From positions 2,181,045 through 2,245,044 of the forward strand of contig JAJEAN010000007.1 in assembly GCA_022822725.1 (NCBI GenBank): a stretch of 64,000 nucleotides of DNA, written 5' to 3'. The notes under the pieces were generated by a model that saw nothing but the letters and a program-made list of their open reading frames with translations, had not been told where the DNA came from and made no database searches. The stretch is from Candidatus Latescibacterota bacterium. Lineage in GTDB: Bacteria; JAAXHH01. Below, one piece after another: positions 1 to 64,000 of this stretch (position 1 is the stretch's first letter; the number at the start of each line of letters is the position of its first letter). Position numbers and translations under genes: made by a program.

Positions 1-387
1 GAAGGTCATGACCGGTACGCCCCGGTCCACCGCGTCATTGATGGCACCCGTCACCTTGGCGGCGTCCGAACAGGAGATCAGGACCACGTCGGCGCCCTCG
101 TTCACGGCCTGCGCGATACGCTGCGCCTGTACCTGGCCGTCCTCCGTCGGTGGCGTGCGCCAGTCGATTACGATGTCTACGCCGTGCTCCTCCGACAACT
201 CCGTCGCCGCGGCCTCCGCCCCGGTCCGGGAAGAAAGGAACACGGGATTGGTCGTGCTCTTGGCGATCATGGAGATCACGAGCCGGTTGTCGTCGGGAGG
301 CGCGGATCCCCCGCAGCCCATGACAAGTACGAGCAGGCTAAGAACCGGCGTGAGCAGTGTCCGTAAACGCCTCGTCGAGTTTCTCAT
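1..387 (-). CDS. Sugar ABC transporter substrate-binding lipoprotein (partial)
   Basis: N-terminal 129 codons of a periplasmic-binding-protein-like lipoprotein; the rest lies left of the window. The start has a basic n-region, a hydrophobic stretch and a lipobox-like V-M-G-C ending at residue 25, so it should be lipid-anchored on the outside of the membrane. The following sequence (VISMIAKSTTNPVF, then ALISC-like VVLISC) matches the ribose/xylose-type Peripla_BP_4 fold. It lies 38 bases downstream of an RbsC-type permease on the same strand, so it is probably that transporter's receptor. I chose the ATG at 387 because an AGGAAAGG ribosome site sits about 10 bases upstream; an in-frame ATG at 396 is too close to that site. 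The ligand is unknown. Confidence 0.85.
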   Translation of the reverse strand, partial: MRNSTRRLRTLLTPVLSLLVLVMGCGGSAPPDDNRLVISMIAKSTTNPVFLSSRTGAEAAATELSEEHGVDIVIDWRTPPTEDGQVQAQRIAQAVNEGADVVLISCSDAAKVTGAINDAVDRGVPVMTF

Positions 388-425
388 CGGTTTCATCCCT
401 TTCCTGTATACAGATTTCTGTGTGC

Positions 426-1481
426 TCATCCCGCCCCCGCCCCGGCCAGTCTGCGCGCCGTGAGCCGGCGGTTCACCTGGTCGAGGACGACGGCGACGAT
501 GATCGCGCAACCGATCACGACCCATTCGTAGTTCTGGTCCAGGTGCAGGGTGCGGATGGACTGGCGGATCAGGACGATCAGCATGGCGCCGAGCATGGCG
601 TTGACCGCGCTTCCCCGGCCGCCGCGCAGGCTCGCGCCGCCGACGACCGCGGAAGCGATCACGTAGAGTTCATAACCCGTGGCATCGGCGCAGGACGCCG
701 AGCCGTAGTAGCTGCTGCCCACCAGCGCGGCGATACCCGCGGTCAGACCTGAAACCACGTACACGCCGACCAGGATCCGGTCGATCCGCAACCCGGCGTA
801 GCGGCCGGCCTCCACATTGCCGCCCACGGCGAATATATGACGGCCCATGACGGTCCTGGACAGATAAACGGCACCGGCGGCCGTAATCAGGAGCATGATG
901 ATCATGGGCATGGGATAGAGGGCGTCGGCCCCGAAAGACAGCTTGATCGCGTCGGTCAGGGGCTGCGGGACGAGTATGCTCTCCGCCTCGCTGGCTACGA
1001 AAGCGACGCCGCGGAATACCCACATCGTACCGAGCGTGACGATAAAGGGGTGCACGCGGAGTCCGACCACCATCAACCCGTTCAGCAGGCCGCACAGCAC
1101 GCCCAGGCTGACGCAGGTCAAGACGGCCAGCGCGACCACCGCGAAGGGACCTTCCAGATCCATGGACCGCAGGACCATGGCGGTCATCACGCCGGACAGG
1201 GCGTAAATCGAGCCGACCGAGAGATCGATCCCGCCGGAGATGATCACCATGGTCGCACCGACGGCCATGATCACGAAGAAACTGGCGTCCGTGGCCGTCT
1301 GCATCAGCGTTCGGGAATTCAGGAAATTGTTGACGAGTTCGCCCGTGGTACGGTCCACGTGATACCCCGCGAATACGGAGAGTACCGCGCCGAGCAGCAG
1401 GATGACGAGAATCAGTCCCGTTTGCTGGGAACCGAGCAGGATTCGTAGCATCGGCAGCACCGTCGTTCCGGGCGTTCGCAT
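426..1481 (-). CDS. RbsC-family sugar ABC transporter permease
   Basis: 351-residue inner-membrane permease of the ribose/xylose/galactose group (BPD_transp_2). About eight to ten hydrophobic segments are visible. The family hallmark ISGGIDLSVG occurs near residue 82, and the conserved VGGASLRGGRG stretch near residue 280 is the usual ATPase-facing loop. It passes a sugar or autoinducer-like ligand delivered by the binding lipoprotein encoded just downstream. No ATP-binding subunit is seen beside it: upstream is a promoter and then an unrelated gene. The ATPase may follow the binding protein outside the window or be encoded elsewhere. Confidence 0.9.
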   Translation of the reverse strand: MRTPGTTVLPMLRILLGSQQTGLILVILLLGAVLSVFAGYHVDRTTGELVNNFLNSRTLMQTATDASFFVIMAVGATMVIISGGIDLSVGSIYALSGVMTAMVLRSMDLEGPFAVVALAVLTCVSLGVLCGLLNGLMVVGLRVHPFIVTLGTMWVFRGVAFVASEAESILVPQPLTDAIKLSFGADALYPMPMIIMLLITAAGAVYLSRTVMGRHIFAVGGNVEAGRYAGLRIDRILVGVYVVSGLTAGIAALVGSSYYGSASCADATGYELYVIASAVVGGASLRGGRGSAVNAMLGAMLIVLIRQSIRTLHLDQNYEWVVIGCAIIVAVVLDQVNRRLTARRLAGAGAG

Positions 1482-1514
1482 GGTGTTTGGCGGTAGTGGA
1501 GTGGGTGTCCTGAA

Positions 1515-1542
1515 ATTGTACGGGGCTGCCGGTCTAAATCAA
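1515..1542 (-). promoter_or_regulatory. Probable sigma-70-type promoter of the sugar ABC operon
   Basis: On the minus strand TTGATT (1542-1537) is followed after 16 bases by TACAAT (1520-1515). The predicted start lies about 27 bases before the permease ATG. This makes the permease the first gene of its transcript. Confidence 0.5.
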
Positions 1543-1624
1543 GGAAAACGTAATAGCCCGGTAAATGGCCGCACACGTATAGAGCGTCAGGAGGGAAGCC
1601 CCATGGACGATTCCCGGGGCCGGC

Positions 1625-1662
1625 AAACAAAAACCCCGGCATGCGACGGCGGCATGCCGGGG
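1625..1662 (-). terminator. Rho-independent terminator after the small coiled-coil gene
   Basis: A perfect 10-bp stem (1634-1643 with 1653-1662) and a 9-base loop are followed on the minus strand by TTTTTGTTT. It lies 38 bases past the stop codon of the gene ending at 1701. Confidence 0.85.
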
Positions 1663-1700
1663 TCGGTGCTCATCGGTTCATCCTGCGTGGCGGCGCCGCG

Positions 1701-2039
1701 TCAGGAGGCCTTCTTTTCCGCGGGTTCCGCATCCTCGCGCCGCAGCTCTTCCTCCCGATCCTCGATGCTCTGCTGCGATGTCTTGATGCGGTCCAGGATG
1801 CCGTTCACTTCCGTATCTCCCGACAGGTCGGTGATGCCTTCCTCGACCATCATCTGGTGGACTCGGCCTCCCAGTTCGGTCAACTGGTTGCGGATATCGG
1901 CGCGGGCCGACTGGATCTCCAGCTTGATCCGGCCCTTCCGTGTGAGGTCTTCCGCCATGTCCAGCGCGCCGGACAGGCTTTTGCGTACGGTTTCGATCGG
2001 ACCGTCCAATTCAGATTTGATCGTTTGCCAGAGGTTCAT
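1701..2039 (-). CDS. Small charged coiled-coil protein, function unknown
   Basis: 112-residue soluble protein without a signal peptide. It is rich in Glu, Arg and Lys, with long amphipathic helices around residues 25-60 and 80-105 that should form coiled coils. I do not recognise the family. The gene is a compact single unit: strong promoter (2142-2170), good ribosome site (AAAGGAG seven bases before the ATG) and strong terminator (1625-1662). That argues for a real and probably well expressed product. The N-terminal MNLWQTIKSELDGP segment suggests a peripheral or structural role, but this is inference only. Confidence 0.75.
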   Translation of the reverse strand: MNLWQTIKSELDGPIETVRKSLSGALDMAEDLTRKGRIKLEIQSARADIRNQLTELGGRVHQMMVEEGITDLSGDTEVNGILDRIKTSQQSIEDREEELRREDAEPAEKKAS

Positions 2040-2141
2040 AATGGAACTCCTTTACCTGGTACCATCGTGCGTCTGTAGAACCGCGGTTTAAGCGGCCTGA
2101 TCTCTTTACGGGTTAGACGTCCGTTTCGCCTTCCGGGTTTC

Positions 2142-2170
2142 AGTATACCGCAAGCCGGCACCTTCGTCAA
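2142..2170 (-). promoter_or_regulatory. Strong promoter of the small coiled-coil gene
   Basis: On the minus strand TTGACG (2170-2165), 17 bases, TATACT (2147-2142). The -35 element overlaps the stop codon of the DUF4159 gene. Confidence 0.75.
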
Positions 2171-2856
2171 CGATAGAGCGCGTAGGCGACGATGTTGATG
2201 CCCATTCTGAAAGCGGCTTCGCGTTTCGCCTGCGGATCGTTGTGGGTCTTTTCGTCGGCCCAGCCGTCGCTGACATTGCTTTCATATGTGTAATACACCA
2301 CCAGCCGTCCGTCGTGGAAGAGCCCGAACCCCTGGGGCGGCTTGCCGTCGTGCTCATGATGTTTGGGCGGACCGGCCGGGAAATCGTAGATGATGTGATA
2401 GATCGGATGGTCGAAGGGCAATTCGACGAATTCCTTGTCCGGAAATACCCGTTTCATCTCCCGGCGAAAGGCCTCGTCCATCCCGTAATCGTCATCGGCG
2501 TAGAGGAAACCGCCGCGCGTCAGGTAGGTGCGGAGGTTCCGGATTTCCGGTTCGGTCCACCTCACCTCGCCGTGGCCGGTCATGAAAAGGAAAGGGGATG
2601 AAAACAGGAGGTCATCGGTCAGGGTGACGACGCGCTGATCCAGATTCGTCTCTATGCCCGCTCGCAACTGTAGCTCCCGGGCCAGGTTGGGTATGGCCTC
2701 GGGGTCGTTGTACCAGTCGCCTCCGCCGTCGTACTTCATCCGCGCAATGGTCAGCCTGCCGTTTTCGCGGTCGGCTGCCCGCCCTTCGGAAACCGGCCAT
2801 CCGAGGACGATACCGCACAGCAGGAGGGCGTGCACGCTTCTGCGAAGGGAAATCAC
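2167..2856 (-). CDS. DUF4159-domain exported protein
   Basis: About 229 residues: a signal peptide (ISLRRSVHALLLCGIVLG) followed by a DUF4159 domain. Recognisable features are RMKYDGGGDWYNDP near the start of the mature part and the later GGFLYADDDYG and FPDHPIYH-like segments. The domain resembles glutamine-amidotransferase/GATase-like folds but has no proven enzyme activity. Such genes often accompany MoxR-ATPase/von Willebrand protein sets, which are not seen here. I prefer the GTG at 2856 because GGAG lies about 10 bases upstream and it starts directly at the signal peptide; a GTG at 2880 would add eight residues. The upstream small membrane gene overlaps or abuts it. Confidence 0.8.
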   Translation of the reverse strand: MISLRRSVHALLLCGIVLGWPVSEGRAADRENGRLTIARMKYDGGGDWYNDPEAIPNLARELQLRAGIETNLDQRVVTLTDDLLFSSPFLFMTGHGEVRWTEPEIRNLRTYLTRGGFLYADDDYGMDEAFRREMKRVFPDKEFVELPFDHPIYHIIYDFPAGPPKHHEHDGKPPQGFGLFHDGRLVVYYTYESNVSDGWADEKTHNDPQAKREAAFRMGINIVAYALYR

Positions 2857-2872
2857 CGCGGAAAGCTCCGGG

Positions 2873-3040
2873 TCATCCACGGCCGCCGGGACGGGCGGGC
2901 CGGGTTCTTCCGCCCGGGCGCCGGGTGGTGGCGCGCACGCGCTGTCCGCCTCCCGCGAGGGCCATAAGATAGACCAGGCCGATCGCCACGAGACCCAGGA
3001 TTACCGTACCGATCACGCTGAAACCAATCGTCGCCAACAT
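2873..3040 (-). CDS. 55-residue single-pass membrane protein
   Basis: A short open frame starts with ATG at 3040, preceded by a clear GAGGAG ribosome site seven bases upstream (GAGGAGAGCGT then ATG). The product has one transmembrane helix (about residues 4-29, IGFSVIGTVILGLVAIGLVY) and a highly basic Arg/Pro/Gly-rich tail of about 25 residues. Orientation is probably N-out with a cytoplasmic tail. It ends 16 bases before the preferred start of the DUF4159 gene, which suggests coexpression. No known family is recognised. The ribosome site and clean membrane topology support it. Confidence 0.55.
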   Translation of the reverse strand: MLATIGFSVIGTVILGLVAIGLVYLMALAGGGQRVRATTRRPGGRTRPARPGGRG

Positions 3041-3164
3041 ACGCTCTCCTCAAACGGTGCTGAAGTTACGTCCCGACGGACGTTCTCCGATCACTTTTTC
3101 AAAACCACGTCAGCTGCCGACTCCGGGGCTCGATCTCGCGTCGCGGTCGAACCCGGCCCTCACG

Positions 3165-4163
3165 TCAGCCGCCGACTCCGGACTGCAGTCCCGCGTCGCG
3201 GCCGGTTTTCACGCTCCAGTCCAGCAGGCGCTGCATGTCGGTGAACCGGGTCCTGCTCGTCGGGCCTCCGAGTATGACGGCGTAGATGTCGTCGCCATCG
3301 TTGCCGACGGCCCTGAGCACAAGACAATAACCGGCTCTCCGGATATACCCGGTTTTGCTGCCTGCGCACGCCCACAGGCTTTCGGATACCGGTTCGCGGA
3401 CCAGCCGGTTGGTGGTCCGGATAGTATGGGTGCGCCTGTTCGTGCCGAAACGGTACTCCTTCGCCAGGAGGACTTCCGCCAGCAGGTCGTCCTGCAGCGC
3501 ATTCCACAGAAGGGCTATGCAGTCCACCGCGGTGGACGTATTGCCTGCATCCAATCCGGTGGGTTCGGTAAACCGCGAGTTCGCCAGCCCGAGCGAGGCC
3601 GCCGTTTCGTTCATCCGGTCCACGAAAGCCTCGGTCGTCAGGCCCGTCGCCCGGGCCAGCGCCCGGGCCGCCACGTTGTCCGAAGCGACCAGGGTGGCGT
3701 ATAGCAGGTCCCGGGCCGAGACCCGCTCCCTGTACCTGAGCTTCGTCCAGTTCGCCCGATAGACGTCCTGCCGGGTAATGCTGACCTGCTTGTCCAGGTC
3801 CGGATTCATGCCCATGAAGGTCACGGCCGTCATCAGCTTCGTAATACTCGCTACCGGGAACGGCGAGGTCGCGTTCTTCTGGTAGATCACCTCGCCCTTC
3901 TGCATGTCGACCACGAGGGCGGCCCGGGCACGTATACGGACGCCCGTGCTCCACCTGCTCGACCTGACGGGCGCCGCGTCCACTTCGGCCGGCGGTCCGG
4001 CCGGGCCAGATGCCGCGTCCACTTCGGCCGGCGCATAGATCGGACCGTCTTCCGCTGAAAGTCCATCGGACGGTCTGGCGTCCGCGGATACGGAAGCGAT
4101 CGACAGCAGCAAGGCGCAACCGACCCATGCCGCCATGGGGCGGATCGTGTAAAGGCTACTCAT
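3165..4163 (-). CDS. Serine-type D-Ala-D-Ala carboxypeptidase (low-molecular-weight PBP)
   Basis: 332-residue exported peptidase S11 enzyme that trims or cleaves peptidoglycan stem peptides in the periplasm. A signal peptide spans about residues 10-28. It is followed by a low-complexity linker with the duplicated PAEVDAA motif. All three active-site motifs are present: SITK (S-x-x-K), SDN in VASDNVAARAL, and KTG in GSKTGYI. The length is short, like PbpG/DacF without the C-terminal membrane-anchoring domain. It lies just downstream of the c-di-AMP cyclase gene but has its own promoter (4172-4201). No ribosome site precedes the ATG, and the transcript may be leaderless. Confidence 0.9.
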   Translation of the reverse strand: MSSLYTIRPMAAWVGCALLLSIASVSADARPSDGLSAEDGPIYAPAEVDAASGPAGPPAEVDAAPVRSSRWSTGVRIRARAALVVDMQKGEVIYQKNATSPFPVASITKLMTAVTFMGMNPDLDKQVSITRQDVYRANWTKLRYRERVSARDLLYATLVASDNVAARALARATGLTTEAFVDRMNETAASLGLANSRFTEPTGLDAGNTSTAVDCIALLWNALQDDLLAEVLLAKEYRFGTNRRTHTIRTTNRLVREPVSESLWACAGSKTGYIRRAGYCLVLRAVGNDGDDIYAVILGGPTSRTRFTDMQRLLDWSVKTGRDAGLQSGVGG

Positions 4164-4171
4164 AGCAAGGG

Positions 4172-4201
4172 AAAATAGGACGGGATGTAACGCTAAGTCA
4201 A
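4172..4201 (-). promoter_or_regulatory. Promoter giving a nearly leaderless carboxypeptidase mRNA
   Basis: On the minus strand TTGACT (4201-4196), 18 bases, TATTTT (4177-4172). Only eight bases separate the -10 box from the ATG at 4163, so transcription should start within a base or two of the start codon. The -35 box overlaps the end of the cyclase gene. Confidence 0.6.
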
Positions 4202-5751
4202 GGTGAATTCAGCCGGTTTGTCAGGCTGGTCTGCCGGGAAGCCGCTACCCGGTCCAGTCCGGCGGTTTCGTCTGAATCCGACTGACCGTCGCCGACGGGC
4301 CGCAGATCGATGCGGACCCTGACCTCGCGTCTTTCGATGCTGAACGAGGAGATCGTCAGGTTTTGCGGAAGGACTTTCAAGCTGCAGTCGAAAACCTGGC
4401 TTGCGGTAAGCTGGGAAAGGTCGATCGACGGCGACGTTACGATCCGTTCGATCTGGTCGAGTTCCATTTCACGGCCCGTGATCGGTACCGAGGGCGGCTC
4501 CACCGATACGTCTCGCGCCAGCTCCAGCCCTTCTGGCAGCTGGCCGGTCAGGTCATAGTCGATCATGATCCGCCGGTTCACGATACGGTCGGATCGTATG
4601 GTCAGGCTTCTCGGATCGATCGAAGTGGCTACCACGCCGAAGGGCAGCTCCACGTTCGACTCCGTGAGCGGCATGGTGTGCGTCCCGGGTTCCATGCCGT
4701 CCAGGTCTACCATAACGCGGACCTGGTCCGCCGTCAGCGTCGAAATACTCCCCTGGGGTCCCCGTGCGCGGACGTTTACCTCGCTGGTCGAATTTTCGAT
4801 CAACTCGATATTCGTAGGGATGTTCTGGAATTCGAGCGCGGCGGTTATGGCAATCTCGGACGTGGGTTCCCCGATCAGTGTGTACCAGAGCAGGAACGCC
4901 GCACCGATGGACGCCAGCTTGGCGGTAAGGTTGTTGCGATTGAACCGGTATCCCGCCCGAAGGGCGATGATTTTCTTCAACGCTTCCTGCATCGACAGTC
5001 TGCTTCGGGGGATCTCGATGGGCAGCAATGACTTTTCAAGCGTTTGCCAGAGCTTCTCCCTGTCCGCCGTGGCCGTGATGTCGCCGCCGGACGCGACGGA
5101 CACCTCGCCGCTTTCTTCGGAGACCACGACGCAGAACGTATCGCCGAGTTCCGATACGCCCAGGGCCGCCCTGTGGCGCGTGCCGTACCGGGGCGGCAGG
5201 TGTTCGCGGGTTGAAAGAGGCAGATAGGTGGCGGCTTCGACCACACGGTCCTTCTCCACGATAATCGCACCGTCGTGAATCGGCGAAGACGGTTGAAAGA
5301 CGCTGACGATCAGTTCCTGGCTCACGAGACTGTCGAGTTTCACGCCATGCTGCACGACGCCGGAGATCCCGGTCGCCCGGGGGAAGACCAGCAGGCCGCC
5401 GATACGCTTCTCCGACATCTCGAAACAGGCCTCGGTGATCTCTTTCAGAATGCGCCGGGAGATGGGACTGGACTGTAGCCTGAAAATGACCAGTGGGCTT
5501 ACCCGTTCCAGCAGCTGCCTGATTTCGGGCTGGAATACCACGATGATCAACAGGAGGGTTACGCCGAGCAGGTATTGCAGGATCTGGCTGGTCAGGAGCA
5601 GCCCGCTCCAGTTGGCGATGCTGTAGAGGATGCCCAGAATGCCGAGGCCGATCAGGATATGGTATGCCCGGGTCCCCTTCAGCCACATGTAGAGGCTGTA
5701 GATCAGGGCCGCTATGATGAAAATATCCAGCAGGTTGACCAGATCGAACAT
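4198..5751 (-). CDS. cdaA: Diadenylate cyclase CdaA fused to a YbbR/CdaR-like domain
   Basis: 517-residue membrane protein predicted to make the second messenger c-di-AMP from two ATP. Residues 1-90 hold three transmembrane helices typical of CdaA. Residues ~95-225 are the DisA_N/DAC domain with both catalytic signatures: DGA in IHDGAIIV and RHR in GTRHRAALG. After a linker (~250-275), a further transmembrane helix (~280-295, ASIGAAFLLWYTLIG) leads to an extracytoplasmic region with at least two YbbR-like beta repeats (to about residue 485). In Bacillus the YbbR protein CdaR is a separate neighbour that regulates CdaA; here enzyme and regulator form one chain. Low-complexity C-terminus. The next gene downstream is a cell-wall carboxypeptidase. 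Confidence 0.92.
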   Translation of the reverse strand: MFDLVNLLDIFIIAALIYSLYMWLKGTRAYHILIGLGILGILYSIANWSGLLLTSQILQYLLGVTLLLIIVVFQPEIRQLLERVSPLVIFRLQSSPISRRILKEITEACFEMSEKRIGGLLVFPRATGISGVVQHGVKLDSLVSQELIVSVFQPSSPIHDGAIIVEKDRVVEAATYLPLSTREHLPPRYGTRHRAALGVSELGDTFCVVVSEESGEVSVASGGDITATADREKLWQTLEKSLLPIEIPRSRLSMQEALKKIIALRAGYRFNRNNLTAKLASIGAAFLLWYTLIGEPTSEIAITAALEFQNIPTNIELIENSTSEVNVRARGPQGSISTLTADQVRVMVDLDGMEPGTHTMPLTESNVELPFGVVATSIDPRSLTIRSDRIVNRRIMIDYDLTGQLPEGLELARDVSVEPPSVPITGREMELDQIERIVTSPSIDLSQLTASQVFDCSLKVLPQNLTISSFSIERREVRVRIDLRPVGDGQSDSDETAGLDRVAASRQTSLTNRLNSP

Positions 5752-5878
5752 CGTCTCAGGATTCCTTGGGCGTGGGCTGTTATAGACCAGAAGGATGTAG
5801 AAGGTATATAATCACTATACAGAACAGAAACCGCAAGACTTTTGAAATAACCGGCGGTGGCGCGGGTTCCGGCTGCCT

Positions 5879-6697
5879 CTACACCGGGTCGTCGGGCCGG
5901 GTCAGGGGTACGCGCCGGCCGCGATTGGATGCGGGCGCCAATGGGTTGCCGCGAGACGGGGAGGCCGGATGTTCGTCCTGTGGTGCGGAGACCGGAAGAT
6001 CCTGCCGCAACTCCGCAGGCCGGGACTCCGTTTGATCGCGCGACGGCAGCGCGGGCAGGGTAAGTGCGGTGCTGAAGGCCGTTCCGCCCGATACGACGAA
6101 TTCCAATGCTTCCTCGACGGACAGGTCCACGGGTACCACGTCCCGGCGCGGCACGATTACCACGCGGCCCGCGGCGGGATTAGGCGTATTGGGCACGAAA
6201 ACGCTCACCAGATCGTCACGTGGTTCTTCACTCGGAAGGTCGCCGGCGATGAAGGCGATCATCCACGCGCCGCGGCGAGGGTACTCGACGACGACGGTCT
6301 TCCAGGTCCTGGTCTCCCCCGTCATCGTGAAGGTGTCCAGGATTTTCCGAACCGGGTGATACACCCTTCGCGCGACGGGAAGCCGCATCATGAGGTCTTC
6401 GATCCAGGTGATCACCCTCCTGCCCAATACGTTCGAGGCCACGAATCCGGCCAGGAAAATCACGATCAGCATGAGCAGGATACCCAGTCCCGGAATGCGG
6501 GTATCCAGTCCCAGCAAACCACGAATGACCGGCGCGGCGATGGAGTCCAGCCAGGTCAGCAGCCAGCTCAGCACGGCGATGGTAATGGTGAGCGGAATGA
6601 GTGCGATCAGCCCGGAGACCATCGTTCGCTTGAAACCATGGCGGATTCTGGAAAACCTGGATTGTCGCTTCGGGAAGTCATTCATACTTGAGGTCAT
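5879..6697 (-). CDS. DUF502 family membrane protein
   Basis: 272 residues. Two transmembrane helices (about residues 28-52 and 72-92) surround a GLGIL-containing segment, followed by the conserved DUF502 cytosolic domain (VYHPVRKILDTF, then VFVPNTPNPAAGRVVIVP near residue 165). The family is widespread in bacteria and plants (LIKE-COV), with no established biochemical role. The C-terminal 50 residues are proline- and arginine-rich and disordered. An alternative ATG at 6685 would shorten it by four residues. The gene is about 130 bases upstream of the cyclase gene on the same strand. Confidence 0.85.
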   Translation of the reverse strand: MTSSMNDFPKRQSRFSRIRHGFKRTMVSGLIALIPLTITIAVLSWLLTWLDSIAAPVIRGLLGLDTRIPGLGILLMLIVIFLAGFVASNVLGRRVITWIEDLMMRLPVARRVYHPVRKILDTFTMTGETRTWKTVVVEYPRRGAWMIAFIAGDLPSEEPRDDLVSVFVPNTPNPAAGRVVIVPRRDVVPVDLSVEEALEFVVSGGTAFSTALTLPALPSRDQTESRPAELRQDLPVSAPQDEHPASPSRGNPLAPASNRGRRVPLTRPDDPV

Positions 6698-6780
6698 CCG
6701 TTCAAAAAGTCATCCCACAGACCGGGGTTCCGGCCTCTCCTCCACACATACCTTTAAACGCGGATCCCGCGTGGTTGGTT

Positions 6781-8481
6781 CTATACCTTGAACAGCTGGC
6801 CCATTCTTCTGCCAAGTACTTTACCTGTGAAAAGCAAACTGCATGCCAACAGGATCATGCCCAGCATCCCCATGGCGCTCGCCATGTAGGGTCCGTCGGT
6901 GATGCGCCCCATCAGGCTGTAGATGGCCTTGGTAATGGGATAGTATTGTTCATTGATGGCCAGGATCAGGCTGTCGCTCACTTCGAGCATGGCGAAGGAA
7001 AAGGAGAGTATGGCGCCAGCCGCCACGTTGGCGAGCACGAGGGGCATGGTGATTTTCCAGAGCGTTCTCAAGGGACCGGCGCCCAGGTTCATGGAGGCTT
7101 CCTCCAGGGTGACGCTCATCTGCTGGAATCCGGCGTAGGCCGCCCGGACCATGTAGGGAAGGCGGCGCACGGCGTAGGCGATGATCAGCAGGGGCACGGG
7201 GGAGACGCGGACGTCCAGGAAGGTCCCCGAAAAACCTGAAATGTAGCCGAAGGCGAGTACCAGGCCCGGCAGCGCCAGGGGCAACATGGCCACGGCGTCC
7301 AGCGCGTCCCGGAACGGGAAGCGCCGGCGGGTCAGCAGGTAGGCGATGGCGACGCCGAGGACGATATCGATGAGGGTGCTCATCACGCTGAGCCACAGGC
7401 TGTTCCTGATGGAAAGCAGGGTCAGGTCGTGGGCGAAAATCTGCCCGTAATAGGCAGCGGTGTAGTCGGAGGGGAGCACGGTCATGAACCAGCGTTCGGT
7501 CACGGACGTGAGGACCACGCTGAGGTGGGGGATCAGCGCGATGCCCGTGATGGACAGGAGCATGCCCCAGATCAGGACGGTCTCGAGCGAGGTCGCGCGT
7601 TTCGAGGCCGACGCCACGTGTCCGCGGGCGACCATCTCGTAGTGGCGGCCGCCGAAGAACCTCTTGGAGAGATAGAACAGGACGAGCGTCACCAGGACGA
7701 CGAAGACGACCAGGGCGTAACCCAGGGGATTCGCGTGGACGTCCGTGGACATGTTGAAGATCTGGACCGCCACCACCTCGCGGAACTCGAAGATCAGGGG
7801 CGTGCCCAGGTCCGTAAAGGCCCAGATGAACACGATGATCGCGCCGGCGAAGTATCCGGGCAGCATGAGCGGGAACGTGACGGTGCGGAACAGGCGGAAG
7901 CCACCCGCGCCCACGTTGCGGGCCGACTCCTCCAGGCTGGGGTCCACGTTGGCCAGCGCGGCGGCGATGTTCAGGTACATGATGGGGTACAGGTGCAACG
8001 CTTCGAGGATCACGACGCCCCAGAATCCGCCGCCGCCGAACCAATCGATGGGTGCATCGATCAGACCGGTTTCCAGGAGGAACAGGTTGATCGAACCGAA
8101 CCGGGCGAACATCTGCTTCATCCCGATGGCGCCTACGAAAGGGGGCATGATCATGGGCACGAGGGCGAGTCCGCCCAGCAACCCTTTCCCGATGAAATCG
8201 TACCGGACGATGGCGACGGCCATGGGCAGGGCGATGATCGTCGTAAGGGCGGTCGTGACGATGCCCAGTTCGAAGCTGTTGATCAGCGCCCGCTGCTGCA
8301 CGGGGCTCTGCAGCATCAGCCCGAAGAACTCGATGGAGAACTGTTCGTCCGTGTAGAAGGCGTTCATCAGGACGTGCAGGATCGGATAGAACAGGAAGAG
8401 GCCGAAGAAGAGGACGAGAATGCCCAGGATGGCGAGGACGCCGGGGGTCAGGTCCGAGAGATCGAATCGGGCGCTGGGCAT
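6781..8481 (-). CDS. Iron(III)-type ABC transporter permease (FbpB/SfuB-like)
   Basis: 566-residue inner-membrane protein with two tandem BPD_transp_1 permease modules of about 270 residues each, as in FbpB. Each half carries an EAA-type loop: EESARNVGAGGFRLFRTV-like near residue 180 and EEASMNLGAGPLRTLWKI-like near residue 460. About twelve transmembrane helices are visible. It forms the channel of an importer with the ATPase encoded 21 bases upstream and the binding protein further upstream. The substrate is inferred from the family as ferric iron or another small ligand such as a phosphonate or thiamine. Confidence 0.88.
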   Translation of the reverse strand: MPSARFDLSDLTPGVLAILGILVLFFGLFLFYPILHVLMNAFYTDEQFSIEFFGLMLQSPVQQRALINSFELGIVTTALTTIIALPMAVAIVRYDFIGKGLLGGLALVPMIMPPFVGAIGMKQMFARFGSINLFLLETGLIDAPIDWFGGGGFWGVVILEALHLYPIMYLNIAAALANVDPSLEESARNVGAGGFRLFRTVTFPLMLPGYFAGAIIVFIWAFTDLGTPLIFEFREVVAVQIFNMSTDVHANPLGYALVVFVVLVTLVLFYLSKRFFGGRHYEMVARGHVASASKRATSLETVLIWGMLLSITGIALIPHLSVVLTSVTERWFMTVLPSDYTAAYYGQIFAHDLTLLSIRNSLWLSVMSTLIDIVLGVAIAYLLTRRRFPFRDALDAVAMLPLALPGLVLAFGYISGFSGTFLDVRVSPVPLLIIAYAVRRLPYMVRAAYAGFQQMSVTLEEASMNLGAGPLRTLWKITMPLVLANVAAGAILSFSFAMLEVSDSLILAINEQYYPITKAIYSLMGRITDGPYMASAMGMLGMILLACSLLFTGKVLGRRMGQLFKV

Positions 8482-8502
8482 GAGGGCAGGCTCCGCGGTA
8501 CG

Positions 8503-9588
8503 CTATACCGGTTTCCCGAGCACGACGACCTGTGACGCGTCGCATTTCAACCGGACCGGCGCGCCGGGGCCGGCGAGCCGACGATCGGAACGGTGGTCCA
8601 CCAGCTTCATGGGCGTTCCGTCACCCAGCCGTATCGTATACTGCTCGTGATCGCCGAGGTAGACGGTCTGCCGCACGACGCCGTCCATCACGTTCTCCTC
8701 CTCGCCCGCGGCGGCATCCGGATCCGAAACGCGGATGTCCTCGGGCCGGACGGAGCAGACCACTTCGTCGCCCGGCGACAGGTCCTCGACGGGTTCGACC
8801 GTCGAATGGAGGACGCCGAACGCGGTCTCGACGGCCAGGGGAAGCTCCGAACGCGTCAACCGGCCGGCCACGAAGTTCGTTTCCCCGATGAAATCCGCCA
8901 CGAAAGCGTTCGCGGGCCGATCATAGATCGAACGCGGCTCCCCGATCTGGGCCACGGCCCCCAAATCCATTACGGCCACGCGGTCCGCCATGGACAGGGC
9001 TTCCTTCTGGTCGTGGGTCACGTAGATCATCGTCGTACCGGTCTCATCGTGGATCCGCCGGATCTCATCGCGCATCTCCAGGCGGAGCCGGGCGTCCAGG
9101 TTGGACAGGGGCTCGTCGAGCAGCACCACGTCGGGCCGGATCACGAGGGCCCGGGCGAGGGCCACGCGCTGCTGCTGTCCGCCGGACAACTGGTTCGGCG
9201 AACGCTCCCCATATTGATCCATCCGCACCATCTCGAGGGCTTCCGAGACGCGGTCATGCTGTTCCGATGACGGGATCTTGCGCAGGACGAGTCCATAGGC
9301 CACGTTCTCCCAGACGGACATGTGCGGCCAGAGCGCGTAGTTCTGGAAAACCATGCCCGTGTTCCGCCGGTGGGGAGGTGTCCTCGTCACGTCGTGATCG
9401 TCGAACAGGATACTGCCCGCGTCGGGCGCGTAGAACCCGGCGATCAACCGAAGGAGCGTCGTCTTTCCGCAGCCGGAAGGACCCAGGAGAAAGAAAAGTT
9501 CACCACCGGCGATCTCCAGCGATACGTCGTCGACCGCCGTCACGTCGCCGAATTTCCGGGTTATTCCCCGCAGGGTCAGGCTGACCAT
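8503..9588 (-). CDS. ABC transporter ATP-binding protein (FbpC/PotA-like)
   Basis: 361-residue ATPase energising the neighbouring permease. Walker A is GPSGCGKTT (~residue 36), the Q-loop lies at MVFQNYALWPH, the signature is LSGGQQQR, Walker B is VVLLDEP, and the H-loop is YVTHDQKEAL. The C-terminal ~120 residues form a TOBE/OB domain (CSVRPEDIRV), as in iron, spermidine and maltose importers. Start ATG at 9588. The gene is transcribed with the permease downstream (21-base gap), while 143 bases separate it from the binding-protein gene. Confidence 0.9.
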   Translation of the reverse strand: MVSLTLRGITRKFGDVTAVDDVSLEIAGGELFFLLGPSGCGKTTLLRLIAGFYAPDAGSILFDDHDVTRTPPHRRNTGMVFQNYALWPHMSVWENVAYGLVLRKIPSSEQHDRVSEALEMVRMDQYGERSPNQLSGGQQQRVALARALVIRPDVVLLDEPLSNLDARLRLEMRDEIRRIHDETGTTMIYVTHDQKEALSMADRVAVMDLGAVAQIGEPRSIYDRPANAFVADFIGETNFVAGRLTRSELPLAVETAFGVLHSTVEPVEDLSPGDEVVCSVRPEDIRVSDPDAAAGEEENVMDGVVRQTVYLGDHEQYTIRLGDGTPMKLVDHRSDRRLAGPGAPVRLKCDASQVVVLGKPV

Positions 9589-9731
9589 GCTTCAGTCTCC
9601 CCAGATATGAAAAACCATTCAGGGTGTGAAAAAAACAATCATCCGGCCCAGCCGGTCATGGCACGCCGTCCATGCCGTACGCGACGTGCGCCATGTGCCG
9701 TCCGCGCCATTCGATGGCTGGACCCAGGGCC

Positions 9732-11168
9732 TCAACCACTTCTCCGCTTCAACCTCCAGAGGTAAAGCACCATCCCCGCCAGTACCAGGCCGCTGCCGGA
9801 GAAAAGCAGGTACCTGGCGCCCGCCCAACCGGACGCGCCCGATCCGTACTTCTCGGCCGCCAGCCGGCTCCACGAGAGCAAGGTCCGGTTCCGGAAGGCC
9901 TGGTCGCGCCAGCGGTCGCCCAGGACCAGGGATTCCTCCTCCTTGACGGGCACGGCGCCAAGCGCAGGCAGGAGCCGCTCCACTTCTCCCCTCTCGATGG
10001 CGCGCCGCCAGGTTCGTTGCAGGGCCGCGTGGGCGTCGATGACGAATACTCCGATCATATCGTCGACGATATGACGTCGCGCAGCGCCTTTTTCAGCATC
10101 GTAGACGAAGGACGATTTCCACGCAAATGGATTGAACGTGACCGAAGTGTGCGCCGGATCGATGCGCTGGTAGAGGCGGGGCAGCACCGTGAACCGGTTC
10201 AGCTGGAACTGCTCCGGCCCCCCCGGCGTGCCGGGTTTCTGCATCCACAGCCGCTGGCCGGCCTCGGAAAGGACATAGCGAAGGAAGGACTGCGCCACGG
10301 TCATGTTGGGTGCGCCTTTCAGAATGGATATGCCGTCCGGGTTCAGGATCGTGAGATTGTCCGGCATGGTATAGCCGATCATTTCGGGGCCCACGGCGTT
10401 GATTTGCGCCCAGGCGTAGAAATCGATGGCCATCCCGTAAGCGACTTCGCCGGATGTCACGTCCTTGGGCACCTGGCTTCCCGAATTCGCGAATCCACGG
10501 GCATTGGCGCCCAGGGCGGTGATGATCCGCCAGCCCCGTTCCCAGCCGTAGACCTGCAGGATGATCTCGAAGGGCACGTGCGCGCTGCCGCTTTTCCTGG
10601 GATCGGCCGCGCCGACCCAGGAGTACAGCCCGGGATCGGCCAGGTCTTCCCAGGTCTCCGGCACGGGCAGTTCCAGGAGTTGCGCCACCCGCTTGTTGTA
10701 CATGATTCCGAACCCGGCCATCGTCGCGCCGTACCACCGGTGTCCCGCGTCGTAAATCGGATACCCGCCCGCCTCGACAGGCAACTCGTCCAGCTGGTCG
10801 TCGGGAAGCCGGTAAGGCGCCAGCAGGCCGAGATGCGCCAGTTCCACGAACGGATCGCTGCCCCCGCCGAACATCATATCGATCCCGATGCCTTCCGGCT
10901 TGCCGGTGAACTCGGACTTGATGAACCGGATGATCTCCGAAGTCCCGCCCACGTCCATCCACTCGAGCTCGACCCCTCGGCCGGATTCTTCGCGGTAGAA
11001 GGCTTCGAACCCCCGGGAGAATTCGTAACGGATGCCTTCCCAGTGCGGAGAGACAATGACCAGGCGGTCCTGCGCGGAGACGGAAGCCGGGACGGCGGCA
11101 TGAAAGACGACGACGCCCGTGAAGAGGAAAGCCCGTATGAGGGCACGAATGACTGGCCGACGATTCAA
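9732..11168 (-). CDS. ABC transporter extracellular substrate-binding protein, C-terminally membrane-anchored
   Basis: Family 1 solute-binding protein (FbpA/AfuA type). An N-terminal signal sequence (IRALIRAFLFTGVVVFHAAVPASVSAQ) precedes the mature start DRLVIVSPHWEGIRYEF. SBP_bac features run to about residue 350: TWEDLADPGLYSWVGAADP and an SGEVAYGMAID-like hinge. Unusually, the protein extends about 100 residues beyond the normal fold and ends with a hydrophobic helix plus a basic tail (LLFSGSGLVLAGMVLYLWRLKRR). It may therefore be tethered at its C-terminus. I take TTG 11168 as start because GAGG precedes it and because it removes overlap with the upstream gene; TTG 11231 is the longer option. 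Confidence 0.85.
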   Translation of the reverse strand: MNRRPVIRALIRAFLFTGVVVFHAAVPASVSAQDRLVIVSPHWEGIRYEFSRGFEAFYREESGRGVELEWMDVGGTSEIIRFIKSEFTGKPEGIGIDMMFGGGSDPFVELAHLGLLAPYRLPDDQLDELPVEAGGYPIYDAGHRWYGATMAGFGIMYNKRVAQLLELPVPETWEDLADPGLYSWVGAADPRKSGSAHVPFEIILQVYGWERGWRIITALGANARGFANSGSQVPKDVTSGEVAYGMAIDFYAWAQINAVGPEMIGYTMPDNLTILNPDGISILKGAPNMTVAQSFLRYVLSEAGQRLWMQKPGTPGGPEQFQLNRFTVLPRLYQRIDPAHTSVTFNPFAWKSSFVYDAEKGAARRHIVDDMIGVFVIDAHAALQRTWRRAIERGEVERLLPALGAVPVKEEESLVLGDRWRDQAFRNRTLLSWSRLAAEKYGSGASGWAGARYLLFSGSGLVLAGMVLYLWRLKRRSG

Positions 11169-11193
11169 CGATACCTCGGGGAGTTGAAGTCCG

Positions 11194-12126
11194 TTATTGC
11201 TTTCTCGCTGTGAGGACCAGCGCGATGGCAACCAGCAGCGAGACCGCCAGGCCGATGCCCACGACTGCCGGACTGGCCAGGTTGCTCAGCATCGGGTCGT
11301 CGATCCCGAGCAGGACGGCTATGACGAGCACGGGAAGCAACAGGGCAACCAGGAAGGTCAGCCGCCTCGAGGAGGCGTCGATTCTCCTGAGGGCTTTCGT
11401 CTGGGCGGCCATCGCCGCGTCGTTCAGCATTTCCCAGGTGCGCGTGAGCGCGTCGGCCATATTCCTGAAACGGTAATACGCGTCCTGCAACTGGACGGCC
11501 GCTTCAGTCTGCAGGGAGAGTTTCTCGCCAGCGTAAAGCGAGTGGACGATATCGCACTGCGGTTTGACGAGATGGATCATATCGGTCAGGCGGCGCTGCC
11601 TTTCGTAGATCCATCGGGCTTCCACTTCGTGGTCCGGTGGAATCGCTTCCATCGCAAGCTCGGCGACCAGCGGGTCCTGGCGATCGGCAATGGCCTGCAT
11701 GATCAGGGCGACCGCCTGATCCGTGGACCGCATCAACTGGGCATCCCGCTGGATACGGTCCTTTACTTCCTGCAAAAAACCCAGCGGGGTGGCGTGTACG
11801 GTAACCAGGTAGTCGGGGGCCAGGAAGCATCCCAACCTGGCCGGTGGCGCGTCCGGACCCTCCTGCACGTGCAGGAGGATGAACAGGTGCCCCGGAAACA
11901 CCGCCGAATAGGGCCGGGTGGAGACCTCCCGGCAAGCCTTCACCGACAGGGGATGGACGCCGAACTCCTTGAAATCGCTCAGAAACGCCGCGTCTTCGTC
12001 CGTGATCTGCTCCAGGTCCATCCAGAACAGGCCCCTGGAGTCGGCCAGGGTCTCCTGGAGATGGGAGAGAGACACGTCATCGTACCGGACGACGTTGTTC
12101 TGTTCTACGATCAGCAAATCCCGCAT
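11194..12126 (-). CDS. CorA-like divalent-cation transporter family protein lacking GMN
   Basis: 310 residues with the CorA architecture: an N-terminal cytoplasmic alpha/beta domain, long helices (about residues 130-250) and two C-terminal transmembrane helices (about 258-276 and 286-305). Family features include FGVHPLSVKAC and FPGHLFILLHV. The selectivity motif GMN that normally ends the first helix is absent: the equivalent position reads LLGIDDP. It is therefore a divergent member, possibly with altered ion choice (ZntB-like) or a non-transport role. The gene sits between the APC permease (eight bases upstream) and the binding protein (25 bases downstream), suggesting one operon. Confidence 0.75.
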   Translation of the reverse strand: MRDLLIVEQNNVVRYDDVSLSHLQETLADSRGLFWMDLEQITDEDAAFLSDFKEFGVHPLSVKACREVSTRPYSAVFPGHLFILLHVQEGPDAPPARLGCFLAPDYLVTVHATPLGFLQEVKDRIQRDAQLMRSTDQAVALIMQAIADRQDPLVAELAMEAIPPDHEVEARWIYERQRRLTDMIHLVKPQCDIVHSLYAGEKLSLQTEAAVQLQDAYYRFRNMADALTRTWEMLNDAAMAAQTKALRRIDASSRRLTFLVALLLPVLVIAVLLGIDDPMLSNLASPAVVGIGLAVSLLVAIALVLTARKQ

Positions 12127-12134
12127 GAAATCCC

Positions 12135-13559
12135 TCAGCTTCCTTTGTTTTTCTTTTCCCAGTAGAAGTAGAAGGGAAAGCCGGCGGCGACGATGGCCAG
12201 GCCGATGAGCGTATTATAGATGAACGTCACGTTAGTCAGCAGAGACACCAGGTAACCGGTGATCACGGCGAGGAAGAGCAGGGGCGTAACCGGATAACCC
12301 CAGGTCCTGTAAGGCCGCTTCGCGTCGGGCCGGCTGTAGCGCAGCACGATGACCGCGGCGATCGCGAGGATGGAAAAGGCGTATGAAGTGAAGGAACCGT
12401 AGGAGATGATGTCCTCGAATCTCGGCGTCAGCGCGAAAAGGGCGGCCAGCATGCCCTGGGCGAGAATAGATGCCGCGGGCGTGCGGAACCTCGGGTGTGC
12501 ACGGCTGAGCCCCCTGAAGAACAGTCCGTCCCTGCTTTGGGCGAAAAACAGGCGTGGAGCTACGAGCATATGCACGTTGACCCCGCCGAATGTCGAGCAC
12601 ATCACACCGATTGAGATGAAGAGGGCGCCCCAATCGCCCACCAGGACCTTCATCACGTCCGCCGCGATCCACTGCGACGTCTGGACCTGCTCGAAGGGCA
12701 GGACCAGCATGTACACGAAGTTCGCCGCCAGGTAGATTACGATTACGAAGAGTACGCCGACGATGATCGACAGCGGGAGATTGCGGCGCGGGTCGCGCAT
12801 CTCCCCGGCGACGTAACTGGAAAAGGTCCATCCTTCGTACGAAAACAGGCCGGTCACCATGGCCGCGCCGAAAGCGCCCAGCGCGAATCCGCCCAGGGCC
12901 GTCCCGCCACCGCCGAACAACGGCGAGAAATGGTCCATCGATCCCTTCTCGGCCATGAACAGGCCCAGCAGGATGAGTCCGCCAAGCGCGGCCACCTTGA
13001 TGAAGGTAAACAGGTTGGTGACCCGGCCGCTCCATCGGACACCGACCACGTTGATCATCATCAGGACTAACACGCACGCCGTGGCGATCACCGCCTGGGC
13101 GCTGTCGCTCAGTACAATGCCCTGTCCGGCCGCGTCGGCGGTGATGATGTTGACCACGCTGGCCAGGTAATTGGCGAATACGTTGGCGACGGCGGCAATG
13201 GAGACCGGCCACACGAGCCAGAAGGCGGACCAGCCGTAGAGGAAGGTAACCCAGCGCCTGCGGTAGGCTTCGCGGACGTAGACGTACTGACCTCCGGTCC
13301 GGGGAAGCATGGCGCCGAGTTCGGCAATGCAGAGCCCGCCGCACAGCGCGAGGAGGCCGCAGACCAGCCAGACGAGCAGGCTCATGCCCGGTGAGCCAAC
13401 GTTGGAGGCGATGGCGCTCGGCGCCTGGAAGATGCCGGAACCGATGACGCCGCCCACGATGATGGTGGTGGCTTCGAGGGGTCCGAGCCCCCGAACGAGA
13501 CCTTCGTCTTCGGTATCGGCTACCGGACCAGCGGCGGTATTCGCATCGGTTTCAGCCAA
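12135..13559 (-). CDS. APC-superfamily amino-acid permease
   Basis: 474-residue inner-membrane protein with about twelve transmembrane helices. The first helix has the APC signature GGVIGSGIFQAP (~residue 37), the hallmark of Na+- or H+-coupled amino-acid transport or exchange. Helix 6-8 features (SYEGWTFSSYVAGEMRDPRRNLP) place it in the L-type (LAT/SteT) group. The start is TTG at 13559, preceded by a GAGGTGAGG stretch; no ATG is available nearby. The substrate cannot be predicted. It is the first gene of a minus-strand run that continues into the CorA-like and iron ABC genes. Confidence 0.88.
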   Translation of the reverse strand: MAETDANTAAGPVADTEDEGLVRGLGPLEATTIIVGGVIGSGIFQAPSAIASNVGSPGMSLLVWLVCGLLALCGGLCIAELGAMLPRTGGQYVYVREAYRRRWVTFLYGWSAFWLVWPVSIAAVANVFANYLASVVNIITADAAGQGIVLSDSAQAVIATACVLVLMMINVVGVRWSGRVTNLFTFIKVAALGGLILLGLFMAEKGSMDHFSPLFGGGGTALGGFALGAFGAAMVTGLFSYEGWTFSSYVAGEMRDPRRNLPLSIIVGVLFVIVIYLAANFVYMLVLPFEQVQTSQWIAADVMKVLVGDWGALFISIGVMCSTFGGVNVHMLVAPRLFFAQSRDGLFFRGLSRAHPRFRTPAASILAQGMLAALFALTPRFEDIISYGSFTSYAFSILAIAAVIVLRYSRPDAKRPYRTWGYPVTPLLFLAVITGYLVSLLTNVTFIYNTLIGLAIVAAGFPFYFYWEKKNKGS

Positions 13560-13695
13560 TCCTCACCTCGACGGAAATGCTTGTGAAATCAGGCATAAAC
13601 ATGTGTAATGCATCCCAATTCGCAGGTCAATAACAATCACATTCAGGCCGGTTAAGTAAGCCGGTTGCGGCCGGTTGTTTGAACCGGTAATAGGC

Positions 13696-13724
13696 TTGAC
13701 ACACTGCCCCTCCGGGCCTATATT
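13696..13724 (+). promoter_or_regulatory. Consensus promoter of tRNA-Met
   Basis: TTGACA (13696-13701), 17-base spacer, TATATT (13719-13724). It is the closest match to the sigma-70 consensus in the window. The -10 box ends 16 bases before the tRNA. Confidence 0.85.
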
Positions 13725-13740
13725 GGGATGTTCGATTCGA

Positions 13741-13814
13741 GGCGGCGTAGCTCAGTTGGTCAGAGCATCGGAATCATAATCCGAGTGTCCGGGGTTCGAA
13801 TCCCTGCGCCGCTA
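13741..13814 (+). tRNA. tRNA-Met (anticodon CAT, elongator type)
   Basis: 74-nt cloverleaf with a complete acceptor stem (GGCGGCG with CGCCGCT, G1-U72), a TCGGA/TCCGA anticodon stem, loop ATCATAA with anticodon CAT, and discriminator A; CCA is not encoded. The acceptor sequence closely resembles elongator tRNA-Met of Bacillus as I recall it, so Met is preferred. A CAT anticodon could also be tRNA-Ile2, the lysidine substrate. The next gene is tilS, the enzyme that must tell these two tRNAs apart. Confidence 0.9.
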
Positions 13815-13820
13815 TGTTCC

Positions 13821-13850
13821 ATGGCCTTTCTGCATTCGGAAGGCCATTTT
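13821..13850 (+). terminator. Intrinsic terminator between tRNA-Met and tilS
   Basis: 10-bp stem (13821-13830 with 13838-13847, one G-U pair), 7-base loop, then TTTT and an A/T-rich stretch. It would end the tRNA transcript 27 bases before the tilS ATG. tilS may depend on read-through, since I see no separate promoter. Confidence 0.65.
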
Positions 13851-13876
13851 CATTATGTCTCCCCCCGCGATTTCTC

Positions 13877-15271
13877 ATGTTGGAAACCATCGAACATAAA
13901 ACCGAAGCCAGGATCCGGCGTCACGGGATGATCAAGGCCGGCGACCGGGTGATCGCCGCGGTCTCGGGCGGCGCGGACTCGGTGGTCCTGCTGCACGTCC
14001 TGCACCGCCTCCGCGGCAGGCTGGGTATGGAACTGGAGGCGGCGCATCTCGACCACGGTCTCCGCGGCGTGGAAGGAAAGGAAGACGCCGCCTTCGTCAT
14101 GGACTACGCGGCCTCGCTGGGCCTGCTCTGCGTCGCGGAACGGGCGGACGTCGCTGCCTACTGCCGGGAAAACGGCTGTTCCGTCGAGCAGGGCGCGCGC
14201 GAGGTGCGGTACGGATTCCTGAGAAGGGTGCTGCTGAAACAGGGCGCGGACTCCGTGGCAACCGGCCATACGGCGGACGACCAGGCCGAGACGGTGTTGA
14301 TGCGGATCTTGCGCGGCAGCGGCAGTTCGGGGCTGTCTGCTATCCGGCCGGTCAGGGACGGATGGATCATCCGGCCTCTGCTGGACGTCACCGCCGGCGA
14401 GATCGCCGCATATGCACGGATGCACGGCTTGTCCAGCAGGACCGATCGCACCAATGAGGATCAGGACGTATTCCGCAACAGGATCCGGCGCCACCTGGTG
14501 CCCTTGCTGCAAAAGGAGTACAATCCCCAAATCGTGCAGGGCCTGGCCCGGCTCGCAGACGTGACGCGCGGCGAGGCGGAATACCTGGACGGCGAGGCGA
14601 CGGCGTTCCTCGCCGATCATGCCCGGCTCGAGGACGGGAAGATCCTTCGAATGGACCTCGATGCCTGGGCGGACGCGGCGCCCGCCCTGCAGCGGATCCT
14701 GGTCCGGCGCCTGGTCCGGACCCTGGGCGGCAACGAGGAACGACTGCGTTTCGAACAGGTGGAGGATGCCCGCGCATGGATCGGCCGGGGTCCGGTCGGT
14801 AGGATCAGGGAACTGCCCTGCGGGATCCGCATGGAATGCCGCAGGTCCGAACTGGTTTTGTGTCGAGGTTCGTTAACGCCTTTCCGACTGAATCTGGAGG
14901 TCCCCGGAAGGGTGGAGGTACCGGGCACGAACCTGTCGGTCCGCGTCGCGGAGGGGTCGGCGGAAACCGCGCCTGACGCTACGGCGTACCGGGCGGTTTT
15001 CGACGCGGCGGCCGTACGCCGGTTTTGGACCGTACGTTCCCGCGAACCGGGCGACCGCATGTCGCCCTTCGGTCTGGCGGGCCACAAGTCCCTGAAGAAA
15101 CTGTTCAACGAATGGGACGTGCCCCGGCTGCTGCGCGACCGTGTGCCGGTCGTCACGGATGGAACGCAGATCCTTTGGGTGGCGGGTTACCGGCAGAGCA
15201 ACGAGGGCCTGGTCACCGGGAAGACCCGTCGCGTGATGGTCGCCGAGCTCACGGTGAAAGATCCGACGTGA
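13877..15271 (+). CDS. tilS: tRNA(Ile)-lysidine synthase
   Basis: 464-residue cytoplasmic enzyme. It uses ATP and lysine to convert C34 of tRNA-Ile2(CAU) to lysidine, switching both charging and decoding from Met to Ile. The PP-loop SGGADS lies at residues ~31-36, with LDHGLRG and ATGHTADDQAETVLMR further on. The C-terminal TilS domain carries SREPGDRMSPFG and HKSLKKLFNE. The ATG at 13877 was chosen because it gives the usual N-terminus; earlier starts would run into the tRNA and terminator. Its stop TGA overlaps the hpt ATG (TGATG), so the two are translationally coupled. tilS-hpt-ftsH is an order also found in Firmicutes. Confidence 0.95.
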   Translation: MLETIEHKTEARIRRHGMIKAGDRVIAAVSGGADSVVLLHVLHRLRGRLGMELEAAHLDHGLRGVEGKEDAAFVMDYAASLGLLCVAERADVAAYCRENGCSVEQGAREVRYGFLRRVLLKQGADSVATGHTADDQAETVLMRILRGSGSSGLSAIRPVRDGWIIRPLLDVTAGEIAAYARMHGLSSRTDRTNEDQDVFRNRIRRHLVPLLQKEYNPQIVQGLARLADVTRGEAEYLDGEATAFLADHARLEDGKILRMDLDAWADAAPALQRILVRRLVRTLGGNEERLRFEQVEDARAWIGRGPVGRIRELPCGIRMECRRSELVLCRGSLTPFRLNLEVPGRVEVPGTNLSVRVAEGSAETAPDATAYRAVFDAAAVRRFWTVRSREPGDRMSPFGLAGHKSLKKLFNEWDVPRLLRDRVPVVTDGTQILWVAGYRQSNEGLVTGKTRRVMVAELTVKDPT

Positions 15272-15828
15272 TGAGAATACTGCTCACCGAAAAACAGATC
15301 GCGGAGAAGGTAAGCAGCCTCGGAGCGCAGCTTTCCGCGGACTACCGGGAGAAAAACCCGGTGCTCATCGGATGTCTCAAGGGGTGCGTGGTCTTCCTGG
15401 CAGACCTTATGCGGGCCATCACGGTACCTCACGCCATCGACTTCGTACGCACTTCATCCTATGGAAAGGGGCAGGTTTCCACCGGTGTCGCGGAGGCCGA
15501 AATTTTCGATGTGAATATCCGCGGACGGCACGCCGTAATCGTGGAGGACATCGTTGACACGGGGCGGACCCTGGCCTATCTTACGGAAGTGTTGACGAAG
15601 CAGGAACCGTTGTCCCTGAAGGTATGCGCCCTGCTGGTCAAACCGGGGGCGCACCGTGCGCCCGTGACGGTCGATTACCGGGGTTTCGACATACCGGCCG
15701 ATTTCGTCGTAGGGTACGGCCTCGACTGGGGCGAACGGTACCGGGACCTGCCGTACGTCGCCGTGGCCGATGAAGTGGCCGATGAAGATGAAGTGGCCGA
15801 TGAAGTGGCCGATGAACAGGATACCTGA
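15271..15828 (+). CDS. hpt: Hypoxanthine phosphoribosyltransferase
   Basis: 185-residue purine-salvage enzyme transferring ribose-5-phosphate from PRPP to hypoxanthine or guanine. The PRPP-binding loop is VIVEDIVDTGRTL (~residues 88-100). The purine-site segment KVCALLVKPGAHR and the late DFVVGYGLDWGERYRDLPY are typical. The last ~20 residues form an acidic repeat (V-A-D-E units), encoded by tandem copies of a gccgatgaagtg element at about 15767-15815, beyond the usual end of the fold. The start overlaps the tilS stop. Confidence 0.95.
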   Translation: MRILLTEKQIAEKVSSLGAQLSADYREKNPVLIGCLKGCVVFLADLMRAITVPHAIDFVRTSSYGKGQVSTGVAEAEIFDVNIRGRHAVIVEDIVDTGRTLAYLTEVLTKQEPLSLKVCALLVKPGAHRAPVTVDYRGFDIPADFVVGYGLDWGERYRDLPYVAVADEVADEDEVADEVADEQDT

Positions 15829-15929
15829 GCGTGGGGGCATGCGGGCGTGAATACGGCCTCGCAGATCCTCACGCTTATTTCTTGGTGTTTCGCACAATCA
15901 CTCGGAACGGGCAGGAACGGGCAAGGTCA

Positions 15930-18074
15930 ATGACGAAGACCGGGCAGAACAAAGAGGAGCCGCGGGGACGACGCCCCGCCGCACACGGCCAGGGTCGCGG
16001 CAACCGGCAGCAGGCACCGCGCCAGAGTCGCGGCAACCGGCAGCAGGCACCGCGCCAGGGTCGCGGCAACCGGCAGCAGGCACCCGGCCATGGACGCGGC
16101 AACCGGCAGCAGGCACCGCGCCGGACCCGTACCATCGTCATGTGGGTGCTTCTGGCCCTGCTGTCGGTGGTACTGGTACAGTTCTTCAGCCGGAACCGGT
16201 CCGACGGGATGGAAATCGGATACTCCACGTTCCGGGACCACCTGGCCAACGGGAACATCCTGAACGTGACGATCCTCGAAAAGACCATCGTCGGCGAATT
16301 CAGGAACGGGGTCAGTACACCCGTTCCCGGCGGCCGGGAATCCGTGGAATCCCGGTTCAAGGTCGAGATTCCTTTCGAAGACACGGAACTGATCGATGAA
16401 CTGGTGCGGCAGAACGTAACCATCACCGCGCGGCCAAAATCCAGCCCCTGGTATACGCACCTGGTCACCTGGCTGCCGCTGCTCCTCATCATCGGCCTTT
16501 GGATCCTCATCTTCCGGCAGATGCAGGGCGGCCAGAAGGGCCTTTTCTCCATGGGGAAGAGCCAGGCCAGGCTCACGGGAGCGCGCGAAGGCGTGAAGTT
16601 CAGTGAAGTGGCCGGCGTCGAAGAGGCGAAGCGCGACCTGCAGGAGGTCGTGGAGTTTCTGAAGCATCCGGACAAGTTCAGCCGTTTCGGCGCGCGCATT
16701 CCGAAAGGCGTGCTCCTGCTGGGCCCGCCCGGTACGGGAAAGACCCTTCTGGCCCGTGCGGTTTCCGGTGAAGCGGGCGTTCCCTTCTTTACCATGAGTG
16801 GCGCGGATTTCATGGAGATGTTCGTGGGGGTCGGCGCGTCCAGGGTGCGGGACCTGTTCAAGCAGGCCAAGGAAAACGCTCCGTGCATCATTTTCATCGA
16901 TGAACTGGACGCCGTGGGCCGCCACCGGGGTGCGGGCCTGGGTGGCGGACACGACGAACGTGAGCAGACGCTGAACCAGTTGCTCGTGGAAATGGACGGT
17001 TTCGAGCCGAACAGCGGGGTCGTCCTCATCGCCGCCACGAACCGCCCCGACGTGCTGGACCCGGCGCTGCTTCGGCCCGGACGATTCGACCGGCACGTCA
17101 CGGTGGACCGTCCGGACGTGAGAGGACGCGAGCAGATCCTGGAAATCAAGGCGAAGGACAAGCCGCTGGCGGAGTGCGTGAACCTGAAGACCATGGCCAG
17201 GCTCACACCGGGCATGTCGGGCGCGGACCTGGAGAACATCATGAACGAGGCGGCCCTGCTCGCCGCCCGGGAAGATCACGACCGGATCACCATGTCGGAC
17301 CTCGAACGCGCCAGGGACCGCATCGTCATGGGCTCGGAACACCAGCTGGTCATGTCGGAAGAAGAGCGCAGGACGGTGGCTTACCACGAAAGCGGCCACG
17401 CCCTGACCGCCGCCCTGATCCCCGAGATTGATTCCCCGCACAGCGTCACCATCATTCCCCGCGGGCAGGCGCTCGGACTCACCTACTCCATTCCGGAGGA
17501 AGACCAGTACCTGTATTCGGAAGCCTGGTGCCAGGGGCAGATCGCCTGTTTGCTGGCCGGACAGGTCGCGGAACGCATCGGGGTCGGCGACACGTTCAAC
17601 GGGGCCGGCGACGACATCAAGCGCGCCACGGAACTGGCGCGTCACATGGTCTGCGGCTGGGGGATGGGCAATCTCGGCCCTTTGGCCCTCGGCAACCAGG
17701 ACGGGGAAGTATTCCTCGGCCGGGAACTCACCCGGAAGCGGGATTACAGCAACAAGACGGCCGTGAAGGTCGACGAGGACATGAAGAGAATCCTGGATAC
17801 CTGCCGGCAACGTGCCGAAACCATCATTTCGAAGCGGGAAGACGTCCTGCACCGGATGGCCGAAGCCCTCCTCGAACATGAAACGCTGGACAGGGACCAG
17901 ATGGAACAGTTGATCGCGGGGAAACCGCTGGCGCCGGCCGTCAAGCGTGAGGCCGCATCGGGCCGGGAGGTGAAGGATGAAACCGGGCAGGCAGAGGAGA
18001 CCCGGGCAGACGATGACAAAGCTCCGGCCCCGACGCCATTCAAGGAACCTCCCCTGGCCGCGCCCGGAGTCTGA
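15930..18074 (+). CDS. ftsH: ATP-dependent membrane protease FtsH
   Basis: 714-residue AAA metalloprotease that degrades membrane and short-lived cytosolic proteins. Two transmembrane helices (about 69-87 and 170-190) flank an extracytoplasmic domain. The AAA module has GPPGTGKT, Walker [12 protein letters not shown] and the second region of homology ([20 protein letters not shown]). The protease has the zinc motif HESGH. Unlike usual FtsH, about 67 residues precede the first helix, including four copies of an 11-residue [11 protein letters not shown] repeat (residues 21-64). ATG 15930 has AAGG upstream; further upstream frame is not FtsH-like. The C-terminus is low-complexity. Confidence 0.95.
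15990..16121 (+). repeat. Four tandem 33-bp repeats inside ftsH
   Basis: In-frame 33-bp units at 15990, 16023, 16056 and 16089, differing by a few bases, encode four near-identical Arg/Gln-rich 11-residue units at the cytosolic N-terminus of FtsH. Confidence 0.95.
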
Positions 18075-18076
18075 TC

Positions 18077-18931
18077 GTGGATGATGAACGGGTCATCGAG
18101 GGTGACGGGTTCCACTGGGATTGCTCGCAACGCACCCGAATCATGGGCGTCCTCAACGTCACGCCGGATTCCTTCTATGACGGCGGCCGGTACTGGAACC
18201 CTTACAATGCCGTACGGCACGGTCAGCAGCTGGCCGACGAAGGCGCGGACATCATCGACGTAGGCGGTGAATCCACCCGGCCGGGCGCGGAACCGGTCGG
18301 ACTGGAGGAGGAACTACGGCGGGTCATTCCCGTCATTGAGAAATTGAAGGACCGGATCGGGCAGCCGGTGTCCATCGATACGCGGAAGGCGGAAGTCGCC
18401 CGCAGGGCCATAAGCGCCGGAGCCCGAATGTTGAACGACGTCAGCGGATTGACCGCCGATCCGGAGATGACCGGGACGGTCGCCGCAGCCGAAATACCCG
18501 TGGTGATCATGCATACTGCTGGTACACCCCGGGACATGCAGCGGAATCCCGGCTATCGGGATACCGTGGGCGAAATCGTCGAGTGGCTGGACGCACGCAT
18601 CGCACATGCCGTGGCGCGCGGCGTCCGAAGATCGCGGATCATTGTCGATCCCGGCATCGGCTTCGGCAAACGGCTCAGCGACAATCTGCTCCTGATCCGG
18701 TCCCTGGCGTCATTCCGACAGTTGCATCGTCCGATTCTGATCGGCCCGTCGCGGAAGTCCTTCATCGGCCGCGTGCTCGACGCGGAGAAAGACGACCGGA
18801 TGGAGGGCACGGCGGCCGCGGTCGCGCTCAGCGTCGCCAACGGCGCCAGCATCGTCAGGGTCCACGACGTCCGGGAAATGAGCCGCGTGGTACGCATGAC
18901 CGACGCAATCTGCAAGGCGCGGCAGGAGTAG
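18077..18931 (+). CDS. folP: Dihydropteroate synthase
   Basis: 284-residue folate-pathway enzyme joining para-aminobenzoate to dihydropterin pyrophosphate; the classic sulfonamide target. Both family signatures are present: GVLNVTPDSFYDGG (~residue 24) and DIIDVGGESTRPGA (~residue 60). Later conserved segments are SIDTRKAEVA, LNDVSG, DPGIGFGK and GPSRKSFIG. The start is GTG at 18077, two bases after the ftsH stop, so it is almost certainly in the tilS-hpt-ftsH operon. Confidence 0.95.
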   Translation: MDDERVIEGDGFHWDCSQRTRIMGVLNVTPDSFYDGGRYWNPYNAVRHGQQLADEGADIIDVGGESTRPGAEPVGLEEELRRVIPVIEKLKDRIGQPVSIDTRKAEVARRAISAGARMLNDVSGLTADPEMTGTVAAAEIPVVIMHTAGTPRDMQRNPGYRDTVGEIVEWLDARIAHAVARGVRRSRIIVDPGIGFGKRLSDNLLLIRSLASFRQLHRPILIGPSRKSFIGRVLDAEKDDRMEGTAAAVALSVANGASIVRVHDVREMSRVVRMTDAICKARQE

Positions 18932-18966
18932 GCGCCCACCGAAAACAAGGCCATCCATCTTCCATC

Positions 18967-19884
18967 ATGATCATTGACATCGTCATCCTGGGCTCCGGAG
19001 GCGCCATTCCGACCCTGACCCGAAACCTGCCGTCCGTTGCCGTCCAGTGCGACGGCCGCGTGTTCCTCTTCGACTGCGGGGAGGGCACGCAGACGCAGAT
19101 AGTCCGGGCGAAACTGCCCCTGAGCAAGATCGAGCGGATCTATATTTCCCATCTGCACGGCGACCACGTGATGGGGTTGCCCGGCCTTCTGATGACCATG
19201 GGGCAGATCCCGCGGGAACGGGCCCTGTACATCCACGGACCTCCGGGCATCTCGGACTTCGTGGAAGGCAACCGGCGATTTCTGGGCCACCAGTGCCCCT
19301 TCCCCGTGATTGTCACGGAGCACAAGGGCGGGCGGGTCTCCGAGGACGACACGGTCCTCGTCGAGGCCGTACCCGTGGAACACAGCTGCTTTACGCTGGC
19401 ATTCGCCTTCCAGGAAAGGGAGCGGCCCGGTCAGTTTCAGGTCGAGGAAGCACGGCGGCTGGGTGTACCGCCCGGACCACTTTACGGGCGGCTGCAGGCC
19501 GGTGAATCCGTGACGCTGCGGGATGGGCGGGTGATCGAGCCCGACCAGGTCCTGGGTCCTTCCCGGCGGGGCCGTAAAATCGTGTACGCCACGGATACCC
19601 GGCCGTGCGACCAGGTGGTGTCGCTCGCCCTCGAAGCGGACGTGCTGATCCATGACGGCATGTTCAGCGACGACCTTCGGGCGCAGGCCCGGCAGAAACA
19701 TCACTCAACGGTCGTGCAGGCCGCCCGCATCGCCCGGCGCGCGAAGGTCGGCAGCCTCGTGCTGACCCATATCAGTTCGCGCTACATGCAGGATGGGCCG
19801 CTGGCCGCCGAGGCGCGCAAGGTCTTCCCCGCCACCCGCGTCGCGCGGGATCTGATGGAATTCAACGTGCCCATGTACAAATGA
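18967..19884 (+). CDS. rnz: Ribonuclease Z
   Basis: 305-residue metallo-beta-lactamase-fold endonuclease that removes 3' trailers from tRNA precursors lacking an encoded CCA. This fits the tRNA genes here, whose CCA is not encoded. Zinc ligands are visible in SHLHGDH (~residue 60), with further His/Asp in VPVEHSC, YATDTRPC and LTHISSRY. The PHT-like/exosite segment of bacterial RNase Z lies in the middle. ATG 18967 follows folP by 35 bases with a weak AAGG upstream. Confidence 0.93.
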   Translation: MIIDIVILGSGGAIPTLTRNLPSVAVQCDGRVFLFDCGEGTQTQIVRAKLPLSKIERIYISHLHGDHVMGLPGLLMTMGQIPRERALYIHGPPGISDFVEGNRRFLGHQCPFPVIVTEHKGGRVSEDDTVLVEAVPVEHSCFTLAFAFQERERPGQFQVEEARRLGVPPGPLYGRLQAGESVTLRDGRVIEPDQVLGPSRRGRKIVYATDTRPCDQVVSLALEADVLIHDGMFSDDLRAQARQKHHSTVVQAARIARRAKVGSLVLTHISSRYMQDGPLAAEARKVFPATRVARDLMEFNVPMYK

Positions 19885-19898
19885 GACCGGCACGGCAC

Positions 19899-19964
19899 GG
19901 GTCCAGCCTCCATTCCCGGGTCACTCGTCCATTCCCGGGTCCAGCCTCCATTCCCGGGTCACTC
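19899..19964. repeat. 28-bp direct repeat in a convergent spacer
   Basis: An identical 28-bp sequence occurs at 19899-19926 and 19937-19964. Its core ccattcccgggtc occurs three times. The right copy runs into the last codons of the MBL-rhodanese gene. Confidence 0.9.
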
Positions 19965-21353
19965 CGCGGTCTCGCGCTGGACGGCCTCCCAGGCCGCCAG
20001 GCCCCCGACCAGGTCCATCACGTCGGCGATGCCGTTCCGCTTCAGGATGCTGGCCGCCATGGCGGAACGATAGCCGCCGGCGCACTGGACGACCACCGTG
20101 TTGCCGACGGGGATCTCTCCCAGCCGTTCTTCCAGGTGATTCAGGGGAACGTGCAGGCTGCCCCGGATGGACCGGTCGGCACGTTCCTGACCGGATCGGA
20201 TGTCGAGCACCAGGGGCGGGCGTTCGGAGTCCAGCCGGTCCCTGAGCGCCGCCGCGGTGATGCGGTCGGTCCGGCTCAACAGGTCTGGCCGTCCATCCAC
20301 TGCGTGCATGCCGCCCTTCAGGTAACCCGCGATGTGGTCGAAGCCGATGCGGCCCAGTCGCAGGGCGGATTCCTCCTCGGTGCCCGATTCCGTGATCAGC
20401 ACGATCGGCCGGTCCCTCCGCAACAGGATGCCCGCCCAGCTGGCGTACTGGCCACCAAGCCCGATGTTGATGCTGCCCTCCAGGTGCGCGCCCTCATAGT
20501 CCGCGGCGTCACGCGTATCGAGCAACTGGGCGCCGTCTCCCGCCTTGCGCATCACTTCCTCCAGTGAAAGGGGGTTCAGGTTGCGCTTCAGAAGATGGTC
20601 CAGCGTCTCGTGTTCCAGCGCGTTGAACGCGGCATCGTAGGTGAAATACGAAGGGGCTTCGGGCTGGTCCGTCGTGACCAGGCGGGTAAAGGTCTCACGG
20701 TCCATCGGCTGCAGGGCGTAGTTGTACTTCTTCTGGTCTCCCATGGTGGAGACCGTGTCCGTACTCAGGTTCTTGCCGCACAACGAGCCGGCCCCGTGCG
20801 CGGGATAGACGAGCGTCTCGTCGACGGTCGCCGGAATCAGCTTCCCGTGGAGGGAGTCGTAGAGCAGGCCGGCGAGGTCCTCGGCCTTCCAGCCGAGTGC
20901 GGCCCGCAGGTCCGGACGGCCCACATCGCCGATGAACAGGGTGTCCCCGGTCAGCGCGGCGTAAGGCGCGACCGGCTCCTCGGGATCGTAGACCAGGATG
21001 CAGACGGACTCGGGAGAATGCCCGGGCGTCTCGAGAAAGGTGAGCCGGATCTCGCCCAGGTTCATGCCGTCGCCGTCCCTCATCGGCTCGAAGGCGTAGT
21101 CCGCCTCGGCGCGCGCCCCGAGATGGATACTGGCGCCCGTGCGGTCTCTCAGTTCCAGGTGGCCCGCGGCGAAATCCGCGTGGAAATGCGTAAGGAAGAC
21201 ATGGTCGATGGTCATGTTCCGGGCTTCGGCCTCTTCGATGTACTGGCCGATGTCGCGCTGTGGATCCACGACGGCCGCGACGCCGGCGGATTCGTCCCCG
21301 ATGAAATAGGACGCATGGGCGAGACAGCCCAGGTAGTACTGGTTCAGTATCAT
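19959..21353 (-). CDS. Persulfide-dioxygenase-like MBL protein with two rhodanese domains
   Basis: 464 residues. The N-terminal ~240 form a metallo-beta-lactamase fold of the ETHE1/persulfide-dioxygenase group: THFHADFAAGHLEL, TPGHSPESV and GDTLFIGDVGRPDL supply the iron ligands. Two rhodanese modules follow (~260-350 and ~370-460). The second has a candidate catalytic Cys (VVVQCAGGYRSA). The first lacks it (VLITESGTEEE), so it is probably structural. The predicted role is oxidation of glutathione- or low-molecular-weight persulfides and sulfide detoxification. ATG 21353 has GGAAGGAG six bases upstream. Confidence 0.88.
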   Translation of the reverse strand: MILNQYYLGCLAHASYFIGDESAGVAAVVDPQRDIGQYIEEAEARNMTIDHVFLTHFHADFAAGHLELRDRTGASIHLGARAEADYAFEPMRDGDGMNLGEIRLTFLETPGHSPESVCILVYDPEEPVAPYAALTGDTLFIGDVGRPDLRAALGWKAEDLAGLLYDSLHGKLIPATVDETLVYPAHGAGSLCGKNLSTDTVSTMGDQKKYNYALQPMDRETFTRLVTTDQPEAPSYFTYDAAFNALEHETLDHLLKRNLNPLSLEEVMRKAGDGAQLLDTRDAADYEGAHLEGSINIGLGGQYASWAGILLRRDRPIVLITESGTEEESALRLGRIGFDHIAGYLKGGMHAVDGRPDLLSRTDRITAAALRDRLDSERPPLVLDIRSGQERADRSIRGSLHVPLNHLEERLGEIPVGNTVVVQCAGGYRSAMAASILKRNGIADVMDLVGGLAAWEAVQRETAE

Positions 21354-21375
21354 GTCGGACTCCTTCCGCTCCGGG

Positions 21376-21432
21376 CCCGTGGATCGCCGCGCCTGCCGCG
21401 GTCCAGCCCCGTGGATCGCCGCGCCTTCCGCG
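21376..21432. repeat. 25-bp direct repeat upstream of the MBL-rhodanese gene
   Basis: 25-bp units at 21376-21400 and 21408-21432 differ at one base. The 98-base spacer between the peptide-binding protein gene and this gene is mostly made of them. Confidence 0.85.
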
Positions 21433-21451
21433 CTCCGGCCCCGTCTACGTA

Positions 21452-23191
21452 CTACCTCCGGGCAGGCAGGGCAAGTTCCGGTTCTTCTTCCGCCAGATAG
21501 AAGGTGATGGAGGAACTCATCACCTGGTCGCCCCGCCACGACCGGTAACCTGACGCGTTCGGCTCAAGCGCCGATCCTTTCAGGTAGGGCTTCCAGACCT
21601 GCGCGCGCTGCCGGTGCCACAGGAATACACCGGCGACGTCTTCCACCAGCAGCCTTTCCGCTTCCCTGTACAGTGAAATCCGGCGGTGCGGATCCCTGAC
21701 CTCGGCCCCGGCCGCGGTCATCAGTGCGTCGAAATCGGCGTTGTTCCAGTTGTGCCTCCCATTCGACCGCCACAGTCCCAGGAGATTGCTGGGATCCACG
21801 AAATCGAATTCGTAGGGAACCATGCCGAAGGCCAGGGTGTGATTGTTGAGGCCGTCCATGAAGACCTTGTTCTCCACGTTGCGCACTTCGACTTTCAGAT
21901 TGAGATTCCGCTGCAGCATCGCCTGGATGCCCTCCGCCGCGTCCCGGTGCATGACGATCTCGTTCCTCAGCCACATGTCCAGTTCGGGAATGCCGCGGCC
22001 ATCGGGATACCCCGCATCCGAAAGTAGCTGCCGGGCGCGTTCAGGATCATATCCCTGGCTTTCCGCGTAAGCATTGTCGGAGTAGGCCGGGAACCCGGGC
22101 GGCAGCATGGCGTAGCCGGGTATGGCGAACCCCTTCAGCGCGGAACGGCATATGGCGTCCCGGTCGATGGCGAGGCTCAGCGCGAGCCGGACCCGCCGGT
22201 CGTTGAACGGAGGTTGCGTCACGTCGAAAAACAGGTAATGGGTCCAGAAATTTGGCCAGGTATGGACCTGGTCGCTCAGTGTGTCGTCGGAAAGCAGTCG
22301 GGCCAGTTCCGCCTGGTTCTCCACCTCGGTAAAGTCGATCTCGTCGGCCTCGTACGCCGGAATCCGCGGAGGCGGCGTGGTCAGGTTGAACATCTTGTAG
22401 ATCAACTTTTCCAGGTAGGGCTTGTCCACCCCGCGGTACATGGGATTGGCCTCGTAGACCATCCGCTCGCCTTTGTTCCATTCCACCATGACGAAGGGAC
22501 CGGAAGACACGCAGGTTTCCGGCCGGGTGGACCACGTGTCACCATACTTGCGCACCGAATGTTCGGGCGATACCCACGAGTAGGTCAACAGCAGAGGCAG
22601 GTGGGGCGTGGTTTCTTCGGTCGCTATGTGGAGAGTCAGGTCGTCGGATGCCCACACGCCGAGGGAGTCCACCGGCACACTGCGGGCGACGACGGCCTGC
22701 CAGTTCCGGATCGGCTGGTAGTACCACCCGAAGTCGTAGGCGTTTTGCGGATCGGCGCCGCGGCGAAGAGAGAAAACGTAGTCGTGCGCCGTCAACGGCC
22801 GGCCGTCGCTCCATTGCAGCCCCGGCCGCAGGTGGAAGGTCCAATCCAGCCCGTCATCCGACACCTCCCATCGTTCCGCCGCGCCGCCCCGCAGTTCGAA
22901 ATTCCGGTCGGTGCGCGTCAGGGGTTCGGCGATGATGTATTTCCCCGCGGCGCCCTTGTAAACCGTACGGAACCACTCGTTATAGGGCCGTGACTCGGAG
23001 AAAACGCGAATGACCTGTTGCTCGGGAGGAAGGGCGTCCTCGGGCAGCGTCACGCCGATGGAATTGACGTGACGCGTTCCGGTGCCGTCGACGAGGGGAT
23101 CGATCAGGCCGTAGGCCGACCAGGCCATCGCCGCGACGACGAACAGTAAGCCAGAACGCCTTAAAATCGAAAAGCCGTGCTTGTTTCGCAT
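21452..23191 (-). CDS. Oligopeptide ABC transporter substrate-binding protein (OppA/DppA-like)
   Basis: 579-residue SBP_bac_5 protein. It has an N-terminal signal sequence or anchor (SGLLFVVAAMAWSAYGLI) and no lipobox. Typical features include IAEPLTR, GAAERWEVSDDGLDWTFHLRPGLQWSDGRPLTAHDYVFSLRR-type sequence and LALSLAIDRDAI. It captures peptides, or related ligands such as opines, for the permeases encoded upstream on the same strand. It is longest at the C-terminus, which holds no extra domain. Confidence 0.9.
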   Translation of the reverse strand: MRNKHGFSILRRSGLLFVVAAMAWSAYGLIDPLVDGTGTRHVNSIGVTLPEDALPPEQQVIRVFSESRPYNEWFRTVYKGAAGKYIIAEPLTRTDRNFELRGGAAERWEVSDDGLDWTFHLRPGLQWSDGRPLTAHDYVFSLRRGADPQNAYDFGWYYQPIRNWQAVVARSVPVDSLGVWASDDLTLHIATEETTPHLPLLLTYSWVSPEHSVRKYGDTWSTRPETCVSSGPFVMVEWNKGERMVYEANPMYRGVDKPYLEKLIYKMFNLTTPPPRIPAYEADEIDFTEVENQAELARLLSDDTLSDQVHTWPNFWTHYLFFDVTQPPFNDRRVRLALSLAIDRDAICRSALKGFAIPGYAMLPPGFPAYSDNAYAESQGYDPERARQLLSDAGYPDGRGIPELDMWLRNEIVMHRDAAEGIQAMLQRNLNLKVEVRNVENKVFMDGLNNHTLAFGMVPYEFDFVDPSNLLGLWRSNGRHNWNNADFDALMTAAGAEVRDPHRRISLYREAERLLVEDVAGVFLWHRQRAQVWKPYLKGSALEPNASGYRSWRGDQVMSSSITFYLAEEEPELALPARR

Positions 23192-23236
23192 GTTGCACCT
23201 GCCGTGGGCGTTGCACCTGCCATGGGGCGGGAAGCC

Positions 23237-24100
23237 CTACTCGTTCATCCTCGGGTCGAGGGCGTCGCGCAGGCCGTCGCCGATGAGCGAGAATCCAAGC
23301 ATGACCAGGGCGATCATGAATACCGGAAAAAGGGCGAGGTGCCAGTAGTAGATCACATTGGGCAGGTGGCTGCTGACCATCTGGCCCCAGCTCGGCGTGG
23401 GCGGATTGATGCCCAGTCCGAGGAAGCTCAGTCCGGCCTCGGCGAAGATGGCCTGGGGAATGCCCATGGCCAGTCCGACGATGATGGGACTGAGGGCGTT
23501 GGGCAGCATGTGGCGCACGATGGTATGCACGTTGGATGCGCCCATGGAACGGGCGGCGCGGACGAAATCGGAAGCCCGCAGCGAGAGGAACTGCGCGCGG
23601 ACCAGACGGCATACGCCCACCCAGCCGGTCACGCCAATGGCGAACAGTACGTTGCTCAACCCGCTGCCCAGCCAGGCCATGATCAGAATGGCGAAAAGCA
23701 GGCTGGGGAATACCGACATGACGTCCACCAGGCGCATGACGATGTAGTCGGCCTTGCCCCCCTTGAATCCGGCGATCGCCCCAAGGGGCACCCCGATCAG
23801 CAGGGAAATCATCTGCGCGACGAACCCCACGATGAGCGAGATCCGGGCGCCGTAGACGATCCGGCTGAAGTAGTCCCGGCCGATGCTGTCCGTGCCCATG
23901 GGGTGGGTCCAGGACGGAAACTGCCAGGCTTCGTCGAAATTGGCCTCGGAATAATGGGACGGCGAGACCCAGGGCGCAAAGACGGCCATGAAAGAGATTA
24001 CGATGATGATGATGGCCGCGGCGACGGACAGCTTGTTCTTCATGAAGCGACGCAGTGCGTCGCGCCAGAGTCCGCCGTCGTATGGGGTGATTTCCGTCAT
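23237..24100 (-). CDS. Oligopeptide ABC transporter permease (OppC/DppC-like)
   Basis: 287-residue permease with an N-terminal cytoplasmic tail (FMKNKLSVAAAIIIIVI starts the first helix) and five further helices. The OppC-type segments HPMGTDSIGRDYFSRIVYGAR and the EAA loop ARSMGASNVHTIVRHMLPN are intact. It pairs with the OppB-like permease further upstream. Between the two permease genes lies a DUF368 gene, which is unusual for this operon type. Confidence 0.9.
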   Translation of the reverse strand: MTEITPYDGGLWRDALRRFMKNKLSVAAAIIIIVISFMAVFAPWVSPSHYSEANFDEAWQFPSWTHPMGTDSIGRDYFSRIVYGARISLIVGFVAQMISLLIGVPLGAIAGFKGGKADYIVMRLVDVMSVFPSLLFAILIMAWLGSGLSNVLFAIGVTGWVGVCRLVRAQFLSLRASDFVRAARSMGASNVHTIVRHMLPNALSPIIVGLAMGIPQAIFAEAGLSFLGLGINPPTPSWGQMVSSHLPNVIYYWHLALFPVFMIALVMLGFSLIGDGLRDALDPRMNE

Positions 24101-24110
24101 GGTACGGGTC

Positions 24111-24176
24111 TTTCCTGTGATGGACCTTTCGGTGCTGGGTTTTCCTGTGATGGACCTTCCTGTGCCGGTCTTTCCT
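24111..24176. repeat. 30-bp imperfect tandem repeat
   Basis: tttcctgtgatggacctt occurs at 24111 and 24141, exactly 30 bases apart, with a third partial copy at 24171. The repeat fills the 94-base gap between the DUF368 gene and the OppC gene. Confidence 0.85.
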
Positions 24177-24194
24177 TTACTAGTCTGCCGTTTC

Positions 24195-25133
24195 TCAGGC
24201 GGATCGCCTCGTCGCGAGCCGTTCTATGACCACTACGATCGCGCAGCCTGCGATGCCCAGGCCGATGGACAGCAGGACTTCTCCCGAAAGCGACGCGGGC
24301 AGGACGTTCGCCTCGACCAGGGGTTTTACCTCACCATGGCGGTCGGTAAACGTCTCCACCGTTTCCTTCCACGGCCATATCTTGCGCAATGAGCCGGCCA
24401 TGAGCCCTATGAGAGCCGCCACGGTCACGTCATGGAAGCGGCGCAACAGCCACCTGAGCACCCGCGCGAAGAAGACCAGTCCCAGGATCCCGCCGCACCC
24501 GAAAATGAAGATGGGCAGTAGATTACGCTCGACCACGGCGGTGAGCATGTACTGGTATTTCCCCAGGATGACCAGGATGAACGAGCCCGATATGCCGGGC
24601 AGAATCATCGCGCAGATCGCGATCGCCCCGCTCAGGAAGACGAACCAGGCGGCGGATGTCGTCTCGACCGGAACGGCGCCCACCAGGACGAAGGCGGCCG
24701 CGGCTGCCAGCAGTAAAGCGATTACCTCTTTCGCGGTCCAGCGGGACACCTTCCCTCGCACGGTGAAGATCGACGCCAGCACCAGCCCGAAGAAAAACGC
24801 CCAGACGTGGACAGGATGATGGTCGAGCGCCCAGGCGAAAAACTGCGCCAGGCTGAATATGGCTACGAAGATGCCGGTGACGAGGGCGATCAGGAACCGG
24901 TGGGGGAACCCGTCGAACGCATCGCCGAACCGGAAGGTAACCAGCGAACGCAGAAACCTCGCATTGACGGCGTGCACGGCGTCGAGCAACTCTTCGTAGA
25001 CGCCCAGTATGAAGGCCATCGTTCCCCCGGACACGCCGGGCACGACATCGGCCACGCCCATGCAGAAACCGCGGGCCGAGATGCCCAGGTAGTCACGGAA
25101 CGTCCGTTTCGAGCGCGCTTCAACGTAGTCCAT
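24195..25133 (-). CDS. DUF368 family membrane protein (PopT-type undecaprenyl-phosphate transporter)
   Basis: 312-residue polytopic membrane protein with eight to ten helices. The DUF368 hallmark GVADVVPGVSGGTMAFILGVYEELL lies near residue 25 (20-plus residues with the conserved D-V-V-P-G-V-S-G-G core) and is repeated in inverted-repeat fashion as CAMILPGISGSFILVILGKY near residue 175. DUF368 proteins (PopT) have been linked to recycling undecaprenyl phosphate across the membrane, so a cell-envelope role is likely. The start codon overlaps the stop of the upstream OppB gene (TAATG), so it is translated in the peptide-transporter operon. Confidence 0.88.
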   Translation of the reverse strand: MDYVEARSKRTFRDYLGISARGFCMGVADVVPGVSGGTMAFILGVYEELLDAVHAVNARFLRSLVTFRFGDAFDGFPHRFLIALVTGIFVAIFSLAQFFAWALDHHPVHVWAFFFGLVLASIFTVRGKVSRWTAKEVIALLLAAAAAFVLVGAVPVETTSAAWFVFLSGAIAICAMILPGISGSFILVILGKYQYMLTAVVERNLLPIFIFGCGGILGLVFFARVLRWLLRRFHDVTVAALIGLMAGSLRKIWPWKETVETFTDRHGEVKPLVEANVLPASLSGEVLLSIGLGIAGCAIVVVIERLATRRSA

Positions 25134-26065
25134 TACTTGCTCCCGCGAACGTATCTGACCCGGGGATCCACAAGCGCGTACAGGATGTCCGTAATCAGGT
25201 AGACGATTCCGATCAGCACGGCGACGAGCAGGGTCAGGGCCATGATCATGGGGTAGTCCCGCTCGAAGATGCTCGTGACGAAGAACTGTCCCAGGCCCGG
25301 GATGCGGAAGATGCCTTCGACGAAGAGCGATCCGGTCATCACACCGGGCAGCATGGGGCCCATGATGGTAAGCAGCGGGATCAGGGAGTTCTTCAGCACG
25401 TGGATGAACAGGACGCTGCGCTCCTTAAGGCCCTTGGCCCGCGCCGTGCGCACGTAGTCCATGCGGAGGTTCTCGAGGATGCTCGAACGAGTGTACCGGG
25501 CGATAATGGCCATGGGACCCAGGGCATAGACGATCACCGGCATGATCCAGGTCTCCGGCCCGCCCCATCCGCCCGTGGGCAGGACCCTCCAGATGGTCGC
25601 GAAGAGGACGATGAACAGTATGGAAATGGCGAAACTGGGCACAGTGATCCCCAGGGTCGCGATGATCGTGGTCCCGTAGTCCACCCAGGTGTTCTGGCGT
25701 ATGGCGGAAAGGATGCCCAGCAGGATGCCGAAGGAGAAGGCCACGGCCAGGCCCATGCCGCCCAGCTGCATGCTGATGGGCCAGGTCCGCGCGATAAGGT
25801 CCGTCACCGTCTCGCCCGGACTCTGGAAGGGGATGCCGAAATCGAATTGCAGCGCGTTCCACATGTAACGGCCGTACTGCTCGTACAGGGGCCGGTCCAG
25901 TCCGTACTTGCGCAGGATATTCGCCTTGGCCTCGGCCGACAGGGGCATCTTCTCTTCGTCGAAGGGGCCTCCCGGTACCGCGTGCATCAGGCTGAAGGTG
26001 ATGACCGTGACCAGGAACAGCACGCCGACCAGGCCCACGATGCGGTATATGATGTATCGGATCAT
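25133..26065 (-). CDS. Oligopeptide ABC transporter permease (OppB/DppB-like)
   Basis: 310-residue permease. The first helix and following loop ([23 protein letters not shown]) are characteristic of OppB, as are the EAA loop [22 protein letters not shown] and the C-terminal VDPRVRYV. About six helices. It is the first gene of the transporter operon (OppB, DUF368, OppC, OppA). ATPase subunits are not in the window and may be supplied from elsewhere. Confidence 0.9.
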
Positions 26066-26110
26066 AGGATCGGGTTTTCTGATACGCCGCGGCGGCAGAA
26101 CGGGACGAGT

Positions 26111-26221
26111 CCGGGCCGGTTCAGGCGTGTCCGGGCCAGTCCAGGCCGGTCTGAACGAATTCGATTGTGGCCGGGCGTGCCCGGGCCGGTTCAGGCGTGT
26201 CCGGGCCAGTCCAGGCCGGTC
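26111..26221. repeat. 41-bp exact direct repeat in a 478-base intergenic region
   Basis: Identical 41-bp copies at 26111-26151 and 26181-26221, 70 bases apart, made of GGCCGG/CCGGGCC elements with further shortened copies to about 26260. The surrounding region 26066-26543 lies between divergent operons. I see no gene in it, but TTGACA-N17-CACATT at 26452-26480 is a weak plus-strand promoter candidate. Confidence 0.9.
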
Positions 26222-26543
26222 AGGGTTGTCCCGGCCGGTCAGGTTTGCCCAGGCCAGGACTTATGGTTCGCAAAGTGAGCGGGAATGCCGTCAATCCAGC
26301 CTTCAAAGTGCAAGCGGTCTCGCGGAAGTGTCAAGTTTTATTTCCCGGTTCCGGAGCGTCACGCCGGTGCTGATTCAGACTGCGCAAAACACGTGTTCGG
26401 GCAGGTTTTCCGGGGACCTGGGTCCCGCCGCCGATCCGGGGCCATCTCCCCTTGACACCCCCTGTGTCGTTCCACACATTACCGACGTGATTTCACGTTC
26501 GTGATTTCACGTTGCCGGGATGAGGGACAAGGAGGTCGTTCGC

Positions 26544-27659
26544 ATGCGGATCGTCGAAGTTTCCGCCCTGGTCCTGCGGCTGCCCCGGGTGACGGAAGCC
26601 TGTGACGGGACGCAGGATACCTGCCTGATAAAAATCGAAACGGACGAAGGCATCACGGGCTGGGGCGAAGTCGATTCGTGTCCCACCGTGGTCAAGGCCG
26701 TCATCGACGCGCCGCTGTCACACCAGATCTGCAACGGCCTGGCCAACGCGCTGGACGGCGCCGATCCCCTGGACATCGACACCTGCACGGACCGGATGAT
26801 GGCGTCAGCCAACTACTACGGCCGGGTCGGGGTGGGGCGGCACGCCATGGCCGGCATCGACCTGGCGCTCTGGGACATCGCGGGCAAGGCGAGCGGACAG
26901 CCGGTCTACGAGCTTCTGGGCGGCGCGCACCGGCTCAGGTTCCGGGCTTATGCTTCCGTCCTGTTCGGCGACACGCCGGAGCAGACCCGGACGATCGGCC
27001 GGAAATTCGTCGACCAGGGATTCACGGCGGTGAAGTTCGGCTGGGGTCCCATGGGCAAGGACGAAGGGCAGGACGTCGCCCTGATGAGGGAGGCCCGGCG
27101 AGGCACGGGCGACGAGGTGGACGTGCTCATCGACGCCGGGCAGGTGTGGGACTGGAAGACCGCGCTCGCCCGGTCCAGGCAGTTCGCCGAGTACCGGCCC
27201 TTCTGGATCGAAGAGCCGCTGCATCCGGACGACATCGAGGGGTACGCCGCGCTGACCGCGGAGAGTCCGGTGCCCATCGCCACCGGGGAAGCGGAGTCCC
27301 GGCTCGAGGACTTCGAACGGCTGGTCACCGAGGGCGGGCTCGACTGGATCCAGCCGGACCCGGGCCGCTGCGGCATTACGACCATGGCCGCGGCCGGACG
27401 GACCGCCCACCGACACGGCCGGACGGTCGTCAACCACAGTTACAAGAGCGGCATTACCATGGCGGCGTCGCTGCATGCCCTGGCTGCCCTGCCCAATGCG
27501 TCCGTCTTCGAGTTCTGCATGTCCGATTCGCCGCTTCGACACGAACTGACCCACGAACGGTTTACCATCGATGACGATGGTTTCGTGGCGGTACCCGAAG
27601 GACCCGGGCTGGGTGTCACCGTAAACGAGGATACCGTATCGAAGTACCGGGTCGCGTAG
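26544..27659 (+). CDS. Mandelate racemase/muconate-lactonizing enzyme family protein
   Basis: 371-residue enolase-superfamily enzyme. These abstract a proton next to a carboxylate and then dehydrate, racemise or isomerise the substrate. N-terminal capping domain to ~residue 125, then a TIM barrel. Metal ligands appear as D in VLIDAGQVWD, E in FWIEEPLHP and E in ATGEAES; H in VVNHSYKSG is a candidate catalytic base. The usual K-x-K is reduced to VKFGWG. ATG 26544 has a perfect AAGGAGG eight bases upstream. Location before a cupin and KDPG aldolase suggests a sugar-acid dehydratase. Confidence 0.88.
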   Translation: MRIVEVSALVLRLPRVTEACDGTQDTCLIKIETDEGITGWGEVDSCPTVVKAVIDAPLSHQICNGLANALDGADPLDIDTCTDRMMASANYYGRVGVGRHAMAGIDLALWDIAGKASGQPVYELLGGAHRLRFRAYASVLFGDTPEQTRTIGRKFVDQGFTAVKFGWGPMGKDEGQDVALMREARRGTGDEVDVLIDAGQVWDWKTALARSRQFAEYRPFWIEEPLHPDDIEGYAALTAESPVPIATGEAESRLEDFERLVTEGGLDWIQPDPGRCGITTMAAAGRTAHRHGRTVVNHSYKSGITMAASLHALAALPNASVFEFCMSDSPLRHELTHERFTIDDDGFVAVPEGPGLGVTVNEDTVSKYRVA

Positions 27660-27725
27660 CCCCTGGCCGGGGTCTTGCGCGACAACCCGCGTTACATACA
27701 ACCAGTTCACTAAAGGAGCATCTCG

Positions 27726-28127
27726 ATGGCCCCGCCGAATCCGATCATGCACGCCGCGCTCAACCGCATCGATATCGAGGAGATCAAGGAACGGATCGGT
27801 CCGCCGCCCGCCTCCTGCGCCGTCGTTGCCGCGGACCACGTGACCGCGGCCTTCATCTGGCAGGAATCGGGCACGATCAACGATAATCACTGCCACGATT
27901 ACGACGAGTGGTGGCTGGTGCTGGAGGGTGAGATCGACTGGGTGATCGAGGGCCGTGAGGAGACCGTCCACGCGAAGGCGGGTGATTTCATCTTCGTGCC
28001 GGCCCTGACCTTCCATCATATTTTCCCCGTGGGCGGCAAGCCTTCGATCCGCCTGGGGGTCGCCCTTACGGGACACGGGCACCTGCATGAGCGGCCGGAG
28101 CGCAAGGTGAAGGTCACGTTGGAATAA
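27726..28127 (+). CDS. Single-domain cupin protein
   Basis: 133 residues with one cupin barrel. Motif 1 is HCHDYDEWWLVLEG (H-x-H-x3-E ... G) and motif 2 is GDFIFVPALTFHHI, so a bound metal is likely. Such small cupins bind or isomerise sugars or sugar acids, but no specific activity can be assigned. A good AAAGGAG ribosome site lies about eight bases before the ATG. It sits between the enolase-family gene and the aldolase gene. Confidence 0.85.
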   Translation: MAPPNPIMHAALNRIDIEEIKERIGPPPASCAVVAADHVTAAFIWQESGTINDNHCHDYDEWWLVLEGEIDWVIEGREETVHAKAGDFIFVPALTFHHIFPVGGKPSIRLGVALTGHGHLHERPERKVKVTLE

Positions 28128-28146
28128 AGTCTTCTGGAGTGAAACC

Positions 28147-28806
28147 ATGTCTTCGAGATCTGAAAACCTGACTGCCATTAAGGCCTGCGGCGTGGTCGCG
28201 GTACTCAGGGCCGACAGCCCCGATAATCTGGTCCAGGTCGCCCAGGCCATCGGCAGGGGCGGCATCGGGGCCGTCGAAATCACCATGACGACGCCCGGGG
28301 CCCTGGACGCGATCGGTGAATGCGCCAGCCGGCTGGGGGATGAAATAACCCTCGGCGCGGGTACCGTGCTGGACCCCGAAACGGCCCGGGCGGCGATCCT
28401 GGCCGGCGCCGAATACATCGTGACGCCCACACTGAACCCGGACGTCATCACCCTCTGCCGGCGGTACGACAAGGTCGTCATTCCGGGCGCATTGACGCCT
28501 ACCGAGATCCTGACGGCCTGGGAATGCGGCGCGGACATCGTGAAGGTGTTTCCCGCAACGGCGGTGGGACCCCGCTATTTCAAGGACGTCAAGGCGCCGC
28601 TCCCCCAGATCGATCTCATGCCCACGGGCGGGGTGGACCTGGACAACGCGGGCGACTTCATCCGGGCGGGTGCCTGCGCCGTCGCCGTGGGCGGAAACCT
28701 GGTCGACAAGGCCGCCGTGGCCGCGGGGGAATGGCATATACTCACCGATACGGCCCGGAAATACGTCGATACGGTCAGGCTCGCGCGACAGGAAGGTGGG
28801 GGATGA
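28147..28806 (+). CDS. eda: KDPG/KHG aldolase family protein
   Basis: 219-residue class I aldolase that cleaves 2-keto-3-deoxy-6-phosphogluconate, or a related keto-deoxy sugar acid, to pyruvate plus an aldehyde. Conserved features are GVVAVLRADSPD, the E of AVEITMTTPG, GAGTVLDPE, and the Schiff-base lysine in ADIVKVFPA, with TGGVDLDNAG binding phosphate. Its stop overlaps the next ATG (ATGA). With the upstream enolase-family enzyme it could form an Entner-Doudoroff-like sugar-acid route. Confidence 0.92.
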   Translation: MSSRSENLTAIKACGVVAVLRADSPDNLVQVAQAIGRGGIGAVEITMTTPGALDAIGECASRLGDEITLGAGTVLDPETARAAILAGAEYIVTPTLNPDVITLCRRYDKVVIPGALTPTEILTAWECGADIVKVFPATAVGPRYFKDVKAPLPQIDLMPTGGVDLDNAGDFIRAGACAVAVGGNLVDKAAVAAGEWHILTDTARKYVDTVRLARQEGGG

Positions 28807-29723
28807 TCCGCAAGGCTGTCGTGCCCGTCGCGGGCCTGGGCACGCGGATGCTTCCGCTCACACGGTCTGTCCCCAAGGAAATACTGCCCCTCGGGCGCAA
28901 ACCGGCCATACACCACGTTGTGGATGAACTGGCGGCCGCGGGGATCGAACGCATCCTCTTCGTGACCTCCAGCCGGAAAAAGGCGATCGAGGATTACTTC
29001 GTGTCCGGCGGGCAGTCGGACGGGGCGATAAAAACGCCCGGCGGAACGTTCGATGGGCCGGCCGATGAATCGCGGGACCCGGCCAGCGAAGAAGGAAACG
29101 GACCGCCTGCACTGGACTATTCGTTCGTCCGCCAGGAGGTCCCGGCTGGAAACGGCGACGCCGTACGCCTGGCAAAGGCCTTCGCGGGATCGGACGCCTT
29201 CGTCGTAGCCTGGGGCGACGCCGTCATCCGGTCGAAGGGGGAAGACAGCGTTCTGCGGCGCATGATGGCGACCCACGCGACGGAGGACGCCGCGTGCACC
29301 ATCGCGGTGGAGCACGTGCCCGCAGACAAGGTGTCGCGGTACGGCATCGTAAAGCCCAGGTACGAATCGGACGCGGCCTTCCCCATAGACGATATCGTGG
29401 AGAAACCTCCCGTGGAAAGCGCACCTAGCCGCTACGCCGTATCGGCCCGGTACATATGCGGCCCCGGCATCTTCCCCGCGCTCGAGGCGACGCCGCGCGG
29501 TAAAAACGGCGAACTGTGGCTCGCCGACGCCATCCGCGGCCTGCTCCGGACAGGCGGTCCCGGTGGCGATGTATGGTGCGTTCCCCTCGGGACCGCCGAC
29601 CGACGCTACGACATCGGAACGCCCCTGACCTACTGGGAAGCCTTCGTCGATTACGCCCTGGAGGACGAGACGGACGGACCGGGCTTCAGCGATCTTCTGC
29701 AAGAGAGGTTGAACGTATCATAA
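28803..29723 (+). CDS. galU: UTP-sugar-1-phosphate uridylyltransferase (GalU-like)
   Basis: 306-residue nucleotidyltransferase making UDP-glucose or a related UDP-sugar. The N-terminal nucleotide loop is AGLGTRMLPLTRSVPKEILP. Later conserved segments are VRQEVPAGNGDAVRLA, the metal-binding WGDAVI and IVEKPP. GalU normally has GLGHA in place of GNGDA and GDD in place of GDA, so specificity may differ. It overlaps eda by four bases. A GHMP sugar kinase follows, suggesting sugar to sugar-1-phosphate to UDP-sugar. Confidence 0.85.
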   Translation: MIRKAVVPVAGLGTRMLPLTRSVPKEILPLGRKPAIHHVVDELAAAGIERILFVTSSRKKAIEDYFVSGGQSDGAIKTPGGTFDGPADESRDPASEEGNGPPALDYSFVRQEVPAGNGDAVRLAKAFAGSDAFVVAWGDAVIRSKGEDSVLRRMMATHATEDAACTIAVEHVPADKVSRYGIVKPRYESDAAFPIDDIVEKPPVESAPSRYAVSARYICGPGIFPALEATPRGKNGELWLADAIRGLLRTGGPGGDVWCVPLGTADRRYDIGTPLTYWEAFVDYALEDETDGPGFSDLLQERLNVS

Positions 29724-29802
29724 TCAGCAAATCAGCGCGGGCTTACCGCGTGTGTTTCGGCGCGCATCCCGTCTGGACCAACGTGTGCCAGTGGGTGCGC
29801 CA

Positions 29803-30798
29803 ATGGGAGTCCAGGTGAAGGGGACCGTTACCGCATCCTCGCCCGGCCGCGTCGGCTTTGTAGGCAATCCCACCGACATGTACGGCGGCAGTGTGATTTC
29901 GTGCTCGACGAAGGAGCGGGCGAGGGTCACAATCCAACCGGCGGACTGCCTGATCCTGGACGCGGGCGCCGAACAGCGGGTCATCGCGTCGCCGGACGAC
30001 CTGGTCACTCGGGAAGACATTTTCGATATCGCCCGGGTCGCGCTGGCCGGTACCGAATCCGCGGACCTGCGCGTCAGGATCTCCTGGTCGACCGATATCC
30101 CCTTTCGTGCCGGTCTGTCGGGATCGACCGCGCTGCTCGTTTCCATGGTTGCCGGCCTACTCGCCTTCCGCGGTATCCGCCACAGTCCATACCACCAGGC
30201 GGAGCTCGTCCGCGGGATCGAGTACCGGAACCTGACCTTCTGCGGGTACCAGGACGCCTACATGTGTACCTTCGGCGGGCTTCATTACATGGATTTCAGG
30301 GGTAAGGAATTCCACCTGGAATACGGGACCGATCCTTATGCCACCATGGAACCGATGCCGGCTTCTGTGATCCTGCCGGCCGTCGTGGTCATTACGGGAG
30401 GCCAGCGCGTCTCCGGAGGTGTGCACACCCCCTTGCGGGAACGCTGGCTCGCCGGTGAATCCGAAGTGGTCGAAGCCTATAACGCCATCGCGGCCCTGGC
30501 CCGGGATGGCAAGAAAGCGATCCTCGAGAACCGGCTAGATACGCTGGGGAAGCTGATGAACGAGAACCAGGCGATTACCCATTCGCTCGGCGGATCCAAC
30601 CCGGAAGACGACCGTTTCATCGAACTCGCCCGGCAGGCGGGCGCGTCCGGCGCCAAGCTCGCGGGCAGCAGCGGCGCCATCGTAGCGCTTCACGAATCGC
30701 CCCGCGAACTGGCTCGGGTCATGACGGAGGCCGGCGCCGCGGGCATACTTGAACCGGCACCGGGTCCCGGACTTGAAATCGAGCAGAAAGACCCGTAG
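29803..30798 (+). CDS. GHMP-family sugar kinase (glucuronokinase-like)
   Basis: 331-residue GHMP kinase. The N-terminal substrate segment GRVGFVGNPTDMYGG resembles sugar-1-kinases such as glucuronokinase. The ATP-binding motif is PFRAGLSGSTALLVSM (~residue 95), and the C-terminal AGASGAKLAGSSGAIVAL matches motif 3. It would form a sugar 1-phosphate from a free sugar or uronic acid. The start is uncertain: I use ATG 29803, with GTG at 29791 or 29752 as alternatives and no clear ribosome site. Ten bases separate it from the LarA-like gene. Confidence 0.8.
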   Translation: MGVQVKGTVTASSPGRVGFVGNPTDMYGGSVISCSTKERARVTIQPADCLILDAGAEQRVIASPDDLVTREDIFDIARVALAGTESADLRVRISWSTDIPFRAGLSGSTALLVSMVAGLLAFRGIRHSPYHQAELVRGIEYRNLTFCGYQDAYMCTFGGLHYMDFRGKEFHLEYGTDPYATMEPMPASVILPAVVVITGGQRVSGGVHTPLRERWLAGESEVVEAYNAIAALARDGKKAILENRLDTLGKLMNENQAITHSLGGSNPEDDRFIELARQAGASGAKLAGSSGAIVALHESPRELARVMTEAGAAGILEPAPGPGLEIEQKDP

Positions 30799-30807
30799 GG
30801 AGCCGCC

Positions 30808-32100
30808 GTGAACCTCACACTCGACTACCATATGACCGGACTCGAAGTGCGTGTCCCGGACGAAAACCTGGCCGCCGTCCTCAACATGCGGGAGACGCCG
30901 CCGCTGGATGACCCCGTAGCCGAGACCCGGGAGGCGCTGCGCCGTCCCGTGGCGGGCCCCCCGCTCGAGGAACTCGCCCGGGAACGCCGGAGCGCCTGCG
31001 TGGTCGTTTCCGACATCACCCGTCCCGTACCTCACGACATCATCCTGCCGCCCCTCCTGGAATGCCTGGAGCGAAGCGGGATCATGCCGGAGGACATCAC
31101 CATCCTGGTCGCCACGGGCTTGCACGCCCCCATGAGCGAGGATCAGCTCCGCGAGACCCTGACTGACAACGTTGTGGACCGGTATCCTGTGATCAACCAC
31201 GTCGCCCGCAACAGTGAGGAACAGGCCGATCTTGGGACCACGAGCACGGGGATCCCGATCCGCGTGGACCGCAGGTACGTGGAGAGCGATCTCAAGGTGC
31301 TGACCGGTTTGATCGAGGCGCACTTCATGGCCGGATACTCGGGTGGACGCAAGCTCGTCGCGCCCGGACTCGTAGGCGTGGAGACGATCGAGCACCTGCA
31401 CGGCCCGAAGATCCTCGAGCATCCCAACGCCACGACGGGCGTGCTCGACGGCAATCCCCTCCACGAAGCTGCCCTCGAGATCGCCCGCCGGGCCGGGGTC
31501 GATTTCATCCTGAACGTCTCCATGGACGAGGACCGCCGCGTCACCGGGGTGTTCGCCGGCGAGCTCGACCGGGCACACCGCTACGGGGTCGGCCACGTGG
31601 ACGGCATGGTGGTGGCCACCGTCGAGGAACCGGTGGACATCGTCGTCACCTCTTCGGCCGGCTATCCCCTGGACACAACCTTCTACCAGGCCGTCAAGGG
31701 CATGGTAGGCGTGCTCGACATCCTGAAGGAAGGCGGATCCATCGTCATCGCCGCGGGATGCGCCGACGGGATTGGCAGCGCCGAGTTCGAAGGACTGTTG
31801 CGGAAGACGACGGACATCGACGCCTTTATCGAGTGCATCCAGCAACCGGGCGTGTTCACCATCGACCAGTGGGAGATCGAGGAACTGGTCAAGGCGCTTA
31901 AGAAGGGGAAAGTGTATCTCTACACGGACGGCCTCAGTGACGACGACGTGCGGGCATGCCTGGTCGAGCCGGTATCGTCCGTCGAGGTCGGCATCGCGCG
32001 CGCCATCGGACGCCACGGGACCGGCGCCACCATAGCGGTCGTCCCGAGAGGGCCCTACGTCATCCCCCGGGTGCGCCGGGGACAGGACGCAGCGGGGTAG
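30808..32100 (+). CDS. LarA-family (nickel-pincer racemase) protein
   Basis: 430 residues with the DUF2088/LarA fold. The cofactor and catalytic positions known from lactate racemase appear conserved: H in VATGLHAPMS, H and K in IEAHFMAGYSGGRK, and H in ETIEHLHGPK. It probably uses the nickel-pincer nucleotide to racemise or epimerise a 2-hydroxy acid, though many LarA homologues act on substrates other than lactate. GTG start with GGGAG six bases upstream. The cofactor genes larB, larC and larE are not in the window. Confidence 0.87.
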   Translation: MNLTLDYHMTGLEVRVPDENLAAVLNMRETPPLDDPVAETREALRRPVAGPPLEELARERRSACVVVSDITRPVPHDIILPPLLECLERSGIMPEDITILVATGLHAPMSEDQLRETLTDNVVDRYPVINHVARNSEEQADLGTTSTGIPIRVDRRYVESDLKVLTGLIEAHFMAGYSGGRKLVAPGLVGVETIEHLHGPKILEHPNATTGVLDGNPLHEAALEIARRAGVDFILNVSMDEDRRVTGVFAGELDRAHRYGVGHVDGMVVATVEEPVDIVVTSSAGYPLDTTFYQAVKGMVGVLDILKEGGSIVIAAGCADGIGSAEFEGLLRKTTDIDAFIECIQQPGVFTIDQWEIEELVKALKKGKVYLYTDGLSDDDVRACLVEPVSSVEVGIARAIGRHGTGATIAVVPRGPYVIPRVRRGQDAAG

Positions 32101-32131
32101 TGTGTTGCCGCGGCAGGAAAACAAGCCTCCC

Positions 32132-32659
32132 ATGACCTCTAACCAGTACGTCCACCATACTCCTCGGATCCATCCTTCCGCCTTCGTGGCGAAAAGCGCC
32201 GACCTGATCGGCGCGGTCGACATCGGCAAGGACGCGAGCGTCTGGTACCAGGTGGTGATCCGGGCGGACGACGAGCCGGTCACCGTCGGCGAGGGGACCA
32301 ACGTGCAGGACGGCAGCGTCCTCCACATCGACGCCGGCATGCCCACCGAACTGGGCAAGGGCGTGACCGTGGGACACCGGGCCATCGTCCACGGGGCGGT
32401 AGTGGAAGACCACGTGCTGATCTCCATGGGCGCCGTGATCCTCAGCGGTGCGCGCATCGGCAAACACAGCATCATCGGCGCCGGCGCGCTGGTGCTCGAG
32501 CACATGGAAGTGCCTCCAGGCTCCCTTGTCGTGGGCGTTCCCGGACGCGTGGTACGTTCGGTCACGGACGAACAGATCGAACGCATTCACCGGACCGCGG
32601 AAGGGTATGTCGAACGGCGTGGAATCTATCTCGAACGGGTGTCTGGCGGTACCTCCTGA
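32132..32659 (+). CDS. Gamma-carbonic-anhydrase-like hexapeptide-repeat protein
   Basis: 175 residues. A left-handed beta-helix of hexapeptide repeats (about residues 15-140) ends in a C-terminal helix, as in YrdA/PaaY/CaiE. The three zinc-ligand histidines appear in VLHID and GHRAIVHG. The family is commonly annotated as carbonic anhydrase, but many members have no proven activity. ATG 32132 matches family N-termini; the 31-base gap from the LarA-like gene has only a weak AGGA. Confidence 0.88.
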   Translation: MTSNQYVHHTPRIHPSAFVAKSADLIGAVDIGKDASVWYQVVIRADDEPVTVGEGTNVQDGSVLHIDAGMPTELGKGVTVGHRAIVHGAVVEDHVLISMGAVILSGARIGKHSIIGAGALVLEHMEVPPGSLVVGVPGRVVRSVTDEQIERIHRTAEGYVERRGIYLERVSGGTS

Positions 32660-32724
32660 CACGCCTGATTCCCGACGCTTCGGACTGCGTGTCAGGCGTC
32701 AGAATCCACTTGACTTTGACGGGC

Positions 32725-32753
32725 TTGTTCTGTAGCTTGCGGTGCTCTGATAT
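32725..32753 (+). promoter_or_regulatory. Candidate promoter of tRNA-Arg/tadA
   Basis: TTGTTC (32725-32730), 17-base spacer, TGATAT (32748-32753), ending 12 bases before the tRNA. TTGACT at 32710 offers an alternative -35 with a poorer -10. An 8-bp inverted repeat (ACGCCTGA/TCAGGCGT) lies just upstream, after the hexapeptide-repeat gene. Confidence 0.35.
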
Positions 32754-32765
32754 GCTGGTCCTCCA

Positions 32766-32839
32766 GCGCCTGTAGCTCAATTGGATAGAGCACCTGACTA
32801 CGGATCAGGAGGTTGGGGGTTCGACTCCCTCCGGGCGTA
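32766..32839 (+). tRNA. tRNA-Arg (anticodon ACG)
   Basis: 74-nt cloverleaf: acceptor GCGCCTG with CGGGCGT, anticodon stem CCTGA/TCAGG, loop CTACGGA with anticodon ACG, T-loop TTCGACT, discriminator A, CCA not encoded. A34 of this tRNA is the one adenosine that bacterial TadA normally deaminates to inosine. The tadA gene starts 21 bases downstream. Six T residues follow the tRNA directly. Confidence 0.93.
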
Positions 32840-32860
32840 TTTTTTGTGGGACGCGGTAAC

Positions 32861-33406
32861 ATGAGAAGCATCGACGGCGAACACGAAGGATGGCTCAGGC
32901 TGGCGCTGGATGAAGCCAGGTCGGCGGGAGCCGGCGGCGATGTGCCCGTCGGGGCCGTGATCGTTCGCGATGGCGTGGTCATCGGACGGGGTCAGAATCG
33001 CGTGGAGCGTTTGCGCGATCCAACCGCCCATGCCGAAATGCTCGCGATCCGCGAGGCCTGCGCTGCGCTGGGGTATGAACGGCTGGATGGCGCCACGCTC
33101 TACGTTACGCTGGAACCCTGCGCGATGTGCGCGGGAGCGATCGTGCTGGCCCGCCTGGAGTGCCTGGTGTACGGGGCAGACGATCCCAAGACCGGGGCCT
33201 GTGGTTCCTTGCGCGATATCGTGCGGGATTCCCGGCTGAATCACCAGGTGGTTGTTACGCGAGGTGTGCTGGCTGAAACCTGTTCCGGGTTGCTGAAAGA
33301 CTTCTTCAGGGCGAAACGGAGGGCGGGCGACACAGTTGACGAACCGAGCGAAGCGGGCAGCCCGGCTGCCGAACCGAGGTTACCGGAGAGGTGCGAGAGT
33401 GGTTGA
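32861..33406 (+). CDS. tadA: tRNA-specific adenosine-34 deaminase
   Basis: 181-residue zinc deaminase converting A34 to inosine in tRNA-Arg(ACG), so that one tRNA can read three CGN codons. The catalytic motifs are HAE in PTAHAEMLAIREA and PCAMC in LEPCAMCAG, with DVPVGAVIV near the N-terminus. The C-terminus extends about 20 residues past the usual end. Its last seven codons and stop lie inside the following tRNA-Ser gene. It is encoded immediately after its own substrate tRNA, probably on one transcript. Confidence 0.95.
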   Translation: MRSIDGEHEGWLRLALDEARSAGAGGDVPVGAVIVRDGVVIGRGQNRVERLRDPTAHAEMLAIREACAALGYERLDGATLYVTLEPCAMCAGAIVLARLECLVYGADDPKTGACGSLRDIVRDSRLNHQVVVTRGVLAETCSGLLKDFFRAKRRAGDTVDEPSEAGSPAAEPRLPERCESG

Positions 33407-33469
33407 ATCGGACGGTCTCGAAAACCGTTGTGCCTTCGGGCACCGTGGGTTCGAATCCCACCCTCTCCG
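33385..33469 (+). tRNA. tRNA-Ser (anticodon CGA)
   Basis: 85-nt class II tRNA. Acceptor GGAGAGG/CCTCTCC, anticodon loop CTCGAAA with anticodon CGA, long variable arm with a TTCG tetraloop, T-loop TTCGAAT, discriminator G. The first 22 nt overlap the 3' end of tadA. Confidence 0.93.
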
Positions 33470-33540
33470 TTCTACAGCCCGCTGAACGGAATCACGGAGG
33501 AAGGCTGCCGGCCACGAAGATTGCTTCAGACTTAGACCTG

Positions 33541-33626
33541 GGAGAGGTGCGAGAGCGGTCGAATCGGCACGCCTGGAGAGCGTGTGTTCACCATGTGGAC
33601 CGTGGGTTCGAATCCCACCCTCTCCG
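33541..33626 (+). tRNA. tRNA-Ser (anticodon GGA)
   Basis: 86-nt class II tRNA with the same acceptor and T-arm as the preceding tRNA-Ser, anticodon loop CTGGAGA (anticodon GGA) and a long variable arm. The 71-base gap before it holds no gene. Confidence 0.93.
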
Positions 33627-33633
33627 TAATTTT

Positions 33634-33706
33634 GGGGCAGTAGCTCAGTTGGGAGAGCGCCAGAATCGCAATCTGGAGGTCGGCGGTTCGATTCCGCTCT
33701 GCTCCA
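33634..33706 (+). tRNA. tRNA-Ala (anticodon CGC)
   Basis: 73-nt cloverleaf with anticodon loop ATCGCAA (CGC). The acceptor GGGGCAG/CTGCTCC has the G3-U70 wobble that identifies alanine tRNAs. Seven bases separate it from tRNA-Ser(GGA), so they are cotranscribed. Confidence 0.93.
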
Positions 33707-33772
33707 CTCGGAAGGCCGGGCGCCAGGCAGTCGGTGTCCCGGCATTTCCGTATTACTGGCTTGGTTCGATTA

Positions 33773-34046
33773 CGGTCGTGCTAGATGGGGAGTTAGCGGT
33801 GCCCTGTAACCCGCAATCCGCTACAGCGGGGTCGAATTCCCATCCCGAGGATCGCACTTGCGTCGCCGGTATGCGCTGCATCCGGTATTGAAAGTCAGGT
33901 CCCGCGCAACGTGACAACGCCCAACCCCGTCAGGACCGGAAGGTAGCAGCGGTAAGCGCCTGAAGCGTGTGCCGCGGGAGCGCCTGGCCGGAGCCGGCGG
34001 CACGGATGCCCCGACACGAGTAGATTCGAGGGTGGGTGCACGACCG
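33773..34046 (+). ncRNA. ffs: Signal recognition particle RNA, large type with Alu domain
   Basis: About 274 nt. The ends form a perfect 9-bp helix (33773-33781 with 34038-34046). The 5' Alu domain has the GGGGAG..TAGCGGTGCCCTGTAAC and GCAATCCGCTACAGC features of Bacillus scRNA. The S domain holds the GTCAGGACCGGAAGGTAGCAGC core at 33929-33950, with arms CAGG/CCTG at 33896-33899 and 33983-33986. It binds Ffh and directs membrane proteins to the translocon. The length is near that of B. subtilis scRNA, unlike the ~114-nt 4.5S form of enterobacteria. The position before dnaX-ybaB-recR is also as in Bacillus. Confidence 0.92.
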
Positions 34047-34113
34047 CTTTACCATTTCCCCTTCGTTCCGCCTGCCTCACGTCCCGAGTAACCCAGGCAT
34101 GGAGGGTAGGGCA

Positions 34114-36378
34114 TTGGCCTACGAAGTCACCGCCCGAAAATGGCGCCCCCAGGAATTCGACGGCGTGATCGGGCAGGAACACGTCACCACCACGCTGAAA
34201 AACGCCATTCAGGCGGGCCAGATCGCTCATGCCTACCTGTTTGCCGGACCCCGCGGCGTGGGGAAGACGACCACGGCACGCATCCTGGCCAAGGCCCTGA
34301 ACTGCGTCAACGGCCCCACGGTGACGCCCTGCAACGCGTGCACGTTCTGCCAGGAAATCTCGGAAGGACGCAGCGTCGACGTGCTGGAAATCGACGGCGC
34401 CTCAAACAACCGGGTCGAACAGGTCCGGACGCATCTGCTCGAGAGCGTCAAGTACACGCCCAGCCAGGGCAAGCACAAGATCTACATCATCGACGAAGTG
34501 CACATGCTGACCAAGGAGGCCTTCAACGCCCTGTTGAAGACGCTCGAAGAGCCGCCTGCCCACGTGTACTTCATCTTCGCGACGACGGATCCCCGGAAGG
34601 TGATCCCCACCGTGCTCTCCCGGTGCCAGCGATTCGACTTCCGGCGCATATCGGGACCCACCATCGTGGACCACCTGGCCATGATCAGCGAGAAGAGCGG
34701 CTACGACGTACAGCGCGAGGCCCTCGCCCTCATCGCGCGCCGGGTGGACGGCAGCATGCGGGACGCCGAAAGCCTGCTGGACCAGGTCGTCGCCTTCGGC
34801 GGCACCGCGCTGACCGCCCGCGAGGCGGCGGAAGTCCTGGGCATCGTGGACCAGGACGTCTATTTCGAGCTGCTGGATATCGTGGCGGCGCAGGACGTGC
34901 CCGGGGGACTTAACCTGGTCGACCGGATCTTCGGTCAGGGGCACGATCTCGAGGAAATCGTCCTGGGTATCCTGGAACACCTGCGCAACCTGCTCGTCGT
35001 CAAGGCGGCGCCCGAAGCGGAAGTGCTGATCGGAGACGCCGCCCTCGCGCTGGACCGTTTCCGGGAACAGGCCGGCCGATTCGAGACGGAAGACCTGCTT
35101 CGGCTTTCCCAGTTGGCAACGCAAGTAGAACAGTCGGTGAAGAACAGTGCGCTTCCCCGGGTGCAGCTCGAGACCGGCGTCGTACGCATGATACGCATGG
35201 CTCGGTCGGTTCAATTGACGGACGTCATGGCCCGGCTGTCGGAAATGGCCAGGCATGTGGGAACGGGAGACGTGGGAGCGACCGAGGGTGGCGATGCGTC
35301 CGAGACTCAGTCCGCTCGGCATTCCGAGCCACCGTCCGGCGTCGCACCCGGGCCATCGGAGTCGACCCCATCGAGGCCAGCCCCTTCGAGCACCGAGCCA
35401 TCGGAGTCGGCATCTTCGAGGTCGGTCCCATCGAGCTCTGAGCCACCGGAGTCGGCATCTTCGAGGCCAGCTCCATCGAGCTCTGAGCCATCTTTCGAGG
35501 AGGGCCGAAGCCCCGCGGCATCCTCCAGGCCATCGGCGGCAACTACCGAATCACCCGCGGCATCCACCGATTCACCGATAGCCACTCCGAGTTCGCCGAA
35601 GCTGGGTCTTCCAGCGGCCCGCAACCGATGGCCAGTCATCGTGGATGAGATTACCCGGCAAAGAAGCGGCCTCGGAAACCTGTTGGCGGAAGCCGTGCTT
35701 TCGGCCTGCACACCTCCGGATAACACCGGTGCGGAAGGCCCTTACACGCTTACCCTCAGGTTCGAGTCCGGCCATGTGTTTCATAAACAGCAGATGGAAA
35801 AACGCGAAAACAAATCGCTGATACAGTCGGAATGCTCCAAAGCGCTCGGAATCCCCGTCCTGATCGTATGCGAGATCGACGAACACGGCGCAACGGATCC
35901 CACTGAACGGGTAACCGGTGACGACGGTGCCGGAGTGGCCGGTGACAGCGGCGGAACCGGTGACGACGGCAGAGCCAACAGCGGTGCCGGAATGGACGAT
36001 ATCGATGGTAAAGCCGATGACAGTGTTGCCGGCGGACCTGGAGACGCCGCAGCGGAGATGGCAGGTAACGCCGGCGGACCTGGAGACGCCGCAGCGGAGA
36101 TGCCAGGAGACGGAGACCGGAGGGCCGACGATGTCGCAGCGGCGATAACCACCGACGACGACCGGGCAATGACCACCTACGGCGACCGGGCGGACATCGC
36201 CGGGGCCGGTCTGGACGAATACCCCGGCTCAACCGAAGAACGCGTCAGGGAAGCACAGGACACCACTACGGCCGGCAGAAGTGGCAACCAGGCGGCAAAC
36301 ACCCGCGAGGGCGCCGCGAAGGATCCGGCCGTCCGTAAAATCGTAGAGGCCTTCGACGGCCAGATCGTGACAGAATGA
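34114..36378 (+). CDS. dnaX: DNA polymerase III subunits gamma and tau
   Basis: 754-residue clamp-loader ATPase. From TTG 34114 it reads AYEVTARKWRPQEFDGVIGQ, the standard DnaX N-terminus, with GGAGGG seven bases upstream; ATG 34099 would add five residues. Walker A is GPRGVGKTT. The four-Cys zinc module appears around CNGPTVTPCNACTFC, Walker B/DEAH-like is IYIIDEVHML, and the sensor region is FATTDPRKV. Residues ~395-535 are a Ser/Pro/Glu linker with repeated units. A tau-like domain follows (RWPVIVDEITRQ), then ~150 Asp/Gly/Ala-rich residues with a duplicated AGGPGDAAAEM. The last segment resembles the C-terminus DPAVRKIVEAFDGQIV. Confidence 0.95.
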   Translation: MAYEVTARKWRPQEFDGVIGQEHVTTTLKNAIQAGQIAHAYLFAGPRGVGKTTTARILAKALNCVNGPTVTPCNACTFCQEISEGRSVDVLEIDGASNNRVEQVRTHLLESVKYTPSQGKHKIYIIDEVHMLTKEAFNALLKTLEEPPAHVYFIFATTDPRKVIPTVLSRCQRFDFRRISGPTIVDHLAMISEKSGYDVQREALALIARRVDGSMRDAESLLDQVVAFGGTALTAREAAEVLGIVDQDVYFELLDIVAAQDVPGGLNLVDRIFGQGHDLEEIVLGILEHLRNLLVVKAAPEAEVLIGDAALALDRFREQAGRFETEDLLRLSQLATQVEQSVKNSALPRVQLETGVVRMIRMARSVQLTDVMARLSEMARHVGTGDVGATEGGDASETQSARHSEPPSGVAPGPSESTPSRPAPSSTEPSESASSRSVPSSSEPPESASSRPAPSSSEPSFEEGRSPAASSRPSAATTESPAASTDSPIATPSSPKLGLPAARNRWPVIVDEITRQRSGLGNLLAEAVLSACTPPDNTGAEGPYTLTLRFESGHVFHKQQMEKRENKSLIQSECSKALGIPVLIVCEIDEHGATDPTERVTGDDGAGVAGDSGGTGDDGRANSGAGMDDIDGKADDSVAGGPGDAAAEMAGNAGGPGDAAAEMPGDGDRRADDVAAAITTDDDRAMTTYGDRADIAGAGLDEYPGSTEERVREAQDTTTAGRSGNQAANTREGAAKDPAVRKIVEAFDGQIVTE

Positions 36379-36442
36379 GTCCGGTTGGCGGCAAGCGAAG
36401 GCGGGCGGGAGCGGACAGGAAAGTACAGGAAAGGAAGAGAAT

Positions 36443-36760
36443 ATGGCCAAAGGCATGTCGGGCATGATGAAGCGCGTCCAGAGGATGCAGAAGAAGATGA
36501 TGCAGATCCAGGAAGCGATGGCCGATCGACGGGTCGAAGGCACGGCGGGCGGTGGCATGGTCACCGCGGTGGTCGACGGCAAGCTGAACGTCGTGGAGAT
36601 CAGGATCGATCCGGCCGTGGTGGACGCCGAAGACGTGGAGATGCTTGAGGATCTCGTACTGGCCGCCGTCAACCAGGGCCAGCAGAAGGCACAGGAAATG
36701 GTGAACCAGGAGATGGGTCAGATCGCCGGCGGACTGAACATTCCTGGCCTGGGACCGTAA
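36443..36760 (+). CDS. ybaB: YbaB/EbfC nucleoid-associated protein
   Basis: 105-residue DNA-binding protein. An N-terminal Met/Lys/Gln-rich helix (MMKRVQRMQKKMMQIQ) is followed by the family core EGTAGGGMVTAVVDGKLNVVEIRIDP. It binds DNA as a dimer and is almost always placed between dnaX and recR, as here. A good GGAAAGGAAGAG ribosome site precedes the ATG. Confidence 0.93.
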   Translation: MAKGMSGMMKRVQRMQKKMMQIQEAMADRRVEGTAGGGMVTAVVDGKLNVVEIRIDPAVVDAEDVEMLEDLVLAAVNQGQQKAQEMVNQEMGQIAGGLNIPGLGP

Positions 36761-36782
36761 CACGCCTTCGCGAGAAGTTTTG

Positions 36783-36945
36783 CCGATCCCGGACCGGTCC
36801 GTTCTGTCCGGTCATACTGGCCGGAACCGGACCGGTCGTTTCGCAGAACCCGGACCGGCCGTACTGTACGGTCATACTGTACGGTCCCGGAGCGGTCGTA
36901 CTATTCGATCCCGGTCCGGTCGTACGGTCCGGTTGTACTGGATGT
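36783..36945. repeat. Degenerate repeat cluster between ybaB and recR
   Basis: The 191-base spacer is built of imperfect copies of elements like ggaccggtccg, ggaccggtcgt and tactgtacggtc, several of them palindromic. The pattern is irregular, with no spacers of constant size, so it is not CRISPR. No gene is visible. It separates two genes that are usually adjacent. Confidence 0.7.
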
Positions 36946-36951
36946 CAACCC

Positions 36952-37554
36952 ATGGTGCGCAAATACAGTTCCGAGGCCCTGGCCATCCTGGTGGACGAGT
37001 TGAGCCGCCTGCCCAACATCGGCAGGGTGACGGCCCAACGGCTGGCTTTTCATATCCTGAAGGGGCCCGCCGAACGCGCATTTTCGTTGTCCGACGCCAT
37101 CCGCGCGGTGAAGGAAAAGGTCCGGTACTGCAGCGTGTGCTGGAACATCACCGAGTCCGAGACCTGCGAGATCTGTTACGACGCCCGTCGAAAACCGGAG
37201 ACCATCTGCGTGGTGGAAGAACCCCGCGACGTTATCACGCTCGAAAGCACGGGAGAGTACCGCGGCCTGTACCACGTGCTCCACGGCGCGCTTTCGCCCC
37301 TCGACAACATCACCCCGGACGACATTCGCGCACGGGAACTTGTGGACCGTATGAGCGAATCGGTGGAAGAGGTCATCATCGCGACCAATCCCAATATCGA
37401 GGGTGAAGCCACCGCGCTCTACCTCAGCCGCCTGATCAAGCCCCTGGGCGTCCGGGTTACCCGCCTGGCCAGGGGGCTGCCCATGGGCGGCGACCTGGAG
37501 TACGCCGACGAAGTGACCCTTGCCCGTGCCCTTGAAGGCCGAACGGAGTTGTAA
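36952..37554 (+). CDS. recR: Recombination protein RecR
   Basis: 200 residues. RecR works with RecO/RecF to load RecA at gaps. An N-terminal helix-hairpin-helix (LSRLPNIGRVTAQRLAF) is followed by a Cys4 zinc finger (CSVCWNITESETCEIC), a Toprim domain (ICVVEEPRDVITLESTGEYRG) and the Walker-B-like C-terminus. Length and order are standard. Confidence 0.96.
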   Translation: MVRKYSSEALAILVDELSRLPNIGRVTAQRLAFHILKGPAERAFSLSDAIRAVKEKVRYCSVCWNITESETCEICYDARRKPETICVVEEPRDVITLESTGEYRGLYHVLHGALSPLDNITPDDIRARELVDRMSESVEEVIIATNPNIEGEATALYLSRLIKPLGVRVTRLARGLPMGGDLEYADEVTLARALEGRTEL

Positions 37555-37570
37555 CACGGGACTGAATAAA

Positions 37571-37594
37571 GTTCGCCGGTCGGAATCGGCGAAC
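37571..37594 (+). promoter_or_regulatory. Stem-loop upstream of pgsA
   Basis: An 8-bp perfect stem (37571-37578 with 37587-37594) with an 8-base loop lies 11 bases before the pgsA ATG and 16 bases after the recR stop. There is no T-run, so it is not a typical terminator. It could protect the mRNA or tune translation. Confidence 0.35.
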
Positions 37595-37605
37595 CCCTTG
37601 CCGCC

Positions 37606-38190
37606 ATGAACCTGCCCAACAAGCTGACCATATTCCGCATCATCCTGAGTCCCATCTTCATGGTCTTCTTCTTAGTAGACACATTGTATACACGGTATAT
37701 CGCGCTGGTCATCTTCATGATCGCGGCGCTGACGGACCTGTACGACGGCTATCTGGCGCGCAAGACCGGGGTGATCACCAGTTTCGGCAAGTTCATGGAC
37801 CCCCTGGCGGACAAGATCCTCACGTCCACCGCACTGATCTGCTTCGCGTCCCTCGGCTACATCTACACCTGGATGGTCCTGGTCATCATCGGAAGGGACT
37901 TCATCGTGACCGGCCTGCGGTGCATCGCGGCGTACCGGGGCCTCCTCATCCTGCCGACCCAGGTCGCCAAGTGGAAGACCGCTTCGCAGATGGTGGTCAT
38001 CGTGATCATCCTGCTCTACATCAACGTCCAGACGACCATGATCGCCTTCGGCCAGTGGAACGGGGAGTTCGACAATATAGCCTGGTGGGTCCTCAACGGC
38101 ATGGTCTTCGTCTCCATGATGCTCACGGTCAGTTCCGGCCTGGACTACGTAGTCAAGAACCGGTCCATATTTACCAGTCTGCTGAGGTAG
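37606..38190 (+). CDS. pgsA: CDP-diacylglycerol-glycerol-3-phosphate 3-phosphatidyltransferase
   Basis: 194-residue integral membrane enzyme making phosphatidylglycerol phosphate from CDP-diacylglycerol and glycerol-3-phosphate. The CDP-alcohol phosphotransferase motif D-x2-D-G-x2-A-R-x8-G-x3-D-x3-D is intact in LTDLYDGYLARKTG ... GKFMDPLAD (~residues 44-67). About five helices. The N-terminus NLPNKLTIFRIILSP is typical. pgpA, the next enzyme in the route, follows two bases later. Confidence 0.95.
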   Translation: MNLPNKLTIFRIILSPIFMVFFLVDTLYTRYIALVIFMIAALTDLYDGYLARKTGVITSFGKFMDPLADKILTSTALICFASLGYIYTWMVLVIIGRDFIVTGLRCIAAYRGLLILPTQVAKWKTASQMVVIVIILLYINVQTTMIAFGQWNGEFDNIAWWVLNGMVFVSMMLTVSSGLDYVVKNRSIFTSLLR

Positions 38191-38192
38191 GC

Positions 38193-38648
38193 ATGCGCGC
38201 CCTGATCATCTTGCTGTCGACCGGGTGCTACACCGGCTACACGCCCCTCGCGCCCGGCACGGCGGGCAGCATCGCAGGTATCGGGCTGGTCTGGGCGCTG
38301 ACCGGTCCGCTCGGGTTGACCGTACCCTTCTACCTGCTGGCCACCGCGGCTCTGTTCGTCCTCGGCGTCTGGGTATCGAGCCGGGCGGAACCCCTGTTCG
38401 GCCACGACGGTCCCAGGATCGTCATCGACGAAATCGCCGGCGTCCTGATCGTCTTCGCCGGCATGCCGTTCGACCTTTTGACCGTGGTCACGGGGTTCGT
38501 CCTGTTTCGCGTCCTGGATATCTGGAAACCCTTCCCCTGCGACCGGGCGCAGCGCCTTTCCGGTGGACTGGGTGTCATGATGGACGATGTCGTGGCCGCG
38601 GTCTACGCCCATCTCCTCCTGCGGATCGTTACGGGGGTCCTGCCATGA
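38193..38648 (+). CDS. pgpA: Phosphatidylglycerophosphatase A
   Basis: 151-residue membrane phosphatase removing phosphate from PGP to give phosphatidylglycerol. Features are TGYTPLAPGTAGS, VIDEIAG, RVLDIWKPFP and the final VMMDDVVAA. It lies directly after pgsA, and its stop overlaps the cinA ATG (ATGA). Confidence 0.93.
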   Translation: MRALIILLSTGCYTGYTPLAPGTAGSIAGIGLVWALTGPLGLTVPFYLLATAALFVLGVWVSSRAEPLFGHDGPRIVIDEIAGVLIVFAGMPFDLLTVVTGFVLFRVLDIWKPFPCDRAQRLSGGLGVMMDDVVAAVYAHLLLRIVTGVLP

Positions 38649-39931
38649 AGTCCGCCGCGATTATCACGATCGGCGACGAACTGCTCTACGGTTCCGTGGT
38701 CGATACCAACGCCGCCTATATCGGCCAACGCCTGACGGAGACCGGTATCGAGCCGGTCTGTTCCATGACCGTGGGCGACGAGGGGACGCGTATCGGCCGG
38801 GCGCTCGAGATCCTGTGCCGGCAGGCGGACGCGGTGCTCGTCACGGGTGGACTCGGACCGACGCACGACGACGTGACCAAGACCGTCATCGCCGATGCGA
38901 TCGGGCAGGACCTGGTCTTTCATCCCGAAATCATGGATACCGTGGAAAGAATGTTCACCCAGCGGGGCATGGTCATGCCGGAATCGAACCGCATCCAGGC
39001 CTACATGCCCAGGCACGCCGAGGTACTCGACAATCCCGTGGGCACGGCGCCCGGCTTCCTGGTGCGCCATCATGACGCCGCCGTGTTCGTCATGCCGGGC
39101 GTGCCCCGCGAGATGAAGAAGATGCTGAACGAACAGGTGCTGCCGCGACTGAAGGACCAGGGCGCGGGAAGGGTCATCCTGCACCGTTGGATCCGCACCA
39201 CGGGAATCGGCGAATCGAATCTCTCCCAGATCATCGGAGACGTCATCGATGCGGCGGAGGACGTCAAGATCGCCTCCCTGCCCCAGGAAACCGGGGTGAA
39301 CCTGCGGCTGACGGCCGAGGGACGCAGCGGGGAGGAAGCCCGGCGGCGCATCGAAGCCGTCGAATCCAGGATGGTCGCCCGGGCCGGTGAACATATCTAC
39401 GGCGTGGACGACGATACCCTCGAAGAGGTGGTGGGACGCCTGCTCAGGGAAGCCGGTGCGACGGTAGCGGTCGCCGAATCCTGCACCGGCGGCCTCGTGG
39501 CTTCCCGCTTGACCGACGTGCCGGGCAGTTCCGATTACCTGCTGGAAGGGATCGTGTCCTACAGCAATGCCGCGAAAATGGCGCGCCTGGAGGTGCCGGT
39601 GGGGACGATCGATCGTCACGGCGCGGTCAGCGAGGAAACCGCGGCCGCCATGGCCCAGGGAATCCGGCATACCAGCGACGCCACCTACGGACTGTCCACT
39701 ACCGGCGTCGCGGGACCCGGCGGCGGGACGCCCGAGAAGCCGGTGGGACTGGTCTTCCTGGGTCTCGCCTCGGCGGACGGCGTCGAGACTCGCAGACTCA
39801 TGCTGGGGCCGGACCGGCAGGTCAACAAGACCCGGGCCGCGCTGGCCGCCCTGAACCTGCTGCGGCAGGCGCTTACCCGCGCGGCCGGTACGAACCGGAT
39901 CCCCGGGAACCGCAACCCGCAGGCCACGTAG
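38645..39931 (+). CDS. cinA: CinA-like nicotinamide-nucleotide amidase
   Basis: 428 residues with two domains. An N-terminal MoCF-biosynthesis/COG1058 domain (IITIGDELLYGSVVDTN, TGGLGPTHDDVT, PGVPREM) is followed by the C-terminal CinA/PncC amidase domain (AESCTGGLVASRLTDVPGSSDY, then VAGPGGGTPEKPVG). The protein salvages pyridine nucleotides by deamidating NMN and possibly hydrolysing ADP-ribose. The position before recX/recA-type genes is common. Confidence 0.94.
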   Translation: MKSAAIITIGDELLYGSVVDTNAAYIGQRLTETGIEPVCSMTVGDEGTRIGRALEILCRQADAVLVTGGLGPTHDDVTKTVIADAIGQDLVFHPEIMDTVERMFTQRGMVMPESNRIQAYMPRHAEVLDNPVGTAPGFLVRHHDAAVFVMPGVPREMKKMLNEQVLPRLKDQGAGRVILHRWIRTTGIGESNLSQIIGDVIDAAEDVKIASLPQETGVNLRLTAEGRSGEEARRRIEAVESRMVARAGEHIYGVDDDTLEEVVGRLLREAGATVAVAESCTGGLVASRLTDVPGSSDYLLEGIVSYSNAAKMARLEVPVGTIDRHGAVSEETAAAMAQGIRHTSDATYGLSTTGVAGPGGGTPEKPVGLVFLGLASADGVETRRLMLGPDRQVNKTRAALAALNLLRQALTRAAGTNRIPGNRNPQAT

Positions 39932-39942
39932 AAAGGTATTCG

Positions 39943-40497
39943 ATGCGTACGTTCATCGCCGTTGAAGTCCCGGATTCCGCAAAGGACCGGATTGCACAAC
40001 TGATCAATCACCTCAAAACGACGGGGACCGACATCAAGTGGGTCGAACCGGGCAACATCCACGTTACGCTGAAGTTCCTCGGCAACATCGAGACGGACCG
40101 TCCTGCGGTCATTCGCGACGGTCTGAGCGCGGCGCTCGATTCGGCGGATGCCTTCGACCTGAAGCTGGGACGCATCGGCGCCTTCCCGGATATGAACCGG
40201 CCGCGCGTCTTCTGGGTTTCGATCGAAGAAGGCCGCAGCGAGTTGATCGCCATGCAACAGCGCATCGAATCCGAACTGCACGCCCGCGGCTTCGTTCGCG
40301 AGGAAAGACCCTTTTCGCCGCACCTGACCATCGGCAGGGTACGATCGCCGCGGGGAATAAGCAAGCTTACGGATCTGGTCCAGGACATGACCTTCGCGAC
40401 CGATCCGTTTACGGTGAAACGCGCGGCCGTGGTGAAGAGCGACCTGAAACCGGACGGACCGTTGTACACGGTCATCGATCATGTCGAACTGGAATGA
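39943..40497 (+). CDS. thpR: RNA 2',3'-cyclic phosphodiesterase (LigT-like)
   Basis: 184-residue 2H phosphoesterase. Both catalytic H-x-T/S-x motifs are present: HVTLKFLG (~residue 39) and HLTIGR (~residue 127). It opens 2',3'-cyclic phosphate RNA ends and can make 2'-5' linkages. Eleven bases follow cinA, and its stop overlaps the recX start (TGATG). Confidence 0.93.
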   Translation: MRTFIAVEVPDSAKDRIAQLINHLKTTGTDIKWVEPGNIHVTLKFLGNIETDRPAVIRDGLSAALDSADAFDLKLGRIGAFPDMNRPRVFWVSIEEGRSELIAMQQRIESELHARGFVREERPFSPHLTIGRVRSPRGISKLTDLVQDMTFATDPFTVKRAAVVKSDLKPDGPLYTVIDHVELE

Positions 40498-41150
40498 TGA
40501 TGCCGACTATAACGGAAATCACGCCGCGGAGGAGCGGAGGGCGACAGGAACGCAAGGTCACGATCGACGGCGAGCGCACCCTGACGATCACCGAAGAGAC
40601 CTACATCCGGTTCGGACTTTTCGACGGGCAGGCCATGGACCCGGATCGGCTGGAGGAAATGGAACGGGCTGACGGCGTCTCCCGTGCCATGATGGAAGCC
40701 CACCGGCTCATCGACCACCGCATGCGGACCCGCCGCGAACTGGCAGTGAAACTCAGGTCCAGGGGCCGGCCGGATGAGGTGATCGACCAGGTGATCGACC
40801 GGCTCGAGCACGCGGGACTGATCGACGACGGGCGATTCGCCCGGCTATGGATCGACGAACGGCTTCGGAGAAGGCCGGCCGGCCTGTCCCTGCTGCGCCG
40901 CGAGTTGCGCCAGAAGGGGATCGACGCCGAAATCGTCGAAGCCGCCCTCGAGGAAAGTGCATCCCGCGACGGGGAAACCGAACGGGCCTACGAAGCACTT
41001 CGCCGCCAGTCCGGTCGATATGCCCGGCTCGACCGCGATGCGGCACACCGCCGGATGGTCGCCTTCCTGGGCAGGCGGGGGTTCGGACAGGCCGTCATCT
41101 ACCAGGTCGTCCATCGCGTGCTGGACGAGATAGAGGAGTCCCGAAATTGA
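40497..41150 (+). CDS. recX: Regulatory protein RecX
   Basis: 217-residue all-helical protein of three tandem three-helix repeats that normally inhibits RecA filaments. Family segments are HRMRTRRELAVKLRSRG, IDRLEHAGLIDDGRFARLWI and RELRQKGIDAEIVEAAL. recA itself is not in the window. Start ATG ATG at 40497/40500. The end overlaps the alaS TTG start (TTGA). Confidence 0.92.
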   Translation: MMPTITEITPRRSGGRQERKVTIDGERTLTITEETYIRFGLFDGQAMDPDRLEEMERADGVSRAMMEAHRLIDHRMRTRRELAVKLRSRGRPDEVIDQVIDRLEHAGLIDDGRFARLWIDERLRRRPAGLSLLRRELRQKGIDAEIVEAALEESASRDGETERAYEALRRQSGRYARLDRDAAHRRMVAFLGRRGFGQAVIYQVVHRVLDEIEESRN

Positions 41151-43813
41151 CCGGAGCCGAACTTCGCAAGACCTTTACCGACTTTTTCGCCGACCGCGGC
41201 CACACAGTCGTACCGAGTGCGAGCGTCGTGCCCTGGGATGATCCCACGTTGCTCTTCACCAACGCGGGGATGAACCAGTTCAAGGACGTTTTCCTCGGAC
41301 GAAGCACCCGCGAATACGTGCGCGCGGTGGATTTCCAGAAGTGCATTCGCGCCGGCGGAAAGCACAACGACCTCGAAGACGTGGGCCGATCGCCCATCCA
41401 CCAGACCTTCTTCGAAATGCTCGGGAACTGGTCCTTCGGCGACTACTACAAGGAAGAAGCCATAATCTGGGCCTGGGAACTGCTCACGGAAAGGTTGCAA
41501 CTCCCCGCCGAACGTTTGTGGGTTACCGTGTTCCGGGAGGATGACGAGGCCGAATTGCTCTGGCAGCGTCATTCCGGCGTGCCCTCCGACCGCATACTCC
41601 GCATGGACGAGAAGGACAACTTCTGGGAAATGGGCGAGACCGGTCCCTGCGGTCCCAACTCGGAGATCCACTACGACCTGGGTCCGGAGCGGTCCGGCCG
41701 GAAAGAAGATTCCGATCACGCCAGCGGGGCCGACGGAGACCTGACGCGGCTGGTGGAAATCTGGAATCTGGTCTTCATCCAGTACGACCGGGGCGCCGAT
41801 GGCGCGTTGACGCCCCTGCCGTCGCGTCACGTGGACACGGGCATGGGGTTCGAACGCATGCTCACCATCCTCCAGGGCGTGGATTCGAACTACGAGACCG
41901 ACGTGTTCCGCCCACTGATGGACCACATCGGAGCACTGTCGCAACATCCCTACGCGGAAGGGGATACGGCCGTGGCCTACCGCGTGGTCGCCGACCATGT
42001 CCGGGCCCTGGCATTCGCTATAGCCGACGGTGCTTTGCCTTCCAACGAAGGACGGGGCTACGTCCTGCGGCGCATCCTCCGCCGCGCGGCGCGGTTCGGC
42101 CGCAATCTCGGCCTGGCCGAACCCTTCCTCTACCGGCTCGTGCCGACGCTCACCGAAGAGATGGGCACCGCCTATCCGGAACTCTCCTCCGCCCGCGACA
42201 AGGTGGAAAAGGTGGTCCGGTCCGAAGAGGACAGCTTCGGACGGACGCTCGACCATGGTATCGAACTCTTCGAGGATATCGTCGATCGGGCGGGCGCCGA
42301 AGGACGGAATGAAATCCGCGGCGAAGAGGCCTTCAAACTGTACGACACCTACGGTTTCCCCGTGGACCTGACGCAGTTGATGGCCGATGAGAAGGACATG
42401 ACGGTGGACATGGCCGGCTTCGAGGCGGAGATGGAGGGGCAGCGGGAAAGGTCGAGGTCTGTAGCGGGGAAAGGCGCAAAAGCGGGGAAAGGAACCACAA
42501 AGAGGTCGAACGGATCTTCCGGACCCGCGACAGGTTCCGATTCAGCCGATGCCGCGTGTTCGACCCTTTTCCTGGGCTACGACACCCTTGCAAAGGAACG
42601 GGTCGCCGTCATCGACGTCCGGAACGGACAGGCCATCCTGGCCGAAACCCCCTTCTACGCCGAATCGGGTGGTCAGGTGGGCGATACGGGCTGGCTGGAG
42701 ACGGCGTCGGGCGACCGGATCGCCGTACAGGACACCACGCGGGACGGCGACACCATCATCCATCACTGCGACCCCAACGGCGCCTTCGATCTCAAGCCCG
42801 GCATGGACGTCACCGCGCGGGTCGACGCGGCACGCAGGCAAGCCATCATGCGGAACCATACGGCGACCCACCTCCTGCACGCCGTGCTCCGGGAAACCCT
42901 GGGCGCCCACGTGGAACAGCGGGGCTCCGTGGTCGCGCCCGACCGACTGCGTTTCGATTTCTCGCATTTCAGCGCCGTGACCCCCGAAGAACTGAATGCG
43001 ATCGAACGCCGGGTCAACGAACTCGCCTGGGAGAACATCGGCGTCGAACCGTATGAAACCGACCTGGAAGACGCGAAGCGCCAGGGCGCCATGGCGCTTT
43101 TTACCGAGAAATACGACGACCGGGTGCGCGTGGTGCGCATCGGCGAGGTGAGCCTGGAACTGTGCGGCGGCACGCACCTCGGCGCCACGGGCGGGATCGG
43201 GCTGTTCCGGCTGGTCCGGGAATCGGGCATCGCCGCCGGCGTGCGGCGGGTGGAAGCCCTGACCGGTGCCGGGGCGTACGAAGCCGTCAAGCGGGACGAA
43301 GGACTCGTCGCGGGGGCCGCGGAGGCCCTCAAGTGCGAGCCGGAGGACCTGATGAAAAGGGCCGGCGACCTGACCGCCCGGGTCCGCGAGCTGGAACGGC
43401 ACATCCGGGAAATGGGACGAACCTCGGCGCAGCACTGGGCCGATGACCTCATCAGCGGTGCCGTGGACGCGGACGGCGTCACCGTCGCCACGGGCCGGGT
43501 GGATTGCCCGGACATGGACACGCTCCGCGCCATGGGAGACACGTTGCGCGAGCGCCTTTCCGGCGCGGCGGTGGGCGTGCTGTTCGCCAGCTTCGAGGAA
43601 CGTCCCGTCTGCATCGTCGTGGTGACCGACGGCGCGATCTCCGGGCGCGGCCTCCACGCGGGAAAGCTGGCACGGGACGTGGCCGCCTTCATCGGCGGCG
43701 GCGGCGGCGGCAAGGCGCACATGGCGCAGGCCGGGGGGAAGGACGCATCCAAGATCGACGAAGCCGTGCAGCAGGCGCCGGGCGTCGTTGGGCAACACCT
43801 GCGGGACGCGTGA
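41147..43813 (+). CDS. alaS: Alanyl-tRNA synthetase
   Basis: 888-residue class II synthetase with editing. The start is TTG at 41147, overlapping the recX stop, with AGAGGAG eight bases upstream; the protein then reads TGAELRKTFTDFFADRGHTVV, the normal N-terminus. The aminoacylation core (residues 1-~440) has FTNAGMNQFKDVFLG. The editing domain has HTATHLLHAVL and CGGTH zinc ligands, and the C-Ala domain ends the chain (GGGGGGKAHMAQAGGKD). A low-complexity Lys/Gly/Ser insertion lies near residues 435-465. Confidence 0.96.
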   Translation: MTGAELRKTFTDFFADRGHTVVPSASVVPWDDPTLLFTNAGMNQFKDVFLGRSTREYVRAVDFQKCIRAGGKHNDLEDVGRSPIHQTFFEMLGNWSFGDYYKEEAIIWAWELLTERLQLPAERLWVTVFREDDEAELLWQRHSGVPSDRILRMDEKDNFWEMGETGPCGPNSEIHYDLGPERSGRKEDSDHASGADGDLTRLVEIWNLVFIQYDRGADGALTPLPSRHVDTGMGFERMLTILQGVDSNYETDVFRPLMDHIGALSQHPYAEGDTAVAYRVVADHVRALAFAIADGALPSNEGRGYVLRRILRRAARFGRNLGLAEPFLYRLVPTLTEEMGTAYPELSSARDKVEKVVRSEEDSFGRTLDHGIELFEDIVDRAGAEGRNEIRGEEAFKLYDTYGFPVDLTQLMADEKDMTVDMAGFEAEMEGQRERSRSVAGKGAKAGKGTTKRSNGSSGPATGSDSADAACSTLFLGYDTLAKERVAVIDVRNGQAILAETPFYAESGGQVGDTGWLETASGDRIAVQDTTRDGDTIIHHCDPNGAFDLKPGMDVTARVDAARRQAIMRNHTATHLLHAVLRETLGAHVEQRGSVVAPDRLRFDFSHFSAVTPEELNAIERRVNELAWENIGVEPYETDLEDAKRQGAMALFTEKYDDRVRVVRIGEVSLELCGGTHLGATGGIGLFRLVRESGIAAGVRRVEALTGAGAYEAVKRDEGLVAGAAEALKCEPEDLMKRAGDLTARVRELERHIREMGRTSAQHWADDLISGAVDADGVTVATGRVDCPDMDTLRAMGDTLRERLSGAAVGVLFASFEERPVCIVVVTDGAISGRGLHAGKLARDVAAFIGGGGGGKAHMAQAGGKDASKIDEAVQQAPGVVGQHLRDA

Positions 43814-43918
43814 CCGCGGGCGACAGGCAGAGACCGGCCGCCAGAGTGCCCGGCGAAGCGACGGGCGCGCCGGCCGCATCCGTCGGCAACGACCGGATCA
43901 GGAGAACGACAGGAGCAG

Positions 43919-44818
43919 ATGCGCATCCTCATAACCGGGGCCCGGGGACAACTGGGCACGGACCTGCAGCGTTCGCTGGCGGAACACGAACTGATTCCGT
44001 GTGCGCACGGCGAACTCGACGTCACCGAGAAGCACCGCGTTTACGGACTCCTGAAAGACCACCGGCCCGACGCGGTGATCAATACCGCGGCGTACCACAG
44101 GGTAGACGAGTGCGAGTCCCATCCCGACAAGACGTTCGCCGTCAATGCCTTCGGCCCCTGGCACCTGGCCATGGCCTGCCGCATGTACGGGGCGAAACTG
44201 GTGCACGTCAGCACGAATTTCGTCTTCGACGGCACGGCCGACCGTCCTTACCGGGAGGATGACCTGCCCCTGCCCCTGAATGTCTACGGCACGGCCAAGC
44301 TCTCCGGCGAACACCTGGTGCGTTCGACCTGGGACCGCCATTTCATCATCCGGACCACCGGCCTGTTCGGCCACTCCGGCGGGGGCGGGAAAGGATACAA
44401 TTTCGTCGAAGCCATGATCCGGGCAGGCACGGAAAGACGGGAAGTGGTGGTGGTCAGTGACCAGGTGATGTCGCCCACGGCGACGGCCGACCTGGCCCGC
44501 GTGCTCGCTGAACTGGTGACCGGCGACGCTTTCGGCACGTACCATGTGACCAGCGGAGGCGCGTGTTCCTACTATGATTTTGCGCGGACCATCTTTCGGA
44601 AGACGGGTATCGAAGCTTCCCTGAGGCCCACGACCACCGAAGCATACGGCGCTCCCGCCGCCCGGCCCCTGTACACGGTGCTGGACAACGGCCGGATCCG
44701 GTCACTGGGCATCGCGGAGATGCCCTCCTGGGAGGACGCCCTGGACGGTTACCTGGCGCGCCGGGCAGGCGCTAAAGACGACACGACCGGCGACAGAACG
44801 ATCGGCATGAGCCCATGA
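43919..44818 (+). CDS. dTDP-4-dehydrorhamnose reductase family protein
   Basis: 299-residue NAD(P)-binding short-chain dehydrogenase of the RmlD/RfbD group. Rossmann motif ITGARGQLG, substrate-loop VINTAAYHRVDECES, and catalytic Y-x3-K in VYGTAKLSGE. RmlD normally reads STDYVFDG where this has STNFVFDG, so the substrate may differ. No rmlA, B or C genes are nearby. It starts a four-gene run (this, hddA, gmhA-like, ispE) joined by ATGA overlaps. ATG 43919 has AGGAG upstream. Confidence 0.85.
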   Translation: MRILITGARGQLGTDLQRSLAEHELIPCAHGELDVTEKHRVYGLLKDHRPDAVINTAAYHRVDECESHPDKTFAVNAFGPWHLAMACRMYGAKLVHVSTNFVFDGTADRPYREDDLPLPLNVYGTAKLSGEHLVRSTWDRHFIIRTTGLFGHSGGGGKGYNFVEAMIRAGTERREVVVVSDQVMSPTATADLARVLAELVTGDAFGTYHVTSGGACSYYDFARTIFRKTGIEASLRPTTTEAYGAPAARPLYTVLDNGRIRSLGIAEMPSWEDALDGYLARRAGAKDDTTGDRTIGMSP

Positions 44819-45801
44819 TCATCACCCAGACGCCCCTGCGAATCAGCTTCGCCGGCGGCCTCACGGATTTCGCCGATTTCTACGACCGGGAAGACGGCCT
44901 GGTCGTCAGCGCGGCCATCGACAAGTACATCTTCGTCATCATCAACGAACGGTTCGACGACCGTATCTACATCAACTACTCCAAGCGGGAGGCGGTCGAT
45001 CATCCCGATGAGATCGAGCACGACCTGATCCGGGAAGCGCTGCGGCTCACCGGCGTGACCCGGGGAGTGGAGATCACGACACTGACGGACATCCCATCCG
45101 AGGGATCGGGCCTGGGGTCCTCGAGCAGCATAACGGTAGGCCTGCTGAATGCCCTGTATACCTATTGCGGCAATCCACAGCCGACCGAGAAGCTGGCACG
45201 GGACGCCTGCGAGATCGAGATCGCACGGTGCGGCCAGCCCATCGGCAAGCAGGACCAGTACATCGCGGCCTACGGCGGACTGTGCGGGTTCACGTTCCGG
45301 CCCGGCGGCGTGGAGGTGGACCGCCTCGGTCTCGCCGACGGCCACGCGGAACGGTTGAGCGACAGCCTGATGCTGTTCTACACCAACAAGACCCGCAAGG
45401 CGGAGACCATCCTGCGCGAACAGAAAGCGAACATGACCGGCAAATTCGCCCTGGTGAAAGAAATCAAGACCGTGGCGCAAAGCACGCGGGCGGCCCTCGC
45501 GGCAGGGGAGGTCGACCGCATGGGCGAGCTGCTGGACCGGGGGTGGACCTTCAAGTACAGGATGTCCGGACTCGTGAGCAACGACGAGATCGACGCCATG
45601 TACCGGAAGGCCAGGGACGCCGGCGCCACGGGCGGCAAGGTCTGCGGCGCGGGCGGCGGCGGATTCCTGCTCCTGTGCTGCCCGGAGCCTTCCCGGCACC
45701 GGGTGCGCGACGCGCTGTCCGATTACCGGGAACTGCCCTTCAACCTGGAACGCGACGGCACCAAGGTGATCTTCAACATGCGAAGGCAGGTATCGAAATG
45801 A
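44815..45801 (+). CDS. hddA: D-glycero-alpha-D-manno-heptose-7-phosphate 1-kinase-like GHMP kinase
   Basis: 328-residue GHMP kinase. The N-terminus TPLRISFAGGLTDFADFY and ATP motif GSGLGSSSSITVGLLNAL (~residue 97) match HddA closely, as do QPIGKQDQYIAAYGG and the C-terminal GGKVCGAGGGGFLLL. It would phosphorylate heptose-7-phosphate at C1 on the way to GDP-heptose for LPS or S-layer glycans. It overlaps the upstream and downstream genes by four bases each. Confidence 0.9.
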   Translation: MIITQTPLRISFAGGLTDFADFYDREDGLVVSAAIDKYIFVIINERFDDRIYINYSKREAVDHPDEIEHDLIREALRLTGVTRGVEITTLTDIPSEGSGLGSSSSITVGLLNALYTYCGNPQPTEKLARDACEIEIARCGQPIGKQDQYIAAYGGLCGFTFRPGGVEVDRLGLADGHAERLSDSLMLFYTNKTRKAETILREQKANMTGKFALVKEIKTVAQSTRAALAAGEVDRMGELLDRGWTFKYRMSGLVSNDEIDAMYRKARDAGATGGKVCGAGGGGFLLLCCPEPSRHRVRDALSDYRELPFNLERDGTKVIFNMRRQVSK

Positions 45802-46364
45802 TCCGCGAATACCTCGATTGGACGAAGGAGGTCCTCGGCCGGATCGAACCCGGCGAAGTGCAGGCGCTCATCGACCTCCTGATGGACGCGCGCGAGAACG
45901 GGCGGGGGATCTTCGTCATAGGCAACGGCGGCAGCGCGGCCACGGCTTCCCACTTCGCCGTGGACCTGGGCAAGGGCACGCTTCGAAACACGGAGGACCA
46001 GCCCCGCTTCCGGGTCAACAGCCTCACCGACAACATGCCCTACGTCACGGCCTGGGCCAACGATTTCGACTACGACCTGGTCTTCGAGCAGCAACTGCGC
46101 AATCTCGGTGCGCCGGGCGACGTGGTCATCGGCATAAGCGCGTCGGGAAACAGCCCTAACATTGTCCGCGCCATGGCGTTCGCCCGATCCGCCGGTATGG
46201 TGACGGTTGCCGTGACGGGATTCTCCGGCGGTGCGCTGAAGGCTTCGGCGGAGCATTCGGTCCACGTCCCCGTGGACGACTACGGCATGGCGGAAAACAT
46301 GCACATGATCATCGTCCACATCATCATCACGCAGACCACTTCCCGCGTTGCGAACGGCGAATGA
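45798..46364 (+). CDS. gmhA: SIS-domain phosphoheptose isomerase-like protein
   Basis: 188 residues with a single SIS domain: FVIGNGGSAATASHFAVDLGKG near residue 37 and GISASGNSPNIVRAM near residue 113. GmhA converts sedoheptulose-7-phosphate to heptose-7-phosphate, the substrate of the kinase encoded just upstream, so the two form consecutive pathway steps. DiaA-like proteins share the fold, but the context favours GmhA. It is tied to neighbours by ATGA overlaps. Confidence 0.85.
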   Translation: MIREYLDWTKEVLGRIEPGEVQALIDLLMDARENGRGIFVIGNGGSAATASHFAVDLGKGTLRNTEDQPRFRVNSLTDNMPYVTAWANDFDYDLVFEQQLRNLGAPGDVVIGISASGNSPNIVRAMAFARSAGMVTVAVTGFSGGALKASAEHSVHVPVDDYGMAENMHMIIVHIIITQTTSRVANGE

Positions 46365-47236
46365 CCCTTAGTTCCTTTGCCAAGATCAATCTCTGCATAC
46401 ACCTGCTCGGCAAGCGGGCCGACGGCTACCACGAGATCGTTACGCTGATGGAGACCGTGGACCTGGCCGATGACCTGGCATTGTCCGGACAGGAAAAGGG
46501 AACGACCGTCACCTGCTCCGACCCGGCCGTACCGACGGACGGGCGCAACCTGGTGCAGAAGGCGGCCGGGCTCCTGCGGGAGCGCTGCGGGCTCGGAGAC
46601 CGGGGCGTGCGCATCCACATCGAGAAGCGCATCCCCGTGGCCGCGGGACTTGCCGGCGGGAGCGGCAACGCGGCCATGACGCTGCATGGGCTCAACGCGC
46701 TCTGGTCGCTGGGGTTGCGGGAAGAGGACCTGATGGACCTCGCCGCGGAGCTGGGGTCCGATGTGCCCTTCTGCCTCTATGGCGGGGTGGCGGTGGCCTC
46801 GGGACGGGGGGAAAAGGTCGCCTGGCTGGATGCGCCCGGACCGCGCCACTACGTGCTGGTCTGCCCGCCCCTCGAAGTCGCGAGCGGATGGGCATATAGT
46901 CAATGGAAATTGGAATTGACAAAAAACGCCTCCCGTATTAACTTAATTTCTTCTGTCATGCAGGCCGGGGATGGCAGTAAACTGGCGTCCTGCCTGCATA
47001 ACGACCTGGAACCGGCGGTCCGGGCGGCCCACCCCGAAATCGACAGGGCAAGAGAACTGCTCGCGGACGCCGGATCGAAGGGCATACTGATGTCCGGCAG
47101 CGGCCCGTCGGTCTTCGGACTGGCGCCCGGCCGGGCGGAGGCGGAACGGATAGCGCATGACCTTCGGGGACGGGTCGAACCGTCCTGGCGGGTCTTCGCG
47201 GTCTCCTCGACATCCCGGCGGGATGCCACGGTTTAG
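46361..47236 (+). CDS. ispE: 4-diphosphocytidyl-2-C-methyl-D-erythritol kinase
   Basis: 291-residue GHMP kinase of the non-mevalonate isoprenoid pathway. N-terminal SFAKINLCIHLLGKRADGYHEI contains the substrate lysine. The ATP loop is PVAAGLAGGSGNAAMTL (~residue 90), with GSDVPFCLYGG and MSGSGPSVFGL further on. It overlaps the gmhA-like gene by four bases; prs follows after 26 bases, a frequent ispE-prs order. Confidence 0.94.
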   Translation: MTLSSFAKINLCIHLLGKRADGYHEIVTLMETVDLADDLALSGQEKGTTVTCSDPAVPTDGRNLVQKAAGLLRERCGLGDRGVRIHIEKRIPVAAGLAGGSGNAAMTLHGLNALWSLGLREEDLMDLAAELGSDVPFCLYGGVAVASGRGEKVAWLDAPGPRHYVLVCPPLEVASGWAYSQWKLELTKNASRINLISSVMQAGDGSKLASCLHNDLEPAVRAAHPEIDRARELLADAGSKGILMSGSGPSVFGLAPGRAEAERIAHDLRGRVEPSWRVFAVSSTSRRDATV

Positions 47237-47262
47237 TCGAGGTACCGGACGGAGGACGACAC

Positions 47263-48216
47263 GTGGCGGTCGGTTTGAAGATTCTGAGTGGGAATTCAAA
47301 CGCACCGCTTGCACAAGACATCTGCGAATATCTCGACGTATCCCTGGGCAAGGCCGCCGTTTCCCGTTTCAGCGACGACGAGATCCGGATACACATCAAC
47401 GAGGACATCCGCGGTACCGACGTCTTCGTGGTCCAGTCGACCAATTCGCCGGCAGAGAACCTCGTAGAACTGCTGTTGCTGCTGGACGCGGCCAAACGGG
47501 CATCGGCGCGAAGGGCCACCGCGGTGATCCCCTATTACGGCTATGCCCGCCAGGATCGAAAGGCGGGACCCCGGGTGCCCATTTCGGCCAAGGTCATGGC
47601 GAACCTGATCGCCGCGGCCGGAGCCGACCGCGTGCTGACCATGGACCTGCACGCGCCCCAGATCCAGGGGTTCTTCGACATTCCCCTGGACCACCTGTAT
47701 TCGGCGCCGGTGTTTACGCGCCGGCTCAGGGAACTGGGAACGTCGGAGGATCTGGTGATCGCCTCCCCGGACGCCGGGGGCATGGCCATGGCCCGGTCCT
47801 ACGGCAGGCGGCTGAACTGCCCGCTGGCCCTGGTGGACAAGCGACGGCCGAGACCGAACGTGTCCGAGGTCGTCAACGTGATCGGCGAAGTGGAAGGAAA
47901 GAACGTAATCATCCGCGACGACATGATCGATACCGGGGGAAGCCTGACCGGCGCGGCCGAGGCTCTGAAGAAGAACGGCGCGGAGACGATCTACGCGGCG
48001 TGCACGCACGCGTTGCTCTCCGGAAACGCCTTACAGAAAGTGGAGGATTCCGTACTGGACTGCCTGATCGTTTCGGACTCGATACGCCTGAACGATGAAA
48101 TGCTCAGCGGCAAGCTGGAACAGTTGTCCGTGGCGTCCCTGTTCGGCGAGGCGATCAAGCGCATACACGAAGAAAAATCCGTCAGTTCGCTCTTCGAATC
48201 GTCGGACCAGACCTGA
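47263..48216 (+). CDS. prs: Ribose-phosphate pyrophosphokinase
   Basis: 317-residue enzyme making PRPP from ribose-5-phosphate and ATP for nucleotide, His, Trp and NAD synthesis. Conserved: SRFSDDEIRIHINEDIRG, YYGYARQDRK, the flanking MDLHAPQIQGFF and the PRPP loop RDDMIDTGGSL. GTG start with GGAGG upstream. It feeds the hpt reaction encoded elsewhere in the window. Confidence 0.96.
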   Translation: MAVGLKILSGNSNAPLAQDICEYLDVSLGKAAVSRFSDDEIRIHINEDIRGTDVFVVQSTNSPAENLVELLLLLDAAKRASARRATAVIPYYGYARQDRKAGPRVPISAKVMANLIAAAGADRVLTMDLHAPQIQGFFDIPLDHLYSAPVFTRRLRELGTSEDLVIASPDAGGMAMARSYGRRLNCPLALVDKRRPRPNVSEVVNVIGEVEGKNVIIRDDMIDTGGSLTGAAEALKKNGAETIYAACTHALLSGNALQKVEDSVLDCLIVSDSIRLNDEMLSGKLEQLSVASLFGEAIKRIHEEKSVSSLFESSDQT

Positions 48217-48230
48217 GACAGGAGAAGGTA

Positions 48231-48902
48231 ATGAACCAGGTATCTTTAAAAGCCCGTCAGCGGACGGACACCGGCAAGCAGGTCGCCAAGGCGCTTCGGC
48301 GTGACGGCGCGCTGCCCGCCGTTGTCTACGGCAGCGGGGAATCCTCCACGCCGCTGACCCTCGACTATCGGGAATTCGAGGGCTTCCTCCGAAAGACCCG
48401 GGGCGAGAGCGTCGTCATCAACCTGGAAATCGAGGGCATGGAGGACAAGAAGGCCCTGTTGCGGGATATACAGCGGGACTACCTGAGAAACCAGTTGCTC
48501 CACGCCGATTTCCAGCAGATCAGGATGAGCGACCGGATCACCACGGAGGTTTCGCTCGTGATGATCGGCGAGCCCATTGGCGTGACGAGAGACGGCGGCG
48601 TGCTCGACCAGTCTCTGCGGGTAGTCGAAATCAGTTGCGTCGCTTCCGAGATTCCCGAGCACCTGGAAGTGGATATCAGCGAATTGAGCATGGGCGATAC
48701 GATCCACATCAGTGATCTTTCCTTCGAGAACGTCGAAATCGTAACCGACGGAGAGGTCGCCGTGGTATCCGTTCTCACGCCGATGGCGGAGGAGCCGGAG
48801 GAAGAGGAAGTCGACCTGGAGCAGGAAGAGCCGGAAATCATCGGCCAGGCCCGGGAAGACGGCGAGGAAGAAGACGGGACCGAGGACGACAGAGAAGACT
48901 AA
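48231..48902 (+). CDS. rplY: Ribosomal protein bL25 (Ctc form)
   Basis: 223 residues: an N-terminal L25 5S-rRNA-binding domain (SLKARQRTDTGKQVAKALRRDGALPAVVYG) and the C-terminal TL5/Ctc beta domain. The tail is very acidic (MAEEPEEEEVDLEQEEPE). The prs-rplY-pth order is widely conserved. AGGAGAAGG precedes the ATG. Confidence 0.94.
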   Translation: MNQVSLKARQRTDTGKQVAKALRRDGALPAVVYGSGESSTPLTLDYREFEGFLRKTRGESVVINLEIEGMEDKKALLRDIQRDYLRNQLLHADFQQIRMSDRITTEVSLVMIGEPIGVTRDGGVLDQSLRVVEISCVASEIPEHLEVDISELSMGDTIHISDLSFENVEIVTDGEVAVVSVLTPMAEEPEEEEVDLEQEEPEIIGQAREDGEEEDGTEDDRED

Positions 48903-48962
48903 GGCAGCCCGGATATGTGTCAGCATGCCGATTCCGGTTCCTTGCGGCCTGAAGGGCCGTCC

Positions 48963-49538
48963 ATGCATGCTTTCATCGGCCTTGGCAATCCCGGCGTCCG
49001 GTATGCGGACACGCGCCACAACGCCGGTTTCGACGTGATCGACACATGGCTTCGGCGCCTCGGCCTTCAACTCGCCCCGGTCAGCGAACGGTTTCACGGC
49101 ACCGTCGCGAAGATCGGCGGACAGCCGGTGGCCCTGGTCAAGCCGGTGACATTCATGAACCGCAGCGGTTACGCGGTCCGCGAGGCGGTGGGACATTACG
49201 AACTTGATGTCGATCGCATCGTGGTCGTCTGCGATGACGTCAACCTGCCCTTCGGTACGCTGCGACTCAGGGCGAAAGGAAGTCATGGCGGCCAACGGGG
49301 CCTGGAATCCGTTATCGATGCACTGGGCACGGAAGCATTCGCCCGCCAGCGCATCGGCATTGATGTGCCCCGGGACGCCGATACGCTTGTAGACTATGTG
49401 CTGGAGACGTTTACCAAAGAGGAAGCAACGGATCTGCCCATCGTCCTCGACCGGGCCTGCGACCAGCTCGAGGTATTTGTAAGCGAAGGTTGCGGCGAGG
49501 CGGCGAACCGGTATAACGGTCCGTCGTTCACGGACTGA
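48963..49538 (+). CDS. pth: Peptidyl-tRNA hydrolase
   Basis: 191-residue enzyme recycling peptidyl-tRNA dropped from ribosomes. Signatures are GLGNPGVRYADTRHNAGF (catalytic His in HNAG), KPVTFMNRSG and GSHGGQRGLESV. I take ATG 48963, with AAGGG seven bases upstream and the conserved MHAFIGLGNPG start; an earlier GTG/ATG frame from 48915 adds 16 unconserved residues. Confidence 0.95.
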   Translation: MHAFIGLGNPGVRYADTRHNAGFDVIDTWLRRLGLQLAPVSERFHGTVAKIGGQPVALVKPVTFMNRSGYAVREAVGHYELDVDRIVVVCDDVNLPFGTLRLRAKGSHGGQRGLESVIDALGTEAFARQRIGIDVPRDADTLVDYVLETFTKEEATDLPIVLDRACDQLEVFVSEGCGEAANRYNGPSFTD

Positions 49539-49593
49539 AGGCCGTCCGGGTCGGGGCGAACCCGCAAACGCAAACAACTTAAGGAGCAAGTAC

Positions 49594-49977
49594 GTGCGGT
49601 CTTACGAAACTGTGGTGATCATCGATTCCAAGCTCGAGGAAGCGCCGCTCGATGAGGAAATCTCGGCCATCGAGGGGCTCATCGCGTCGAACCAGGGGGA
49701 AGTCGTCGACACGGAACGCTGGGGAAGCCGGAAACTCAGCTACGAGATCAACGACGCCCACCAGGGCAATTTCACGCTGATCCGTTTCGACGGAGAGCCC
49801 GCCCTCGTGGACGTGCTGGACCGGTCGTTCAAGCTGAACGATCGCGTGCTCAGGCACATGACGAAACGGGTCAGGAAACATCCGGCCCACGTATACGAGA
49901 AGGCCGAACAGGCCGAAAAAGCCGAGCAGGCCGAGAAGGCCGAACAGGCCGACAAGAAAACGGGAGCGGAAGCATGA
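49594..49977 (+). CDS. rpsF: Ribosomal protein bS6
   Basis: 127 residues with the S6 core ([39 protein letters not shown]). A C-terminal repeat of E-K-A-E-Q-A units (residues ~102-118) extends it. GTG start with AAGGAG upstream. The stop overlaps the rpsR ATG (ATGA). The ssb gene usually found between rpsF and rpsR is absent. Confidence 0.95.
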
Positions 49978-50207
49978 ACCAATCCAGGATGACCAGGGGG
50001 AGAAAGCAGAAGCGCATACCGGGCCGCATCAAGAACATCGATTACAAGGACCCGAAGCAGCTCCGGCGCTTCGTCACCGAACGGGGCAAGATCGTGCCGA
50101 GCCGGATTTCCGGCGCCAGCGCGTTGTGCCAGCGGCGCCTGGCAAAGGCCGTCAAGCGGGCCCGGCACATCGGCCTGCTCCCCTTTATCGAAGAAACTTA
50201 CAAGTAG
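49974..50207 (+). CDS. rpsR: Ribosomal protein bS18
   Basis: 77-residue small-subunit protein with the conserved core [26 protein letters not shown] and a basic C-terminus ([19 protein letters not shown]). It is translationally coupled to rpsF, with which it pairs on the ribosome platform. Confidence 0.96.
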
Positions 50208-50221
50208 CCGAGGAGTCGGAC

Positions 50222-50665
50222 GTGAAGCTCATTTTGACCGAGTCGGTGCGGAACGTGGGGAACGTCGGTGAAATCGTCGACGTTTCCAACGGGTACGGCA
50301 GAAACTACCTGATGCTGACGAAGAAGGCCGTTCCGGCGACGCCCGGGAACCTGAAGATGCTCCAGGGCAAATTGAAACGCCAGATGGCCCTTGAAGCCAG
50401 GACGCGGGAACAGGCCGAGGAACTCGCCAAAATCCTCGAAGAGGTCTCCCTCACCGCCGTCGTCCAGGTCGGCGAAGAAGACCGCATGTTCGGTTCCGTC
50501 ACCCAGCAGCACGTCGCCGATCTGCTGAAGGAAAAGGGCTACGATATCGACCGGCGCAAGATCCATATCGACGAGCCCATCAGGTCGCTGGGTATATACA
50601 CCATTCCCATCGCACTGCACGCCCAGGTGGAGGCCGGCGTGAAGCTCTGGGTGGTCAAGGAGTAA
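50222..50665 (+). CDS. rplI: Ribosomal protein bL9
   Basis: 147 residues. The N-terminal domain has the L9 signature (NVGEIVDVSNGYGRNYLM), followed by a long connecting helix (~residues 40-75) and the C-terminal domain. GTG start at 50222 with GAGGAG upstream, 14 bases after rpsR. Confidence 0.96.
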   Translation: MKLILTESVRNVGNVGEIVDVSNGYGRNYLMLTKKAVPATPGNLKMLQGKLKRQMALEARTREQAEELAKILEEVSLTAVVQVGEEDRMFGSVTQQHVADLLKEKGYDIDRRKIHIDEPIRSLGIYTIPIALHAQVEAGVKLWVVKE

Positions 50666-50726
50666 CGGCCTTCCACCCTGGCCTGCCGCCCCGGACTTCG
50701 CACTAGCCTGCCGCCTTGATTTGGGC

Positions 50727-50755
50727 TTGACGCAAGGCGCCTTTTTTCATATATT
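50727..50755 (+). promoter_or_regulatory. Consensus promoter before the small membrane protein and tRNA cluster
   Basis: TTGACG (50727-50732), 17-base spacer, TATATT (50750-50755) followed by GG, as at the tRNA-Met promoter. It probably drives the small membrane protein and possibly the tRNA-Val/Asp genes after it. Confidence 0.75.
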
Positions 50756-50780
50756 GGCCGATCGTGGAGGCTTAAGGAGA

Positions 50781-51071
50781 ATGGCGAAAAGACCGCAGTC
50801 AGCGTCCGGTTCATCCCGGCCTTCCGGACGGCGTCGCGCCACGGGTAACCAGGCCTATGTTCCACCGTTCCGGGGTGCCCATTTTCGTCTCCTCGCCGTG
50901 GTACTCGGCGTTATCATGCTGGGTTTCGTCGCGATGGCCTACGAATCGATCACCCTGGCGCCGTTGCTGATGGTTTCCGGATACTGCGTGGGCATACCTG
51001 TAGTCCTCATCTGGCGGGGAAAGTTCCCGCGGACGGGTTCGGCCGGCGACCGGGAATCTCGTCGACCGTAG
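50781..51071 (+). CDS. Small two-helix membrane protein, function unknown
   Basis: 96 residues. A basic, Ser/Arg-rich cytoplasmic N-terminus (~35 residues) precedes two transmembrane helices (about 37-55 and 60-80), with a short Arg-rich tail. The topology resembles DUF3098-like small proteins, but I cannot assign it. ATG 50781 follows AAGGAG closely, with a second GGAGG further upstream. A strong promoter lies 26 bases upstream and tRNA-Val starts 15 bases downstream. Confidence 0.75.
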   Translation: MAKRPQSASGSSRPSGRRRATGNQAYVPPFRGAHFRLLAVVLGVIMLGFVAMAYESITLAPLLMVSGYCVGIPVVLIWRGKFPRTGSAGDRESRRP

Positions 51072-51086
51072 CGTGGTTTCACCTGC

Positions 51087-51161
51087 GGGCGATTAGCTCA
51101 GTTGGTTCAGAGCGCATGCCTTACAAGCATGAGGTCACTGGTTCGAATCCAGTATCGCCCA
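51087..51161 (+). tRNA. tRNA-Val (anticodon TAC)
   Basis: 75-nt cloverleaf: acceptor GGGCGAT/ATCGCCC, anticodon stem CATGC/GCATG, loop CTTACAA (anticodon TAC), T-loop TTCGAAT, discriminator A. Confidence 0.95.
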
Positions 51162-51172
51162 TGCACCAAATC

Positions 51173-51247
51173 GGGGGCGTAGTTCAATCTGGTTAGAGCA
51201 CTGCCCTGTCACGGCAGAAGTTGCGGGTTCGAGTCCCGTCGTCCCCG
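51173..51247 (+). tRNA. tRNA-Asp (anticodon GTC)
   Basis: 75-nt cloverleaf: acceptor GGGGGCG/CGTCCCC, anticodon stem CTGCC/GGCAG, loop CTGTCAC (anticodon GTC), discriminator G as usual for Asp. Eleven bases after tRNA-Val. Confidence 0.95.
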
Positions 51248-51260
51248 TTTTGTTTTGAAC

Positions 51261-51298
51261 GATAGCCCGCCGGGCGAGCATGTCTCCGGCGGGCTATC
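51261..51298 (+). terminator. Strong stem-loop after tRNA-Asp
   Basis: A perfect 13-bp stem (51261-51273 with 51286-51298) with a 12-base loop. The following T content is weak (ttgatt), so termination may be partial. It separates tRNA-Asp from tRNA-Leu. Confidence 0.55.
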
Positions 51299-51306
51299 TT
51301 GATTGT

Positions 51307-51390
51307 GCCGGAGTGGTGGAATTGGTAGACGCGAGGGACTCAAAATCCCTTGACCGCAAGGTCGTGTCGGTTCGAGTCCGACCTCCGGCA
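51307..51390 (+). tRNA. tRNA-Leu (anticodon CAA)
   Basis: 84-nt class II tRNA: acceptor GCCGGAG/CTCCGGC, anticodon stem AGGGA/TCCCT, loop CTCAAAA (anticodon CAA), long variable arm with GACC/GGTC-type pairing, T-loop TTCGAGT, discriminator A. Confidence 0.95.
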
Positions 51391-51449
51391 TCCTATAAAC
51401 CGAAATCGTCTTAACCACAATCGTCACCATCTGAAAACAGGCGGCAGCC

Positions 51450-52565
51450 ATGTTCGATCCCGTCCAGGTCACCAGGGAGTTGATCGCGTTCAATTCGATC
51501 AGCGCCAACAGCAATGCGCCCGTATCCGATTACCTGCAGGACCAGCTCGACCGGCTGGGCTTCGCGGTCGAACGCATTACCTACCAGGATGACAACGGCG
51601 TGGAGAAGGTCAACCTCGTCGGCCGCAAGGGCGAAGGGCAGGGCGGACTGGCGCTGCTGGGCCATTCCGATACCGTCCCGGTGGACGGCTGGGAGACCGA
51701 CCCGTTCACCGCGGAGATCCGGGACAATCGGATATACGGTCGCGGCAGCTGCGACATGAAGGGTGCGCTGGCCACCATGCTGGCGGCGGGCGGGGCCTTC
51801 GAGGCGTCGGACCTTTCCGCGCCGGTCTACCTCGTGTTCACGTCCGACGAGGAAGTCGGCTGCTGGGGCGCGGCGGAGGTCAGCGACCGGTCCGAATTCC
51901 TGGCCGAAAGCGGCCTGCGCTACGGCATTATCTGCGAACCCACGCGCATGGAGGTGGTGCGGGCCCACAAAGGCGCCGTTTTCATGCGGGCGGAGACGAA
52001 AGGCCGGGCCGCCCACAGCAGCACCGGCAAAGGCGTCAACGCCCATCTCGCCATGATCCCCTTCCTCTCGGAGATGAAGGCAATCCACGACGAGTTGCGC
52101 ACGGACCCCAGGCACCTGAACGACGAGTTCGATCCGCCCTTCTCCGACTGGAACATCGGGATCAACGACGGCGGGATCGCCCTGAACATGACGGCGCCCA
52201 GCAGCGTATGCACGGTCTACTACCGGCCGATGCCCGGCCAGGACCAGGAAGCCCTCCTGGACCGCACGCGGCAGGCGGCCGAACGCAGCGGCGTGGAACT
52301 GACGATCCAGAAGATCGGGGATCCCTTCAGCACCGACCCGGATTCGGACCTGGTCCGGACGGCCCTTCGCATCACCGGAACGGAGCAGGCCCACACGGTA
52401 CCCTACGGCACTGACGGCCTGGTCTTCGGCAGGAAGATGGAGCTGATCCTGCTGGGCCCGGGGGATATCAGCCAGGCCCACACGGTGGATGAGTGGATGG
52501 ACCTGGACCAGTTCGACCTGGCGATCGACGCGTACAAGGATATGATCCGCACGTTCTGCGGGTGA
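51450..52565 (+). CDS. M20-family metallopeptidase (ArgE/DapE/CPG2 group)
   Basis: 371-residue zinc amidohydrolase acting on N-acyl amino acids or small peptides. Metal ligands appear in LLGHSDTVPVDGW, GRGSCDMKGALA, TSDEEVGCWGA (the E-E pair), ICEPTRMEV and the C-terminal SQAHTVDEW. The dimerisation domain lies at about 180-290. It resembles ArgE-type deacetylases, but no arginine or lysine biosynthetic genes are nearby. The gene begins 59 bases after tRNA-Leu. Confidence 0.9.
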   Translation: MFDPVQVTRELIAFNSISANSNAPVSDYLQDQLDRLGFAVERITYQDDNGVEKVNLVGRKGEGQGGLALLGHSDTVPVDGWETDPFTAEIRDNRIYGRGSCDMKGALATMLAAGGAFEASDLSAPVYLVFTSDEEVGCWGAAEVSDRSEFLAESGLRYGIICEPTRMEVVRAHKGAVFMRAETKGRAAHSSTGKGVNAHLAMIPFLSEMKAIHDELRTDPRHLNDEFDPPFSDWNIGINDGGIALNMTAPSSVCTVYYRPMPGQDQEALLDRTRQAAERSGVELTIQKIGDPFSTDPDSDLVRTALRITGTEQAHTVPYGTDGLVFGRKMELILLGPGDISQAHTVDEWMDLDQFDLAIDAYKDMIRTFCG

Positions 52566-52688
52566 TGGGAAGTTAGCCGGTATGACCTCATGTCCGTTGA
52601 ATCGTGAAGGACGCTAAGGTACGGCTGGGTACTCCTGCCTTCGCGCATTACATACCCGTCTCTGTCACTCCCGATTTAACTATATGGC

Positions 52689-52717
52689 TTGACCAGCATA
52701 AGCAATATGGCTAATAT
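52689..52717 (+). promoter_or_regulatory. Promoter of vapBC giving a leaderless transcript
   Basis: TTGACC (52689-52694), 17-base spacer, TAATAT (52712-52717). The vapB ATG starts only six bases after the -10 box, so transcription should begin at or next to the start codon. atggc(t)aatatggc-like repeats in the spacer could be the VapB operator. Nothing else is seen in 52566-52688. Confidence 0.75.
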
Positions 52718-52723
52718 GGCATT

Positions 52724-52972
52724 ATGAAGACGACACTCAACATCCAGGACGAATTGCTGTCCCGCGCAAAGCGACACGCACAGCGGACCGGACGGCCGCT
52801 ACGCGCAGTGGTCGAAGAAGGTCTGCGACAGGTACTCTCAACAGAATCCTCCCGCGGACAATACCTTCTTCCCGATCACAGCGTAGGCGAAGCCGGTGGG
52901 AGAGATCCCCTGGAGGCGTACTCCTGGCAGGATCTTCGGGATGTCATTTACGGAAAGCCTGACAGCCAGTGA
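52724..52972 (+). CDS. vapB: VapB-type ribbon-helix-helix antitoxin
   Basis: 82 residues. The N-terminal TTLNIQDELLSRAKRHAQRTGRPLRAVVEEGLRQVL is an RHH DNA-binding domain (over residues 2-37). The C-terminal part is a toxin-neutralising tail. It should repress its own promoter and block VapC. No ribosome site is present, consistent with a leaderless mRNA. Its stop TGA overlaps the vapC GTG start. Confidence 0.88.
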   Translation: MKTTLNIQDELLSRAKRHAQRTGRPLRAVVEEGLRQVLSTESSRGQYLLPDHSVGEAGGRDPLEAYSWQDLRDVIYGKPDSQ

Positions 52973-53406
52973 TCGCTGTGGACACCAATCTGCTGGTTTA
53001 TGCGCACCGGCGCGAATCGAGGCACCATGTGGCGGCCTCTTCGCTGGTGCGCGGATTGGCGGAAGGTACCGATTCATGGGCAATTCCCTGGCCCTGCTGC
53101 TACGAGTTCCTCAGCGTGGTCACCAATCCTCGCATATGGAAGGATACTGCCACGAGTCCAGATCAGGCGTGGCGACAACTCGCCGCCTGGACAGCCTCCC
53201 CAACGGTGCGATTGATAAAAGAGACCGATGACTTTCTGGATGTGCTGGAGCGCTTCGTTCGACGTCCCCGTGTAATAGGCGGCGTGGTCCACGACGCCAG
53301 GATAGCGGCGATATGCGTAGCACACGGGGTGGAAGCGCTTCTGACGCGGGATCGCGACTTCTCGCTCTTCCCCGAACTCAAGACGCGGGACCCAATCGCT
53401 GGGTAA
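52969..53406 (+). CDS. vapC: VapC-type PIN-domain toxin ribonuclease
   Basis: 145-residue PIN nuclease. The acidic active-site residues are D in AVDTNLLVYAH, E in CYEFLSVV, D in VVHDARIAAI and D in LLTRDRDFSLF. VapC toxins cut specific tRNAs or rRNA. GTG start coupled to vapB. Gene order antitoxin-toxin is standard. Confidence 0.92.
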   Translation: MIAVDTNLLVYAHRRESRHHVAASSLVRGLAEGTDSWAIPWPCCYEFLSVVTNPRIWKDTATSPDQAWRQLAAWTASPTVRLIKETDDFLDVLERFVRRPRVIGGVVHDARIAAICVAHGVEALLTRDRDFSLFPELKTRDPIAG

Positions 53407-53426
53407 CCCTGGAGGAGGGTAGAAGT

Positions 53427-54500
53427 TTGCAGATCGGCCTCGTAGGCCTGCCCGGTTCCGGGAAGACCACGTTGTTCAACGCCCTGGTCAGGGCTAATGC
53501 GGAGACCGGAGGTTACGCGGGTCAGAACACGGCGAACCGGGGGACGATCAGGGTTCCGGACCAGAGAGTAGACCGCCTTTCCAGCCTGTTCAATCCGCGC
53601 AAGATCACTTTCGCCAACGTGGAGTACCTTGATATCGGCGGAATCACCGCCGGCTCCGGACGCCAGGAGGAGCAGCAGGACTCCGGGGGACTGGGTGACC
53701 TGCGCAACATGGACCTGCTGGTCCACGTGCTCCGTGGGTTTCCGGGCCTGGCCGATGCGCCCATAACGCCTGCTGAGGATTTCGAGACGGTGGAACTGGA
53801 GCTCGCCATCGCCGACCTGGAAATCATCGAGCGCCGCCTGTCACGCCTGTCCAAGGAGGCGCGGTCCACGAAGCGGCCGGAACTGGTCCGCGAATGGCAA
53901 CTGCTCGAACGCTGCAAAGAGGAAATCGAAAGCGGCGGGGTCATCCGGAATATCGAATTCACCTCCGACGATGAGAAAACGCTGAGAGGCTATCGTTTTC
54001 TGTCCCAGAAACCTGTACTGCTGGTGCTTAACATTTCCGAGGAAGATCTGGGCCGGGAAACGCAGCGGCTTGCAGCGCTGGGTGAATACGCCGACCGGCT
54101 GGATACCCTGGCGCTCTGCGCGAAAGTCGAAATGGAGATCGCCCAGCTCGACGAGGAGGACGCCGGCGCCTTCCTGGAGGACCTGGGCATCCGGGAATCC
54201 GCCCTGAACCGCATGATCATCGCCTCCTACAGGCTGCTCAAACTGATCTCCTTCTTCACCGTGGGGGAAGATGAAGTAAAGGCGTGGACCGTCGCGAGGG
54301 GCGTCACGGCGCCGGAAGCGGCCGGTACGATTCACTCCGACCTGGAACGGGGATTCATTCGGGCTGAAACGCTGGAATGGGAATCACTGCTCGATCTCGG
54401 GGGTTGGCAGGCCGCGAAGGAAAAAGGCGTGTTGCGCGTCGAGGGCAAACAGTACGTCGTTATGGACGGCGACGTGATCAACGTGCGGTTCAGCGTCTGA
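53427..54500 (+). CDS. ychF: YchF-family GTPase/ATPase with TGS domain
   Basis: 357-residue Obg-related protein. Start TTG at 53427: GGAGGAGGG lies seven bases upstream, and the product then begins QIGLVGLPGSGKTTLFNAL. The P-loop differs from the usual GLPNVGKST of YchF. Switch/G3 DIGGITAG, a coiled-coil insertion (ERRLSRLSKEARSTKRPEL), NISEED in place of NKxD (typical for ATP-using YchF), and a C-terminal TGS domain (LISFFTVGEDEVKAWTV ... VMDGDVINVRF) follow. The likely role is ribosome-associated or stress-related. It is 20 bases after vapC. Confidence 0.88.
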   Translation: MQIGLVGLPGSGKTTLFNALVRANAETGGYAGQNTANRGTIRVPDQRVDRLSSLFNPRKITFANVEYLDIGGITAGSGRQEEQQDSGGLGDLRNMDLLVHVLRGFPGLADAPITPAEDFETVELELAIADLEIIERRLSRLSKEARSTKRPELVREWQLLERCKEEIESGGVIRNIEFTSDDEKTLRGYRFLSQKPVLLVLNISEEDLGRETQRLAALGEYADRLDTLALCAKVEMEIAQLDEEDAGAFLEDLGIRESALNRMIIASYRLLKLISFFTVGEDEVKAWTVARGVTAPEAAGTIHSDLERGFIRAETLEWESLLDLGGWQAAKEKGVLRVEGKQYVVMDGDVINVRFSV

Positions 54501-54586
54501 CCGCGCTTCAGCGTTCGGCAGCGTGGTACCGGTCCGGCAGGGCAGTCCCGGTCTGGCCGCGTGATCCTAAAGGCATACGATTTCAC

Positions 54587-54616
54587 TTGTCAATCCGAAG
54601 GCAAAATCGATATCAT
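54587..54616 (+). promoter_or_regulatory. Promoter of the TGA-containing thioredoxin-like gene
   Basis: TTGTCA (54587-54592), 18-base spacer, TATCAT (54611-54616), giving a leader of about 50 bases before ATG 54676. The stretch 54501-54586 after ychF has no gene. Confidence 0.55.
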
Positions 54617-54675
54617 AGATAACCCGACCGGCCCGGGACGACCGGGGCTTTAGTTCACCACCTGGAAATGGACCG

Positions 54676-55257
54676 ATGAAAATGAGAAACCGAACCCGCT
54701 TGATCACCGCGCTGATCCTGGCCGGAGCTCTGACATGGGCTTCGCAAGCCGGCGCCCAACTCAACACCAACACCAGCTTCAACCCGGAACCGCTCAGCCT
54801 CGTGGATTTCAAGAAGGCGTTCAACGGCGATACGGGCAAGGTCCGACTCGTCGTGATGTTCTCTCCTACCTGAGGCCACTGCATAAGCGGCGCCGGGGCG
54901 GTGCAGCAAGAGATTTTGAAGAAGTTTCCTTCCGATGACCTTCGGGTCTACGTGGTCTGGCAGCGGATACTCAGGAACGATGCGGCCAATACGGCCCGGA
55001 TCGCGGCGGAGCAGGTTTTCAGCGACAAACGGGTCAGCCAGATGTGGGACCCCGCGAACGCGCTGGGATTCTGGTACAAGCAGTCGGGGGAACTGGAACA
55101 CAAGGACCCCATGGTCTGGGACGCCTATTTTCTCTACGGCAAGGATGCCGAGTGGAAGGACGCGCCTACCGGGCTGATCGACACCGGTTACACGGTGTGG
55201 AATATGAAAGACAGGCTCTTGAAATCGGTGGCGACGACGATGGAGACCGTGGACTGA
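54676..55257 (+). CDS. Predicted exported thioredoxin-like selenoprotein (in-frame TGA = Sec)
   Basis: Read as one frame the gene encodes 193 residues, with TGA (54871-54873) at codon 66. A signal peptide (TRLITALILAGALTWASQAGAQ) is followed by a beta strand VRLVVMFSPT, then [TGA]-G-H-C-I-S-G-A-G. The TGA falls exactly where a thioredoxin-fold protein has its first active-site Cys (C-x-x-C becomes U-G-H-C). The frame stays open for 127 more codons of plausible protein (FPSDDLRVYVVWQ; W-rich, ending at a normal TGA). Possible SECIS stems just after the TGA are CACTGC/GCGGTG (54877-54882/54898-54903) or CTGCA/TGCAG. Own promoter and terminator. The alternative is a pseudogene with one nonsense mutation. 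Confidence 0.72.
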
Positions 55258-55288
55258 ATTTCCCGGTAGCGCGGAAAACCAAATTGGC

Positions 55289-55323
55289 GGGGCGGTTCGG
55301 CAAGAACCGCCTCGTTTTTTTTT
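55289..55323 (+). terminator. Rho-independent terminator after the selenoprotein candidate
   Basis: 10-bp stem (55289-55298 with 55304-55313, one G-U), GGCAA loop, then nine T. It is the clearest plus-strand terminator in the window and lies 31 bases after the stop codon. Confidence 0.93.
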
Positions 55324-55382
55324 GAGGGGCGTAGGGTCCGAAGGTGCCGGTCCGGCCGGTCGGAGTCAGAAGGTCCGGCCGG

Positions 55383-56744
55383 TTATCCCTCCAGGCTGAG
55401 CAGGAAGGGTTCCTCGAAGGCCTGGACCAGCCACTGCATGAAGCGGGCGCCGTCCGCGCCGTCGATGAGCCGGTGGTCGTAGGAGATCATCAGCGGAAGC
55501 ATGAGACGCGGCTGGAATGCGCCATCCACGTAGACCTGTTCCATGCGGCTTCGCGCCAGTCCCAGGATGGCCACGTCGGGCGCATTTATGATCGGCGTGA
55601 AGAAGGTCCCGCCAAACCCGCCCAGATTCGAGATCGTGAAGGTGCTCCCCTGCATATCGTCCGGCGACAGCTTCCTGTCCCGCGCCCGGGCGGCGACCTC
55701 GGATAGTTCTACAGACAGTTCGACCATGTTCTTCCGGTCCACGTCCCGGATGACCGGCACGACCAGGCCGCGGTCCGTATCGACCGCCACGCCCACGTGG
55801 TAATACTTCTTATGAACGATCTCCTGCCCGGTCATGTCGACGCTGGCGTTAAAGAGGGGAAAACGCTTCAGCGCCGCGGCAACGATCTTCAGGGCGATGG
55901 CCGTCATGGTCAGCTTGCCTCCGGCGGCTTCGGCCGCGGGACCGAACTGCTTGCGCAGGGCTTCCATGTCGGTGACGTCGGCCTTGTCGGCGTAGGTGAC
56001 GTGGGGGATGTTCGTCCACGCGGCGGACAGGTGCTCCGCGGCGGCCCGGCGCAGGTTGCTCATGGGCTCGGTCTCCACCGGGCCCCATTTCTCGAAGTCC
56101 GGCAGCGAAGCCGGAGCGGATGTCCTGGGACCGGTTGCCACCCGGCCGGCGGTCATCTGCCTGGAATGGGATTTGACGTCTTCGACGGATATGCGGCCGT
56201 CGGGACCGGTTCCCGGTACCTGGCCGATGTCGAGCCCGATCTCCCGGGCGAATCGGCGCACGGAAGGCGCAGCCGGCACGGGCGCCCCACCGGTGGTTGC
56301 CGGAACAGCCATTGGCGGCGATGACGCCGGCGCAGGTGGCGCAGGCGTGGTTTCCTTCGCAGGCGTGGTTTCCTTCGCGGGCGGGATCTCGGCATCGGGT
56401 ACCGCCTCTGAATCCGTTACTGCAGGTGCGCCCGGATCCGCCTCCCCCGAGGCAGCGGCCTGGGCGGAAGGTTCCGTGACGGCCGTGTCCGGTGCCTCAG
56501 CGGCCGCCCCTTCTTCATACATGAGCACGGGAGCGCCTACCTCGGCCGTCGCGCCGTTCTCCACGAGGATCTCCGTCACCACCCCGCAGAATCCCGACGG
56601 CACCTCGAGGTTGGCCTTGTCGGTCTCTATTTCCAGGACGGGCTGGTTCTCTTCGACTAGATCCCCGACGGCGACCAGGATCCCCACCACGGTCCCCGCA
56701 TCGACGTTCTCACCCAGCGCTGGAAGATTGAATGGCGTCGCCAT
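55383..56744 (-). CDS. aceF: Pyruvate dehydrogenase E2, dihydrolipoamide acetyltransferase
   Basis: 453 residues. One lipoyl domain (1-~78) carries the lipoylated lysine in EIETDKANLEV. A Pro/Ala/Thr linker follows with a doubled PAKETT, then the E3/E1-binding domain (APSVRRFAREIGLDIGQVPGTGPDGRI, ~165-200). The catalytic domain ends with the active-site SYDHRLIDGADGARF. It transfers the acetyl group from E1 to CoA. It is 107 bases downstream of aceE on the same strand. The E3 subunit gene is not in view. Confidence 0.95.
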   Translation of the reverse strand: MATPFNLPALGENVDAGTVVGILVAVGDLVEENQPVLEIETDKANLEVPSGFCGVVTEILVENGATAEVGAPVLMYEEGAAAEAPDTAVTEPSAQAAASGEADPGAPAVTDSEAVPDAEIPPAKETTPAKETTPAPPAPASSPPMAVPATTGGAPVPAAPSVRRFAREIGLDIGQVPGTGPDGRISVEDVKSHSRQMTAGRVATGPRTSAPASLPDFEKWGPVETEPMSNLRRAAAEHLSAAWTNIPHVTYADKADVTDMEALRKQFGPAAEAAGGKLTMTAIALKIVAAALKRFPLFNASVDMTGQEIVHKKYYHVGVAVDTDRGLVVPVIRDVDRKNMVELSVELSEVAARARDRKLSPDDMQGSTFTISNLGGFGGTFFTPIINAPDVAILGLARSRMEQVYVDGAFQPRLMLPLMISYDHRLIDGADGARFMQWLVQAFEEPFLLSLEG

Positions 56745-56806
56745 GAATCTTGCGTCTCCCTTTCACTGCATAACCGGCTACATCCGCGGAGCGACGTTTT
56801 CGATCT

Positions 56807-56848
56807 CGTCGCCGTGCGTCCCGCGTCGCCGTGCGTCCCGCGTCGCCG
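56807..56848. repeat. 17-bp tandem repeat between aceE and aceF
   Basis: Two exact copies of cgtcgccgtgcgtcccg (56807-56823 and 56824-56840) plus the start of a third lie in the aceE-aceF spacer. Confidence 0.9.
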
Positions 56849-56851
56849 GAA

Positions 56852-59524
56852 TTACAGCATGAGCGGATTCGGCTTGTCGGCGTCGATCTCCAGGTCTGCC
56901 ATGGCCTGCTTCAGCGTGGCTGCCGTCAGTTTGCCGTCGCGCATCAGGCCGTAGAGGGCGGACAGCGCGATATAGCGGGCGTCCACCTCGAAGAAATCCC
57001 GCAGGGCGGCGCGGCTGTCGCTACGTCCGAATCCGTCGGCGCCGAGCGTGATCAGATGGCCCGGGAACCAGGCGGATACCGTGTCCGGCAGTGCTTTCAC
57101 GTAGTCGCTGGCCGCCACGTAGGGCCCCGGCACGTCGGCCACACAGGAGGTCACGTAAGGAACGCGCGGTGTTTCCTCGGGATGCATGATGTTCCATCGC
57201 TCCACGTCCACCGCCTCGTTGTGCAGGGCCTTGTAGCTGGTGATGCTCCAGACGTCCGCGGCCACGTCGTACCGTTCCTCCAGGATCCGTCCCGCCTTGA
57301 GCACCTCATTCAGGATGGCGCCGCTGCCAAAGAGCTGGACGCGCAGGCCGCCGTCTTCTTTCTCCGACTTGCGGAACAGGTACATCCCCTTGAGGATGCC
57401 CTCCCTGGTCGCCTCGGGATCGCCGGGCATGGGCGGCATGGCGTAGTTCTCGTTATGCACCGTCAGGTAGTAGAACACGTCGTCCTGTTCTTCGTACATG
57501 CGCCGGATGCCTTCTTCGATGATCACGGCCAGTTCGTATCCGTAGGCCGGGTCGTAGGCCAGCAGGTTCGGCACCGGGTAGGCCAGCAGGTGACTGTTGC
57601 CGTCCTGGTGCTGGAGCCCTTCGCCCGCCAGCGTGGTGCGGCCCGACGTGGCGCCGACCAGGAAGCCCTTGCAGCGCATGTCGCCCGCGGACCAGACCAG
57701 GTCGCCGACGCGCTGCAGGCCGAACATGGAATAGTAGATGAAGAAGGGGATGGTATTGATGTCGTAGGTGGCGTAGGCCGTGCCCGCGGCGATGAAGGAC
57801 GACATGGCGCCGGCTTCCGAGATGCCTTCCTCGAGCAGCTGGCCGTCCTTCGACTCGCGGTAGTACAGCAGCGTTTCGCTGTCGACCGGGTCGTAGAGCT
57901 GGCCCACCGGGGAGTAGATGCCGGACTGGCGGAACAGGGCCTCCATGCCGAAGGTCCGCGCCTCGTCGGGCACGATGGGCACGATGAGGTCTCCGATCTC
58001 CTTGTCGCGCATCAGTTCCGACAGGATATTGACGAAGGCCATGGTGGTCGACACCTGCCGGTCCGTCCCCTCGTAGTACTTGCTGTATTTGTCCTGTTTC
58101 GGCGCCTGCAGCGGCGTGAAGGTCGTCCGCCTCGAGGGCACGTAGCCGCCGAGGGCCCGACGCCGCTCATGGAGATACTGAATCTCCTCGCTGTCCTCGG
58201 GTGGCTTGTAGAACGGCACTTCGGCCACGTCTTCGTCGGAAATCGGTATACGGAAGCGGTCCCGGAATGCGAGCAGGTCGCTGTCTTCCATCTTCTTGAT
58301 CTGGTGCGTGGCATTGGCCCCCTGCCCGCTGTCGCCCAGCCCGTATCCCTTGATCGTCTTCATCAGGATGACCGTCGGCGCACCCTCGGTTTCCACGGCC
58401 GCCTGGTACGCGTGGTAGACTTTGAGCGGATCGTGGCCGCCGCGCCGCAGGTGCTGCAGCTGCGAATCGGACAGGTGTTCCACCATCTTCTTCAGGTCGG
58501 GATGGACGCCGAAGAACTTGTTCCGGATGTACTCGCCGGACGCCATGCTGTACTTCTGGTACTGGCCGTCCACCGTCTCGTGCATGCGGTTCACGAGGAG
58601 CCCGTCGCCGTCTTTCTCCAGCAGGGGGTCCCAGTCGCTTCCCCAGATGCACTTGATGACGTTCCAGCCCGCGCCACGGAAGATGGCTTCCAGCTCCTGG
58701 ATGATCTTGTGGTTGCCCCGGACGGGACCGTCGAGGCGCTGCAGGTTGCAGTTGATGACGAAGATCAGGTTGTCGAGCTGCTCGAGGACCGGCACGGTGA
58801 TGGCGCCGAGGGATTCGGGCTCGTCCATCTCCCCGTCTCCCATCATGACCCAGACCTTGGAATCGCTCGGTTTCTTGATCCCCCGGTTCTCCAGGTATTT
58901 CATGAAGCGGGCCTGGTAGATGCCGGTGATGGCGCCGAGGCCCATGGACACCGTGGGAAATTCCCAGAAATCCGGCATCAGCCAGGGATGGGGATAGGAA
59001 GACAGTCCGGGCGGATTTACCTCGTGACGGAAGTTCTTGAGTTGATCTTCGGAGATGCGGCCTTCCAGGTAGGCCCGTGCGTAGATGCCCGGCGCGGCAT
59101 GGCCCTGGACGAAGAGGAGGTCGCCTTCATGGCTGCCGTTCCGGTTGCGGAAGAAGTGGTTGAATCCCACTTCGTAAAGCGTTGCCGAAGAAGCGAATGT
59201 GGAGATGTGCCCGCCGATGGAGCCGTCGGCCCGGTTGGCCCGGACCACCATGGCCAGCGCGTTCCAGCGCACGATGTTCTTGATGCGCCGTTCCAGGTCG
59301 CGGTCGCCGGGATAGGGTTCCTGCAGTTCGACGGGGATGGTGTTTACGTAGGGCGTGTTGGCGGAGAAGGGCAGTCGTACGCCGGACTCGGCCGCCCGGG
59401 ACTCAAGCGCCGCGAGAATGCGGCGGGTCCGCTCCGGGTCGCCCTGCGAAATGACGTACTCGATCGATTCGAGCCATTCGTGCAGTTCCAGCGATGCTAC
59501 ATCGGGTTCCACGTCCGTCGTCAT
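56852..59524 (-). CDS. aceE: Pyruvate dehydrogenase E1, homodimeric type
   Basis: 890-residue thiamine-diphosphate enzyme that decarboxylates pyruvate and acetylates the E2 lipoyl group. Features of the single-chain AceE: GGHISTFASSATLYEVGFNHFF near residue 100, the ThDP motif GDGEMDEPESLGA ... N-C-N (VWVMMGDGEMDEPES and INCNLQRLDGPVRGN), and the C-terminal ADGFGRSDSRAALRDFFEVD. Start ATG 59524 with GGGGAAG upstream; a TTG directly before it adds one residue. Its own promoter is at 59590-59619. Confidence 0.96.
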   Translation of the reverse strand: MTTDVEPDVASLELHEWLESIEYVISQGDPERTRRILAALESRAAESGVRLPFSANTPYVNTIPVELQEPYPGDRDLERRIKNIVRWNALAMVVRANRADGSIGGHISTFASSATLYEVGFNHFFRNRNGSHEGDLLFVQGHAAPGIYARAYLEGRISEDQLKNFRHEVNPPGLSSYPHPWLMPDFWEFPTVSMGLGAITGIYQARFMKYLENRGIKKPSDSKVWVMMGDGEMDEPESLGAITVPVLEQLDNLIFVINCNLQRLDGPVRGNHKIIQELEAIFRGAGWNVIKCIWGSDWDPLLEKDGDGLLVNRMHETVDGQYQKYSMASGEYIRNKFFGVHPDLKKMVEHLSDSQLQHLRRGGHDPLKVYHAYQAAVETEGAPTVILMKTIKGYGLGDSGQGANATHQIKKMEDSDLLAFRDRFRIPISDEDVAEVPFYKPPEDSEEIQYLHERRRALGGYVPSRRTTFTPLQAPKQDKYSKYYEGTDRQVSTTMAFVNILSELMRDKEIGDLIVPIVPDEARTFGMEALFRQSGIYSPVGQLYDPVDSETLLYYRESKDGQLLEEGISEAGAMSSFIAAGTAYATYDINTIPFFIYYSMFGLQRVGDLVWSAGDMRCKGFLVGATSGRTTLAGEGLQHQDGNSHLLAYPVPNLLAYDPAYGYELAVIIEEGIRRMYEEQDDVFYYLTVHNENYAMPPMPGDPEATREGILKGMYLFRKSEKEDGGLRVQLFGSGAILNEVLKAGRILEERYDVAADVWSITSYKALHNEAVDVERWNIMHPEETPRVPYVTSCVADVPGPYVAASDYVKALPDTVSAWFPGHLITLGADGFGRSDSRAALRDFFEVDARYIALSALYGLMRDGKLTAATLKQAMADLEIDADKPNPLML

Positions 59525-59589
59525 CAAGCTTCCCCGGGGTATGCTGCGCGTCGGCCGCAGACCTTTTATTCACTCGAAAACATCGACAC

Positions 59590-59619
59590 AAAATAGGGGC
59601 GTGGCACCCTTTCTGTCAA
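59590..59619 (-). promoter_or_regulatory. Promoter of aceE-aceF
   Basis: On the minus strand TTGACA (59619-59614), 18 bases, TATTTT (59595-59590). This leaves a leader of about 60 bases before the aceE ATG. Confidence 0.7.
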
Positions 59620-60107
59620 TCATTATCTATGTTCGTATACAACCGAAACTTCCAGTACCGAATCCCCATAATTTGAGTATCATGCAGGATTTCAGTTGAT
59701 CGTCGGCATTCGCCAATTTCTCATATCCGCTGGCATTAGTGATTCTTTAATAACCCAATTCGTATCGGTAAGGATCATATACAAATCAAGTTACTGTATA
59801 GAATAACTAACAAAACGCTATAGCTAAGGTTAAGTATTCGCTACACCATGGTTGTTTGACATCTCCTTGGAGAGCAGAATAACTCACGATGTCCTGAGAC
59901 TAAATAACGGCTGTCTAAACTACGTTCTTTGTCGTTGCCATGAAACCACGTGCTTGATGCAATCAACGTTGGAAGACATCGAAGGAGATCTCATTACAGT
60001 CAGACATGAAAGCAATTTAATACCAAAACTAAATTTCCAGTTTCCCATAAAAAAAGAATCAGATACTACGATCACAGAACACCAAACACAGTTGTTACTT
60101 AATACAC
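59620..60107. other. AT-rich junction without a convincing gene
   Basis: Base composition changes sharply here from GC-rich to AT-rich and stays so to the window end. I see no tRNA, integrase, transposase or terminal repeat at the boundary. A TTG-initiated frame of 88 codons (59852-60118, plus) and an antisense frame exist, but neither has a ribosome site or recognisable domain. It may be decayed sequence at the edge of an acquired island. Confidence 0.5.
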
Positions 60108-60136
60108 TTGCAGGGTGATTTGTAATGTGGTATTTT
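60108..60136 (+). promoter_or_regulatory. Candidate promoter of the methyltransferase-McrBC module
   Basis: TTGCAG (60108-60113), 17-base spacer, TATTTT (60131-60136) followed by GG. The predicted start is about 70 bases before the methyltransferase ATG. Confidence 0.45.
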
Positions 60137-60214
60137 GGCACTGAACGAAGGATTATACCTGCACCTCTCCCAAGAAGACACATCCTCGAATGAATTATAG
60201 AGACTGTCGAGTTT

Positions 60215-61231
60215 ATGGGTACCACGTCTTCTCCGCACTCTCTTGACCTTGATTTATCAACTCTTCGCTCAAAAACATCCACGGGCGCTACAAGTTCCTG
60301 CTATGGTTATTCTAATGCGCAGGGCCATATAGCTGGTTTGATGCTGGGTGATTCGATCAAGATGTTATCGGAACTGCCGAGTGATGTTTTTAACGTAGCA
60401 GTAACTTCACCGCCTTACTATTGGGTTCGAGATTACGGTTACGCTGGCCAAATTGGCCACGAAGATACTGTGGATGGGTATGTGAATGCGCTTATGTCCG
60501 TTTTTGATGAGGTGAAGCGAACACTCCATCCAGAAGGGGTCTTTTTCTTAAACATAGGAGACACATATTATTCAGGGAATGGCCAGCCACATGGAAGAGA
60601 TCCCAAATGCGCATCAAGGAACTTTTTACGAACTAAAGTCCGACCAGTTGATATGAGCGGCTGGGATATTCCAAAGAAAAGCCTAATTGGCGTACCGTGG
60701 AAGGTAGCGTTCGCGATGCAGCAAAGAGGATGGACGCTCCGCAGTTCAGTTATCTGGAATAGAGTAAACGCCTTTGTAGAACCGACTGCTCGTGACCGCC
60801 CCTATAGACAGTACGAATTTGTTTTTATGTTTTCTAAGTCACGGTTCTATAGCTTCGACCGATCGAAACTAGTTGAAGAAGATGTCTGGAATATACCAAT
60901 TGAACGTAGCCGTCGTAACCACAACGCCTCGTTTCCTGCCGAATTGGTAAGGCGTTGTATTGAAGTCGGTAGTCCTCCAAGCGGTCACGTCCTTGATCCG
61001 TTTGTTGGTAGCGGAACAACGATCCTAACTGCTCTTCAGAATCACCGGAATGCCGTTGGAATAGATATGAGTGATGAATACATAAAACAAGTGACGCAAT
61101 TGATGTCGGCAGAAGGTTTTGAACTGGTTCAATGGCATAACGTCGAGAGCCACTTGAGAAAACCCTCGAAATCTTGGCAAAACTGGAAAGGCAATCGACT
61201 TAACTTTCGTAAACCTGGAACCAAACGATAA
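60215..61231 (+). CDS. Site-specific DNA methyltransferase, beta class (N4-cytosine or N6-adenine)
   Basis: 338 residues. The catalytic motif IV TSPPYYW (~residue 64) comes before the AdoMet motif I DPFVGSGTT (~residue 265), the order of beta-class amino-methyltransferases. S/T-P-P-Y variants favour N4-cytosine or N6-adenine modification over 5-methylcytosine. LNIGDTYYSGNG and a region with RDRPYRQYEFVFMFSKS (typical of DNA methylases) lie between. Nine bases separate it from the McrB-like gene, so it is probably the protective partner of that nuclease. Low-GC coding unlike the left-hand genes. Confidence 0.9.
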   Translation: MGTTSSPHSLDLDLSTLRSKTSTGATSSCYGYSNAQGHIAGLMLGDSIKMLSELPSDVFNVAVTSPPYYWVRDYGYAGQIGHEDTVDGYVNALMSVFDEVKRTLHPEGVFFLNIGDTYYSGNGQPHGRDPKCASRNFLRTKVRPVDMSGWDIPKKSLIGVPWKVAFAMQQRGWTLRSSVIWNRVNAFVEPTARDRPYRQYEFVFMFSKSRFYSFDRSKLVEEDVWNIPIERSRRNHNASFPAELVRRCIEVGSPPSGHVLDPFVGSGTTILTALQNHRNAVGIDMSDEYIKQVTQLMSAEGFELVQWHNVESHLRKPSKSWQNWKGNRLNFRKPGTKR

Positions 61232-61240
61232 GAATAACTC

Positions 61241-62836
61241 GTGCCATACTTTGACCTTCCAACAATCAAAAGATCTATCGGAGCTTTAGAGGGGATCAGT
61301 ACCAACTGGCTGATCCCCGCATTTGTATTTGCAGCGAATGATGTAGGAACCGATGGTCTGGTTGATTTGTCTAGAACAAGAGGAACGGATGTATTTTTGG
61401 ACAGGTATTTCAATGGTACCTTGATTGGTATTCCTCCTTTTAGAAGTGGAAACAACCTCCTTAGGCCTAGAATGAGCGGAGTTACATGGCAAAGAGGCAC
61501 ATTCGCGGGTGATTATGTAATCAGGCAAAACACCAAGATGTGGGGCAACTTATTCTCCAGTCGAGGATACAGAGAGATGCGACAGCGTGGCGAGTTGGAG
61601 GGAGAGAAGGCTACGGTTCGACTTACATCTGAATTTCAACCCGCTTTTGAAAGCGCGATTCCTGACACATTTCAGTTCGAGGATTTTCTAGTCTGGCTAT
61701 TCGCATTTTCGGGTTTCCCGAACCCAATAGATTCATGGATGAAGCTTTACATTCACTTGCTATCTACGTTGGAGTTAGATGTTTTCAAAGAACCGTATCT
61801 TAATCGTTTTAGATTATCTGAAGGTCGTGAGTGGCCTCATACCCTTCAAGATAGACCAAGCAATGACATCTACTTGGAGGAGCTAGCTCCACGTCTTGCG
61901 GAAGCTCTCAGTGATGAAACTCTTGTCTCTGAAACTAGAGAACGATTTCCAAGAGAAACGATAGTAAACCCTGACGATCCGATTCTCGGCATTGTGTCTG
62001 ATGCTATCGCCAAAAACACTAGTCGATCATTCCTTCTCGCAGGTCCACCAGGAACAGGTAAGACGCGATATGCGCACGATATAGCCACCGTTCTGACCGA
62101 CGGTGATGAAACACGTGTACTGTTTCTCCAGTTCCATCCTGGCATGGGTTATGACGACTTCGTAGAGGGTTTTCGACCAGCGGTAGCGACAGACGAACAA
62201 GGAGAAAACACGTCAATAGGCGTAACTTACATACTTGATCGGCGACACCTTCTTAAGTTCGCAGACAAAGCCCAAAACGATCCCGATAAACTCTACATCT
62301 TGGTAATTGACGAAATCAATCGAGGCGATGTGGTGCGTATATTCGGAGAGTTATTGACCTATGTTGAATTAGATTATCGTGACAAAGAGTTCACTCTTGC
62401 TATTTCAGGCACAACTACCGCATTGCCTCGCAATCTAGTGATTTTGGCAACAGCCAATCCTTTCGACCGCTCTGTCACAGATCTTGACGATGCATTACTA
62501 CGACGCTTCATCGTTATCATGATGGAGCCTGACCGAACGTTTTTGGAAGGCTACTTAAACGAGAAGGAAGTCGACACTAGAGTGTTATCCCGTACTTTGA
62601 GGATGTTTGATATTTTGATGAACGCATTTCCAGCCGGATTCGGCCACACGAATTTCCTAAATGTGCGAACAATAGAGGACCTTGCCGAAGTTTGGACAGG
62701 TCGGGTACAACTAGGGCTACAACGTACGCTTTTTCACAACCGACAGAGATTCGAGGATATAAGAAAGGAGATAGAACAACTCATAGAAATAGACGAAGAA
62801 GCAGAAGCCGCAGGAGACGACGATAATGGGTTGTAA
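61241..62836 (+). CDS. McrB-like AAA+ GTPase subunit of a restriction system
   Basis: 531 residues. The C-terminal half is a McrB-type AAA+ motor: Walker A GPPGTGKT (~residue 270), Walker B and motif LVIDEINRGDVVRIFGELL, and sensor LATANPFDRSVTDLDDALLRRF. McrB uses GTP to drive translocation before McrC cleaves. The N-terminal ~220 residues (GISTNWLIPAFVFAANDVG ... FRSGNNLLRPRMSG) do not resemble the McrB DUF3578 methyl-DNA reader or any family I know, and probably read the target site. GTG start at 61241 without an obvious ribosome site. Confidence 0.88.
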   Translation: MPYFDLPTIKRSIGALEGISTNWLIPAFVFAANDVGTDGLVDLSRTRGTDVFLDRYFNGTLIGIPPFRSGNNLLRPRMSGVTWQRGTFAGDYVIRQNTKMWGNLFSSRGYREMRQRGELEGEKATVRLTSEFQPAFESAIPDTFQFEDFLVWLFAFSGFPNPIDSWMKLYIHLLSTLELDVFKEPYLNRFRLSEGREWPHTLQDRPSNDIYLEELAPRLAEALSDETLVSETRERFPRETIVNPDDPILGIVSDAIAKNTSRSFLLAGPPGTGKTRYAHDIATVLTDGDETRVLFLQFHPGMGYDDFVEGFRPAVATDEQGENTSIGVTYILDRRHLLKFADKAQNDPDKLYILVIDEINRGDVVRIFGELLTYVELDYRDKEFTLAISGTTTALPRNLVILATANPFDRSVTDLDDALLRRFIVIMMEPDRTFLEGYLNEKEVDTRVLSRTLRMFDILMNAFPAGFGHTNFLNVRTIEDLAEVWTGRVQLGLQRTLFHNRQRFEDIRKEIEQLIEIDEEAEAAGDDDNGL

Positions 62837-62850
62837 ACGGAGCACGGATA

Positions 62851-64000
62851 ATGTCTGTACCGATTCGTGTAATCGAAATCCAAGAACGCTCACATCGCTT
62901 CTTTCCTCGTACTGACCTAGTTGATGCCACCGGCCAATCCCTAATCCTTTCGACGACCCGAGACTTGGGAGTCATAGATGTAAGGGACGTTGCGGATGGT
63001 GCCAATCTTATGGCCCTAGGTCTGATTGGATATTTGCCCCTTACAAGTACCATTTCACTCAACATTGTTCCTAGGTTTCCTATACGTAATTTCTGGACAA
63101 TGTTGGAGATTGGGGATGAGACATACCGAAACATTTTACCTGCTTTACGTCGCTATGAAGCAAGTTCAAATCCTTCACCTCTCCTGATGTTGGTCAAGAG
63201 CTTCTGCCATTACCTTCGTGACGTTCTCTCATCTGGAATCGAACGTACGACCTACTCTGAAACTCATACCGGATACTACAGACCACGCGTAGAATTCGGG
63301 CCTACCATCAATTCGTTTCTCTCTCGCGGAAATCCAATAGAAACATATTCCACTGTCTTAAAACTTGGCGTGGATAGCCCTGTAAACCAGATCGTAAAGG
63401 CTGCGTGCGTTAAATTTGTGAGTCTTGTTCCAGACTCAGTCGAGTGGGAAGAGGAACGTCGGCTATTCCAGGTAGCACTCGGTGTTTTACAACAAGTTTC
63501 TGATCGGGAGCCCAATACTTACGATTTTGATTTAGATCTGGCTGTCTCTCCGAGACTACGCCGACACTATTCGGGTATGTTGCGTGTATACCATTTGTTT
63601 CTTACGGGTGGAGGAATCGCATTCACACTTGATGCTGAAGGAAAGGAACTACCCTCATTCTTGTTCAGTCTAGAGAGGATTTTCGAACAATTTATACGAA
63701 ATTCCTTAATGCAAGGACTACGTGTATACGGTATACGCGTTCTCGATGGAAACAGAAACCAAGGCTCTCTGTTTGTAGACAATAGGAATTACCCTACGAA
63801 ATCTGATATTGTTATCTGTAGGTCGCGAAACAATGCAATTGCCGTGGGCGATGTGAAATACAAACCCAAATTAAAAGAAACTGACCGTTACCAGATAATC
63901 AGTCATGTAACATCAGCAACAGCTAGAATCGGTATTCTATTTACACCGGCCAATGTGGGTGAAAGCCAACGAATTGAACGAATTGGCATGCTTTCGACAG
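62851..64000 (+). CDS. McrC-like PD-(D/E)xK nuclease subunit (partial)
   Basis: First 383 codons of a McrC-type protein; the 3' end is beyond the window. An N-terminal beta-rich domain (about residues 1-110) precedes helices and a nuclease core in which D of TKSDIVICRS and D-x-K in AVGDVKYK form the PD-(D/E)xK active site, as in McrC. It should dock on the McrB-like hexamer and cut DNA. It begins 14 bases after the mcrB-like gene, and all three genes share low GC and one direction. Confidence 0.87.
   Translation, partial: MSVPIRVIEIQERSHRFFPRTDLVDATGQSLILSTTRDLGVIDVRDVADGANLMALGLIGYLPLTSTISLNIVPRFPIRNFWTMLEIGDETYRNILPALRRYEASSNPSPLLMLVKSFCHYLRDVLSSGIERTTYSETHTGYYRPRVEFGPTINSFLSRGNPIETYSTVLKLGVDSPVNQIVKAACVKFVSLVPDSVEWEEERRLFQVALGVLQQVSDREPNTYDFDLDLAVSPRLRRHYSGMLRVYHLFLTGGGIAFTLDAEGKELPSFLFSLERIFEQFIRNSLMQGLRVYGIRVLDGNRNQGSLFVDNRNYPTKSDIVICRSRNNAIAVGDVKYKPKLKETDRYQIISHVTSATARIGILFTPANVGESQRIERIGMLST

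Follow-up and report, generated by a model that had tools for sequence, protein, structure and literature searches.

A conserved in-frame UGA in a predicted exported, thioredoxin-like selenoprotein family with mercury-transport gene neighbourhoods in several relatives

Reductases of the TlpA/ResA/DsbE type (PDB 2b5x, 1lu4, 3gl3, 1st9) are exported thioredoxin-like proteins whose redox motif follows the first core strand. Selenocysteine (Sec) in a comparable context is described for the Rcas_1661 family thioredoxin-like (seleno)lipoprotein (NF041057, listed as DsbG-like selenoprotein), which is exported and has a UxxC motif, and for SaoT (NF040730), a thioredoxin-like selenoprotein with UxxC published together with organometallic-linked Sao proteins. 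Furthermore, Sec occurs near soft metals in selenoproteins related to mercury carriers, namely the UxxU metal-binding protein NF041115, the MerT/CopZ fusion NF045683, and the DF family NF049942. How selenoproteins contribute to metal detoxification is, according to a 2026 review, still to be investigated (PMC13188914).

The gene described here resembles the TlpA/ResA/DsbE-type reductases in predicted fold, motif position, and export, but its product is only 11-20% identical to them over the structural match, carries Sec in place of the first Cys, and is recognised by no Pfam thioredoxin model. In addition, the W-D and WDxY columns conserved in the alignment of its family were not seen in any searched model. 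In respect to NF041057, one Cys homologue alone touches the model, scoring 21.9 bits where the cut-off is 190, whereas domain-only sequences remain unmatched. Family members match nothing in the NCBIfam library that should hold the SaoT model. NF041115, NF045683, and NF049942 adjoin or are fused to family members but represent other domains (HMA, MerT, DF), lacking the thioredoxin-like domain of the family.

The window, i.e., the complete analysed stretch of 64,000 nucleotides (G000:C9:2181045-2245044), belongs to a genome of 3.8 Mb. The gene and its immediate surroundings within the window comprise the following features:

54587..54616 (+), sigma-70-like promoter match TTGTCA-18-TATCAT from a consensus scan (10/12 positions), by itself no proof of function
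54676..55257 (+), selenoprotein gene, 193 residues with Sec at 66 and a final TGA, based on translation, TGA retention, and selection on both sides
54676..54756 (+), predicted signal peptide (residues 1-27), probably cleaved after AGA
54775..55254 (+), predicted thioredoxin-like domain, based on the family alignment (A5), the AlphaFold2 model, and Foldseek
54871..54873 (+), Sec codon TGA (codon 66), aligned with the Cys of four homologues
54871..54882 (+), UxxC active-site motif U-G-H-C, Sec/Cys66 and Cys69 columns invariant in 31 aligned members, at the start of model helix 67-83
54890..54904 (+), apical hairpin of a bacterial SECIS element, GCGCC-GGGGC-GGUGC, 54890-54894 pairing with 54900-54904
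55286..55323 (+), intrinsic terminator, 13-pair stem and T-tail

The original prediction had described a frame that opens at the ATG at 54676, meets a TGA at codon 66, continues for 127 sense codons, and ends at a regular stop (TGA, 55255-55257); coordinates and translation were reproduced. It had also placed this TGA at the first residue of a CxxC-type motif directly after FSPT (FSPT-U-G-H-C), which agrees with the Cys found there in homologues and with the position of the motif in the structure model, and had proposed a flanking promoter and strong terminator, both of which were recovered, the terminator match spanning 55286-55316. Promoter-grade matches number two in the region compared with a mean of 0.3 in shuffles. 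The signal peptide was called by eye, from a basic start, a hydrophobic stretch, and AxA. An Rfam scan over the selenoprotein gene returned no RNA family. Its neighbours, named by eye, are genes for a YchF-like GTPase and a dihydrolipoamide acyltransferase. Elsewhere in the window, 52724-53406 reads by eye as a VapB/VapC-type pair of antitoxin and PIN-domain protein.

The conservation of the in-frame TGA exceeds chance. Thirty-seven genes, 12 from same-genus genomes and 25 from further relatives, have it at codon 66, distributed over 35 genomes. A protein search across 96 genomes detected the gene in 12 of 12 same-genus genomes, with one internal TGA in each, and further members were added by a profile search and by searches in the phyla of G187, G340, and G172. 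Counted by kinship labels (the window's lineage, the G088/G358 lineage, and the three separately searched phyla), TGA-bearing relatives span at least five phyla. A tblastn search of plasmids with the sequence of a relative and a search of viral contigs gave no match. At L039 (G013:C102:1364-1567), the family domain is represented by its C-terminal part alone, the motif-bearing N-terminal half being absent by decay or assembly.

The ratio pN/pS was 0.214 upstream and likewise 0.214 downstream of the TGA, so selection acts equally on both parts of the frame. In the 12 same-genus copies, codons 66-77 contain no synonymous difference at all and are thereby the least variable of all 12-codon windows, compared with a gene-wide mean of 0.143 synonymous differences per codon and sequence pair. 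These values bear on the possibility that the TGA arose by nonsense mutation or from a miscalled sense codon, the remainder of the gene being in decay. Such an origin would be in line with standard annotation, which reads the TGA as a stop, and with the relatives being nearly all draft assemblies, most of them from metagenomes; the retention of the TGA in 37 genes, including those of 12 same-genus genomes, the equal selection on both sides, and the lack of synonymous change just after the TGA nevertheless make it extremely improbable. As the independent assemblies all have the TGA, a read error does not explain it.

Homologues carry Sec or Cys at site 66. Cys was found in four of them (the second copy of G187, G384, G462, and G463), each being an uninterrupted single ORF through the site. 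The one clear exception is the homologue of G631 with SPTSASS, i.e., SxxS with Ser at both active-site residues, in a genome that is 100% complete and has no selB over the cut-off. A weak match in G455 (L073), with neither Cys nor Sec in its motif, was excluded from the counts. The Cys homologues also speak against two separate products, namely an exported peptide of 65 residues that stops at the TGA plus an internally started protein, e.g., from GTG 54901, which indeed opens a 118-residue ORF. A split between the first strand and the helix would be expected, judged by the structure model, to break the thioredoxin-like fold, and the conservation directly past the TGA is of the SECIS type. We therefore consider a two-product arrangement very improbable and read the locus as one continuous frame.

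The bacterial SECIS (bSECIS) model demands a loop of 3-9 nt, an upper stem of 4-16 bp, a G in the first two loop positions, a spacing of 16-37 nt, and an energy of <= -7.5 kcal/mol (PMC13188914). The hairpin at 54890-54904 agrees with this model, having a 5 bp stem, the loop GGGGC, a spacing of 21 nt, and -12.0 kcal/mol. It starts 16 nt past the UGA, its apical loop lying 21 nt past the UGA. Stems had been predicted 3-5 bases past the TGA; a hairpin is indeed present, but the conserved one is located further downstream. Two hairpin classes can be distinguished within the family. In the first, with 12 members, all five pairs are kept, the third being G-U, A-U, or G-C; as two-sided changes are missing, this represents conservation rather than strong covariation. 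The second (11 members) lies a few bases nearer to the UGA and retains all seven pairs with nine compensatory cells, a level not reached in 500 shuffles. Compared with synonymous recodings, 26 Sec genes folded better on average (mean z -1.27) and four Cys genes did not (+0.28), values that do not constitute a formal test because the sequences are related. The window's own hairpin was not significantly better than its synonymous recodings (p 0.17).

The genome carrying the window holds the complete set of selA, selB, selD, and a tRNA-Sec gene (selC), as the prediction of a selenoprotein implies. SelB scores 344.7 bits in all, with the tRNA-Sec (anticodon TCA) immediately downstream; selA reaches 487 bits and selD 263 bits. 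The next matches to the tRNA-Sec model in this genome turned out to be tRNA-Ser in those checked. The selD match (L045, G000:C9:294246-295187) sits in an open frame of 816 residues, far longer than SelD alone and possibly a fusion. Separately, an adjacent second SelA-like and SelD-like pair (L042 and L046, G000:C6:55753-59093) was observed with weaker scores of 155 and 103 bits, under the curated cut-offs. Among the genomes checked, 28 of 33 have selB over the cut-off. It is missing over the cut-off in three genomes with a Sec gene (G088, G473, and G493), perhaps due to incomplete assemblies; G358, a congener of G088, has selB over the cut-off.

This full sel set argues against a genome-wide reassignment of TGA to another amino acid such as Trp. 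The frame would stay open with TGA read as any residue, but both the preceding gene and the selenoprotein gene itself terminate in TGA, and homologues carry Cys instead of Trp at site 66, leaving reassignment with a negligible probability. Sec is thus the preferred reading of codon 66, and we regard its insertion at the UGA as highly likely.

The AlphaFold2 model, calculated from the window sequence and close public relatives, shows strands and helices alternating in its core, the UxxC motif being placed at the start of helix 67-83. Its mean pLDDT of 58.6 is modest, the core being of moderate confidence. Foldseek matched the model to TlpA, ResA, DsbE, and Sco proteins with a probability of 1.00, the family profile matched thioredoxins weakly among PDB sequences, and the fold is consequently predicted to be thioredoxin-like of the TlpA/ResA type. 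In combination with the predicted signal peptide and the nucleophile position of Sec in the UxxC motif, this supports the exported selenocysteine oxidoreductase that had been proposed.

The family had not been recognised in the original prediction, and Pfam and NCBIfam did not recognise it either. For the window protein, no Pfam model matched and the NCBIfam scan gave only a weak PDI-domain match far under the cut-off. Across 31 family members, none matched NCBIfam at E<=0.01 and one matched Pfam, weakly, with Thioredoxin_4. The models of Haft and Tolstoy 2025 (mSystems) to which the 2026 review refers should be part of the scanned NCBIfam library. The 2026 inventory of 119 prokaryotic selenoprotein families has no entry identifiable as the family of the window protein, inventory families defined by cd models being judged from their table entries. 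The text of the deep-Sep paper contains neither thioredoxin nor MerT nor mercury. As Pfam, NCBIfam, and the 2026 inventory provide no identity, the NCBI protein database being outside the search, we call the family unnamed.

Extension of the analysis toward the gene neighbourhoods of relatives, which goes beyond the original prediction, revealed a link to mercury genes. Mercury-type genes (MerT, MerP, MerR, MerC, or "DF") lie beside or are fused to the domain in 12 of 30 relatives' loci, two of these being weak (G473 with MerR only, G486 with a short MerT remnant), compared with none of 22 control loci; this difference is indicative only, because the controls total less sequence (105 kb vs. 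359 kb) and come for the most part from the window's genus. The mercury-linked loci occur in four phyla. In G088 and G358, the gene comes after MerT and a MerP-like protein whose frame contains two TGAs (GMVUGAUP), i.e., two predicted selenocysteines. In G389, G493, and G491 (L106, L110, and L112), MerT, HMA, and the Sec thioredoxin-like domain are joined in one ORF, an architecture not contained in the selenoprotein inventory; the fusion ORFs of G389 and G493 also include, between the joined domains, a stretch that appears lipocalin-like by eye. In G536-G539, MerR, MerT(-HMA), and DF genes are located upstream of the selenoprotein gene. The second copy of G493 (L114, G493:C56) directly follows an ORF in which a DF-type thioredoxin-like domain is linked to MerC, MerR being found further upstream, and in G473 the gene is preceded by MerR.

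The G358 cluster (L100, G358:C233:8000-20278, ~3500-6620) and likewise that of G088 (L099) read, in this order, ArsR-like regulator, MerT-like, MerT, MerP-like with GMVUGAUP, and thioredoxin-like selenoprotein. A glutaredoxin-like ORF with SSPGUSSC was observed in G358 upstream of the selenoprotein, between MerT-like and MerT. This metal locus of G358/G088 hence hosts up to three predicted selenoproteins.

Taking these data together, we very probably deal with a genuine selenoprotein, exported and thioredoxin-like, which would act as a thiol/selenol oxidoreductase outside the cytoplasm, with a family use that may concern Hg(II) or thiophilic metals. SelB with Sec-tRNA-Sec would decode the UGA ahead of the SECIS hairpin as selenocysteine, and translation would continue to the normal stop. 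The UxxC motif of a TlpA/ResA-type domain would place the selenol at the nucleophile position, from where the Sec66 selenolate could attack a disulphide or a soft/thiophilic metal target, to be resolved by Cys69. Given the predicted signal peptide, the probable site of action is outside the cytoplasm. A redox role of the window protein appears likely. Since relatives in four phyla are tied to mercury-transport genes, a likely use in the family would be to handle Hg(II) or comparable thiophilic metals, or to repair the damage they cause, and for a metal role of the family the balance tips slightly to the positive side.

For the window's genus itself, the gene may instead encode a general periplasmic disulphide or sulfenic-acid reductase without metal role, the mercury link having arisen in relatives only. 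We assign this reading a little short of an even chance. A search for MerT was negative both for the window's genome and for three genomes of the same genus, many relatives lack a mercury gene in the stretch around the selenoprotein gene, and the Foldseek matches are TlpA/ResA/DsbE-type reductases. On the other hand, mercury genes recur in four phyla both as neighbours and in multi-domain fusions, and Foldseek places Sco-type copper proteins high in its ranking as well. Moreover, the window gene groups in the tree with G012, adjacent to the clade with the mercury-linked G088/G358 members, its grouping with these members having 94/89 support. As no MerT is detectable there, a mercury role in the window's genus is unproven, and a metal role by analogy with relatives can be suggested only tentatively.

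Returning to the selenol oxidoreductase, the family as a whole could form a selenium-based, mostly extracytoplasmic mercury module. In this speculative model, a selenol relay would deliver Hg(II) to MerT/MerP-like carriers, accept it from them, or repair mercurated partners, in some lineages paired with the two-Sec MerP-like protein. Selenium binds mercury with strong affinity. If the model is true, bacteria pairing the relay with the two-Sec protein would use selenium on purpose against mercury.

The findings add a selenoprotein family that is widespread, with members in five or more phyla of largely uncultured bacteria, without a model in the searched family libraries and with members that standard annotation would truncate at the UGA. 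Its repeated clustering and fusion with mercury-transport genes leads to the testable idea that selenol chemistry is used by bacteria to manage mercury.
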